The notes below the pieces were generated by a model, which was given only the letters and a program-made list of their open reading frames with translations, had not been told where the DNA came from and searched no databases. Shown piece after piece: positions 1 through 64,000 of a stretch of 64,000 nucleotides of DNA. Every line of letters begins with the position of its first letter. Position 1 is the stretch's first letter. The stretch lies in the NCBI GenBank assembly GCA_019096065.1, contig JAGUCH010000004.1, positions 2,666,001 through 2,730,000 of the forward strand, written 5' to 3'. A program made the position numbers and the translations under genes. This DNA comes from Paracyclopina nana (lineage: Eukaryota > Arthropoda > Copepoda > Cyclopoida > Cyclopettidae).

Positions 1-998
1 ACATTGTGGAAAAATAGAGATTGATCTCAAGTGGATTGTTGTGCTATTAAGCTCCCATTAGCCCCAAATTCTGACCTGAGTATCTAAGCTGACAAGATAA
101 AAAAGCACTTCATGTCAGCCTTTATATTAAAATTAATCCCAATTTGGTCCGGGAAAAAGAGGAGAAAAATTGCCCCGAATTCCCAAATCAATGTAGGAAA
201 ATACATAACGGGCCATCTTGGCGTGCCGAACCGGGATTGACTCACATTTCCGAGCCATTTTCGCCCTCATTAGAGCGCCATTCATGCCTAACTTGACACG
301 CGGCACAGTGGGGCAATTTTAAGGCTGGCACCTCAAAAACCATGACTAAGTTAGTGAATCACAACAACCAGCAAACCTGACAATTCCCACACGTCGTAGC
401 TAATGGTGGAAAAAATTGCCAGATGACAGGGTGGCCATTAATCAAATCGAAGGCAATTTTTGTCTTTTCATGCAAATCTTTGGCGAACGGCCAAAGCTCG
501 GCCCATTTGTTCGATCCTTTTGAACATTTTGTTTTTTGTCTCAGAGCAATCATCGCCGATTTCACGCTTTGACTGACAAAGGGGATGATCATTCAATTTC
601 ACTTCTTGACTTTATTCGAGCGGTGAAGCAGCTCACATATAGTAGGCCGCCAAAGCCACAGCACAAAAAAAGGGTCACGTAGAGAAAATATTGCCAAGCT
701 CATTCAGAAAGATGAGGGCCAAATTCGAACCCTCAGCAGGGAGTTGATTGCCAACCATTCAAATCAACGACGTCCTAATTAAAATCCATGTGAGCTTTTA
801 AGCCTTTGCTGCTACCTTAATTATGAGGAAAAACTGCCTTCCAGACGCTATAAGGTTTGTGGAGAAGAAACTGCTTATTGAATAGATAAGCCCTAGAGAT
901 TAACAGTAGCAAACTGCTTCACTTCGCCATGAAAGGCAGTCCATAAATAAAATCTCTTCACCATGGACCAGCTAGGAGATATTCCTTTTTTTACTTAC
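1..998. other. Non-coding stretch at left edge
   Basis: I see no supported gene here. Open frames are short and lack splice or start context. If the minus-strand exon at 999-1345 is real, this stretch would be its first intron, since the exon ends in a strong GTAAGT donor reading into it. There is no candidate acceptor I can tie to a coding exon before the window ends. Confidence 0.4.
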
Positions 999-1345
999 TG
1001 TTTTCTCTGTAGGGTCGATTTCCCATCTTGATTGTTGTCAGCCTGGCATTGGCACTGCTGCGGCTGCGGCTGCTGAAAGCTGTCATGATTTTGGGCCAAA
1101 GTTCGGATGGCTCTTCGTTTGCCATACAATTGTCTGTAGTATTTTGTCTGGTCACCATGAACAAAGCACAAATTCCACCACGGTCTGGGCCCCAAAAAAA
1201 GTGACCTGGCATCAGAGCTTTTCATCAGCTGATGAGAAGTGGTTTCTGAACTTAGAGCAGCCATTGTTTCACTGCTTCCATTGAACTCTATGTTGTATTT
1301 GTTGTTGTGTGATTTGGCAATTATTTGGACTGCTTTGGACGTCAT
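999..1345 (-). CDS. Candidate first coding exon, protein unknown
   Basis: A minus-strand open frame starts at an ATG (1345) and runs 115 codons plus two bases to a strong donor, GTAAGT, at 998. The predicted peptide begins MTSKAVQ, has a Trp/Phe-rich middle (PRPWWNLCFVHGDQ), a basic stretch (YGKRRAIR) and a Gln-rich end. It is longer and less stop-prone than the surrounding frames. That, with the donor at its end, is the only reason to list it. No family was recognised, and no continuing exon is visible toward position 1, so the gene would have to extend out of the window through a long intron. It may be a chance open frame. Confidence 0.3.
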
Positions 1346-1393
1346 GTCAAAAGTTGGGCCGCGCAAAGTTTGCCCTGCTGAGCACGCAAGCAC

Positions 1394-4300
1394 GGCATTA
1401 TTTCATGTGCTATGGGATTTCGTGATAGAGCTTCTTCGCGGAATTTGCTGAATTAATTATCAAGCCTGCTGGCCAGCTAGATTTTGCGATAAAAGACTAC
1501 TTGTTTCAGAGTAGAATCTCTGCTAAAAGCTTCTGAGATGCTTAACATAGCTTCACGTCTGGTGATCAAGTAGCTGGTGTATACTTGGGCTGCATACCTC
1601 AATTTCTTTGCCATAAGGTTCAATACACTTTATTACCGGGATGATGACTTTAGATTTTGCTCACTGGGGTTTTAAAAAATGTTCCTGGGCCAATTTCCAG
1701 GGCCATTGTCATGCCTGTCAGGTCCCTCCCACGTCCCATGCCTACAGATCATTGTTGCTGTTATATAAAAATCTCACCATCTCTCTCTCTCAAGTCTGAC
1801 CCAATTCTATACCCACATTCCTTATGCATTACGGGCATAAATCAATTGCAAATATCATGCCTCCATCTACGTGCATCGCTTGCTGCGCTTACGCGGAGTG
1901 ATTTGTAACTATATGTAGCTGCTGTTGCGCTGAGCATTGTTTTGGCGCGTAAACAGCTGCTCGCTTTTGTTTGAATTTTCATTGGCTCCCGCTCGGTTTT
2001 TCGGGTTAGCGCTTTTGATGCATAATTAGCCGGCCAAGAGAGTTGGCCCAATTTCCGAGTGCAAAACTCATGCTCACGAATTCTGGCTTGGAAGTCATGT
2101 AATTGTTTTTTTACCATCTCATGGCCAAAAAGTGGGATTTCACTACATAAAGTGCCGCCGCCATCTAATTAATAATAATGGGAGATTTCCATCTCAAATT
2201 ATTGCATGTTTACTCACTTGATTACTTGGGTCTGAGGAAATGATGCTACTTTTTTCAGGGCCCCAATTTGAATTGCAAGGTTACTCCATGTGATGGATTG
2301 AATAATATCAACAAGCTTGCTTCTAGCTTCCTTTATGAAGTGAATGAGGTGGTGGTTAAGAATCCCAACAAGATTTAATTATTTCCTTGTCAGCGGTGAG
2401 TCCTCATCATCCATCTCTGACTTTTTCCCGCCTAATTGACAAAACGACAGACTGCTGTGCTGTGTGTGCTAAAAACAATCACAAATGCAAGTTGTCATTC
2501 ATAACCACGTTTTCAATTTTCACTACATGACAGATGACTCTCCATTTTGCAAGGCTCATCTTTTGCAAGGGGAGCCACAATAAAAATGATCCGTTTTGCA
2601 TGCAAAAATCACGATATTTAATAACTACTGATAACCCATATGGGATCTTGATGGCATGACATGGCTGGATTTCCATAGGCAACTTTTTGCATAACAAGAC
2701 TCCATTGTTGATGAAAGGTTTCCGAGCAAAAAAAAAATCCATCTGTAATTTGATCTTTGTGACAAGGCAGGTTACTAGCGGCACAAAAAGGCGAGCACTA
2801 CTCGTAGAAACAAAAGGTCTGTTTCCTATCAGCAATTTGTGAAATTGATGATGAGGATCTGAAAAGATTTCTCAAAATAATGGGGCAAAAGTGGAGCATG
2901 TTTTGTTCTGTTGATGGTGAAAACATGGCTAAAAAAGCTACCAGAGCAGAGTGTGCCTCAGGTGAAATCCGACACTATCTACAAACTCAAGTTACAAAAA
3001 CATTTAAAGCCAAAGAAGTGGAGATGCATTCTTTTGGTGGTGGTGGAGGTCATTGGCTCTGGATTGATAGATAGCCAAATTTGCGCCCTCCAAAACCTTT
3101 TACACAAATTGCTTTTTTATGGAATTGTCTTGCCTCCAAATGAGGTCTATTTGAGAGTTTGATTTGGCTCGAGGCTGGAGCCATTTATCAATGCAAAATC
3201 TCAGCTATCAGGTCAGTGACTTTGCACTATAGTCATAATCATAATAATAACAACGATGGTTTCACGAAAAATGCTGTGTGTGGCCCTGAATTTTATCCAA
3301 AGGCCGCAATATGTGCAATGATGTGATTACCAATTGGTTCTAGTTCCTGCAGACCTCCCCAAGAAGAGCAGTTTAAAAAGCTGCTCGTGCTTTTAATTTA
3401 ATAGGAATTTGCTCTTTATTACACCCATATGGAACCCCGTGGAAAATGGATTTAATAGCCCCCCTTCCATTTTGCCATCACTTGGAATGCGACTATAAAG
3501 CAAGCTCTGTTCCGCGAAAAGCTAACAAAACAACTAGTAGTACATGGTTTATGCAGCCAAAACTACTTATGTCAAAATTAAGCGAGATTGCATCGTCATC
3601 GCTTGATTAATAGCACTCTGATGCATCAGTCTAATATGGAGAATCTGATAAAATTGATGAATTTGCAGCAGCTTTTCCCGCCGCGAAGATTTGCTAATTT
3701 TCACATTCCACGAGCCAATTGGTTTGTGTGCAAATGCTACTTGTTATTATTACTGCAGGGAGAGACAACGTGTGGGGCACACTTCACACCTGAGAAATTC
3801 CTGGTTATTATGACCAGAAGGACTTTGCAGCAAGGTGGGATTGATGTGTTTCATTCCAGCACGAACAGCTACTCAAGAATGCGAATGTTGACCAAAGTAA
3901 CAAACAAAATTCTTTTCACTCAATTTTTTAAACGAACTCCTGTAAGCTGGTAGCATGCCAAACAACAAGATTCTTATCTTATTGTGCATGTGACAAACTC
4001 GAAGCATGAATATGAGTTAATCAATGCTTCAATGAGCATTCTATTCCTATATAATGCAGCAATGAAAGCGTAAGACCTTTATTACAGCAGATTTCCGAGG
4101 AAGTCCGTTCATCAGTGAAAAATGTGGGTGGTCATTTCGAAATTAATGCCCAGCAAATGAAACTTGAAGGCATATTAAAGAAAAGGGGGTGAATCGAATC
4201 AGGGAACTGGCTCGCGTGCTCCACGCATTTCCAGAAATTATTACCATTCGAACAAATACCACTGCTACGAGCCTCAGCTCTGATTATTAGAAAGTTCGTA

Positions 4301-7149
4301 TATATCATGAATATGAGGGTCAGCATCGGCTTTTTCCCCCGTGAAATTACAAGTGCAACGGTTTTTCCATCCACCAGACAGATATTGCCCAAGGCTTGCT
4401 TCGATCTATAAATTGTGATTCCCCTTTCAGTAAGTTGTAGCCCAGCACCATTTTTTATGACCCTAGACTAGAGCAGCAGCGCACTGCCCAACTGGAAAAC
4501 GAACCTACGCGTCATTTCCAGCAGCGAGGTATATACTATAAACTCAACTTAAGCCTCTGCTCTTTTTTCCTTCTTCTGACTGGATTATTATGTGCCAAGG
4601 GATTAATGTGGTCAAAAATGCAGCAGTAATCAATTACACTTGGACGGCTTTTCGCACTCGCGCTGCTGTTTGAGGCTCCGCTCCCAAAAGCGGGAGATTT
4701 CAACGCGCGGAGGGAATTAGGCAGCAGCACTTTTATATGCCAAATCACACAACACTATGTATACCACTGTGGTAATATGACGGCTACTTCTTGCTATTCT
4801 TTCGCACTAAAATCACAAATCACCAGAAAAGAACTTGTGTGTGTGTCTGAAGCGGTATCTTCCAACGAACTGAGGAGCAGCATATGGCATTGCACCTATT
4901 ACTCATGGCTCGCCGTCAAGCGCAGCACTACATACGCGCCAAGGCAGCTCAAACGAGCGGGTGCGGACCCCAAAAAGGTCCCTGCTGTACCTGATGATGC
5001 CAGCACCTTTCAGGCCATAAAAGAGCCTCGTTTTTCGTCCCAAAGGAGCGGGCGCAATAAATACTGGTAATTATCTAGAAAATCTTGACAAGATGCGCGC
5101 CATGTTGAGGAAAAAACTTGATTAACGTTCCTCGCGCGGAAAAATGCAGAATTGCATTGGTTCTGGCTTACAATTTGCAATTAAGAGTTGTGCGTTAATG
5201 AGGAAAAATCCAGGGCTTTTTATCCAGGCGCAAACGTTTCATGGATCTTGGCATTGGCTGAGCCCTGGAGGCGGTTTGTAGTAACTTTGAGGAGCCCTTG
5301 AGCTGATGCTTTGAAGCTCGGATGTTGCATGATGCGCGCTCAGAAAACTTTTCAACGAATGATTGGACTTTGCTCGCTCGGATATGCTGTTACACAAGGA
5401 GGAAAAAAATTTCTCGTTTTCACACATCTGAAGAATCTAGCACGTAGCGCAGGCCAGACAAAAGGGCACAAATTAAGCATCACCTCCGAGCTGTTGTCAT
5501 CAATTCTACCTTTTTCCCACAACGAGCTAATGCGATGTGAGAAAATGGCCGTTGTCGTGCAATCAAGCAAAAAAGGCAGCAGTAGTCGTAATAGCACCTA
5601 ATGGGCACTATTACACAGGGTGGCCTAGCTCTTGCTCACTTCATCGCCATCACAAAAGAGCGAACGTTTTTTGCCATTCTCGAATATTTTTCATGCTGCT
5701 GAAATTGGCCGAAAGTGACAGCAGCTAATTTCAGCAGTTGCCGAGTCACCCTGTGTTTATTTATAAACTCAAAAGTGTTGCTTGGCAAATCTCATGAACT
5801 CTTCTTCTGCTCCTCTATTTGATCGTGCCTACAACGAAGATAAGTCATGACTCAGGAAGAGAGAGTCACACATTTACCGCAGCAGCAGCAGCCTCAGATT
5901 CTCGATTGTGTCGGCATAAAATTTGCCGAGAGATTTACGACTTTCCATTATTTTTAATCGCACGGCTACCGAATTTAATCAAGACGTTTCAATATGGAAT
6001 TACTATTCTTGAAGGCATCATTAATAGGGGTTTGTAAAAGGCGCCATCTGTCGTGCTAAGCAACGCTCATACGATGCTTTGATGATCAGAGGCCAAATAT
6101 GTCTATGGTAGTTTGGTAGTAGTAGTAATGGTGGAAGAGCCAGGCAATAATGTCAGTACAAGAAGGATCGCATGCTGTGCTCGCAAATGGGACTTTTCAG
6201 TAGAATTGCTCTTTTCTTCAACCGTCCGGTCGGAAATTCCCTCTTCCAATGTCCATTTTTGGAGCACTGGCCCTTTTCAGAAGGTGTCAAATAAGCACCT
6301 TTGAAACGAGAACCATCAAGGACTTTGCATTCATGACTTCTTGTTTTGTTTTTTCCGAGCCCAAATACATGGCAATTTCTAGCTTAGCTTGTTAGGGATA
6401 TAAAGTTGGCCAGGGTTGAGGAAACCTAATTAGCGAAGAGTTCTTGCCATCAAATAGGCCATAACTTTATGTCGGCTATTGTATCAGAAAATTGCATCAA
6501 TTGGGTATACAAAAGTGGCCTTGGCCATATTTTAGTTGGTAGTCGTATCAGTCGTACCAACATAAACTATCTCCAATTTGTGCCTACTCCAAAATTGATG
6601 CCGAAGGTCGCCGCGCGAGCTGCTGCTGTGATTTCTAGTACAGCAACAATTTGCCTCAGCTTCTTCTCAATTTTTGCTTGTCGACCCAAAAAAAGATCAT
6701 GAATGGCAAACATTACTGTTTCCTGCTGGCCTTCTAGACATAGGAGCTTTTTTTGCCCAATGCTCCTCCTCTTCCAAAGTCGTCTCGCGGAAACATTAAA
6801 AAATTCAATTAAAGCCTGATTCATGGCCGTTATACTGCCATCATGACTTTGCATGACAATTTCTATATGAGAAGACGAAGAAATTGTGAATGGATCGAGG
6901 ATGATGAGAGTTGGCTGCACACTTTGCAATAGAGTCCCCTAAAACGACTCACGCATAGCATTTACCGAGGTCTGATTTGCACCTATAGTGGTGAGTCACA
7001 CAATGGACCCCCCTTGCCATTGAGTAACCATCATCATGTATCATCACTGCACTGTGCTGACCTCTCTCCTTTTTGGGAAAAAATTGGACCCTAAGTCATG
7101 TCATCAACAGCCTATTTTGAACAGCAGGAGACCAAAATTATATAAGAAA
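1394..7149. other. Intergenic or intronic DNA, no gene seen
   Basis: Open frames here are short, overlap on both strands and carry no recognisable domain or consistent splice signals. The stretch holds short homopolymers and one CTCF-like motif at 6041. It could be intergenic DNA or a long intron of a gene outside the window. Confidence 0.5.
6041..6053 (+). promoter_or_regulatory. CTCF-like motif
   Basis: GCGCCATCTGTCG matches the general CTCF core GCGCC-M-Y-CT-R. It is one of at least eight similar motifs in the window. Binding is inferred from sequence alone. Confidence 0.35.
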
Positions 7150-7381
7150 AGGATAACGAGCTTATGGCTGAAATATTCCTATAGATATTTTGCCGCAATA
7201 TAAAAATAGAAAATAACAACTCAAAATTGCATTAAGTGCAATTATACATTTCCAAAGCTATTTAGAAAGAGACAGTTTTGGCAAAAAATGGGAAAAAGCT
7301 AACAAATATTCAATCAATTAACATTGTCTTAATTTACTCGCTTGATATTTGGCTCATGTTTTGAAGCAGGTGAACCGGGCC
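7150..7381. mobile_element. Diverged copy of a TIR element (MITE)
   Basis: The right end, GCAGGTGAACCGGGCCT, and the preceding ~45 bp resemble the right end of the better preserved copy at 17883-18104. The left part keeps only a weak resemblance (a TTATGGCTGAAATATT-like stretch followed by ATATTTTGCC). I treat it as an old copy of the same family. The left boundary is approximate. Confidence 0.35.
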
Positions 7382-10300
7382 TACTTAGATAGAGAAATGT
7401 AAACAAACTACTAGCGCCACCACAACAAGAAGCAATGGGAAAAAAATGATATATTTATGGTACTTTTTACTTTCCTCACTGCCATCAGCTTGTTTGAAGA
7501 GCAAATTCATATAAGCTAACAGAAATCCATCAGCATAGTTCATTAAAAGTCAAGAAGGCCCCCTGAGCCGCAGTCCATTTTGGCCAGAAGAAAAATGGGA
7601 AAATGGAGTCTCTTGACCCGTACCTCTCAGCTCTGTGATCTTCTTCTTCTACCCACATAAATGGAAAAATTGAATTCCAAGATTAAATTCTGATTTCTCC
7701 TCCCGAGGATGTCAAATAATTAGACACAATTAGAGGCTTTGCATTTAGCATCTGCTAAATGGCCTGGGGTGCCTGAGGGGTGTCCATCATAAAGTGGCAG
7801 AAGCCACCCATTCTGGCTAATTTATCACTAAGTAAAGTCCACATTGGGGAATGCAGCTCCATGAAAAATCCCCTGATGAATCATTAGGCTCGAAATGCAC
7901 AGCCAGCATTTTTGTCAGAAATACAATGCCTCCATTTTTGGAGAGGCATCCCCCTCCAGTTTTGGTGAGATTACTTATGTAAAATCAGAAATATGAGGTT
8001 TGCACCTCTGAAGGTCATCCTATCCTTAAGTGCCAAAACTTCAAACAGGAAAAATTGATGAAATGCTCTTTTTATGGAGGTGGCTTGCTAATGTTCAACA
8101 TAACTCAAGAAGAAGACCTTTTTAAACCTTTTCCCACACGAGAATGGGTGGATTTTCAATTTAGGTCCCACTGTGTAGAGCAGCAGCAGCAGCAACAAAA
8201 TCTTCTTCTCAGATAGAAAACAGCTGCTCACATCCACGTCAGATGGTTTCTCTCCTCCTGCTCACAAATTATTGACCCAAATAATAAAAAGAAGTCAATT
8301 TGGCCTTACCTGAAACAAAAAGGAGAAATCCTGCTTAAGAAAAATGATGATCGATTGCAAATTGCTAAAATACCTAAAAGATGATAGAAAATACCCTTCA
8401 GCCAGTGCCTTTTAAATCGATGGCTGATGGGGCAATATAGTGTACTACAATTGGCTCTCGTGGAATGGTATCTATCAAGGAAATAAAAGGGTTCTCTGAT
8501 AACAGCGAGACAATGGCTCTCAAATCAGCCAAGCTTCTCAAAACTCCTTAATAATTTTGAGCTCACTTATGCCCATTGTCCTCGAGCACAGCGGGGCAGA
8601 GCTAGCAGAAAAAAATCAATTGGAATGAATACGTTATGCTGCACAGAGGAAATTCACGGTTTTGAGGCTTGGTGAAGGTCGCAATTCCTGCTAGCTCCAA
8701 TCTCCATATAGACAATTGAATTTTTCTGGCTATGTATAGAGACCTCAATGTCATCTGTCATTGATGAACTTTGAGCAAAGTTTTCCTTAAAAAAAGAGAG
8801 GCACCATCATTTTTTCATGTGGCGTTCACATCTCCCCAGCAATATATGTCTGTCGGTGGAAAAATAAAACTTTGTTCCCACTGTGATTTGCACAAAAGCT
8901 TAAAATAATTTTAGTACCCACTGTTCCCTTCTTATCATTTTCTCACATTTATTATGGCAGGGCCACTTCCTGAACGACGTTTTTGCCATTTTTTTGGGGG
9001 GGGGGGGCTTAAAATACATAAGCGGCATAGAAGAAATGCCAAGACGCTTTGATCAAGCAAAGGTACTATTTCTGGGATTTCAGAGGAGATCCGTCATCAA
9101 TTGTCAAGTTTTTGATCCACGTACAACAACAGCAGATTGGGTAAATTGACAAAAGACGGGCACCCACAATAGCTATTTCCGAGGCTGTGCCAAAAATTCG
9201 GTCTCAGGGACAACTTCCAATTATCTGCCATGAACTTGACATGTCAAAATTCAGAGCAGTAAGGAAAAACAACACATCCATAAACCAGATAAGAGAAGCC
9301 CTAAAATCACTCAAAAAAAGTGCTTCAAAATTAGATTGTTGTCAATGTGTGAGGAACTTCTTCAGCTTGACCTGCATGCAGGTGTCAGATGATGCGTGTT
9401 GAGAAAGTAAACAAACTCAGGCCACGTGGGCAGACGACAGCTGACTAAAGCTCAATCAAGGGCCAGTAAATAACAAAAGTAGTGACCTCTTCGTTAAAGC
9501 CAATTTCAACTTTTTCTAGAGGCAAAAAGAAGTGGTCACTCTTGTAAATGACTCGAAAATCAATCTCCATGGCATTTGGGCGTAAAAGCGCTGCAGTTTT
9601 GCGGCCAATTTTAAGTGCGGTCATCCGAGTGAAATGTTAGCTGTCCAAGCTCACTTTTTGACTTTCCTCCTTTCAATGGTGCGAGCTCAGTAGTGGCTGA
9701 AAAGTGCATTTTGTCGGGCAGAAATGCTTCTCAACACCCACCTTTTGTGATATCAAGTTTTGACAGTTTTTGAGTCGTCAATCATTTTCCTAACAAATTC
9801 TGAGCTGTCGAGGAGCCTTCACGAGCCCACGCCTTTGGAAAAAGTGCCGTAATTTTCGCCAGCAAAATCTGGCGGCGGGGAGTAATTAAGAAACTTTTTT
9901 ATGGCCTATTGAGAATGGCTTGCGCTCAGAGTCATGTCATTGTGACGAAATTACTCAGATGTAGCCAAAAATTCAGGCGAAATGGCGGCTACGCCTTCCA
10001 TTGTGAAGCCAGAAGAAACTGCATGATGCACAGTGGGACAAGAAACAATTAAAACTTGAACTTGAACATCTGGAGGACAAAGGTCTACCCAAGCATGATT
10101 TTCCAAATCATAAACAATGGCAACAACGCGAAGAGGACCTAAATGAAATATTCTAAAAGGAAGTCGAGCCTTCGCGTTTTGACCGGGCTTTTACAGCTTT
10201 GAGTGCCAGCCATAAAGTCTCAAATCAGAGGAAATGGATTTCCATTTTGAGAACATCATAAGGTCATGCTTGTTTTTCAGACTTTAAGAGCCTCGTGGTC

Positions 10301-13011
10301 AGTGCTCAAAATCAGATTGCCAATACATTACCAAGCAGAAGTTTTCCAATTGTGGAAAAATGAGCGGTCTCCTTTTTGGAAAAATCAGCAGAGGGAATCT
10401 TTTTTGACATTTTATGGGTCATTTGGAGCAAGTGCCCATTGCACGGACACGACTCGTAAATATCGCTCTAATTGCATGACAATGGAGAGGAGTTTGGCAG
10501 AACAAATCCGTTCGCAACTATTATGAAGCGGGACACATGCTGGGGCAAAAAATGGGCTGCGAACCGCAAAAACGCGCATAAATTCTCATCATATGTAGCA
10601 CACCTATTGATGGACACTTTTCGGAAGCTTTTGATGCCTGCTCAAGGATTTCCAATGACATTTGGGCAGAGTCAGCCTCCCCTGAAATTACCTTGTATTT
10701 CCGCACCAAATTTGCATTTACCAGCTTAGAACTTGACCATGTTTTTGACGAATTTTATGGCGCGCGTTGAGCCAAAGTACTTCCTTTATGGGCTCATTTC
10801 TGGCCATTAAGCCACGGTTTTTTCTCTCTTGGTAAAATTAATCTCACGTGGAACAATACATCACACCCTTTGCTTTGCATGCTGCACAGACAGCCATTCA
10901 ATACTTGGCATTCTCAAAAGTGTTGAAGCTCTTCTTCCTTTGTTTGGTGGTAAATTGATGAGTCAAGATTTATTGATGATGTCTTGGTTGGTGGTCAAAA
11001 TCTTCCATAAGCGATTTGCTAAGTTGACAAGCCCCTAATGGTCATTTTGACCTTCAGTAGTGATTGGTCGTACAAATATTCGAATAAGGTTTTTATTTCT
11101 GCGTTTTCAGAAGGGAAAATGTGAATTGTGTGAGCTGCTTAGGCTTTCAGATCTTAATGGCCGAAATGCACTTTGAGAAGCGAGCCACAATAGGCGCAAG
11201 ACTTGCTTTGATTTCCCATTTTGTGATTTCGCAATGGCTGAATACAGTGGAAGAAGTAATGCATTTCCAAAGCGCCCCTTCTTTTGTTATCTATTTTTGT
11301 GCTTAATTGAAGTGGGGAAATGGAAGTAAGTGGGCTATAAATAAAAACCAATATGGAGGTTTCTAAAGCTAACAAGCCAGCCTGATTTTATTGGAGTTTC
11401 CATCATGTACTACAGCATACTTTTATGATCTTTCCAATTCAAGAACTCAACTGTATCCACATGCAGTAAAAATCAATCAGGAAAAAATGCATCCGCACTG
11501 CACAAATGGGAGACTTCCAAACACAGGGAAAAGTGAATATTAAGAATGTGTTCTAGAGCTCAGAGTTTTAACCTGCCATAAAAGTCACCATGGCTCCCAT
11601 GTGGACATGTCAGGTGTTTAGGGGTCCAAAATAGCCTGTGTACCATATTCTGAAATTTCCAATCTCTTCTAAGGAGCTGGCTGCTAAATGGCTGGAGAAA
11701 AATGTGTTTTTATGGCCACTATAATAGGATGGCTGCATTTAGATGTTGTGAATTGGCCACCCGTGGCTGCTGACCTGTATTTATGGCCAAATATGGATTG
11801 TATGCTTGTCAACTTTTTGGTCTTTGGTGCCAACAAATATTGATGAAAGTGGCTGATAATTAAACAACATTTCTACGAGATGATACTAACCAAAACAGTG
11901 CATGCAGTTGCCTCGTAAAAGAGACAAAACGTATATAAAAGGGGCATTATTTTCATTGGCCGGCTCCTACTACTCTGCTTCATGGCACATTGAGCAAAGA
12001 TGGCTATCTGCTCTTCTCTCACGAGAATGACGATGACAATGCAGCCAGCAGAAAATATTCTGCCGAATTTATGCTTAAATCAAATTAGCTGGCTCACATA
12101 CATTCCACAGCCAGCAAGCCTAATTGCGCGAGCCAACTTGAGTGGAGCTGTGTAATTTTTTCTACATGCCAACACGAAACCTTTTTTGACCCAAAAATAG
12201 CATGTTCAAATTGCCTGAAAGCCAAATGGCCACGTATGCTGCTGCATAGCAAGTATCTCTTCACCACGCGCTTTATAACGCAATGCTGGCTATCTAGCAT
12301 AAGTAAGGTGAAAAAAATGGCGAAAATGCTTTTTTTCGAGGATTTTTTGAGTGACATCTCAGCATCAAAGCACGCTCAGAAAAGAGTCTTTGATTAATCT
12401 CTTTCTTAAAGCCGCAACTCAGCTAGCTGATGCCATTTTTTGTGCCCTCTTCTTCTTCTTCTTCTATTGTTGGTATTATTGTGGTTTTTGGGATGGGCAA
12501 GGCCCCTTTTCTCTAATAAAATATGAGCACGTCTCGCATTCCAAAAATGCTAAATCACAATAATAAAAACGAGAGCCAGGATCGAGAGAAAGGCTAAGCA
12601 AGTTTTATGTCCTGTTCATGTACGCCCCAAACTCCTTAGGAAAATGCACGAAAAACACCTCAAGGAAAGGAGAAAAATTGTCTTATGAAAAGCGCCAGCT
12701 GATACTAAAAAAATCAGATCGACTTTAAGCCAACTTGAAAGTAAACAAATCTAATTTTGGCTATTAAGTTCTCCACATTTTAGTCCTTTTGAGCAAAATC
12801 AAAAGTTAAATTTCATCTTTTATGAAAGAAACATGATGAAAGATAGTTTGTGTTGAAATGTGCTGAAAACCATGAGATAAAATAGCAAAAATTGCCATTA
12901 AAAACGCTGCTCGGCCCCAAGCTGAACTTGTAGAGCGGCAGTCAGCAACAGATTCACTTTTCCTTATGACAATTTTTTCCATACCTTGAGGCATTCTTAA
13001 TACATGAAGAG
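7382..13011. other. Intergenic or intronic DNA, no gene seen
   Basis: I find no supported exon on either strand. The longest frames (for example 10266-10526 plus and 12094-12357 minus) have no recognisable content. The stretch contains a 12-base G run at 8996-9007 and a TTC microsatellite near 12448-12463. Confidence 0.5.
8996..9007 (+). repeat. Poly-G run (12 G)
   Basis: Twelve consecutive G follow an eight-base T run. Such runs are prone to length error in sequencing, so the exact count is uncertain. Confidence 0.8.
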
Positions 13012-13241
13012 GGCATTAGGCTATGTAATAACTAATGTTTTGGCAAAACATTCATATTGAAATTCAAAGAACCTGAGAATTTTTGTATTAGTGTTAGAGG
13101 GCTTTTGGAGCCACAAGACCGATTCCGAAGTCAAAATCTGAAAGTAGCAACTACTCCAATTTCAAAATTATCAGTTTCTCGGTATTTATCTCCGATATTT
13201 TGCCAAAATATATTAGCAATAATATGCAACTAGACCCAGCC
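13012..13241. mobile_element. Second copy of the ~0.2 kb TIR element
   Basis: The left half aligns with the forward sequence of the copy at 17883-18104 (the shared block around CCGATTCCGAAG/CCGAATCCGAAG is clear). The right end aligns with the reverse complement of that copy's left end (CTCCGATATTTTG...AAAATAT). The element is therefore partly palindromic. The terminal GGTTCACCTGC motif has decayed. No coding capacity is visible. Confidence 0.5.
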
Positions 13242-16020
13242 TAAGATATTAATAATAATAATGATGTGAGGGGATAAATAGTGACAAGTTTATTTAAGGC
13301 TTTGGCACAGCCGAGTCAAATTGCAAAAGTGATTTTTTACTCTGTACAAAGAGAGAGAGAGAGATTTCGCAAAGTGTATTTGCACTCCCTCACAATTATG
13401 GGCGTGCAACGTGTTATTATCGTGATGATACTTTGTGCAAAACCTTCCCTGCCAAACTCGCAAGGCAATTTTTAGAAGTGTATCTTTCATATCTATGGCA
13501 TCATTTCTCTCTTCATAACAGCAAGATTAAAATGTCGGGTCACAGTGCACAGTACCGCTAAACAAAAGTGGCAGAGAGCCAACTTGATGTGAGCTAATCT
13601 ATGCAATTTTCTGAATTGGCACAACAACATTCAGGCCCAAATTGTGCCATAAAATGCACAGCTGCTGTGGCAAACTGCTCCTTTCAAATAGGATGATTTT
13701 TGCGAGGAAAAATAGCTGAAAAGTCTATAAAAGAGCATTTACGAGGTACATTTAAGCAAAAAAGGTCATAAATGTTGATCATTTTATAGTTGAGAGGCAA
13801 TTTAGGGGGTGAATGAAGTCATGATATCAATAAAACAGTTTTTTGCCGCGTGGGCGTTCAAATTTGGCGCGCTTTTTTTACCAGCAGTCAGCTGACTAAT
13901 TATAAGTTGCAAACGAGAAGAAGACTTTTCTGCTCAAGCTCCACCCCAAAACTTCGTAACTTTTTAGCCATGTGGGTTGAAATGAGGTTAAAAATGTAAC
14001 AAATCAAGCCCAGTTTGGCTAAATAATGGCATGACAACTTTATTTGCCTCCGCACTAATTTTAAAAGGTTAAACCTGGCGCCATTACTACTCGGTAAAGT
14101 GGGCAAAGTCACAAATCAGGGTCGTTTTTTGACAAATGTCATGGTAATTTCGGAATCAGACGGTCTAGCTACAGGCAACAAGGCAAAAAAAGACTGGAAA
14201 TTGGGGATAATTATGGCCAATTATCTTCACTGCTAGCTTGGACGACGCCAAGCCCACCTTTGCCCAAGAAGGACAATCAAAAAGAAAAATTGGGCAACAT
14301 ATCCAAGTGCAATTAATGATTTATGACAATATCTAGCAGAAGTTGAGAACAGTTAAAATTACCCATCATCTTTGATTGTCAAATTGCAGCTTACATATAA
14401 AATGGTATGCTATAAATATTGCCTTGTTTGTTCTGTTGTCTCTGGAATCACAATCAAAACTAATTTTAGCTCACTGTGCCTAGTAGAGATGGGGTTATGA
14501 GAACATGGTGAAGAGTGAATTAACCTAAAACCGCACCTGGCTTCTGTGACCTCAGTGAAAATATCCATGTTAACATGTTATTACGAAAACAAACTACTTT
14601 AAGGTTCACCAGCTCCAGAAGCAAGTCACAGTTTGCCATTGTGTGTACACACCAACAAAACTATTGGTCCATAAGTGCAATTGAGCAATTTGCAGCATAG
14701 AAAACCAAAGCTATTCTTGTCATGGCACAGGAAATGTTCAAATGTCACTTTTTACACAGTTAACCTCCCCAAGCTTTTGCACCAGAGGAAAAACACACAC
14801 ACAATAAACCATCTCGAGTGCAAGTCCAAAAATGCTGCCACCTATAAATCTAAGGAACTTAAAGGAAATGTTCATCTAAGGAAGGTTTTTTTATGATCAA
14901 TTCTCAGTGTGCAGATTCACTGATGCATTTTTCATGGCCAAAGATGACACATGATTTTTTGTGTACATCTCCCAAACTGGCTAATTATAAATGATAATTT
15001 TACTGGGAGGATGAGAGAAAAAATTTGTCAAACTGTCACTTGCGTTTGGCTGTCAGTTTTTCTAAGAGAAAAGGAAAACCGTTGTCCACTTTTTTGTTGT
15101 TGACACTTTAGAGGTCAGGTATAAAAAATCCTTTGTATTTTGACACCTAGGAATTCACACAAAGGGAAAACATGCTCAAGAAAAAAAACTATTCAGACGA
15201 TTTCTTGTCAGAAAAAAAAGTAATTGAGCCAACATTTCCCAAAAATTATTTCATTTGATTTTTTCAAGGATTCTCCCCACTGTGCTCTCATCAAATGAAA
15301 CAAGGGGATCGTGTAGATTTGGGTCGTCTCACGCTCATCAAAATCGGTCCAGTCAGGGCTAAAAATGCAAAAATTAAGCAGATGTCAAGTGGCATGCGTT
15401 TTGACAACCCCTAATAAAGCTGAAAAGGTCGGACGAATTTTTGTTGTAACGAGGAGACTGGCTAGACAATGGTCATCAGTGAAAAAAGGGTTTTTTGGGG
15501 GGCAGACAAAACTTTGCCAACAGCAAAAAATATTCAACAATGGACACAATGTTATACTTGGAACTGAACAGAATTTTATCAGTCCTCTTACAAGCCTCTT
15601 AGCTCGCCCAGAAAGTGGTTTATAATCTTATTGTCTGGTCGTTTCTGCAGAGACTTTACAGATAAAAGCATATGGCTTTAGGGCCGTACTACCTGAATTA
15701 AGGCTAGCTAAAACAAAGCAAACTTGGCTCCACTTCAGCATGTTTTAGAATAGCACAAGTATGCAGTCTTTCCATAATCTTTGAGGAGAAACCCAACCAT
15801 TCAAGTTGAAAAAACTGAGCCTTCACATAAACAAAATTTCGAATTGAATCAGCATATCTTCTGTCTCAGCCAATAAATTGAGGGTTTCAATTTCAAGGCT
15901 CAAGTTACTTTAGTTTTTCAATGTCTTTGCCCATTTGGCAAACGTCTCATGTCTATTAGTTACACAAAATGCAATGTGTTCATTCTCTACTTTTACCGTC
16001 TAAATTTGGCTTGCATTTCA
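13242..16020. other. Intergenic or intronic DNA, no gene seen
   Basis: No exon is supported. A GA microsatellite (13351-13364) and short homopolymers are the only low-complexity features. Confidence 0.5.
13351..13364 (+). repeat. (GA)7 microsatellite
   Basis: Seven perfect GA units are read directly from the sequence. Confidence 0.85.
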
Positions 16021-16712
16021 GCTGGTCTCTCAGCTAGTCCAGTCTCAGTGAGTCCAGTCTCAGCGAGTCCAGTCTCGGCGAGTCCAGTCTCAGCGAGTCC
16101 AGTCTCAGCGAGTCCAGTCTCAGCGAGTCCAGTCTCTGCGAGTCCAGTCTCAGCGAGTTCAGTCTCAACCTGTCCAGTCTCACATTGTCAAATCTCAGCC
16201 AATCCAGTCTCAGCCAGTTGAGTCTCAGCCGGTCCAGTCTCAGCCGGTCCAGTCTCAGCCGGTCCAGTCTCAGCCGGTCCAGTCTCAGAGAGTCCAGTCT
16301 CAGCAAGTCGTCTCAGCGAGTTCAGTCTCAGTGAGTTCAGTCTCAGCGAGTCCAGTCTCAGCGAGTCCAGTCTCAGTGGGTCCAGTCTCAACCTGTCCAG
16401 TCTCACATTGTCCAATCTCAGCCAGTCCAGTCTCAGCCGGTCTAGTCTCAGCCAGTCCAGTCTCAGTGGGTCCAGTCTCAGCCGGTCCAGTCTCAGCCAG
16501 TCCAGTCTCAGCCGGTCCAGTCTCAGCCGGTCCAGTCTATAAAATTTAGATGGAGCAATCAGAGAAGGTTCAGTCTCAGCCAGTCCAGTCTCAGCCGGTC
16601 CAGTCTCAGCCAGTCCAGTCTCCACTGGTCCAGTCTCAGCCGGTCCAGTCTCAGCCGGTCCAGTCTATGAAATTCAGATGGAGCAATCAGAGAAGGTTCA
16701 GTCTCAGCTAGT
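16021..16712 (+). repeat. 15-bp minisatellite, unit CCAGTCTCAGCSRGT
   Basis: About 45 tandem 15-bp units built on AGTCCAGTCTCAGC-G/C. The first part is dominated by CGAGT variants and the later part by CCGGT/CCAGT variants. Because 15 is a multiple of three, most frames stay open on both strands, giving pseudo-proteins of SASPV (plus) or RLDSL/ETGLA (minus) pentapeptides. I regard these as by-products, not genes. There is higher-order structure: a block with TCAACCTGTCCAGTCTCACA recurs 222 bp apart (about 16167 and 16389), and a non-repeat insert ending GATGGAGCAATCAGAGAAGG recurs 126 bp apart (about 16540 and 16666). Confidence 0.95.
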
Positions 16713-17000
16713 TCAGCCTCTAAAAGAGTTTCTCATCTGGTCCACTTTCCTAACTGGTTCAAGTTTCTCAGCTGTTCCAGTCTCTTGACTGGTATACTGT
16801 CAGCTGAACCAGTCTCAGCTGGTCCTATTCCAGATATTGTAATGTGAGAAGGTTCAGTCTAGGCTGGTAAAGCCTCTGCAAGTGTTTCTCAACTGGTCCA
16901 GTCAGAGTCATCAGATGGTCGAGTTTCATCAGGTCCAGTCTCAGTAGTTTCGAGTCTCATAGGGTCTAGTCTCAGCTGCTGAGAGGTCAAGTCTCCATTA
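16713..17000 (+). repeat. Degenerate tail of the minisatellite
   Basis: CCAGTCTC-like and CAGCTGGTC-like units continue at irregular spacing after the regular array, including a decayed third copy of the GAGAAGGTTCAGTCT insert near 16847. This looks like an older, mutated part of the same array. Confidence 0.75.
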
Positions 17001-17882
17001 GTGCTCTTTTTTAGAGTCAGCATAGTTTGGCCACCGTTGGCTTTGGCAGGAAAAATAATCTTTGAAAGATACTAGAAATCTGAGAGAAAACTGGGTTACT
17101 CAAAAATGTTTACAACCCAATCGACTCTACGAGCTCAGGTCAAGTCTCAATTCATCAAAACCTTCAATGCTGGGGCACTGTTATTTAACAGCTTAAATGC
17201 ATGAACCATCCAGCTTGTCTAATCTCATTAGCATATCATGTAAGCAGGAGCAGCAGCAGCTTCTTCTACATTTCACATACTTTTTCTGAAGCTCATGAAA
17301 ACAAATCCCAGGGCAACACAGCTTTTTGTCCACACCTCTTTTTTGCTGTGACACAACATGCTAACAAGACTCACATGTAGAGCATTGAGGCGATTGGGAG
17401 TGCTTAATTAGTATCAGCAGAAACAAGCTGTAGTTCTTGTTGTTCTGTTTTTGTAAAAGCACGTGAAATCCATCCATCATATGGGGCCACCCTATGAGCT
17501 TGTCCACAAAATTAGTGGGTTTGCTCCCAGCTCTGCACTCCGTCCGCAAAACTTTCCCAAATTTCCTGGTGGTGGTGGTGGTAGCCATAATATTCTACAA
17601 ACGCAACTTGATAAATGACCACAACTCACTGCTCAGCTTCCCATCATTCATGTTTCCTATGTGGAATTTCGAGATAAATCATGTCAGTTGCAATTTAAAG
17701 CACCTCCAACCAGATTGACAAGTCCTCACTGTTAATGGGCAATGCAACAAGGTATCATTTAAGCCTGGACTTAAATTGCATGTTGACATCTATCAAACGA
17801 CGGCCCACACAAGCAGGCAGACCAAATTAAGCATATGATACTTTTAACTATTATTATTATTATCACGTGGACCAACGCCCAA
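17001..17882. other. Non-coding DNA, no gene seen
   Basis: Open frames at 17361-17588 (minus) and 17494-17718 (plus) overlap each other and contain a GGT repeat (GGTGGTGGTGGTGG near 17570). Neither shows splice context or a domain. Confidence 0.5.
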
Positions 17883-18104
17883 GGCATGGTTCACCTGCAT
17901 ATTATGGCTGATATTTTGTCAAAATATCGGAGCGAAATGCTGAGAAACTGAGAATTTAGATGCTGTTGTAGGATGGATTTTGGTACCAAAAGACCGAATC
18001 CGAAGAAAAAATCTAAAAAATGTTTTTGGAAGTACCTGATATTTGCAAATATCAGCATAATATCGCTCGATATTTTGATCATAATATCGCAGGTGAACCA
18101 GGCC
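17883..18104. mobile_element. MITE-like element with 16-bp terminal inverted repeats
   Basis: A 222-bp element begins GGCATGGTTCACCTGC and ends GCAGGTGAACCAGGCC, which are inverted copies with one mismatch. Inside each end is a further imperfect inverted stretch rich in AATATCG/ATATTTTG. It encodes nothing. Two older copies are at 13012-13241 and about 7150-7381. No clear target duplication is visible, so the superfamily cannot be named. Confidence 0.7.
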
Positions 18105-18199
18105 CAACTTTGCTAGTGAAACAGGTAACACTGGCAATGTTGGCTGTCGCAGTAAATTCAAAAGTAATTCATTGGTATTCATTCTGGGACTTGGGAGTA

Positions 18200-18207
18200 A
18201 TGATGGG
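18200..18207 (+). repeat. Left 8-bp target site duplication
   Basis: ATGATGGG directly abuts the left terminus of the hAT-like element and is repeated exactly at 18697-18704. Confidence 0.85.
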
Positions 18208-18696
18208 TAGTGATGGAACGAGCCGGAAATTTTCAGCTTGATCAAGCTTCAAGCTTTTTGAAAAGTGTTCGAGCGATCCCAAGCTTTTGAAAATTATTAT
18301 CAAGCTTTTTCAAGCTCAAAATTTCACATTTCAAGCTTTTTTCAAGCTTTTCACTTTTTTAGTACTTTAAGATAAAAAATTGTGATTAGTCACCAGATTT
18401 GACAAAATTGCCCAAAAAATGTAAAAAAAATATGACAGAAATAGCTTTAACTTTGATTATGTACTGCATTCCCTTAACTATTTGTTAACTTTAAAATCAG
18501 ACCTTTTTCTTTTGATTAAAAATGAATTAAGTTTTTTTTGGGTGTCAAGCTTTTTCAAGCTTTGCATTTTTGGGTTTCAAGCTTTTTCAAGCTTTTCAAA
18601 ATTTGGTTCGAGCGATCCCAAGCTTTTTGCTTATGTAGCTCAAGCTGGGTTTCAGCTTCAAGCTTTCAAGCCAAGCTGAAACTCGTTCCATCACTA
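18208..18696. mobile_element. Non-autonomous hAT-like element (489 bp)
   Basis: The ends are inverted copies: TAGTGATGGAACGAG at 18208-18222 and its complement at 18682-18696, with similarity continuing inward to TTTCAGCTTG/CAAGCTGAAA. An identical 8-bp duplication (ATGATGGG) flanks both sides, as expected for the hAT superfamily, and the terminus fits the hAT YARNG pattern. The interior has no transposase. It consists largely of irregular TCAAGCTTTTT units, including two copies of TTCGAGCGATCCCAAGCTTTT (about 18268 and 18607). The perfect target duplication suggests a fairly recent insertion. Confidence 0.85.
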
Positions 18697-18704
18697 ATGA
18701 TGGG
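18697..18704 (+). repeat. Right 8-bp target site duplication
   Basis: ATGATGGG directly follows the right terminus of the element and matches 18200-18207 exactly. Confidence 0.85.
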
Positions 18705-19690
18705 TCGAAAAAGGCCATTACTTTTACACTGCAGGCAGCTATGGGCCAGGCGTGTATCTCCAAAAAGGAAGAAGATGTGAAGTGTCCAGAAATTTCTACG
18801 TTTGACACGAGGAGGCAAATTAAGCCATAAATCTAAGGTAGGAAAGACACAAAGAACCGCGACTGCTGTCTTCACAACAAAGAGCTCATTTTCCACACTG
18901 AAGAAAAAGGGCCAAAAAAGGGGATGCATTGCCTATCTCCTTATCTCGCCTCTCTCTCTCCTAAAGATGGCAGTGGAGGAAAATAATGATAGCTTTTCTA
19001 AAAATTCCTCTAGCTGGCATTCATTGATCATCTGAATGTGCTGGGGTTAATTTCCGAAGTAGTAGCCCAAGTGGAGGGTGCACTCTTATGATAAAAGTAT
19101 GATTAATCTTGAAAAATTAAGTGGGACACGAGTTTAATGATGATCCACCCAAGCCAGTCAATAGTAACGACGTCCCCGTAGGCACAAACAAGCACCTTCA
19201 CGCATTTCATGCCACAAATTTTAGATCGACCTTTGAGTAATTTTCTCTTCATTCGAATCATGAAGCATCATCTTAAGACAACTCCTTGCTCATTCGTAGC
19301 AGGAACTTTGCAATTGCTTCTACTTGTAAGCCAAGAACAATGCATAATGATGAACTTGGCAATTCTGACCTTTAAACTCTGCTGAAGGCGAGTAAGTATT
19401 CTTTGATGAAAACAAATATAGAATCACTTTTGCCAAAAAGAAGAAACCTGCAAGAAACCGCCAAAATCAATCTTGAACCAAGTCTTGAACTAAATCTGAC
19501 TAAACATGAATTTGTAAATTAAATTAGGAGGAAAAGTAGAATTTTCTGGGATATCTGGTAGTTTAATAAAGCAAGTCGGCCATGTCTAAAATGCAAAATG
19601 ATTATAACGAACTTGGCTGTTTCATGGAAATGCAGAGTGAAGCCGATGCAATCCTTTTTCGGAGAAAGATAATTATGCTTGCATGAAGCT

Positions 19691-19703
19691 CGCGCGCGCG
19701 CGC
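19691..19703 (+). repeat. (CG)6 alternating tract
   Basis: Six CG dinucleotides in a row, unusual in AT-rich surroundings. It is a possible Z-DNA-forming tract. Confidence 0.8.
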
Positions 19704-20144
19704 AAGTCGAACTTAATCAGAAGCGCCTTAAACGAAAGCCTGGATGGACAGTGGGCGTACATCAGGAAGTGTACAGAGAAATCGCCCTTCTTCTCCAGAC
19801 CAGAAGAGGAATTTACTCCAAAAATTTGCTTTTCTGCCCAGTCATTGATCAGAATTGGTATAACCTTTTTTCCCTTCTCCTCGTGAAAATAATAATTGCT
19901 TGCATCATTCCCTTACATTTGAACGCGCACCTGACCAGAATAAAACTGCAGGGATAATGCATAACATATAGTGGAAATGCCATACAGGAATTTGTTTATG
20001 AGGGTACATACAGCAGCAGCAGTAGAAGTTTATGAGCAAAAGATGGCTTGGATTGATTTCACGAGTTGGCAAAAGCTCCTGTGCTACTTTTCAGATATCT
20101 TCAAGTTGTGCAAGAATTATGGCCCGAGTTGAGACATTTTTTAT

Positions 20145-20157
20145 CCCCCCCCCCCCC
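20145..20157 (+). repeat. Poly-C run (13 C)
   Basis: Thirteen consecutive C followed by CT-rich sequence. Exact length is uncertain for technical reasons. Confidence 0.8.
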
Positions 20158-21323
20158 TCCCTCCCTAGCTGCTAGCTCACAGACTTCCAGAGCACAGAGT
20201 CGAATTTTTTTTCGGGGGTCTGATAAATATCTTCAGTTGAACTGACTCCATTATGATGAAGGCTTAAAAAGACCACTTACTGTGATTATATAGCCCCAGT
20301 CCCACTTCAGCCAAATTGATTTGGGCACACTGGATTTTTCGCTTACCTAGAACAAAAGAAGAAGTAATTTATGAAATGCCCTGTCATCATTCATGCTCTT
20401 GGACATCCAACTTTCTTCAGGGGCTTAATGTGGCAATTACGAAAAAAGTACGCTGAGCAAGGTGGGAAAAATTATGAAACTACTTCAATTCCAGCTGAAG
20501 ATCTCGTGATTTTGAAAGTTTCATATCCAGACTCTCGGAGAGATTGATGGGTATTGCGTGCTCAAGATTTTGATTGTAATGGTCAAACTACATAGATACT
20601 GATCAATTACACGACTCAATAATTTCGTGATGTACTGAATCAGATTTCCATGGAAAATAGAGGAGAAAAGGAGACCCCATGCAACTTACTCTTATGAGCA
20701 CTCTTGAAAATTGACCCGATTACTAGCTGCGAGTGTGCCACCAAATTTTGGCCAGCTAAATTCGAAACGAATTTCTGAGAGTGCTAATCAGATCAGCGAG
20801 CTTGAACAAGCTTTGTAGTTGGGGAAAATTTCATAATTAGAGGGCCGTTACAAGCACCCAGCCCAATTTTTAGACGCAGGCTCCGATGCTCTATAATGAA
20901 ATACAGGTGGTAAAATTCGGAATATTCAATGAATCTTCTTCGTCTTCTTCTACTCTCGAGTCCCCAATCAAAAATACATCTACTAATCGATCTTGCACAC
21001 CACTGCAGCGCGTATCCCATTTGATTGATGTGATTTTTCGGGGCCTGGAAAATCCGACAATTTTCTCACTAGATTTGCCAAAAACCCTCAGACAAATTGA
21101 TGACAGAGCATCTCATTTCCCATTCCCAAAAAATTCTTCCAATCGCATTTTTATTGTTCAATGCCATTCCCATTTGTCCGCTTCTGTGTTAATCAAAATT
21201 AACTTATGGCAAATTGAGACTTGAAAGTAGTTTCATTTATAGCTCATTTGAAGCTTGAGAGTTGTGTGATAGTTTAAAAGTTGGGCGCCAGGGGTCGCAT
21301 GCATTCACATGGGCGCATCACAG

Positions 21324-21336
21324 GCGCCCTCTATTG
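21324..21336 (+). promoter_or_regulatory. CTCF-like motif
   Basis: GCGCCCTCTATTG fits the CTCF core. An imperfect opposite half, GGGCGCC at 21283-21289, lies about 35 bp upstream, so the site sits inside an imperfect inverted repeat that extends outward to AGTTTA/TAAACT. Confidence 0.35.
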
Positions 21337-21971
21337 TTTACTTTCTAAACTATTCCACTTTTTTCTAATAAGTTTAAAAAAGGTTTAAATAAGGTGTACA
21401 AAAAATAGTTAGTCACCTTGAATCAGCTGATACTGAATTTGGCACCGAGCTCTCATTTTGGCAGGAGCACAATTGTTCACTTTCAAGCGATGCCATTTTA
21501 TTTGCTGAGCTGAATTTTGTCTCCTCCAAGTCAGCCTCTTGAAATCTATGAATCACTTTGACCTCTCCAATCACTGAGACGAAAGCACAGGCAATGTTTT
21601 GCACATAGAGCATATTCTGTGATATCTGATGGGATCAGAGCCCAAAATGCAACTAGTGGGATTCTCATGCAAAAATACATGATGAGAGGGTGAAAACCTC
21701 ATCAAGATGTCTGTCATGCAACCATTTTACAGGGCTACTGCAAAATACTTCTCCTGGGTGACTCAAAACATGCCACCGCCGAAATTGCCCTCTACACTCT
21801 TTATCATCATTGTCATCCTCAGCTTCATCATTGTAACATAACTGATGATTCTTTTTATTGCCTTTGCGCCATCATTTTCTCATAAAAAGCCAAGCAGCAA
21901 CAAAATAAAAGGCAAACGGATTTCTGCTGCCGCCCATTCAGCCGACGGCCGTGCAGCCAGCTGGGAATGAC

Positions 21972-21985
21972 GCGCCACCTAGCGG
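21972..21985 (+). promoter_or_regulatory. Strong CTCF-like motif
   Basis: GCGCCACCTAGCGG is the best match in the window to the CTCF core (GCGCCMYCTRSYGG-type). There is no gene immediately beside it. It could be an insulator or distal site. Confidence 0.5.
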
Positions 21986-23225
21986 AGAAACTCGACACTA
22001 GTGGGCAGTTTTGGCTCACCCCGTGAGTATGGTAGAAGTTACCCATTTTTGCAAGTGCACAGTGGCCTGAATTGCATGCGAGGCACTGTACTACCTTGAA
22101 AAAATGAGCTAAATTGCAGGCAGAAACTCGGAAGAAACAAATAGCTGGTTGAGCAAGGCTTTTCCTGGCACCAGAAAAATCCTAATTTCATGCAGCGCGC
22201 TGCTGCATTACAACCATGTGAGCGAAATTGGCAAGAATTTGGGTGCGCTGATAAAATTCAAAATTCAGGTCAGGCAAAAACACACACATCCAACTGGGGT
22301 CAACTGGACATGCAACAATCATTTTTGAATTTGCTGCGCTTTTCCAAGTTGCAAACGATCCCTCGGGCTGATAAAACTTGATAGCCCATTTTATTATAGA
22401 GCCATCCGCAAGATTTAAAGCTTGAATAAAAACCTACTAAAAAAACATATGCTCACCTTTTTTCAACTGTTGCATAGATGGACTCAATGGAGGAAATTGA
22501 GGTCAATGAAATCTCACTCACCCTACCCGTTTTGAGGCTGTAGCACTTGGTTTTAGCAACAGCCTCCATTGTTTTTCCAAAGCTTGTTTAAAGTTTGACG
22601 TTTGGCGGCAATCTGGATGCTTCTAAAAACCAAGGAGGTTCAAAGCGGAGGTGCGACAATTACAGTGTGCGACACCAAGTGTCCAAAACAAACAACAAGC
22701 GAAAAGTGCATTTTCGCAATCGAATGCATTCTTGATTTCCACAACAGATGCAAAGGAAACTAGACATCAGGAAATAGATCCCATAAATAACAGCAAAAAG
22801 CGAAAAGGGCAGCAGAGTAATTTGCAAGAAAAAGAAGCCCTATAATTTTTAAAAGTCACAGCAGCAAAAAGATCAGTACCGAAATATTTTTTGTTTGTGA
22901 GAATGACAGCATTTCTTGTTATTTCAGGCACACCCTAATCAATTTCATTCCCCATTACAAAAAGTTTGAAAGAGACAAGCGGGCTTAGATGACACAGTGC
23001 AAAACACAACAATGCTCGTGAAGCAGCAAAAAATGTATAGTATATAGGGATCGACTCAGACTCGAAGCACCTTGGCTATTGTAACAGGGACTGTGATGAG
23101 AAAAGTTTCACATGGCTGATGAGCCAACTGAAAATAAAAGCAGCTTTATATTGTTTTAAAGTGTCCATCATTAGCGCATTTTTTTCCATGTTTCAAGATG
23201 GCGTGTGGAGTGGAATTTTATTTAG

Positions 23226-23243
23226 GCGCGCGCGCGCGTGCGC
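23226..23243 (+). repeat. Alternating CG/TG tract
   Basis: GCGCGCGCGCGCGTGCGC is an 18-bp alternating purine-pyrimidine tract and a possible Z-DNA former. Confidence 0.8.
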
Positions 23244-23780
23244 AGAGAGTCTTTAAATCAGCTAATGAAGGCGAAAATAATTACTGATTGCATTTCCGCC
23301 TGAGAAAAAGTCATCAGTCCAGAAACGAAGTGAGAAAACTCGAATTGGCAGAAAAGCTTTTGGCTGAAGTGTGAGAAAATAATTGCAATATAGCTGTGTG
23401 TGCGATGATAAATGAATGCGTTGATGTAGTCAAAAAATACCAAAGCAAAACAAAAGCCAAATTCTTCTTGGAAATTAAACTTTTGTCTCGTGTGGCATCG
23501 GTGACAATGACTGATTGGACCGCAAAAAAAGATTTGATTTTCTATTACGACTGTTAAAAGAGTCAGATGGATGAGTTGGCTTGCCAAAGCAGATTTTTTT
23601 TATATAGGAAAATTACTACTTTGCAATAAAAATGCAAGTTTATTTTCTATTGTTTTCTTGCCATGAAAATATTTGCTTTAAATCAAAATTATTTTTATTT
23701 GCTTCAATTTTAAAGTTATTATCATGGAAGATACTGGTTAGCATTTATGAAGTTTGAGAAAAGAGCTTCCCAGAATGTGA

Positions 23781-23839
23781 GATAGGGGGCGCTTTGGTAA
23801 GGAGGGAAAATCAAACTTCAAGTCACAGCGCCACCTATC
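23781..23839. promoter_or_regulatory. Inverted pair of CTCF-like motifs
   Basis: GATAGGGGGCGCT (23781-23793, motif on minus) and AGCGCCACCTATC (23827-23839, motif on plus) form an inverted repeat with a 33-bp spacer. Each half matches the CTCF core. The arrangement resembles the pair at 26350-26433. Confidence 0.45.
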
Positions 23840-26095
23840 ACGTTTTCAAGGAACTAGCACTATTACCTTTACGTGTCAAAACTCCAACATAAAATTGCAA
23901 ATGACTTATTTTTAAAGCTTTAAAAAAGGCATAAACGCAGATTTTTGCTGCAGCGTTCAAAAACCGTCAGCTATTTCCAAGGCATAAAATCCTCATTTTT
24001 CTGGGAATTCCAGCACGATTTTGTTATTTCAGGGGAGTAGCATATAAAAATTCAGGCATATTTTTAGCTAATGTGAAGACAAGAGTAAAATACAAAACGT
24101 ATAGTAGTTATACACAGGGGTAGAAAATGCATGAAAAAGCGCTCAGGAAACTTGATTTGAATTTTGTATTTTTCAGCATTATAAAACATATAAACAAAAA
24201 GGTTGGAAAATTGGTCTATTCCTGACAAAGACCCCAATGTGGTTTTTTAGGCAGGCAAGCCACCAAATGCTAATAAAAATGGAAGTTCCCACCATCAAGA
24301 TCATCAAGTCTGAGCTGTTGGTAGAAAATGAAGCCCTCTCCAAAAACGGACAAAAGTTTTGGGGACTCCAAAGCAACATATGGAGAATATGATTGCAATT
24401 AAGAAAAAACAGGAATTTATGGCGGTGCACAATTGAGTTCTTTTTTTACAGCATTTTTCCTCCTGTTTTCACCTATAATAATAATTTGCCCTAAAAAAGT
24501 CTGATTTTTCATGTGGAAGAATTTTTACTGTTTTTTATTCCCCAGGTAATTTGACCAGTTCTCAACCAAAATATTTCATAGTTTCCCATCTGAGAATTTG
24601 GCACCTGTTATGTAAAATTTTGCAAAGCCTCGACTCCCACAGTGCAGCAACTTGGTTCATTCGGCGCTGACACGATTTCAAGCATAATTGTAATAACAGT
24701 GGCTTTAAAGTTGGCAAGCAATTTGACCACATTCCGCCATGGAAATTGACAAATTGTTCCAAAATGTGGGTTTTGCCTTCCAATTAAAGCCACTTTAATG
24801 TCTTCCTATTGAAAGCTGTTGCACTCAAAAGTTCCCATGCATCTAATGCCCCGTTCATGTAAACCGAAAAGCTTTTTGAGAAAATGCACCAGAAAGACCT
24901 TAAAAAAACGAGAAACTTGACATTCAAAAATAAATTTTAAATATTCAGAACAAAAAATATTTACCTCAGCAATTGAAACTACACAGATGTGCATTTTTTC
25001 ATCTATAAAATCACTTTTCATTAAAAAAACCTCTTTTGGTACCTTGAAAGAGCATACATACATGAACTTGGCAAATGCTCCCTTTTTATAAGCCAGAACA
25101 TAAACAAAGACAAACTCTGTTGTGCTAGTAAATGTGATACTAAAAAGCCACAAGAATTGTGAATATACAGCAGCAGCTATATGGGGTTGAGATAAGATGA
25201 TGGTGTTGCTTTATTGAAAGAAACCACAGAGCCACAGATGTGTTTCCATTTTTCATCTGCATCAGCAGTGTATAATATTTGAAATCAATTTTTCTGCATG
25301 AGATCACATGAGACAAATGCCATCCTCATGATCAAGAAAATTGCAATCTGGGCTCAAGATGATCATTTGATTAGCTGCAGAAAACTCCCAGATGAGTTCC
25401 CACATGGCTGTAATGATGGCTCATGGATTGGCATGAAAATAGGGGCAATTAGTTGACTCCTTTGTGCTGCATGACTCTCAATTTAAATTGGCTAGGCAGG
25501 CAAAAAATCAGGCAGGCAAAAACAATTTCTTCTCAGCAATGGTGATGAGAGTCTATTACTTTGGGCGTTGGTGACATTACAGCCATTCCAGGATGGATGA
25601 ACTTTTCAATTGAAAAACGGCCATTTTGAGCGGCCCTGAAAAGCATTGCACTATTAATATTGAGGGATCCCCGCCATAATTGGAAGGCTGTGAAATTGGC
25701 TTTTTAATTTTGAATCAATAATGCTGGTGGATTCTACTCCGCATTGGCCACGGCTGTCAGCATCAAATGCTATATGAAAGTTCGAGGCCACGTTGAAAAT
25801 GCATCTGAACCAATTACGATTACAAACAATAAATCCAGCTTGTAGACCAGCATTCAAGCCCTGCGATTTGAGTGTGGGGAAAAATTGTCAAAACGAGTTT
25901 GTTGGGCTTGGGAAAATTGGCACTACTCACTTTCACCAGTTGCTTGCGAAAATTGTACCTGATGAGATATGTCGCCGCTGCGTTAAATATTACATAAGCA
26001 TCAAAAATCGATGCTAAGTGGCCTTGCAGCAAGGTAAGGTATAAGCAAGGCCATGCAGTAATGACATTTCAGTCCTTCATTCATAGGGGTCCAGT

Positions 26096-27545
26096 ATGGA
26101 TGAGCTGAGCTTCAGAAAACTGAGAAATGTTATCAGCACATCTCCACGAACACTTGTTCCTTGGAGGGAACTTGTTAATGGGAAAGTTGCGGCCCCAGCT
26201 GACAAGTGTGAAGCGAACGTGGATAAGTTAAGAGCTCTGGTTTTGGACTTTCTGGAGGTAATTAACCTATTATTCTGCTCAGATAAACAAATGCAATTGA
26301 GAAAAGTCCGAAAAATCCCGCTGATATGACGCCAAGTCAGATTTCACCGCCAGGTGGCGCTGAGCTCTTTCCTGCGCTGGCTGGACGGCCGACGGGCCGG
26401 CTCGGCCAACTGAAATAGAACAGCGCCACCTGGAATGTAAATCCATCTAAATCTTTGCAGCTGGTATCAGGAGGTGAAATTGTGCCGATGCTAAGTGACA
26501 TTTTGCATCCCTCGCAATCTGACCAAATTCCTTCACTGAGTGGATACAACGATTCAAGCGGAAGAAAGCGATTGGACAAATTGAACACTTTGATCCAGAA
26601 ATCACCGCCGTTGAAGCCTTGGCCCATTCGAGACAATTCTGACTCCAAGGTAAAGTGATTTTTTCTTAAGATCGCGCCCTCATTATCACGCCCTAATTAG
26701 ATCCGACTTGAGGTCGAGGTCACAGCTCGGCGTTGTTTGTCTTATTTGTCTGGAGGCCACATTGTGTCCATTTTGAGAGATATCCTCTACGAGAATGAAA
26801 AGGAAGCTCTGGCCGAGAAATACAGACTGGCCATCGTCCGCATTGGCGAAGTGATGAAGCATATCAAGCCCAAGCCAAAAGGAATTATCCTCAATGCTGT
26901 CAGGCAGAGCGGTTTCACCAAGGATGATTTGAGAGAAAAGGGCTGGACTTTTTCCACCAATTTGTGGAAATCCTCGTCTCATTTCGGCCCGAGCTTTGAC
27001 TCGTTTCCCCTTCTGGTTCCAAGACTGCACTTGGGTGTGAAAAAAGCATCTTCTTCTTCATTACCCTCATCGAGGCCAATGATGCAATCTCATGTCATAA
27101 CGAGCATTCGCAGGAGGAGAAGAAGGTACTTTGATTTATATGCCCTTATGAAGAATGTATACAAACAACACAATGAAGCTAGCTTTCATCACGCTGGCAG
27201 AGTTTAGTAACCTAGCCATCATTTGTACATTTCATTATTAGCATTAATTAAACTTAAATCTAATTTTAATTTCCCCCCATTTGCTGCAGCAGGCAATTTT
27301 TTGATACGACTGATGAGGAAGATCAAGTCACGACAATTAGAACAGCCTCCAATTCAACATCTCCCTTCAAATCTGGCGCCAGAATGATGACATTGAACAG
27401 CAGCCATTTTGATCAGAGAAGCAGCTTCTTCGATGCGAATAGCCCAAATAATTCTTCTTCGTCATCGGATGATGAAGACGAGGAAGAAGCGAGAATTGTG
27501 GACAAAAGAAAGCTGAAAACTGCAATGTTTCCACAGATCTACTAG
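26096..27545 (+). CDS. Unrecognised 344-aa protein, four exons
   Basis: Exons are 26096-26257, 26461-26649, 26701-27125 and 27290-27545, with frame continuous across all GT-AG junctions. The second intron is only 51 bp. I do not recognise the family. A short pattern recurs: LVSGGEIVPMLSDIL (exon 2 start) and LSGGHIVSILRDIL (exon 3 start), suggesting an internal repeat of a small helical unit. Exon 3 continues with a Lys/Arg-rich segment (HIKPKPKGIILNAVRQSGF, then LREKGWTFSTNLWK) that could bind nucleic acid, which is speculation. The C-terminus is a Ser/Asp/Glu-rich acidic tail (SSSSSDDEDEEE) followed by basic KRKLK. No signal peptide or membrane segment is seen, so it is probably nuclear or cytosolic. 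The ATG at 26096 follows a likely acceptor (TTCATAG at 26088), implying a 5' UTR intron from 26036. Exon 4 has two possible acceptors 3 bp apart (after 27289 or 27292). Confidence 0.75.
26350..26433. promoter_or_regulatory. Inverted pair of CTCF-like motifs in intron 1
   Basis: CCAGGTGGCGCTG (26350-26362) and CAGCGCCACCTGG (26421-26433) are perfect 13-bp inverted copies in the first intron of the 344-aa gene. They flank a GC-rich palindromic centre (ACGGCCGACGGGCCGGC). Each half fits the CTCF core. An alternative is a small GC-rich foldback element. Confidence 0.5.
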
Positions 27546-29586
27546 AAATACCCGAAGTGAAATTACCCAGGAAAACGACTCATCACCTCATCAATGAAGC
27601 ACGTGTTTTCAAACTCCACCCTGAAATTCGTGACTTTTACTGATAGATTTTTCCCCCGATGATGAACAAAACCTTGCTGTGAAAAGCTATATATTTAGTA
27701 TCTACACACTTCTACTGCTGTGTTTTTATCTCGAGCTGCATTTTTGCCATCGTTTTGACCCCATTTCCACCATGACACCCTACTTTATGACTTACAAAGC
27801 TGCTACTGTTACAATCGTAGTCAAGCTCAAATTCACCCACAAGCGCACTCTCATTCAAAAAATGAGGAATGGCGTAGGAAAAATAATGCGGCCAATTAAA
27901 ATTGAAAATTGGAGTGAAATTGACCAGTTGAGGTCACAAACTTTTTCCTCACTTGCCATTTTGGCTGCATAAAAAGGGTATGACTAATAGGCAATTAACG
28001 CTCCGATAAAAAAGAGCCCGGGTGAAAAATGACTCTTCGGTTGTCACCGGTTCTGCTGCTCGTTTTTGCTCATTTTCACGCACATCCATTTTGATGATGA
28101 TCAGGAAGCCAAGAAAAAAAAATTAAATTTGGTCATAATGTGCTCATCAGGAAATCAGCTGAACAACAACAACAACAAGATTTTGCTCCAATAGTAATTT
28201 GGATAGCCAGCTTATTGGAGTGGGAGTGTAAATTGCTCTTCAAGGTTCATTAGAGAGAAAATGGTTATGCAATCATAAGTGATGATAAGAGAGCTGTGAA
28301 TTTTTCTTAATCATCATTAACACACGGCCAGTGCATGTGCCTTTTTCTGACCTATTTCAACTTCGGCTGCTTGTGGTGGTTTTCCGAGAAGAATTTACAT
28401 ATTCTGGGAGATGATACTATCATATATGACCAATTTGTGGTTTCTCCAAGCTATTAAAGTGCAGTTAACTTGGCTTTAAACAGCTACTGTTGCTGCTAAA
28501 TCTATGCCAATTATGGGTAAATGCTGTCACGTGCTTCTATTACTGCTTTTTGCACAGTGGGGGCGCCACAAGCATCAGTGCAGAAATGGTAGCATAATGA
28601 TAGCTTGAGCAGGTTTGCAAAAACCGTGCATTTTCGGCGAAACAGCCAGCTTCCTAGTCAGGAGTCCAAAAATTGGCTATAAATCACGAAGAAACGTCGT
28701 GGCAGCTTATAATAGCAGTAGTAGCAGTACAATTGCCATTTACTTGAATTATGGTCAGTGGATTAAGAAAAAGTTGCAGTAGTGGTAGCATATTAAACGG
28801 CCACAAAAATGGATAACCCAATTTAGTAGGAGACTTCAAGGTAATTCCCTCATGAAAAAAGACTGCAAGGCAAAAAGTTGGCTGCAACAAAGATTTGGGT
28901 TAGCACCAGCTGTATATGCACATGAGGAGACCTAATTTTCGATCTGTCAAGCTCTGAAGAAATAGAGTGGTCAAAAAATGCGCTCATTTGGCTGAAAATA
29001 ATAATAAATGAAATGAGATGATAATTGCCTTCATTGTAAATGTATAAGTGAGCAGATCTAAATGGGAGTGCTATTGAAATGCAAAATATGACAACTGGTG
29101 CTCACTAAAGGTGGCTCTTTGTTATCAAGCTAAAAGAAGTTGACAGGAAAGGCGTGAACTTTTTGTAACTGCCCTCATTCACAAATCAGTCAGGTTTGCC
29201 ACTCTGAAACCAGGTTTGGTCACTGTAGCATCAGGAGCTTTAAGAAACAATCATGTGTTTTGGTCCCTACCCTCAGGTGGTGGCAAAAACTTATCAGTCA
29301 GGTCCTCCTATTTGGTTTTGTCAAGACAGATTGAAATGGCCCACGCAATCTGATTATTCAATGTTGTTATCATTGTGTAAAATTCGCCCCAAACTTTGTG
29401 GCTCTCATTACCACTGCACTGCTGGTTGCACCAACACAAATGTAAACAAAAACTAACCGGAATCCAACAATGGCACTATGAAAAGTTTTGTTTTTTCCCT
29501 TTGCATTCATGAGGGAAGGATCATTATAGTTTTTAATTGAGGGATTAATCACTTCATACCAATTGTCTGTCGACCTCGTTAAATTG
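27546..29586. other. Intergenic region between two convergent genes
   Basis: This holds the 3' UTRs of the 344-aa gene (plus) and the 363-aa gene (minus). The plus frame at 27679-27972 is Leu/Phe-rich at its start but has no supporting signals. I do not call a gene here. Confidence 0.5.
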
Positions 29587-30957
29587 TTAATTCCAGTCAG
29601 CATTGCAATGGAACAGAAAGAAGTGGGCCACAAAGATGCACCACAACAGCCTCCTACTTTCCTTGATGGGTCGTAATTTGTCACGTGCTACTGGTTTGTT
29701 AGAAACTATTTTATGGCGCACAATTGTGTTACCACTACGGTCGTCCATTCTTCCTACGCAGAAACTCGAGAAAAGGCTTCGCTGCCACACAATTTCAATG
29801 AGATACAATTTTTTGCTACTGGATTTTTCAAGAGAAAACCTGGCTGACATGACGATGATGCTGGACGAACACCAGCTGTCATCCGAAAAGCATACAATAA
29901 AAAACTTGGTTATACCATACACATGATGAAGCATATGGCAGCAATTGAATTTTCATCATAGGTAATTACTAGTAGTGAGCTTACCTGTTGTTGTCTGAAG
30001 AATAGTTGTCATCCTCCTCGGCAAAGAAAGCTGCCCCACTGCAATCTGAGCCAATTTGGTGGTGAGACTTTGTGTTCAGGCTGCTCAGAGATTGGCTCAG
30101 TTTGTAGAAGAGTGGAAAGCTGCCCAAAATGGTTCTGTTTCTCACTACACGACTCCTATGCGGAGTCATGACGTCATCATTGTTATGGTGCCTCACTCGT
30201 TTCCGATCAATGGTAAACGACTTTTCACTGCAGTTCAGCATCTGGCCGTTTTGCTCCATGGACAAGTCGCACACACTCTTGCTCCGGGACAAGTTGTAGC
30301 CAAATGGAGTTGTCACCACGACAGCATCCGGATGCTCCTTCACGTTCAGGTAGGGAGGTGGCTTCACTTGGCCAGTCTCATAAATGTCAATATGCGGAGA
30401 TTTCACTTGATTCCGCTGCGACCCCACCAGCCACCCTATGTTAGTTGTCGACTTGTAAGGACCGGCCATGAAGCCCTCGTCATCCGTAAAAACGCCATCA
30501 CTGAAGGATTTCACCTCGTCCATGTTTGCAACTGCAAAATTTGAAAATAACTTTAAATCATCGGGAGAACGTGCTAGCAATAATAGCCGCAGTTATAAAG
30601 GCACAACAGGAATTTTCGCTATGGTCAATTTACGATTTTCGTAGCATGCCTCTTTGTCAACGGTGAGGCATGCACCGTTAAAACCAATAATATCAACTCA
30701 CCGGGCGGGATTGTTTCCACATTTCCATGATTGAAGCTGACAACTGAGCTGTCCAGATCACTGATGGTCTTGATGATTTCCACCTTGTGCCCAACATCGT
30801 CGATGATTTTGAAGCCATCGTGGACATTGGAGCTACTTTGGCTTCGCCTGAAGGAGCCCCAGATTCGGCCAAAAGTCGACTTGGACCCAGAAGAAGACGT
30901 CAAAGTGCTCGCACTTCTCTGCAAACCAGCATTCCTTCGGCTCTTTCGGGACGCCAT
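29587..30957 (-). CDS. Unrecognised 363-aa, largely disordered protein
   Basis: Three exons on minus: 30957-30702, 30531-29985 and 29875-29587, frame-continuous. The N-terminus (MASRKSRRNAGLQRSAST) is basic and Ser-rich, with SSSGSKSTFGRIWGSFRRSQSSS following, typical of a disordered region with phosphorylation sites. Exon 2 has a PPPY motif (VKPPPYLNV), a potential WW-domain ligand, and SRSKS, another basic-Ser site. No globular domain, signal peptide or membrane segment is visible in exons 1-2. The last exon is less certain: its acceptor (GATGACAG at 29876) is in frame and it ends at TAA, but its composition (hydrophobic, Cys/Phe-rich end) differs from exons 1-2. Without it the coding part would end shortly after 29985. 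A 5' UTR exon lies at about 31630-31920. Confidence 0.65.
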
Positions 30958-30989
30958 TTAATCATCAGTCTTCGCTTGTATTGCAGTAC
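30958..30989 (-). other. 5' UTR part of coding exon 1
   Basis: The acceptor CTACATAG at 30990 precedes GTACTGCAATAC... and the start codon at 30957, so coding exon 1 probably begins at 30989. The intron upstream would run 31629-30990 (640 bp). Confidence 0.5.
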
Positions 30990-31629
30990 CTATGTAGCAG
31001 TGAATTAATTAAACGGTGGCAAAAAACCAGGAGAAAACTGGTTGGTGGAATGAGATCCCATTAATTATGATAGATGGCTGAAAAATGACTCAAATTACCA
31101 AGCCCGCCGCATCGTGATCATGATTGAAACAAGGCTCGAGCAAAAAGTGCCACAAAAGGAAATCCATTTATTTATGAGTATGGCTATGCGATTATCGCTT
31201 TTCAAGAACGACCGAGTCCTCGGGGTAATATTCTCACACCACCACCGGTTGACTATAGATGTTGATAAGTTTTCAAACGCTGATGGTGCGTGAGTAAAAC
31301 TGGCAGAAGCTTAAAGGAAGTTATGTATTGAAGCCTCTGTGGTGGGAAAATCACAGATCACCAGCAACAACAGGCTGCAACAATGCTGCTGCTCATTGTT
31401 GAACTACTAAACGCTAACGCGAAAAAAAAGAGTTTTCCTCCTCCATTGTGCGACGCAATTTTCTCCGCCAATAAAAGGAATCCGGAGCAGCTCTTCTTTG
31501 TGTGTGTGTGAGTCGGTCAAAAATTTCCCATTTTAATTGACATGGGAATCACGATGGTTGCAGCAGTTGCTCAAAATCTCAAATATTTTCCTTGATGGTA
31601 AGATATCAAGAAGGCATAGTTTGGCTTAC

Positions 31630-31920
31630 CTGAAAAACCACACTGGTTAATGGAGCACCACCGCTGCTGGCTTCGGTTTGTTTTCTAGCGAAAAAAACCA
31701 ACAACGAGTCACACAAATTATCACCGGCACAGCATGTTCCAACGACGACGACGACGAAAGCCAATGCAGTTGAGAAATTGGCGTGAGTGCGGCTTTGTCC
31801 GCATGTGTTCGAATTGCAACTGACTTGACTCGAGTTGTGGCCGGAGTAGCGCGAGCTGAAGGCGCTGCAGTAGCAAGCTCGTTCCGAAGCGCATGCTAAA
31901 CATGACTTCTTCGAGTAGCA
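31630..31920 (-). other. Probable non-coding first exon of the 363-aa gene
   Basis: On minus, TTTTTCAG is followed by GTAAGCC at 31629, a strong donor with no coding context, about 0.65 kb upstream of the 363-aa start codon. The exon is less AT-rich than its surroundings and includes a short upstream frame with an Arg run (from CGACGACGACGACG). The transcription start is not defined. 31920 is a guess from the change in base composition. Confidence 0.4.
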
Positions 31921-34282
31921 TTTTTCGAATTTTCAGGAATTCTTAACCCACGAACGAATTCCCGGCACAAATGCCATTTAATTCCGGCAAAATGTCGCAT
32001 CATCGCCGACGGCCAAAAACATTGAAGGCGAACGCTGCTGAAACAAGATGCGGGCAAAATGTTAATTAATCGATGCCTTCAAAAAGAGACGCTTAATAGG
32101 AGCGCGATAAAGGCCGAGAAATAGCCTCAAAATTAATGAGAACAAGGGGGGAAATGTCAGGCGACGTCTGCTGCAAGCTTCGCATATCGTGCATAGCGCA
32201 CACAAAGCTACTGCTATTTTTATCGGGTTCGCGAGATCTGAGACAAAATGCAGCCTGACTGCAACGTAACGCGAGCTCGAAAAATACGGCGGATTTGCAT
32301 TAAATCCGCGCGCATGCAACGCAGCAACATGACATCTCCTTTAATGCAATTAGACCGGAGAAAACGCAATTTGTTTGACGTTACCTTTCTTTTTCCATGC
32401 TTTTGTCAACGCACGTGGCCTCCCGCCGTGTTTTGTTTACGATTTTGTCCGCTAAATGAGAGAGCTCAACGCCTGCTTCGCTGGGGCGCGCGGCCAGTTG
32501 ACGAGTTTCTCAGCTGAGAGCTCCATTATTTTTTTCCACTCTCCGCGTGGCTCATCATAATTATTAATCGAGAGCGCCACCAAAACATCAGCCAATTACA
32601 ATTTATTAGGATAAGACGACCTCTCTCTCGATGAGTAATGGCCGCTAATGACGGAATGACGGAATTTAACGGAAAATTGCTAAATTGGACTTTTTTTGGT
32701 TCGCCGTCGTCATAAGTTGGGAAAAACACTTCATTTCTTATCGTTTCCCATTAGCTGGCATGGTTTTGCTGAGGCAATAAAATTCAATTTCTGGGCAGAA
32801 CCGATTGAACATTTTCCCTGGTGTGCACTCAGGGCAGAAAACAAGATCTGATACGGGTTAAATTATGCCCGGCTTTGTTTGAATTTCCCCCACAGTGCAG
32901 TATTCAAAGTTTCAAATGTTTGATTGATCTCCGAAGCCATTGAGGAGGCCCCATGGCCCAGTAGGAGTAGTGATCATTTTGAAAGGAAATGGGCCATTTC
33001 CAACAGATCACTTTGTACACAACGCGCCCAATTGTGGCCCCCCATCAAACCACTCTCCCGTGGACTATTTTCAATGCCTACCATACATAATCATGAGAAA
33101 TTCCACACCGCTAGACACTTTTTCAGGCTCCATTCCCCATGTGCAATGGGCTGTTGCAGAAAAAAGGACCACCCTGGGATCATCATAGTGGCTTAGTAGT
33201 GAGCCCCGAAAAAAGACCTTTTTTCCCACACTTCAATTTTTGAGTAGAGCTCACAAGAAAGGATAGCCACTAATGAAGGTCACATCAAAATTGCTTGCAC
33301 CAACTTGGTGGGAACTTTTTTGCCGCCGCCGCCACTCAACCAGCTCATTTAATCCTCTACCCCATATTTTTCAGCATTAGGGAATTCTCCTCGTAACACA
33401 AATTGAATTCAATTGAGATTTATAAGCGCCATTACTCCTTTTAACACTACTCACTGCACTCGTAGTAGCCCTGGGCCAATTCCACCACTTTCTAGCACAG
33501 AAGTGGCTCTTTTCATTTGAAGTCTATTTATTTTGCGGCGAAATTAGAGCCAAACTCTGCCAAGTGCATGCAAAAAGCCCCTTCATCAATTTGCAACTCG
33601 AGTGACTCTGGGCTTTACATATAATGAGAGCACAGTGGATGGCGGCGGCAAATTGACCTCAGAGTCTGAACTTTGCTCATACTTTTGTGCTTGATGGCTT
33701 TGCTTTGCTAGCTGGGCCTGGCTTTATGTTTGTTGTGGCTGCTGAGATCATGACAGTTTTTCCATGCAACATAAGAGTCTGGTTGCAGCAATAATCCAGT
33801 GGGATGGTGAAATTTCCCGATTTGTGCCCATAAAGATTAGGCGTATTTTTAGAGTTTTGCCGTAAAAAAATCTCACCGTGGCTCTGCACTGACTGCTCTG
33901 ACTATGATTTAAGGAAATCTGGAGGGGTACGTCATAGTTTATTTGATACTTTAATAAGGGGAAGAAAAAAAGCCCCGTCAAGGTATAATTGCGTTTTTTC
34001 CAGAGCAATTAAGTAGCTCACTGGTAAATTGTATCAGCATTTTTTGTAGTCATGGGCGAGTGTCAAGACGGGGTCAATCCACTGTGCAGAAGTAGGCTCC
34101 CCAGTTTGGATGAAGCTCCTCCTGTGTGCTGCTTTTTTCGGCCATTTTGCTCACGCGAGATCAGATCGCACGCAATGTTTTCAGTGAATTAACAAAATCT
34201 CTGGAGGATCACAAATATTGTGTGAAATAATGGGAAAACTGAATGCTATATGTGGAAAATTGATGCGAGCGAAAAGAGGCCT

Positions 34283-34298
34283 AGTGTGTGTGTGTGTG
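34283..34298 (+). repeat. (GT)n microsatellite
   Basis: Alternating TG from 34283 to 34298 is read directly. Confidence 0.8.
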
Positions 34299-34647
34299 AA
34301 AATGCTAGGATTAGCCGAGCAAACGTAATTTATGCAATGCTCTGTGTAGTGGTAGCCAAGACAGAAGGAGTTGGCCGTCGTCATCATCATCACAAGGGAT
34401 CATCACAACCTCAAGATATCAAGTCACGAAAGGACTTCTTGACGGACGGACAGAGCAGGCCCTTCTCATCTACTTTTTTATCAAACAAATCACATATCAA
34501 GTTATATTTGAAGTAAACGTTTAATTTTAACGTGTTTCCAGATAGGGCTTTTTCGATGCAAGAAACTGCAATTTTGTGGCTTTTATAGAAAAGATTTGGC
34601 CGCAAAATTGATCTATTTACCTGGTAGCGATTCAAAACAGAGCAACA

Positions 34648-34661
34648 GCTCCATCTATCGG
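34648..34661 (+). promoter_or_regulatory. CTCF-like motif variant
   Basis: GCTCCATCTATCGG differs from the CTCF core by one base (T for G at position 3) and is nearly identical to the motif at 60028. Confidence 0.35.
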
Positions 34662-37600
34662 ATCTTTTCTTTTGAAGACAGCCTATTACTGTATAAATAA
34701 GGTTGATGGTAATGGGTTCTGAGAAGCGAAATAATGTCTCCATGATCCAATCAAAAATTCCTGGAACCATTATTTTACTTTCGTTTTTCCTGTGCTTTCA
34801 TCAGATGTGAAGGGCCAAATCCTTTTGAGGCTAAAACTTGCCCCGCCGCCATGCATCCATTTTTTGCTCAAAATAGCTGAAAGTAGGCCACGACACTACA
34901 CCAAATTCAAGGCTCCTTTTTCCATTTGAGTAGCATTTTTTGAATGCCAATTAGGCGCTTTTATTGCTATTGTCCGACATGTTTTCGTGCTGAAGAAAAG
35001 GACTCTCTCATTTTCTGCCATGATTCTCTAACCACCATTGTTATCACCATTCCATTCAAAAAATAGCAATGCAAGAAAAATGTGGATCATTCTGCAAACT
35101 CTCACTCTGGATTCCACACTGTGCACACATAGAATATGCGGTCAATGGACGTCGGAAATATGAGGGTGTATAATTGATTTTGATCTCCAAATCGATTTGT
35201 GCACTTTACTCTTTGTCCTCAAATTGCCTTCAAATGGAAGCCTTAGTTGCTTCATCGCAATAGCTGCCTTTTTTCCCAGATTTCAACTTTCCTTCGGACA
35301 AATGTTCCTTCATTAGCTGACGGACTCACGTGAAAAATACTAGACTACTATTTCACTTAATTGGCCCCTAGGACATATATACGAACATAGCAGTGGTAGT
35401 AGGCTGAAAATTGTTATTATTAGAGATGAAATAATCATGGGAAATCTTGGTGGTCAATTTGGCAAAAAAGAGAAAAATCCTCTTGCACAATAAAACATAT
35501 AGAATTACTAATTTACACCTTTTCTCGCAAGCTTCCTCAGTATTTGCCAACTCGCAACTTTCAGAAGTGAGCAAAAAACCATTTGGGTGGGCGCGATGAT
35601 AGTGTATAATGTGGAGCCAATTAATTATGAGATCCTTGTCAGGTAACAAAACGCCATTTTTCAATGGCGGTAATTGTGTTACCTTCAAGAATCCGTAAAT
35701 TCAATTAGCCAGCTTGAAAGTTGCCATTTCAGCCATTTGGTGCGATTTGTCACCTACCGAAACTATCTCTTTTTATGTCAGCCATTAGGGCCAATTTAGT
35801 GACACTTTATTATTATGAAATCCACCGCCCACGAAGTGGCGCCAAATATAAATCTTGTATTGAAATGGCGCATATCGCAAGGTCAGTAACTACACGCGGG
35901 CCATAATTCTCCGCATAAGGTTTCATTCAAATTATTAATGATCACCTTTTTCACGGTTGGTCGGGGAAAAAATTGATTTAAGGCGGCTGAAATCTTTGTT
36001 CTGGCGCAAATGTCACGAATTGCGGGCTGCAACTTGTGTTTGACATCTGTCTGCTGTAAATTGATTTGGCATTGATTTTCTCATGCTAATTGCCAAGAAA
36101 GTGCCTCATTATGCTGTCACATTAAATCGCTGTCCGACTGCAGCTTTTAATGATTTGAAAAAGGCAGGCTAAATTAGAACTCGTAACGCTAACAGTTGCC
36201 ATTATTCAAAGAGAGTATTGAACTTTCTCCATTAGTCTTCTTGCAACTTTATGATCACCTTGCATGTCCAATGACCCCAGAAGTGAATTAACTAGGCCAT
36301 AAACTTGTACTACCATGGCTGGAAGTTTTACGAGCATAATGGGGCTTTTTCAACTCTTGGAAGTTGTGGCTTGTTCTGTAGTAGAACATAATAAATATAT
36401 TGCAGTTTATCCTATATTTTCATTGTGCTAAAAGTACTACAATGCTCTGGTTTATTGGGGTAAGGAAGTTTGTCTCCATTTTCAGCGGTGAGAGAATAAC
36501 TGGAGCCTGAAGCTGTGAGTGCAAAGAAAGTATATAGGGATCTGCTTCATTCCTGGGATTTATTGTTATTATCATTGCATTGCTGGCTAAATAAATATTT
36601 CCCTGATGTTTGTCACCATTTTTGGCTGTCACTTTTTTTATGCCATGCCATTTTTTCATAAATGGACACACACTAACAGCACAGCAGCTTTGCTTTTTGC
36701 CATTGTCTCATATCTGTAATGGCGTTCGAATCCCCATTTGTATGTGCCACGGGACAAAAAAAGGAGAGGCAAAGCCGATTACTTAGCAGAAAGGACCTGT
36801 TCTGTGGAGAAAAAGTCCATTAGGTGGCTTTTTTGCATTTTGTTTTTCCGGGATTCCTGGGCCCATGACGTCATCAACAGCTTACATTTTTAAATGCACA
36901 GCATACAGCTTCGAACAATGGGTAGTAGAAATTCCAATTGGAAGTTTTTCTGCTTTCAATGATCCCAAAAATTTAACCCTGAAGTGCCTGATTTCAAAGA
37001 GGCTATGCAAAGCTTTGACCCTTTATTTTCTGCAAAAAAATGATCTCCTAGAATTTCAAAGAAAAGGTTAAGGCATGAAGCTCACGTCCTTCATTCTTCA
37101 TCAAGTAGGAACAAAGAACAAATCAGCCTCTTTTCTCACGGTGCTTATACAGGCTTGACCGTTTATTAATTCATGCGCGTAACTTCTCTGTCAATCCGAA
37201 TCCATCTACTTTATGTAAAAAAGAATAATAAAAAAATTCTTTCTGGAAAATGTTGCCTAATAATTACGGACGAAGGTAAAAAAGTCCTGACTGGCTAATG
37301 CTTTTTTATCGTGTCCTAGACGATAGAATTGCAAAAATGAGCTATTTTTTAAAATCTTGGGAGCGCACTGATGTTATCTCTCCTTGCATTTGTGCTCTTG
37401 ATTGACTGCTTTGACACCTGGTTGGTGATTTGCTTCAGAGCAAAAAATGTTCCTGGTACAAAACTGACAAAGCTGACAAGTTTTTTACCTGACATTCAAA
37501 TCCTTGAGATTTTCATAATATCATGAAAAATGCTTCAATTTTGGTTCGAATTATTTGATGGCTTTGCAAGCTTGCCTAATTTGAGCCAAGATTTCTACAT

Positions 37601-39826
37601 CACATGCTTCCAAATGCAATATCCACCTCAAATTGTAAAATAGAGGGAAATTTGCAAATTTGGACTCGGATGGGAAAAATCTTGTCAACACTTTGGTCCA
37701 AAAAAAACTGGACCATTTGAGACAGTGAAAAATACCACCTTTAGTCAAGTCACATATACACAGCACATAACTAATGGTCATTTGTTTCTGTTGGCAGACA
37801 ATTCCCACAATAATGCCACAACTTCCTTTTTTGACGCACAATTACATTATACTATGTGTGATATTTAAAAAGAGGCGCTATTATATCAATAAATGGCATA
37901 AGATAGCAAATAAAAGCAGAATTATCCGAGGTTGCGTGACTAATTCGACAAATGTTCCATTTTCGCCAAGCTTGCAGTTGCCACGAAAGATTTCCAAGTA
38001 AATTGTCGTTTTTATAAGCCCATAAACCGATAATGGTAGCAATATAGCAAAGTAACGAATGAAATGACCTTCTGAGCACCAAAGAAGATGGAATTTAACC
38101 GATATGCTTTAACAGGCGGCCATTGTATGCGAAAATGTCAACCCATTTTGTCACTGTCAGCATTTTTACAGCGTTATTTTCTTGATGACATTGTAAGATT
38201 AAACCGCGAAACTGAGGAGCTGACACCATGGAATTTTCTAGCTGTTGTTGCATGCGTGCGTCCAAAAGTGGTGCAAATTTGGGCCACTGGAATGCTCTAT
38301 ATAACTTTGCATTTTGCTCACTGTGTGACATGGCCATTGTTTTCTAGCATATCTTCTCTTGGAAGAAAAAATCAAACCGTGGCCAGGTAATATTAACTTT
38401 TTCTCGCGAAATCATGGAGTGGCAGGGTTATTTTGAAATTGCTGAAAAATCCAACGTTTCGCAATGAAACGGGAGAAAATGTGATGATTGTCCTTAGAAG
38501 AAGAAGTTTGGGGTTCCCACCCAGTTTTCCCACTCCTCTCACTCACTCGCGAAGCCATTAAGAAATGGCCATCATTTCACCGCCCTGGAAATTTTATTAA
38601 GCCATTTGAATATCTGGTGGGATCAGTCAATTTGCTCCCTTCAAAGCTTCCAAAGCAAGCCAATTTCGCGGCCTCCGCGGCGAAATGACTTTTTTATGAC
38701 TCTTCTCATTCCGTTTGGCCTGAAATTCACTTTGATCATATTTTATGCATTCTTGTGCAAGATCCATTTCTCACTGAAAAATGGCAGTGTTTAAGATAAA
38801 CTATAGTATATGCACAAGGTCTCTTTAGCTCCCTTTTGTTGTTTTCAAAACATTGAGTAGCCATTAGGGCACAAGCCAAAAAAATGGACATTTCCATTCA
38901 GAAGTGACCAGGAGGTAAGCAGCCTATAGACAACAGTATCACATCAAAGACATGCCATCTATTGACATTTTTGGAGAAACACTTGGGAGTTGAGATTAAA
39001 ATCACGTTTTGTTTTGATGAATCCAGCCACTTTTTCTAGTGCAAATAATTTTTATTTTACTTATGCTTAGCATCAGGGCTCAACATATTGATATTAAGTA
39101 CCTAATGGCTATTATAGATTTAAAACCTATTTTAGCCTCATGAAGGAACGCTTTAAAAAGTTTGATTACACTAATGTGCTTGGGTCTTTATTTCGAGTTA
39201 CTGCTCATGTCACTAAAACGGAGTAACTCAGTTTTTTTCTCTAGCAGCGTCAGCTGAAAATCCCAGCTGTTGCCCAAAATGGCCGCTGGGATCGCTCTAC
39301 ATCAATGTTATTGTTATGATACTAATGTGAATTTGGGCTAAAACTTCGTACATTTAAAATGAATCAAAGTAATTTGCAGCTATGTTGACAGTTCAAAGGG
39401 ATTCTCTAGCTATTTTCGCAGATATTTATGAATTTGCATCAGGAGCCAAACTGACGTTTCTTCATCATGGTAAATGATAATCATTTGAGACAAATGAGCC
39501 AGTCACAGGAAATTTAAGAATGATGAAGCTCACGAGAAAAATGAATCATGACGTAGATTTATCTTCGTTCACTGATGATGTAAATGGGGTCAAATGAGGT
39601 TTATCTACCACACACACGTATATAGCACATGCAGGGGAGAAATCAATGATATCCCCTCACAGTGCATGACAAAAAGGAAAAAAAGCCAGGGTATCATCAT
39701 CTTCTTGGGTGAAAAAAGTAGGTGGATGATGATGATGGCTGGCTCAAATCTACGTGATTTGACTCTATTATTTTGATTTGCATATCTGATAGCAGCGAAT
39801 TTTTTTTGACGCTTCCATATGCTCAA

Positions 39827-39836
39827 GCGCGCGCGC
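39827..39836 (+). repeat. (GC)5 alternating tract
   Basis: GCGCGCGCGC in AT-rich surroundings, part of the self-complementary AAGCGCGCGCGCTT. It is comparable to the tracts at 19691 and 23226. Confidence 0.75.
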
Positions 39837-40545
39837 TTTAGGGCAATTTTGCGAACTTATTCCCCAGAATTTCATCGCCTTGAAAAACTGTGTTGGGGGA
39901 CTAAACGCTAGTTAACTAATGCCTATATGAATATTTTAAAAGGAAGCCATCCATTTGCAAATTGGAATAACTCGTGTGCAAGTAATAACTAAATTATTAT
40001 GTGATTTGAAATTATTAATTTTTGTGAGAACAGGATTTTTTGTGCGCCAATTTGCTCACCTTGAATCCCAAATTTTGGCGTGCAATAATAATTCTGTAGA
40101 TTTGTCTCTCGAGAGGTTTTTTCAATTGCGACAATTGCAGGGTCCACAATAATATTTGGCTCAAAATTCCTGCAGACAAGTAGCAATTTTGCGCTTTGGA
40201 CAAGGCTTTCAAAAGAACCGGTTGACTTGTGGCATCACATGAAAAGCTGTTATTTTCTCGGAGGAACTAATGCAGCTTTTTGGGCATTCTTTTGTGAATT
40301 TCCGATTTACTGACAGCAATGCATGCTTTAAAATATTTGAACCCCAATAATATGCTGATCCTTTACCAATTATGTATATTGAATATCTTGGGATGGGCTA
40401 ATGAAGAACAAAGGTTTAGTGAGTATAGATCAAAATTTCCGAATGGTGAAATGGTCTTTTATTAGCACTAAGCATTCAATTAAGGGCTATAATGATGTTG
40501 ACATTGATTGTGGATATGCTGGAAAAACAGGAGGATATAATTAGA

Positions 40546-42340
40546 TTATGCACAAGGTAAGAATTTTAATGTGTTTTTGTTTTTACCATTCTTGGTCCTT
40601 AATGGATTAGTCTGTGAAGGAGTTATTTCCTCTGAGGATTTCATTCTGTGCCTCTGAGTGTACAAGTAGAAATTAAGGATTGCAGCAAGCAACACAAATG
40701 CCGATGATAGCAAGAAAGGCGCACCAGGAAAAACATCCAGATAGTTGGAATAAATAGTTCTGTAAGCTGAAAAGTAGAATATTTTTGAAAATACGTCACT
40801 TAGAGAAACGTGGTAATAATTACCAGGATTTGAAATGAACGGCACAAATGCAGCCATTATGGACATCCCAGAAAATATTTTCCCCAATTCGTTAGGCTCC
40901 ACACATTTGGATATCATCGACCTTGCAGCTGCATATTTGATAAATCCCAAAAACATAATTGCCTATAACCCCAAAATCATTTAGCTAAAGATGATCAAAA
41001 GCCAAAATCAGAGTTGATACCTCAGCAAAATAGATGTGCCATATTTTGGTGATGAAAGGAAACATGAGGTACCCAGCACACTCCAAGGCCAAAGAGAAAG
41101 AAATCAGCAAGCCTTCGTGGATTTTTAGCTTGGTGGACAAAATTGGCATCAGAATGATGCAAGCAAACATGTCTCGAATGCTTTTGAACACAGTGACATG
41201 TGAGTAGTCTTCCCCATCGAAATCCTCCTTAAATATTTTCTTAAAGTAGACATAATTGATGGCATACGTTTCCAGAATGAACCAATAAATCGAGTAGACG
41301 AGAATCTACAAAATGATATAACATTAGGGTACAAGATTATGTAATCAGAGCTAGTTTCACTTGAAGTAGGACCAGGTTCCTCCTTCCTTCTGGCCTCTTC
41401 TTGAGAATTGATATGGCCAATTCTTTGACAGGACTGACCAAAGTTTTCAGCAGAGTCAGTGGGTCCCAGGATATTTTCTCCACAGCCTGGGTGTCAATCA
41501 CTTCTCTGAAATATCGAAAATTATCAGCTTGACTGAAATAAATGAATTTTTATCAACCTTATGAAGACAATCAGGTAGAGCAATCCAGCGAAGGTGAATG
41601 CCAGAGATGCGCCAAATGATCCGAAATATCCATATTTGTTGAAAATCAGTGGTGACACAAGGACTCCCAGCAAAACTCCCATTTGCTCAACTCCATCAAG
41701 CCTTGCCAACCTGGCAGCTCTTTCTGCAGAACGCACTTTTAAAATCAAGCCAATAATTAAGCATAGAGAAATAATGAACCTTTTGGTGCGCTGACATTGC
41801 TGCCAAATGAGTAGAAGCCCAAATAATACATGGGTGGTCCTCCCAAAAAGTTGTACACAGCAATTGCATAGAAAAACTCTGAGGGCAGGGTATCAATGAA
41901 TCTATTCATGAAAACTAATCTGCAGGCTGCAGCAATGAAAAAACCTTTCAATTGTCTTACTGGTAATTAATGAGTTGGAGGATGCCGTCAATCACTTGGC
42001 CAATCATGGGTAACAGGAGTAAAGGCTTACGCCCAAACTTATCAGATAGGGACCCCATAACAAAAGCATAGATAAGAGTTGGTGTCGTTTTGATCCACTG
42101 AGAAACCATTTCAAAGCTTTGCAGCTTGCGCTGCACTTCATTTTCTGCAGCATCATTGGCCTCAGCACTCAAGTTGTTACACACTGCTTCAGTGAAATTC
42201 AAGTCCTTGGTGCAAAGCTTCCAAATCAACAAATTAGTGGGCACTTGAGCTCCAAAGATGATTGCGAGGCCAAAAATGTAAATTAGGATGTTTGGCTCTA
42301 TTGTGATTGACCTGATGGTCTTTTTCACTTCTTGCAACAT
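40546..42340 (-). CDS. SLC46-type major facilitator transporter (495 aa)
   Basis: Seven exons on minus: 42340-41961, 41919-41780, 41735-41558, 41505-41361, 41305-41021, 40962-40824 and 40766-40546, all GT-AG with continuous frame. The protein is a 12-span MFS carrier. TM1 is near residues 18-38, followed by a Cys- and Asn-containing first extracellular loop (residues ~43-80 with NFT and NLS glycosylation sites), and the signature loop GSLSDKFGRKP at 96-106, equivalent to the SDxxGRRP motif of the SLC46/PCFT family. NRFIDTLPSEF and SAERAARLARLDGVEQMG further along also fit this family. Length matches SLC46 (about 450-500 aa). By family it should move small organic solutes (folate-like compounds or muropeptides) across plasma or endolysosomal membrane. 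The substrate cannot be read here, and it may be any of the A1/A2/A3-like branches. Confidence 0.85.
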
Positions 42341-42670
42341 TTTTTTAAATGTGTGCTATTTGTCAGCAAGCTGCAATTCTAATGACTGAATAGTCGTTTC
42401 ACTTCAATGATGTCATAGCTTCAAACAGTGACCCAATATTCAACCTGAAAGCATTAACACACGGGGTAGTTCTGAACTTTTTGTTGATAAGAAAATAATG
42501 CAGAAATCATTATACATATAGTGCAATTTGCGCAGATTCATTGTGTTAAAGGATTTTTAGCCTGCTCACAATCGCAATTTGAACGTCACGTCATTGATTT
42601 CATGCAATGATTTGTTTATATTTTCTGCTCTGCTATATTAAAATCAAACTTGGGAACTTTGGCAGCACGA
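42341..42670. other. Gap between SLC46-like gene and NOSTRIN
   Basis: Only 330 bp separate the NOSTRIN stop from the transporter start codon, both on minus. It must hold the NOSTRIN 3' end and the transporter promoter. I see no clear TATA box. Confidence 0.5.
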
Positions 42671-45381
42671 TCATGAAGAGTGGCTCAAATCTTCAACATA
42701 GGTGGCAGGAAAAATGCCAACTTGACCACGTAGCTCTCCCAGCCACCATCCATCCTCTTGCTTGTCATGGATGTTGATGACATCACCAACCTTGATGCTC
42801 AACTCATCGTACATATTTGCAGAGTAGTCGTACAAGGCTTTGCACTGCCCTATGCTCGGAGCTGCTTTGCTCTCTTGGTGATAATAAATCTCGCTGATTT
42901 CATTCTCCTCTTGGCCAGCAGAGGCAAATCCGCTGGAGCTGTTACTGATGCTACCCCCGCTGAAGGCATTGAGCCCAGAATGATTGGCAGCTTTTACAGC
43001 CACTTCTTTGGTCACTGGCACCACTTCTCCATCAGAAAAGTCATCAAAATCACTGCTGTCTTGGTCGTTTAAGGGATTATTGCTCCTTTCAGTTGGACTA
43101 CTGTGGTGGAGCATGACAGTGGTTGTAAACTCCGGAGTGGTCACCTCAGTGATGCTTCCATCAGCTGGGCTTCTAGTGGAACTGATCATGCAGATGTCCT
43201 CATCAGAAATGCTCATTCGAGGCTGAGGCTCTTGCCTGTCCCAATATGGAATCTTGAGCTTTGCCCGTACGAATCCGGATTTGTCTTTGGTTTGTTCAAT
43301 GTAAGAGCTCAGGGGGTGATGGACTTTCGGGCGGCCATCCATCTCAAGCATTGCGTTCAGAACTTTGTACCTGAAAGGAGAATTACAGTTATTTCTGCTA
43401 ATGATGTGCACATGCCACAACACTGCTTTAAAATTGAGGTGTTTTTTCCATGGATATTCACCTGGAAGCTTCTAAAAATGTCAGCATGGATCGCATGTGT
43501 CCCAGTTTTTCCTGGACATCCTGCTGACTCTCTTCTCCGCCAAATTTGGGAGTTTCTTGAATTGCCTTGGCCAAATTTTCCACCCCGCCTAAGCCTTTGG
43601 TCTCTCTGTCAATGTCACTCTTGATGATTCTGAGGAATTTCGCCAGAGCCTCTTTCCTCCTCTCATGGTTCATGCAATTTTCTCTGTCTTCGGCATAGAA
43701 ATTGGGTAGACTTTGCTCGCCTATAGAGTTTTCGTCGATCTCAACCTGAAAATTACGAAAAATGATCAATCAAAGAAATGTTGCTGCCAAGTCATATTAG
43801 CATCACAAAAAGTGAAAATTAACCATATGGATCTAGTGAAGTGAGCTTTTGTTTCCATGGGACTTGACTCATTAGCAATCAAAATCTAGTAGCCACACAA
43901 AGGAACTACTTGAAAAATAACCAATATGCACTTGAATCAATTACGATATTGTACGCAAGCAAGCCATATTGTGCTAGCAACACATAAAGTGAAAATTAAC
44001 CATGGATACAGTGAGCATTTGCTTCCATGGCACTTGACTTAATAGCTATCAAAATCTAGCAAAGAAGCACGTGAAAAATTACCAATATGAGCTTGAATCA
44101 ATTATGGCTGTACCCAAGTAAGCCTACTAATTAGGTGTGATTAGAAAAAAGTCATATCGTGATTCTTAGCAACTACTCAGCTTTGACTTATGAGGCATGC
44201 TCATTTGTGAAAGACTGTAATGTTGCTGCACATTTAAATTGGAAAATATCACGTTTAAAATACGCTAATACAAATATGCTTACTTGATGCATAATATAAA
44301 GAAAGAGCTTTTCCAATTACATTTGCAGCTAGCCTTTCCAAAGTAGTTTTAGCAATAAATGATGAGCTTACTTTTTTCCTTACTACTTCCATGTCGCGTC
44401 CCACGTAAATTCGACGAATCGGCTCGTGAAGCCTCTCAGCACTTAGCACTAGCTTTGGCCGATGCTCCTCCAATATTTGTTGGTATTGCTCAGCGCAAAA
44501 TCTGAGCTGATTCAGTCTGTCTTCCTCCATTCTCTGGAAGCTTGAGCAGCCTCTCAGAATTGCTGATTCCCACTCAAGCCTTAAAAATAGAACACAATTA
44601 CCAAGAATAAGTATACTAAAATAATTTCATCCACACCTTGCCCGTTCAGCCTTGATGCAACTAGAATAGTACTCCAAATCACTTTTTCTCACAGCTTCTT
44701 CACTTTTCTTGCGTTTGGAGTCCAACTTGATGAGCTCCTTGTCAGACAATCCCCTTCCCCTGCCCAATTTGCAATCCAGGACTGCATCTTGGACCCGCTC
44801 ATTCTCTTTGCACACTGTATGACATTTCGACCTTGTCTTGGCCTCAGCTGTCCGCCAGTCAAGCAAGATTCGCGCAGATTTGTCCACGTGGCTCTCAACT
44901 GACTTGCGGCTCTTGTTTTGACTTTCAGCAAAATGCCTCAGAGGCTTCACCAGATCCTCAGTCATGAGGACTGCCATTGTCTTGTGGGTTTCAGCTGAGG
45001 AGGCCATTTCTTCAGCTATGAAATGCCATGCATTTGCAACTGAGCCTGAGCTGAGCTCATTGGAGGCCTGCAAAAGATTTTTGTTAATTAAAAAAAGTAA
45101 TTTTTGGCAAAAATGTAGTAAATTACTTTGTACAGTTTTGAGGCCAATTTAGCCAGCCCTTTGGCATAGGTAGCTTCCAATTCGGCTCGGTCTGATAGGG
45201 TTGATGCCAATTCCTTGCTGAATTCTCCTCCTGCTTTGATGAAATGGCGCAAATCGTCAAACCCATCATGATTGGTTGTGTAATGAGTTTCACTTCCATT
45301 CACCATGGAGTTAATGCGATGCAGGGCCAAAGTTGATTTGCGGAAGTTAGGCAAGCTTGAAACGGTGAGTTTGGTCGACAT
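42671..45381 (-). CDS. Nost: NOSTRIN orthologue, F-BAR/SH3 adaptor (625 aa)
   Basis: Five coding exons on minus: 45381-45127, 45067-44637, 44579-44372, 43745-43462 and 43370-42671. Domain order fits NOSTRIN: an FCH/F-BAR region (about residues 35-300; GFDDLRHFIKAGGEFSKELAS near the start, then a long charged coiled coil), an HR1-like coiled coil (about 340-415; EALAKFLRIIKSDIDRETKGLGG), a Ser/Asp-rich linker, and a C-terminal SH3 domain (about 569-622) with ALYDYSA, the WW pair in EDGWWLGEL and GIFPATYVEDL. In vertebrates NOSTRIN links membrane curvature to dynamin/N-WASP and eNOS trafficking. In insects it acts in membrane and adhesion trafficking. The longer length (human about 506 aa) comes mainly from the linker. 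Translation starts 7 bases after a 5' UTR acceptor. Confidence 0.93.
43801..44145 (-). repeat. Diverged tandem duplication in a NOSTRIN intron
   Basis: Within the intron 43746-44371, a unit of about 178 bp occurs twice (43801-43978 and 43979-44145). Shared blocks include AAGTGAAAATTAACCAT, TTCCATGG-ACTTGACT, TATCAAAATCTAG-type sequence and CTTGAATCAATTA. The copies differ by substitutions and small indels, so the duplication is not recent. Confidence 0.75.
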
Positions 45382-48300
45382 GATTTACCTGAAAATGACA
45401 AAAACTACATAACAAAAAAGGGGTAATTGGATTTACAGGGATTTGGCTCAATTAGGAAGTGAGCATCTTACCAAATATTTAAGTCTATGCTTTTGAGAGA
45501 TAATTTCTAGAATAAAGCTGCCTGTATTGAAAGTTCACCATATTTCCCCCTCAATTTATGCTTGTTTTTCTTCGATAATGTTTTGCACTTGCCCAGTTTG
45601 TCAGCATTACTGAGCAGACTTTCTTCCTAAGTTGGCCCCCGCCTTAGAACAACATTCCCCTTCTTTCGCGATTGCAATTATTTGAACTTGAGATGATGTG
45701 AGTAATTCTCCCCTTTGCTGTATATTGCAAAAGGGGAGTTCATGTGGAGGAATGAAAATGCATTATTATGAGATGCAAGACCTACCTGGTAATTTCAGCC
45801 TAATTTTGCCAAATGAAAGTATCAGCATTCGGACAACATCTGCTCAGCAGTGAAGTACATTTTATAAAGTTTGCTTTCCAGAGTTTGCGGCTGGTGATGG
45901 AAAAGAGTATATTTATGATTTTTTAATGTGAAAAACTGAAAACATCTAGTTAGCTGAGTTAGCAATTACAAGAAAGGCGTACAAGTTGTAAACCTAATGT
46001 GTTTTCCACATAGCCGTAATGCCTTTCGGTTCAAATCAAAGGAAGGACGCAAAAGATCCTTTGTAACATCATAACATTTTCTTTAAAAGCAATGAAAACT
46101 GCTGATAATTTATAGCATTGAATTTCTTTGCCTTGGAATTTTGCTAACCGAACAATTATGCGTCAAAGCTTTCTGCTTACTTTCTCTGACTTTGCCAACT
46201 CTATGCAATTTTTCAAGGGTGTTGATGCTGGATGCTTGACACAAAAAGTGTTCACGCACTTGGATGCATCTTCGTTTCCACTGGAATTCACTGACAATTA
46301 AAAGCTTAAAGTAATCTAGTGAATACTGCGTACATGACCTCATTTCAAAGTGGACAAAGCCACTGAAGTTTTCATGATTTCACTTAAAAGGATTAATGGC
46401 TTCTTGCTATGAGAGCTGAATTTTATCTCTTACTATAGCATACATATTAAGCTTGGATTAAGTTTGCAATGTGACACCTTCCTGAATTTCCCTCTCAAAT
46501 GTCGATTTGCAAAACACGACACTTGATGCAGTGCAAAAAAATCGTGACTTTATTTCAAATGACTTCCTGCGCGAGCGTTTAGTTTCTCAAGGCAAAATTA
46601 CAAATCTAGCAAATCTCAATAAGGAACAGATCTGAGTTCCTTATTTTTAGACTTGAAATGCTTGCTGCAGCTGTGCTGAATGTACACGAGCTAACCACCG
46701 TTAACAGATTGCTTCTGTCTGTGCCATCAAATGAATGCTAAATATCAAAACTTTGCCAAATGGCGTTTCCCAATCATAATGTCTCGGATCTTTATGATGA
46801 TTTGGCATCAGGAATTGTGTACAATTCAAGCATTTCTCCAACTGGAATTTGCCAGGCAAATTTACGACCGCCAGAGAAACTTTCCTATGCATGGAAAATT
46901 GCTGGTCCCCATTATTCAAGGTAATTAGTATACACTACAGAACAATTTCAGGTAGTTTTCATTATCTAGGTAGAAAAACAAAACTTGCTCTGCAAGAAGT
47001 GGACTTTTCAAGCAATAATTGTTGGCAGCCAAACAGAAGGATTTCTCCTGATCATTTAATGACAGAAATCGATTCATAACTGGTCGGGTGTGGACACAAA
47101 AACCACTGCCAGTGTCCAAAAACTTGGATGACCATCTGACGCAAAATCCACGAATTTCACAGCAAAAAACCAAAATAAATGCAGCAAATATATAACTAGA
47201 AGTTGCTTACCAATCGCTTTGTATTTTCGTAGTATGTTTTTCTCCTAATTGCTTTTCGCATTTATCAAGAAGCAACACAACAATAGTACCATAATTGATG
47301 GGAAAGGAGGCATGGGAGAGGTTTTCTCCGCTGGTGCCAAGTAGCGACTGAAGAACAACATCTGTGGAGAAGAGCGCAATTTTCAGGTAGAGCAGCGCAG
47401 TAAATTCACTGCGCACTGCTGCAGTTCAAAAGGAGAATATAAAGCTGCTGCTAAACGTCGGCAATCCTCGAAATCTTGCTGTAAACCAACACCTTTTATC
47501 TGGTTTTGCTAGCAAAGCAACGCGGCCTTGATAGACGTGCTTATAAGCTTTCAAGTTTTTAATAGTGATGTCAACCAAAGAATCTGGCTTTAATGGCATT
47601 TTAAAAAAACTAGATCCAACTAGCTGCTTTAAAGTTCCGAGATACTATGTAATTGCGCATAGAATATTAATGTAAAAATAGTGACTTCACAACTGCGTAA
47701 ATTGGAAATGCAGCAATTTGCAATAATGCTACTTTATGTGTCTGCTATTATAGAATCCTCTGATTTATTGATCGGCAATATTTGCAGTTAACTTTCACTC
47801 AATCTGTGGCGAAAAAAATGCGGCTCTTTTCACACCTATTCACCTGCACTATAAACTCTCTGTAGTAAGTTATATATTGGAGGATGCTTCATTCCTTCTG
47901 GAAGAAGAAATCATCGTTGGCTTGTGCCTGGGAAACTTAATATTTCCTGCGGCCATCACCGTAGAAAACAACGGTATACAGGCCATCACTACTCAACAAG
48001 GCTTGGTATGTAGCATTAAAGATATCAATTAAAACGTAACACTCTGACGCGAATATGAACAGTAACAACATTGATTCACCAGTTAAAGCTTCTACGAAAA
48101 CCCTTAAATTGCTCAAAACACATATGCTAAAATAGTTTAACTTGTTGTTTTGATCACTTGAGATATGACGATTTTACGAACTATAGGAATCCTAGCACGG
48201 ATTAAGCCACCGATTATTTTCTTACGCAAATGTATCTCCTACTTCTTGACCAAGATTTTCGCTATGTTCGTGACTGGTAAAGAATGTAACGTAATAAAAC

Positions 48301-48561
48301 TGCTGTCAGTTTAATGAGTACCACAGTATCAATTAACCGGAGATTTTTGTAAGGTTTTTCTTTCCAAAAAATAACTGCATAGTTTGACTGGCTGTTAAAT
48401 GAAGGGAAATGGCATTTTTATTCCCATGTAGGTTCATTATCGCAATTACAATATTTTGTCTTCAAAAAAAGCAGGCATTAAAAAGTACTGCAATTTATGG
48501 CTCGATCGCATAAATCTACATAGCCCTTAGATGATTTAAGAAAGAATACTGCTTTTTTCAT
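45382..48561. other. NOSTRIN 5' UTR intron and upstream region
   Basis: No coding exon is supported. The coding exon begins at an acceptor (ATTTTCAG at 45389). The first exon is probably the non-coding one at 47211. The remainder from about 47450 to 48561 is A/T-rich and without a recognisable gene. Frames at 46110-46343 and 46925-47173 have no domain. Confidence 0.5.
47211..47440 (-). other. Probable non-coding first exon of NOSTRIN
   Basis: On minus, AAAGCGATTG is followed by the donor GTAAGCAAC at 47210, and the matching acceptor is at 45389, giving an intron of about 1.8 kb. The upstream limit is uncertain. It carries a short upstream frame whose relevance is unclear. Confidence 0.4.
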
Positions 48562-50534
48562 TTTATGGTTTTTCTTTTACGGTGTGTTAGCTTTGGCACA
48601 TATTTACAGTTGCTGGCTGATGAGAAACAGCTCAAGAAGTTATGGGCCATAATTTACTCCTACTCGTTTTCCAAAAAGGAATTTAATGAAGATATCTAAG
48701 GAGGGTGTATCACAAAAACGTGAATTCGTAAAATTAAAGCTTATCGTGAAATACTCTGTCTCTCGACGGTGCATTAGTAAATATTTTATCAAAGTAGATA
48801 ATTATGGTTTAAAGCGGGTTGTGCTTCATATTAAATGAAATATTAAACGTTGAATGAACTAGTGATTAGTCAGGTTGTTTGCTGAAGTTGAGCTCAACAG
48901 ATCGGTACAAACATGGAAAATCTGCATAGCACATACAATTACACAATTACATAAGACCAGTTAAGTCAGATTGAACTGAGTACGCGAGCCAGCTAATAAT
49001 TCAAGTGGCGTCTTCTGTCTTCACTATGGTAATTTTCGTTGTTAGAACTGCATATTACCTGTGTCTTCACAAAGCTGATTTTTGGTAATTTGAACTAAAT
49101 ACACATAATATACGTGGTTGCCCATTTCACGGTAAAAATCTGAAAATCGCACATATATTTGTGATTTTCACATTCGTGCTTTTAGGCAACGTAATCGGAC
49201 ATGTTGCACCAAAAACTAGCACGAGATCTGCAGGTAAAAGAATTGATTTTTTAAATTTGTGGGGTCGTGTTATACCGAAAAGTATGATTTTTTATAGCTT
49301 CTTGAATGAAAAAATAATCTGCAATGTGGAGCCAAAAAGAGAGCTTAAAGCCAACAATTTGCAACTTCTGAGCTACGTTCTTGGCCAAAATGACCAAATA
49401 TTAGCGCAAACGTGTGCTTTTGGGCAATGGGCACCCTCCATTTTTATTTTCTATGTAATAATATGACGAAGAGAGCTGAAAAATATAGTTGCCAGATAAT
49501 CTTCAGCTCGAGTTTAATTTTTACGAAAGCCGAAAAAACTAGACTCTCTATGATCTAGAAAGGCGCTTCCATTACATATGTATCCGCTCCTTATAAAAGA
49601 GACGAATTTAAAGACCACACAGTGCATTTCTCTCTTCGTCTTACACTCATACAAATACCTCGCCAAAAAAATGAACAACTCCACAGAAATGACTGAGGCC
49701 AATTTGTACTGTGATCCAGGAGCTCCGAATTGGCTCAAAGTCATAATGACCATCCCATGGCTTATCAGTGTGTCAACTTCCATTTTTTTACTGGCTGTAG
49801 CAAAGTACGAGCTCAGTGGAGCCATGGGACACTACAGGCCCCTCATCAACCAGCTCACTTCATTCACAAACATCACTGTGAGTACATCTGACCGGATTTT
49901 ACGCTACCGAAGTTATAAATGAATTTGCTATCTATTGTAGAGCTTTTTGTTTGTCATGATTGTTAGCACGACAGACTTGGCTCGATTTATCCTTGGCCCA
50001 CTTCCAATGACCATTTGCGATCTGAATTACATCTGCAAAATTGCCCTCAGCAACGCAGTAATGTTCCTCTTTCTGTTCATCTCCTGCACAAAATTCATGT
50101 TCATTTGCGTATGGAAAAATATCCCGTTCATGGATGATTCCTTCATTGCTTTCTTCTTGGCTTTCGAATCGTGGCTCTTTGGGCTGCTGTCAGCTCTGGC
50201 TAAATTCTACTTGCCTGGAAGGAAAGTTTTCAACCAGGTAAGCAAATTTTTTTTAAAACTGCCTAAAAATTAATTTTAACGTTGTTCTACTCAAGTCTTA
50301 CTGCTATGGAATCTACTACCAGTCCTGGAACGAAATTCCTCCCAAATACAAAATTGAGGCTTACATCACTGGCATCCCTTTCTTGATCCATATCTTCGTG
50401 ACAATCCTCATAACTGTGGCAAAGATTAAGCAAGAGAGAGCTGACAGAGTTCAAGCCGTAGCGGTGGCTCCAAAATCTCCCAGGAGAGACTCACCCAAAA
50501 GCCTTGGAAGCATGATCCAGAATTTTCTCCTTCT
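48562..50534. repeat. Left arm of a 1,973-bp inverted repeat
   Basis: This segment is repeated in inverted orientation at 51471-53443 with no net length difference (paired coordinates always sum to 102,005). I found one substitution (49525 G versus the complement at 52480). It contains 1.1 kb of upstream sequence, the promoter, exons 1-2 and most of exon 3 of the seven-transmembrane gene. Confidence 0.95.
49592..49599 (+). promoter_or_regulatory. TATA box of the seven-transmembrane gene
   Basis: TATAAAAG is followed about 30 bp later by CACACAGTGCA, a plausible initiator, and then the ATG at 49671, giving a short 5' UTR of about 50 bases. The inverted copy carries the same box at 52406-52413. 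Confidence 0.65.
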
Positions 50535-50777
50535 CTTTGGCTTTTTTATCTCAAGTGCACTCTTTGCTGACTTGAACAAGTTCGTGCTGATCCATATCAA
50601 AACGACATACTCAGCTTAACTTCCTAATGGTGTTCTTTTTTCAGTGTCGGTCCAGATAAGTGGAACAAGTTTCCTTACGTTGCTTACCACTACTTCAACC
50701 ATTTCATAAGCACTGGAATCTTTTCAATCATCGGAGCGCTGGTCCAGTGGAAGTCAATCAGGCAGCTTTTTCAATAA
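49671..50777 (+). CDS. Small seven-transmembrane protein (306 aa)
   Basis: Four exons: 49671-49877, 49941-50237, 50296-50579 and 50645-50777. Seven hydrophobic spans can be counted: about residues 24-45, 70-92, 102-125, 137-158, 195-216, 248-264 and 281-300. A short N-terminus before the first span has an N-glycosylation site (NNST) and a Cys; the loop between spans 5 and 6 is basic and Ser-rich (KSPRRDSPKS), as expected for a cytosolic GPCR-like loop. I see no DRY or NPxxY motif, so it is not a typical rhodopsin-class receptor; it may be a lineage-specific chemoreceptor-like or other 7TM protein. A TATA box precedes the ATG. An in-frame upstream extension to 49578 would begin upstream of the TATA box, so it is rejected. 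The AATAAA at 50815 is a likely poly(A) signal. The last intron uses donor GTTCGT. Most of the gene is repeated in inverted orientation downstream. Confidence 0.8.
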
Positions 50778-51465
50778 ATTGGCTGGTTGAGGACAAAGTC
50801 TAGTATCATTTTTAAATAAATCTACCTCTTCTTAATAATGTTTCGTTCAAAAATATAATTGCACAATACTTATAAAAGTAGCGTTCTAAAATTGAGTGCG
50901 TACCCTACCCTTAAAGCTTTAGAAAAGACTTGATAAAAGCCTCGCAAAATAAATTATGGCATGAAATGTAACGCACCAGTAAACCAGGATTTCGCCACCG
51001 GAAAAGCCATTTTTCTAAGCTGACCAGATTTGGGATAGAAGGTACGATCCATCTTGGTACGATCAAGTGAACTTGGCGTCAGTTTTACCTAAAGACCAGT
51101 ATGTACTGGTTAGTCAGTGACGTCACACACACTACCTCTAAAAGCGAGGTTGAGATACTGACATGGCGATTGTTTCGCCTGGAAGCTCAGCATTTTTCAA
51201 CTGCAGTTGGTCTCTTTTGTTCGTGTCTGATTTATGAAAATTCTGCTGATAAATTGCGTAGTGTCTTCTGATATAAAAAGTGGAATGCTTCATCTCATAC
51301 AGTGAAATTAATGGTGCCCATGTTGCCACCTCCACGAGGGCAAAGTCTTTTCTGACACAATCATGGGCTCCTCCTCGTCTCCAATGCAATGCCTGCAGCC
51401 AAAGAAGTGTTCCGGATCCCAGGTTTGCTTCACCGTCAGCAATCGTGCGTAAGTCTCCGCATCCC
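50519..51465. repeat. Direct repeat copy 1 (segment B, 947 bp)
   Basis: This segment recurs in the same orientation at 53443-54389 (offset 2,924 bp) with no difference noticed. It carries the end of exon 3, exon 4 and the 3' end of the seven-transmembrane gene (plus), and on minus the last ~51 codons and 3' UTR of the FAD oxidase gene. The first ~16 bp overlap the end of the inverted-repeat left arm. Confidence 0.95.
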
Positions 51466-52334
51466 GCATCAGAAGGAGAAAATTCTGGATCATGCTTCCA
51501 AGGCTTTTGGGTGAGTCTCTCCTGGGAGATTTTGGAGCCACCGCTACGGCTTGAACTCTGTCAGCTCTCTCTTGCTTAATCTTTGCCACAGTTATGAGGA
51601 TTGTCACGAAGATATGGATCAAGAAAGGGATGCCAGTGATGTAAGCCTCAATTTTGTATTTGGGAGGAATTTCGTTCCAGGACTGGTAGTAGATTCCATA
51701 GCAGTAAGACTTGAGTAGAACAACGTTAAAATTAATTTTTAGGCAGTTTTAAAAAAAATTTGCTTACCTGGTTGAAAACTTTCCTTCCAGGCAAGTAGAA
51801 TTTAGCCAGAGCTGACAGCAGCCCAAAGAGCCACGATTCGAAAGCCAAGAAGAAAGCAATGAAGGAATCATCCATGAACGGGATATTTTTCCATACGCAA
51901 ATGAACATGAATTTTGTGCAGGAGATGAACAGAAAGAGGAACATTACTGCGTTGCTGAGGGCAATTTTGCAGATGTAATTCAGATCGCAAATGGTCATTG
52001 GAAGTGGGCCAAGGATAAATCGAGCCAAGTCTGTCGTGCTAACAATCATGACAAACAAAAAGCTCTACAATAGATAGCAAATTCATTTATAACTTCGGTA
52101 GCGTAAAATCCGGTCAGATGTACTCACAGTGATGTTTGTGAATGAAGTGAGCTGGTTGATGAGGGGCCTGTAGTGTCCCATGGCTCCACTGAGCTCGTAC
52201 TTTGCTACAGCCAGTAAAAAAATGGAAGTTGACACACTGATAAGCCATGGGATGGTCATTATGACTTTGAGCCAATTCGGAGCTCCTGGATCACAGTACA
52301 AATTGGCCTCAGTCATTTCTGTGGAGTTGTTCAT
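51308..52334 (-). CDS. Chimeric 7TM / FAD-oxidase C-terminus gene (301 aa)
   Basis: Exons on minus: 52334-52128, 52064-51768 and 51709-51308. The first two and most of the third are an inverted, essentially identical copy of the seven-transmembrane gene with its promoter. At 51471 the copy stops inside span 6 (QNFLLL), and after five inserted bases the frame continues directly into the last 51 residues of the FAD oxidase (DAETYARLL..., WDPEHFF), its stop codon and its 3' UTR. The predicted protein keeps five complete spans plus the first residues of span 6, and replaces the rest with a soluble BBE-type tail. Correct folding as a membrane protein is doubtful. It may be a pseudogene, a new gene or a haplotype-specific structure. 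Everything needed for transcription appears present: TATA box at 52406-52413, intact splice sites and a parent 3' end. Confidence 0.7.
51466..51470 (+). other. 5-bp insertion at the rearrangement junction
   Basis: GCATC lies between the end of segment B (CCGCATCCC) and the start of the inverted arm (AGAAGGAG). It is identical to GCATC in the bases just before the junction, a typical templated insertion. Confidence 0.8.
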
Positions 52335-53443
52335 TTTTTTGGCGAGGTATTTGTATGAGTGTAAGACGAAGAGAGAAATGCACTGTGTGGTCTTTAAATT
52401 CGTCTCTTTTATAAGGAGCGGATACATATGTAATGGAAGCGCCTTTCTAGATCATAGAGAGTCTAGTTTTTTCGGCTTTTGTAAAAATTAAACTCGAGCT
52501 GAAGATTATCTGGCAACTATATTTTTCAGCTCTCTTCGTCATATTATTACATAGAAAATAAAAATGGAGGGTGCCCATTGCCCAAAAGCACACGTTTGCG
52601 CTAATATTTGGTCATTTTGGCCAAGAACGTAGCTCAGAAGTTGCAAATTGTTGGCTTTAAGCTCTCTTTTTGGCTCCACATTGCAGATTATTTTTTCATT
52701 CAAGAAGCTATAAAAAATCATACTTTTCGGTATAACACGACCCCACAAATTTAAAAAATCAATTCTTTTACCTGCAGATCTCGTGCTAGTTTTTGGTGCA
52801 ACATGTCCGATTACGTTGCCTAAAAGCACGAATGTGAAAATCACAAATATATGTGCGATTTTCAGATTTTTACCGTGAAATGGGCAACCACGTATATTAT
52901 GTGTATTTAGTTCAAATTACCAAAAATCAGCTTTGTGAAGACACAGGTAATATGCAGTTCTAACAACGAAAATTACCATAGTGAAGACAGAAGACGCCAC
53001 TTGAATTATTAGCTGGCTCGCGTACTCAGTTCAATCTGACTTAACTGGTCTTATGTAATTGTGTAATTGTATGTGCTATGCAGATTTTCCATGTTTGTAC
53101 CGATCTGTTGAGCTCAACTTCAGCAAACAACCTGACTAATCACTAGTTCATTCAACGTTTAATATTTCATTTAATATGAAGCACAACCCGCTTTAAACCA
53201 TAATTATCTACTTTGATAAAATATTTACTAATGCACCGTCGAGAGACAGAGTATTTCACGATAAGCTTTAATTTTACGAATTCACGTTTTTGTGATACAC
53301 CCTCCTTAGATATCTTCATTAAATTCCTTTTTGGAAAACGAGTAGGAGTAAATTATGGCCCATAACTTCTTGAGCTGTTTCTCATCAGCCAGCAACTGTA
53401 AATATGTGCCAAAGCTAACACACCGTAAAAGAAAAACCATAAA
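51471..53443. repeat. Right arm of the 1,973-bp inverted repeat
   Basis: This is the reverse complement of 48562-50534. Its right end (…CCATAAA) joins segment B copy 2 with at most one or two bases of shared sequence. The stretch 52414-53443, upstream of the chimeric gene, holds the duplicated upstream region and no separate gene. Confidence 0.95.
52406..52413 (-). promoter_or_regulatory. TATA box of the chimeric gene
   Basis: This is the inverted copy of the TATAAAAG box at 49592-49599, at the same distance from the start codon. Confidence 0.6.
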
Positions 53444-53701
53444 GAATTTTCTCCTTCTCTTTGGCTTTTTTATCTCAAGTGCACTCTTTGCTGACTTGAA
53501 CAAGTTCGTGCTGATCCATATCAAAACGACATACTCAGCTTAACTTCCTAATGGTGTTCTTTTTTCAGTGTCGGTCCAGATAAGTGGAACAAGTTTCCTT
53601 ACGTTGCTTACCACTACTTCAACCATTTCATAAGCACTGGAATCTTTTCAATCATCGGAGCGCTGGTCCAGTGGAAGTCAATCAGGCAGCTTTTTCAATA
53701 A
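53444..53701 (+). pseudogene. Orphan 3' exons of the seven-transmembrane gene
   Basis: This second copy of the end of exon 3 (from 53444) and exon 4 (53569-53701) lacks exons 1-2, the promoter and the start. The sequence before it is the inverted arm, which offers no upstream exon in this orientation. It is a broken duplicate. Confidence 0.8.
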
Positions 53702-54231
53702 ATTGGCTGGTTGAGGACAAAGTCTAGTATCATTTTTAAATAAATCTACCTCTTCTTAATAATGTTTCGTTCAAAAATATAATTGCACAATACTTATAAA
53801 AGTAGCGTTCTAAAATTGAGTGCGTACCCTACCCTTAAAGCTTTAGAAAAGACTTGATAAAAGCCTCGCAAAATAAATTATGGCATGAAATGTAACGCAC
53901 CAGTAAACCAGGATTTCGCCACCGGAAAAGCCATTTTTCTAAGCTGACCAGATTTGGGATAGAAGGTACGATCCATCTTGGTACGATCAAGTGAACTTGG
54001 CGTCAGTTTTACCTAAAGACCAGTATGTACTGGTTAGTCAGTGACGTCACACACACTACCTCTAAAAGCGAGGTTGAGATACTGACATGGCGATTGTTTC
54101 GCCTGGAAGCTCAGCATTTTTCAACTGCAGTTGGTCTCTTTTGTTCGTGTCTGATTTATGAAAATTCTGCTGATAAATTGCGTAGTGTCTTCTGATATAA
54201 AAAGTGGAATGCTTCATCTCATACAGTGAAA
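53702..54231. other. 3' region between converging gene ends
   Basis: This holds the 3' sequence of the orphan exons (AATAAA at 53739-53744) and the 3' UTR of the FAD oxidase. It is identical to 50778-51307. No additional gene is seen. Confidence 0.6.
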
Positions 54232-56253
54232 TTAATGGTGCCCATGTTGCCACCTCCACGAGGGCAAAGTCTTTTCTGACACAATCATGGGCTCCTCCTC
54301 GTCTCCAATGCAATGCCTGCAGCCAAAGAAGTGTTCCGGATCCCAGGTTTGCTTCACCGTCAGCAATCGTGCGTAAGTCTCCGCATCCCACAGCCTATTT
54401 TTCCAATCTTCCATGGTGTACTCCGACTCGCTGTAATAGGAGCCCTCTCCATGCTGGTACAACTGTGGTGCAACCACTTCATGAATGAAAGCAGCTTTAG
54501 ACTCCCAATCCAAGTCCCCATTCAAATTCGCACCAGAACTTGTGGTGAAATGCAAGTCAGCCTCTCTGAATGTTTTGGAAATGGCAGTGCCTAAATTATT
54601 AGCCAGAATTAAGCCAGCATTTTTTCTGTAATGAATACATTATACCTGTTGCGCCATTGTCATCCTTGGGCAATGTCAAGTAAAGCATGTAGTGCCCGAT
54701 GCAAGGAACTGAGTAGTCACCACTCATATAGCATCGTGGCACCCAAACGCTCCAGATGGACTCTGAAATTTCCTTGGATTTTTCCAGAATGGTAGTCTTG
54801 TTGAAGAGGACAGAAGCCCACACGTCGTATTTTTCAGCAACGTAAATTGATTCGGGCGTCTGGGATTTGGTCTTTTCAAAATAGGTGTTGTAAATGTTGA
54901 TGCTCCAATCAATTTTCTGATCCGGATGCAAAGCGAAGAAAGTGTTTTGAAGGCTTTTGGCATCTTCATCATCGTTTAGGCCAACATACATCATTTCAGC
55001 CAAAATGACATAATACTCATCTTCTGCAATTTAACAGTCAATTATTATAATATTTGAGAGTGACTTCTTAGCTACTCTACCTCCATTTGGTTGAACTAGG
55101 AAATAGCCACTCCAGTGTCTTGATGATTCTGCCGCCCAAGAAATGAACGCTTCAGTCAAGGAGGTTGCCAATGCTCCATTGTCTTGAGAGAAGACTCCTC
55201 TCCACACGGCATTGGTCACTGTGTAGCAGGCTTCTTTGCAGCCATATGGATTATAATGCAACTTGAAGGTTATAGCAGTGACTACTCCCCATGGCCCTGC
55301 TCCACCTCCTCGCAAAGCCCAAAATAAGTCATCATTCTCCAGTGCTTCCATCTTGGTGCCATCGGCTGATTCAATTGTAGTTCCGTTGGAGTTGGCATGA
55401 ATGAAGCTTCCATCTGGGCCAACAAGCTCAACTTCAAGAATCTGATCAACTCCAAGGCCAAAGAATGGTCCCAAGGGGCTATGACCTCCACCAAGGGACC
55501 ATCCAACCACTCCAACCTCAGCAGCATGACCGGTCACGACAACTCTGCCATACTCATTTACCTCCTCTTGAACGCCTTTCAGTTGAAACTTTGAAGTGCC
55601 CCAAGTCATGCCTGAGCCTATTCTGACAACCTACAGAAAAAGATGGGCTAGTCGAAATTGCGCTTGATGACCTAATAATTTTTTACTCCGGCTTCATTTC
55701 CAAACCTATTGGAAGGGTCGATGTCGATGTCAAGACTTCGCAGACATGTTGTCCTAACCAGCAAGCCGTTAGGACCCAATGGAGCATTTCTGTCCTGGAA
55801 CTCGTGTCCAGTGGAGAACACAGAAAAGGCCAAATTATGCTTGGCTGCAAATTGCACAGCTGCGGACACATCTTGGTCATTTCTGGGCAGAATGGTGAAG
55901 AAAGGTGCGAGTTCTGTCACATATGTTCTCTGTAGCATCAAATCATGAGCAAATATGAGAGGACCTAGCTCATTATACCTTAATTGAAAAAGATTTTATG
56001 CAGTTAATGGGAAGAAAAATTGGCAAATAATTTGGATACCAAGTGTTGAAAATCAGGGACCTTTTTCTTCGTGAGAAGTGAACGTTGGAACTGACTGTAG
56101 ACACTCGCTTGAGGGAGAACTCAGGGAAGCCTTGAACTGGTTAATCTCATCCTTGCTTGGCCAGCATGCTTCATTTGGCTGACAATAGGTCCTGCATTGT
56201 ATCAGGCCAAAGCAAGAGAAAAGTACGAGCAGTGATTTCACGAAGTGATTCAT
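54232..56253 (-). CDS. Secreted berberine-bridge-like FAD oxidase (585 aa)
   Basis: Five exons on minus: 56253-56061, 55964-55687, 55630-55081, 55023-54646 and 54590-54232. It begins with a signal peptide (residues 1-20), then a CQPNEACWPS motif typical of secreted FAD-linked oxidases, best known from fungi. The FAD-binding (PCMH-type) domain spans about residues 75-255: STGHEF with His118 at the usual covalent flavin position, and VGVVGWSLGGGHSPLGP followed by GLGVDQILEVELVGPDG. Ala193 stands where bicovalent enzymes have Cys, so single covalent FAD linkage is expected. The C-terminal BBE domain ends with YARLLTVKQTWDPEHFF (about 538-555). The family oxidises alcohols, sugars or alkaloids with O2, releasing H2O2; the substrate here is unknown. 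The acceptor of exon 2 was chosen after CTAG at 55965 to keep frame. The gene is rare among animals. Confidence 0.88.
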
Positions 56254-56487
56254 GGCAAATGTTCTAAATGTTTCCTTATCTGGCGTCTATCGGCAGTAAT
56301 TAATCAAATAATGACCTTACTCAAATCAGCATTATTTTTATGATATTGTAAACGCATGTGGAAAATAGACACGTGACTTCTAATTTTGGCCCTGTCTGAA
56401 AATGCTTCATTTGGGGTTTGGTGATGACAATTAAGAGGATTATTGGGAATAAATTAGTGTTTATTTCTAACATTGCACAGACAACAA
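56254..56487. other. Short gap between two minus-strand genes
   Basis: These 234 bp must contain the 3' end of the Thr-rich membrane protein gene and the promoter of the FAD oxidase. No TATA box was identified. Confidence 0.5.
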
Positions 56488-59298
56488 CTAATTGTAGAAG
56501 TAATCATCATAGTTGGAATTGTCGAAAAGTTTGGGCGAATCATCGATGCGTTTGTTTTTGTATCTTCTGAACTGCTGATTTCGCCTCCTGAACCTGTTGA
56601 TGCCACTGTACACAAAGTTGGTCAGTCCGGAAAATGATCTATCGACAGTCCACTTGACAAACTTGGTTGCCTTTCTTGACACTGGAGTGCTGAATCGCTC
56701 TGAAATTAAGTGAAAAATGAGCGAAAATTGGCTTGCAGGGACAAATTGACTTGGCAAAGGACCTAACCCAAACTACTTACATCACCCAATAATAATATAT
56801 TTTCTGAAAGCTTATGTCCCAAGGCTTCATTTGGTAATAAAATAAAACAACTGGCATATCGCTTCCAATAACATTTTAACAACGTTTTGCGCAAAAACGG
56901 TTCATTTTTTGGGGATAGCTAGCTTCAATGACCCCCACTAAAATACAAAAATAAAACTTAAGTTACCTCATAGTAAAATTGCTAGGATGAACAGAAACGG
57001 AGATATAGCGATGCTAAAAGTGGATTATTGCCAACTTGATTAATTTTGCATAATCATAATAAGTTTGGCAGCAAATATCTCAATTTGAGTGCATTTTACA
57101 GACTTGCTTATGAAATAAAAAAGTTAGATCTTCTTTTTTCAGAAGGGGGTCATTGCTATTAATAATCTCAAAAAATAATAAACTGTAGGTGCAAGACGTT
57201 TTTGAAAATTTTATGTTATGGGAAGCCATAGGCCAGGATTTTTAAATTACTACCAAATGAACCCTAAGTGTTGTAAAGAGTTTGGGTTAGGACCTTTTTC
57301 AAGTCAATGTCGGGAATAGAAGAGAAATATGAGCATTTTTTGCTGAATATACCTGAAATTCTGCTGGCCACTGTGCTAACTCCGGGCAGAGTAGCTCCCA
57401 ATAGGGCGACGGCATAAATTACAAAGAGTCCAGCAATGACAGCGTAGACTCCAGCAGCACTCCAGCCTGGGAGCTGCAGAAATGGCAGAGTGGCCCATGG
57501 ATTATAGGTATAGCCTCCAAAGCTTCCAAAATTCACCACGGTGGGAGCATTGCTGTTCACAATTGTTGGGGCAGTATAAACTGGAAACATAAAAAAGAGG
57601 CGACTTTGAGACTTTGAGCGGTGGGAGAAATTCCTGCTGATAAGCCAAGATAAACATGCCCTTAAGGAAATGTGGGCTCAATCATTAACTTGAGTGCATA
57701 GCCAAAACATCTCAATTTGTTAATGAGACATTTTGTAACGACATATCTCAGCTTTGGTCTCGCGTGTTTTCACAAAATATATATACATGTGTTTCTATAT
57801 CACCCATATATTAATGTAAATAAGGTATCTATATTCGGCTCCCTTGTTTTACAAGGCAAAATAGTAAAGCAAAAACCGGCTTTTCAGCTTGGCCAAATTA
57901 GCATGACTGAGACGTTATGATGATGTTGTGAAATAGTTGCACAAACTTAGGACTTCTTGGCTGGCTCTGAAACTAATGGTCTTTCCCCATCAAAGTATGA
58001 TAAACTGGAGAAATTATAGTTCATGCTCCATTAGCCTTTTAAGGGTTAGATCATATAGGAACTTGTTGACCGAGCCCCAAAATGACTTTGCTCCACCAGC
58101 TCAAGCTAGCAATTTTCTCAGTTCTCACTATAGGTCAGTCCCTTATAGTAGCCTATAGCTTATAGGCTCAGGTGCTCAAGAAATAGGTCAGCTCAGTTGG
58201 CTCACAGGTGACTCATTCAAAAAAGCCAGCTAGCTATACATATATTTGTATGTTACTTCATCAGCGAGTGTCTTACCGTTTCCAGTTGAGAGGATGACAA
58301 AATTTCCAAGGGAAATGGTGTTAAATATCCTCGTGGTAGACCTTGGTGCCATAAGAATGCGACCTCTCCTATTATCCGATTTATTTGGGAGAGGGCAACC
58401 AAATTCGTCGTATCCCTGCGTGGTGGTGGTCGTGGTGGTTGTGGTGGTGGAAACGGTGGTGGAAAGAGTGGTGATACTATCTTCCTCATACTGATAGCTG
58501 CCATCGTCATTAACGAGATTATTCGGGTCGTTGACGTCCAACTCTTCAATCACCACTTCTTCTTGCCTGCTCTGCTGTTTGGCCAGTCTTGCTGCAAAAA
58601 TCATGAACAGCGCAGTGTAACCTAGATACTCTGGCAAATATGCATGATTGACTCACATGGAATTTCTCTTATGCGCATGGCATTTTTGTCCTGGAGAATG
58701 GTCAAGCAGCCGGAATTCAAGTCGTTGAAATTGAAAGCTTGCACCTCCTCAGTGGCGTCCTCATCTGCAAAACATTCGAATTCCAGCCATGTAAATTACA
58801 TTTGTGGCCATGGAGCTTACTTGGGACGTTCATGGTGGCCATTCTGATGCCATTGACGGACTCGAGGCCGGTTATGGTCCTGCAGTCCGTATACCCGCTG
58901 ATGAGGTACAACTGCGGCCTCTGCTCAGTTGGGGGCAAGCAGAAACGTTCCAAGGTGTCCAAGTCGGACTGCGCAGTGCTCACCACACTTCTAACCATCA
59001 ATTTGTCATTGGCAGCTTGAGTGAAAGTCATTCGGACCGAAAGTCCGGTCGCGCCATTTGGCGTGAAAATGAACTCTCTCGAAGTGCCAACGGGAGGTAA
59101 AGTTGTTGTTGTTGTTGTTGTGGTGGTAGTTGTTGTTGTAGTGGAGGACAACAACGTGGTGAGTTCGTCGTATGCAAAGTCAGTATCTGAGCTCGTGGTG
59201 ATTTCAACGGCGTCATCCTCAAAGTCTTGCCCATGAATCACAACCACTGAGCAGCTCAGAAAGAGCAGCACCAAAAAATTATGCTTGCACAGCTTCAT
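56488..59298 (-). CDS. Thr-rich single-pass membrane protein (446 aa)
   Basis: Five exons on minus: 59298-58821, 58764-58657, 58591-58277, 57580-57353 and 56699-56488, all with continuous frame, so three seemingly separate open frames are one gene. Features in order: signal peptide (residues 1-23), an acidic stretch, a mucin-like run of Thr (about 52-66), a conserved-looking ectodomain (about 70-195, with Cys in ERFCLPP, YTDCRT and SGCLT), an acidic segment, a second Thr run (about 250-262), a transmembrane span (about 342-364, GVYAVIAGLFVIYAVALLGA) and a basic cytosolic tail (RFRRRNQQFRRYKNKR) ending in an Asp/Tyr-rich tail. I do not recognise the family. Thr runs suggest O-glycosylation and a cell-surface or cuticle-associated role. 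This is inference. Two longer introns (653 and 696 bp) lie in the 3' half. Confidence 0.8.
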
Positions 59299-59329
59299 TT
59301 TGCTTGCTTATTAGCCCACTACACTATCA

Positions 59330-59342
59330 GTGCTTTTTATGC
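59330..59342 (-). promoter_or_regulatory. Possible TATA box for the Thr-rich protein gene
   Basis: CATAAAAAGC on minus lies about 35 bp upstream of the start codon at 59298, which would leave a very short 5' UTR. It is weakly supported. Confidence 0.35.
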
Positions 59343-60027
59343 GTGTGAGAATATGCGAGCTGTTTTCTCTCGTATTCAGTGTTCCATTTCGTCCGCGGAC
59401 TGACGACTGACTATGTTTTCCACGAGGGTTTCTTGACAGGCGCTGCTTGCAGGCTTTATGCCATGGCACACACATAGTGAAGTCGTGAAGCTCGCATTGT
59501 CAGGCTTGGTGCGAGCTAGAGTCCAAGCCTAGACAAGCCGAGAAGAGAAGGAATGACCCACGGCCATATAAAAAACAATTGCGATTGGGTTAGCTACGTT
59601 GCCCAAACTTTCTCTTACTTACACACAACGCGCGTCTTCATTGTACCTCATTTAATAATATAGTATATTCAGTTCATTTGCAAGCTACATTTCGTAATGA
59701 AGTTTTTCCGAATTCCAAGGTGGTCCACATATCCTGTATTTTGGGCGAGATACAAGAAATTATTGTGTCATATAGTTTGCGTGAGCCATTGGAATTCAGA
59801 CAGAGGAGAAACCGGTTTAGCTCCTTTTCTCAATGAATGCAAGCTGTTGAAAGTTTTCTTACTCTTAGCTGTGATCTGGAATTTTTATTACGTTTTTCAT
59901 CGCCATTTTGAGCGGTACAAAATACCAGAAGTGGTTTTTTTAGCTATGTTTGATTTTTGGCATTTTTGACGGTCTAATGGCGAAAAAAGTTTAGTCGCGT
60001 ACGCAATTTCCGCCAAAACAAATCGCT

Positions 60028-60041
60028 GCTCCATCTAGCGG
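60028..60041 (+). promoter_or_regulatory. CTCF-like motif variant
   Basis: GCTCCATCTAGCGG differs from the strong motif at 21972 (GCGCCACCTAGCGG) at two positions. Confidence 0.4.
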
Positions 60042-60196
60042 ATTAGTGCAGCGCGTGTTTTGTTCCAGAGCTGCAGGAAGAATCCTTTGCAGTTTAGACA
60101 CACAAAAAAAGAATGTCGCTTGGGTCAGTTTTTAGGAGAAAGTGCGAGCAGCGGCGAAACATCTGCTAGAAATCGTGCTTAATTTAGGCCCACGCC

Positions 60197-60219
60197 GGGG
60201 GGTTCCTCCGTCACCCCCT
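60197..60219 (+). other. G/C-rich hairpin
   Basis: GGGGGGT (60197-60203) can pair with ACCCCCT (60213-60219, one G-T pair) around a 9-base loop. It stands out in AT-rich DNA. No RNA family was recognised. Confidence 0.4.
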
Positions 60220-62271
60220 CCCTAAAGTCCCACTGATGCAATACCTTGTACACCCTCAGTTTTCTGCTTCGCGAGAAAAGTGGAATTGATTTTTTCCACC
60301 CACAACAAGTGGATAAATCCTCAGTGTGCATATAGCAGAGTCGCACTTGACCATCTGCAAGGACAATATAATCTTTTATGCAGAGGGAGAAATTGACAAA
60401 AAGTCAACCAAGTTCTTTACTCACATTTCTCAATGCAATGGCTAGCCAAATGCCGAGTGTACTTAGTGTATTTGCACACCTGTAAAACAGGTGAAATCAA
60501 CTTGGCGCGAAATCCTTATGCCAATTAGCTGTGATGAAAGCACTATGATTTGAAGAAGAAGCTACAAAATCATTCATGCAAAAGAACGTGTCAAAACACT
60601 AGGAGAAACGAGTTACACTTTTTTCCTGCTTGGACTCTTGTGTAATTGAGCGTGCATAAATGTCGGGAAAGATGCTGTGGAATTTATGAGTCACGCGCAT
60701 AATGCTTCAGCTTTTGCACAATAATATGGGACTCGGGTAAAGTTCAACTCGGTCGTACTAAGGCATTTTTCTTCGAACTCACTTCATCAAAGCACTTTTC
60801 GTTTTCCTAGCCTTTTTCGCAAATAATATCAATTTTGGAATTTATCTGGATTATAGAGGAAATACGTATGTAGTAGCATGCACCTTCACATTCCTTAGTC
60901 AACATGCCTTGAAACTTTCTCCAAGTATTTTTTTTGTCTCTTGACTCCTTTTACTTAGCAAGACTTTTTGAGTTCACTGTGCACAACCATTCAAGCTAGA
61001 TTTATGGCATTTAAATGCTTTTTTGAAAACGATGTGAAAGCGAGCAGCACCCAAAAACCCAAATTGAATTGCTTTGATCAAAGCTTATTACCGCGATAGA
61101 TATCTTTATCGTGCGAAGACAAAAGATGGGGATTTCTATTTTACTTTCAGAGCCTTGGGACACAAAGTGTCATTTGATCAAAAGAAAGATTTTGAACTGA
61201 ATTCTGCCAGCCAACAAAAAGTGCCATGAGTCAACAAAATGCACCCTACCTCATAACTGAGGGTGAAACAGGCGAGACATGGAGCATAAAAAAACCACCA
61301 CCATCTCATTCAAAACGATGAATTGCTAAAAAGAGACATTGCGTATTGCGTCACTCCATATGCTTGACAATTGAATATAAAGCTAAAATCACAAGGCAGG
61401 CATCTGACAACTTTCATCGACGCTAATGATGTGACCATGGAGAAACCACAATTATCAAGAAGCGCGCTGATCAAATGGCCATTTGCGCGAAGAAAGTAGA
61501 AAAGGCAAAAAATGAATCAAAACCGCACAAATCCGGAATTAAACCGACTAAATCCTCGTATGCAATTTATCAGTTTCTCCTTACCGAAAGATTTTTTTTC
61601 AACTCATTATTTACTAATTTATTGCTGCTTTTTTCACACTTCTTTGAGTATATATGAAAGTTTTAGTTGCACATAGACATAGCTAATTTTAACGAGAAGA
61701 TTGAGCATTGAGGCTGCTTAAAAGTAGGTACGCATGCATAAAAATCGAGAGCAGCGCAGCACGTAAATTAGCGCTACAGCAAAACGACCGCATGAAAAAG
61801 AGGACTTCCAACAGTTGTTTGACGCTTGCATATAACCTTCTTGGTTTCTTCTAGCAGATTTCCCTCTGGGCAAAATTGTGGAATAAAATTGCGCGAATCT
61901 CAATTTTTCAGTTGGCTAAACTCAAAACCAACTAATCGTGAATGATTTTATGCATTGGCTTGCAAAAGTTCCTTCCTAATTAGATGAGGGGGAAAAGTGA
62001 AGCTACGCAGTGTAATAATTAATTTGTTGCACCAAATGGCATTTATGTTGATATGTAACTGCTTGACTACAATTAAATATATGTAGCATGTGAATTCTAA
62101 AAAAGTGGGAAATAATATTTGTTGCCATAAGCAACACAATTATCATTCTCCTTGAAATACATAATAGAGCAACAGTCCGGGTTGGAAAAACCGTTTTCTA
62201 AGCTAGTCAGGAAGAAAAATGCACAGTTATTCTTCATTGCCACGAAAGGAAGGAGAGGATAGGAGGCAACA

Positions 62272-63484
62272 ATGGCTGAGCTGATCAAATCTGGCTTCAG
62301 TGATCAATTTGCATTCAGAAATTCCTGCCACATAGGTGGCCCAAGTGATTTGTGGAGGGTTTATCAAGATGTACTGAAGCAGGAAGAAATTCTAGTCAGG
62401 GTAAAATCATATGAATACTGGGGCTTGTTGAATTTTACGAAAAGGTCGATTTGTTTTGTGCATCGAATTGTAGTTTCACTTTCCATACATGCAGTAGTTG
62501 TAAATCACTCAAACAAGGAAATGAATATTTAATGTGATTGTTTCGTATTAAAGTAGTTCTTTTGTGGCTTAATTAGCTGTAAGAGCAAGTTTTCAACCTC
62601 GTTAATTTGCATGTTTCATCATCTCCAGTAGCTTTGCGTGGAAAGAATCAAGGCTACGATAGGCCACTTCTACTCAAGATTTATTCCTTCCAGGTCAAGA
62701 GAAGATATAAGATCTACGAGAGAAAAAATCCAGATAAGAAGAAACCTGAAGCTGCTTGTCCCCAAACGGGCGGAATTTCGGTTTTCACCTTCTTGAATTT
62801 TCTTATGGGAGTCGTGTCAGTGGCTGCAAACGTGATCAACAACAACAACAATAATAATAACAACAACAACAACAATGACAACAGCAACAACAACAACGTT
62901 GCAAACATGTAAGCTTGCAAGTTAGAGTTACTTTATTTTAAAGAAGTGTGAAGCTGCATGGGAAATTTCTCCTGTCACTGCGTCAACGAAAGAAGTCGAC
63001 TTAAGTTTTCGTGGTCAGACTTCAATCGGAAGAAATCCTGAGGCAATATGGAAAGTTTCTAATTGATCCTTGTCAGTAATGATTTTCGCACGGGGGAAAT
63101 TGATCTTTTATTGAGCCTAATGCTAGACTGTTGAGATGCCACAAATGATATAGCAAATATTTCAGCAAATGCTAATTTGATTTTCTGTCCAGAAATATTG
63201 GTAACAATAACAACAATGCGAACAATGTCAACATGATCATGTTCACCCCGATGAATGGAAAACGATCTGTGTCGAAAAGGAGAAAACGACAGGCCATCGG
63301 TTTGGACCCACAAATGAGAAAAATTATGCAGGAATCTATAAGATTTTATGTGAAATATCAGTCAAATCCAAAAATGGACCTTAACAAATATTTAACGGCC
63401 GTTGTCGAGCCGACTTTCCAAGGAAATCAGTATTCACAATTGATAATGAGCCACATTATAAATTGGGTAATAAAGAGAGTCTAA
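62272..63484 (+). CDS. Asn-rich protein with furin-like site (211 aa)
   Basis: Three exons: 62272-62400, 62694-62908 and 63193-63484, frame-continuous. Order of parts: an N-terminal segment without an obvious signal peptide, a Lys-rich segment ending in PEAACPQTGG, a hydrophobic segment (about 71-91, ISVFTFLNFLMGVVSVAANV) running straight into a long Asn tract (about 92-119, AAC/AAT codons), a short hydrophobic patch, then a dibasic cluster with the furin-type site RRKR before QAIG (about 144-151) and a conserved-looking 60-residue tail. The hydrophobic-then-polyAsn layout is, as far as I recall, found in uncharacterised arthropod proteins; function is unknown. An upstream exon supplying a signal peptide may be missed. 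The last stop lies 5 bp from the stop of RBM42 on the opposite strand. Confidence 0.75.
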
Positions 63485-63489
63485 TACTA

Positions 63490-63948
63490 TTACCACTTGT
63501 ATCCCATCTTCTGCTTCTCTTTGATTTTGTGCTTGACTACATCGATGTTCCTGTCCTTCCAGTTAGATTTTCGCATCTTGATGGGCCGACTGCCCACATA
63601 CTTTCCGTTCATTTCTCGCATGGCTCGTGTGAAATCTCCTGGATCTTTGAAGGAGACGAATCCAAAGCCTTTCGTCTTGTTTGTTCTCTTATCTCGAATA
63701 ACCTTGGCTTTTTGGAAGGAGGAATAGCGGCCAAATGTTCTGGCGAGGACTTCATCGGTGACGTCGTTACCCAGGTCGCCACAAAAAATGCGAAAGTCAT
63801 TGGGGTCCCAATCTTTGAGGCTGTCATCCTCCCATACTTGCCCACCTCCTGTGCGGATGGTCCGTTTCTTTTGCTTTGCCTTTTTCAGCGTTTCATCGCT
63901 GATAGTTGCTGAAGTTGGGGGTGCCTTCAACCCTGCCGTTGCAGTAGC
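63490..63948 (-). CDS. Rbm42: RNA-binding protein 42, C-terminal exon (partial)
   Basis: This is the last exon of RBM42 on minus. It begins after the acceptor TTTTTAG at 63949 in phase 0 and ends at TAA (63490-63492). It encodes about 152 residues: a basic lead-in (KKAKQKKRTIRTGGGQVWED), then one RRM with RNP2-like FRIFCGDL, the segment KAKVIRDKRTNKTKG and RNP1 KGFGFVSF, followed by AMREMNGKYVGSRPIKMRKS and WKDRNIDVVKHK, all diagnostic of RBM42. The protein binds RNA and acts with hnRNP K in splicing and stress responses in vertebrates. The upstream exons, including the Ala/Pro-rich N-terminus, lie beyond the right edge. Confidence 0.95.
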   Translation of the reverse strand, partial: ATATAGLKAPPTSATISDETLKKAKQKKRTIRTGGGQVWEDDSLKDWDPNDFRIFCGDLGNDVTDEVLARTFGRYSSFQKAKVIRDKRTNKTKGFGFVSFKDPGDFTRAMREMNGKYVGSRPIKMRKSNWKDRNIDVVKHKIKEKQKMGYKW

Positions 63949-64000
63949 CTAAAAATAAAAACAATTATGAGTACACAAAATACTGAAGAAGCAAATAATC
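63949..64000 (-). other. RBM42 intron, cut by window edge
   Basis: This is the intron upstream of the last RBM42 exon. An AATAAA on plus at 63954-63959 could serve the convergent Asn-rich gene, whose transcript would then overlap the RBM42 exon antisense. Confidence 0.5.

Follow-up and report, generated by a model that had tools for sequence, protein, structure and literature searches.

A recent-looking local duplication-inversion in the copepod Paracyclopina nana with a predicted in-frame fusion of two neighboring genes

A 5,828-bp block at positions 48562-54389 of the window—the whole 64-kb stretch of Paracyclopina nana DNA analyzed here, to which all positions refer—would be the outcome of a recent local change in which the order X-A-B-Y became X-A-B-rcA-B-Y, where A and B are the duplicated segments, X and Y the flanks, and rc a reverse complement. 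The rearrangement looks like a known kind of DNA-repair accident. The explanation that we put first, tentatively, is a break with inverted capture of the local 48562-51465 piece, followed by a flip of B between the two A arms. The most interesting product of the block could be a predicted in-frame fusion of two genes, beside which one intact copy of each parent, a putative 7TM gene and an oxidase gene, is predicted to be kept.

Self-comparison of the window showed that segment A (48562-50534, + strand) matches the reverse complement of 51471-53443 (the inverted copy, − strand) over 1,973 bp with 1 mismatch, and that segment B (50519-51465, + strand) recurs in direct orientation at 53443-54389 (+ strand) over 947 bp with 0 mismatches. 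Both pairs, which a preliminary description of the window had proposed, were reproduced exactly, as was the lone A mismatch at 49525/52480. This sole difference between the A copies—G at 49525 and A at 52480, read in A orientation—is a CpG/CpA difference and lies 146 bp upstream of a predicted start codon. The last 16 bp of A are also the first 16 bp of B (50519-50534), and that stretch accordingly occurs in three copies, with the further two at 51471-51486 (inverted) and 53443-53458 (direct). Indeed, the whole block can be rebuilt by joining 48562-51465, the pentanucleotide GCATC, the reverse complement of 48562-50534, and 50520-51465, with base 52480 being the only one to differ. Near-identity sustained over kilobases in this way is far beyond chance.

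The 91.95-Mb assembly of 10 contigs was searched for further copies, these searches giving lower bounds. A and B were each found in at least two full copies, all inside the 48562-54389 block, together with at least one full copy of each of the 1.5-kb flanks on the two sides, and nothing nearly identical to A, B, or the flanks turned up elsewhere in the 10 contigs. The sole other match of the left flank was 55 bp long at 89%, and that of the right flank was at 69% on contig C3. Other self-matches in the 64-kb window (E up to 1e-10) comprised only a 16-kb minisatellite and one 146-bp pair at 79%. As a control, 20 further 10-kb stretches of this genome were inspected for pairs of at least 150 bp and at least 95% identity. 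Nineteen of the 20 contained no such pair, and the remaining stretch (L035) contained two rows, both from a single tandem array whose period is ~123 bp. Separately, a repeated element was noted inside B, away from the breakpoints. The assembly has a eukaryotic look, its genes containing introns, and protein matches point to a copepod: for a kinesin reading frame from one sampled stretch, the best 120 of 7,987 matches included a single NCBI-named one, Tigriopus californicus at 79%, besides entries from other collections (ena, lgn, jgi, merc) at up to 90%. COX1 had no match in the assembly, which carries no weight, as mitochondrial DNA may be absent from it or follow a different code.

Two predicted genes cross the segment boundaries. 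The putative 7TM gene is intact at 49671-50777 on the + strand, with exons predicted at 49671-49877, 49941-50237, 50296-50579, and 50645-50777, and would encode a protein of 306 aa. The first copy of A carries its 1.1-kb upstream region, exons 1 and 2, and most of exon 3; the first copy of B carries its 3′ end, and an orphan 3′ end of the same gene is left in the second copy of B. The match of the 306-aa protein to Pfam 7tm_1 is weak (E = 0.0035; 17.3 bits, versus a cut-off of 30.5), and six separate hydrophobic segments lie above the threshold used. Its homologue P0001 carries a rhodopsin-type 7TM domain and was aligned to 7TM residues 90-262 at 60% identity, spanning the A/B point (residues 243-248), a point likewise covered by the alignments of two paralogues that lie in tandem on contig C5. 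The second gene, encoding an FAD/berberine-bridge-type oxidase, is predicted to be intact at 54232-56253 on the − strand (exons 56253-56084, 55978-55687, 55630-55081, 55023-54646, and 54590-54232). It crosses the B/Y boundary at 54389, and the homologue P0002 was aligned across the B/Y point at oxidase residue 531. The intact oxidase gene thus has its 3′ part in the second copy of B, and the first copy holds, on its − strand, the 3′ part of the oxidase last exon (51308-51465). The boundary between oxidase exons 1 and 2 is uncertain in this model, because P0003 has extra residues there as the alignment is read. Since the 7TM gene crosses A/B and the oxidase gene crosses B/Y, with homologues contiguous over both points, X-A-B-Y is likely the ancestral order; this reading of the sequence rests on gene homology rather than on an unrearranged allele.

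The block contains two novel joins. At the first junction (J1), two right ends, 50534 and 51465, are joined with 0 bp of microhomology and with 5 nt between them (GCATC, 51466-51470); this insert continues, from the B side, a tandem of period 7, and 1.5% of random 5-mers were computed to be templated in such a manner. At the second junction (J2; 53443), two left ends are joined, with the left end of A (48562, inverted) meeting 50519 and 1 bp being shared. Ungapped comparison detected no microhomeology at J1 or J2, the flanks being at most 3/5 identical on either side. Furthermore, a single 16-bp site, 50519-50534, contributes one end to J1 and one to J2. The chance of two independent points falling at most 16 bp apart in a 2,904-bp span was 0.011 in a simulation, and the linked-breakpoint yardstick d/L, taken from the excerpted text of PMC12807874, is 0.0055 for 16 bp in 2,904 bp. 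Judging from the adjacencies, the neighboring breakpoints 50534 and 50519 face opposite ways. Among the pairs listed, which covered 20 of the 24 direct families and 25 of the 31 inverted pairs, none linked the ends 48562 and 51465.

That both landings fall within 16 bp, with a probability of about 1% if they were independent, points to one break site, and the near-blunt joins together with these two close landings lean toward end joining at one staggered break. According to the explanation tentatively preferred here, exon 3 of the putative 7TM gene would have suffered a DNA break at 50519-50534, its two ends staggered by 16 bp, and the repair would have captured an inverted copy of the 2.9 kb around it (48562-51465), for example from the sister chromatid. 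The 16 bp would have been filled in at the break site, and the ends would have been joined with little or no microhomology, one of them with the 5-nt slippage insert, to yield X-A-rcB-rcA-B-Y. B may then have been flipped into the present order by homologous recombination between the two inverted arms of A, each 1,973 bp long. The break, the sister-chromatid source, and the flip are steps that we infer.

Formal derivation showed that the same two junctions fit three orders—namely A-B-rcA-B, which is the one seen, A-rcB-rcA-B, and A-rcB-A-B—and that these orders interconvert by recombination between inverted copies, with all three holding the same intact genes and the fusion. Thus, the order alone is no proof of the two template switches that the preliminary description had put forward: the forward-reverse-forward path does give the observed order and its two junctions, but the order is also explained by two isomers plus recombination. 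Break and capture followed by a flip accounts for the block no less well than two template switches do, and the junctions alone cannot separate the two routes. The predicted fusion, the survival of both parent genes, and the 16-bp site common to the two junctions are additions to that preliminary description. The break-capture reading carries the cost of a second step, the flip, which is needless in two-switch replication. Also counting against it is the rarity of overlaps of at least 10 bp (under 5%) among the cancer insertions covered by the excerpted text of PMC12807874.

Two template switches within one replication-based repair event (FoSTeS/MMBIR) make up the strongest rival, which we regard as a serious possibility, though a minority one. 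Copying would have proceeded to 51465, slipped by 7 nt, run in reverse from 50534 to 48562, and resumed forward from 50519—a path that rebuilds the block in a single event, with no flip. The geometry is like that of the human DUP-NML-INV/DUP and DUP-TRP/INV-DUP arrays, to the extent that these are described in the excerpts of PMC6902434 and PMC9851044. The 5-nt insert fits a poorly processive polymerase, and as a period-7 tandem copy it is the kind of small templated slippage insertion looked for in MMBIR/FoSTeS. The microhomology or microhomeology likewise looked for at such junctions is absent in ungapped comparison apart from the 1 bp at J2, which speaks against replication-based repair; however, blunt joins and insertions are known in such events, and in the excerpted part of PMC6902434, 5 of 57 join-points were one-base or blunt and 11 of 57 had insertions of 1-8 bp. 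Microhomology of 0-1 bp and a templated 5-nt insert therefore suit end joining, but are shown by replication-based events too. Nor is the 1% landing coincidence, unfavorable as it is to the replication model, decisive against it: the first switch leaves both strands open at the site, so that the two landings may be linked.

An assembly artefact appears unlikely, whether as a chimeric molecule or as two alleles, one of them with A inverted, laid end to end in the contig. Near-identity is just what a false duplication would show, and no second haplotype turned up when the 10-contig assembly was searched with A, B, and the flanks. However, J1 lacks any overlap between the pieces and has a 5-nt templated insert, neither of which is predicted by alleles placed end to end, and a 5.8-kb structure would fit in one long read. 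The control stretches likewise argue against an artefact, with a tandem array being the only near-identical pair that they yielded. Chimeric molecules are singletons, which consensus normally removes. The features of J1 also disfavor a simple haplotype inversion laid end to end.

A staggered-break inversion between sister chromatids, with an inverted middle of zero length and with A and B left as inverted duplications, is very improbable: although the isomer A-rcB-rcA-B is formally its product when derived from models in the excerpted text of PMC7584159, the 16-bp overlap at one site is simpler as a single break, and kilobase staggers on either side of nothing are contrived. A transposon or retrocopy was rejected, given that introns and intergenic DNA are retained, that poly(A) is absent from both junctions, and that none of the listed repeat pairs links the ends 48562 and 51465.

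The predicted fusion gene lies at 51308-52334 on the − strand, with exons 52334-52128, 52064-51768, and 51709-51308, and would encode 301 aa: 7TM residues 1-248, the dipeptide M-R, and the C-terminal 51 residues of the oxidase, ending at the native oxidase stop. From the inverted copy of A come the first two exons, exon 3 to residue 248, and the 1.1 kb upstream of them, and the frame is open through GATGC, the insert as read on the − strand, into the oxidase last exon and its stop. Only inserts of 2 and 5 nt keep the oxidase frame—that is, 2/7 of the lengths from 0 to 6 nt—so the prior for an in-frame join is about one-in-three; such a join is not itself evidence of fusion expression. The fusion scored 21.9 bits against Pfam BBE, just above the cut-off of 20.6, and had no Pfam 7tm_1 match at E up to 0.1. 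Hydropathy indicated loss of the parent 7TM hydrophobic segment 241-259. Neither AATAAA nor ATTAAA was found downstream of the stop on the − strand of B, and the same holds for the parent oxidase. Used as a protein-database query, the fusion gave 2 matches among 1,146 candidates, P0001 and P0002, each to one half only, in a database from which the species' own proteins may be missing, the best kinesin match there being at 90%. That the fusion is a working gene at all is a supposition. A bolder scenario, in which the locus keeps flipping among the three arrangements and a newborn, working fusion of a receptor-like part with an oxidase tail arose from a single break with both parents spared, strikes us as improbable.

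The copies differ at 1 of about 2,920 sites. With a substitution rate of ~3e-9 per site per generation, the event would date back very roughly 57,000 generations (Poisson range ~1,400-320,000). If gene conversion has acted between the arms, the event would be older; the near-identity would fit a young event, gene conversion, or an allelic variant alike.

With respect to known systems, four-point template-switch mutations are reportedly produced by a forward-reverse-forward path set by four points, as in the present block; these are said to be short-range, typically tens of bases, whereas the reverse run here is ~2 kb. The DUP-NML-INV/DUP rearrangements of the human PLP1 and MECP2 loci share with the block two junctions, the duplication of one segment in inverted and of the other in direct orientation, and a small junction insertion. 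Here, too, one of two duplicated segments is inverted beside the other, and the two junctions lie in cis. However, no normal-copy segment separates the duplications, the 16-bp overlap, triplicated, being found instead; the block is therefore classed only as a local duplication-inversion rearrangement and not as DUP-NML-INV/DUP. It also differs from DUP-TRP/INV-DUP, only 16 bp being triplicated and A being duplicated in inverted, not direct, orientation. Unlike both of these human rearrangements, the present one is on the kilobase scale, lacks long junction repeats, and was not ascertained through disease.

Breakage-replication/fusion, as presented in the excerpted text of PMC12807874, resembles the block in that local pieces are duplicated, inverted, and joined at breakpoints that are linked. 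Its hallmark there is adjacent parallel breakpoints, whereas the adjacent pair here is opposed, with a 16-bp overlap. There was no sign of chromothripsis in the 64-kb window. The Drosophila staggered-break inversions, within what is excerpted from PMC7584159, are similar in that their inverted duplications are explained by staggered breaks, on a single chromatid or on two, that were then repaired; in contrast to these, no unique segment is inverted here, and the inserted piece copies the break site's own surroundings.

Overall, the block looks like a real case, young and compact, from the broad class of local duplication-inversion rearrangements. If real, it provides a natural example on the kilobase scale, almost free of mutations, whose junctions are both exactly readable, and for that reason the rival repair models differ in testable predictions, namely the isomers present in the population. 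It would also mean that one repair error can fuse two convergent neighbors in frame while losing neither.

Both copies of segment B (50519-51465 and its direct copy, 53443-54389) contain a short repeated element, at 51085-51150 and 54009-54074, respectively, with the core ACCAGTATGTACTGGTTAGTCAGTGACGTCA. Of at least 25 genome-search matches, 21 fall on this element, and its core, with up to two mismatches allowed, was found at four sites elsewhere in the genome, outside the A/B locus. Judged by eye, several of the genomic copies look like an inverted-repeat element of ~100 bp, two of them being flanked by apparent 8-bp direct repeats; the copy in segment B appears to be one half only. With these apparent features, the element resembles a hAT-like MITE.

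At the left end of segment A (48562-50534), a 17-nt stretch (48561-48577) repeats 48347-48363 directly with 88% identity, which may be a chance occurrence. Elsewhere in the window, a minisatellite with a 15-bp unit (~42 copies) occupies 16028-16666, much of it spanned by an open reading frame on the minus strand (16188-16625).

Two tandem paralogues of the putative 7TM gene lie on contig C5 of the assembly (stretch L015, 6693000-6702500), with ~78-81% identity to each other over aligned DNA. In the FAD/berberine-bridge-type oxidase gene, the modeled exon 1/2 boundary (55687-56084) is uncertain; because the homologue P0003 has additional residues there, an exon may have been overlooked, or the gene itself may be altered.
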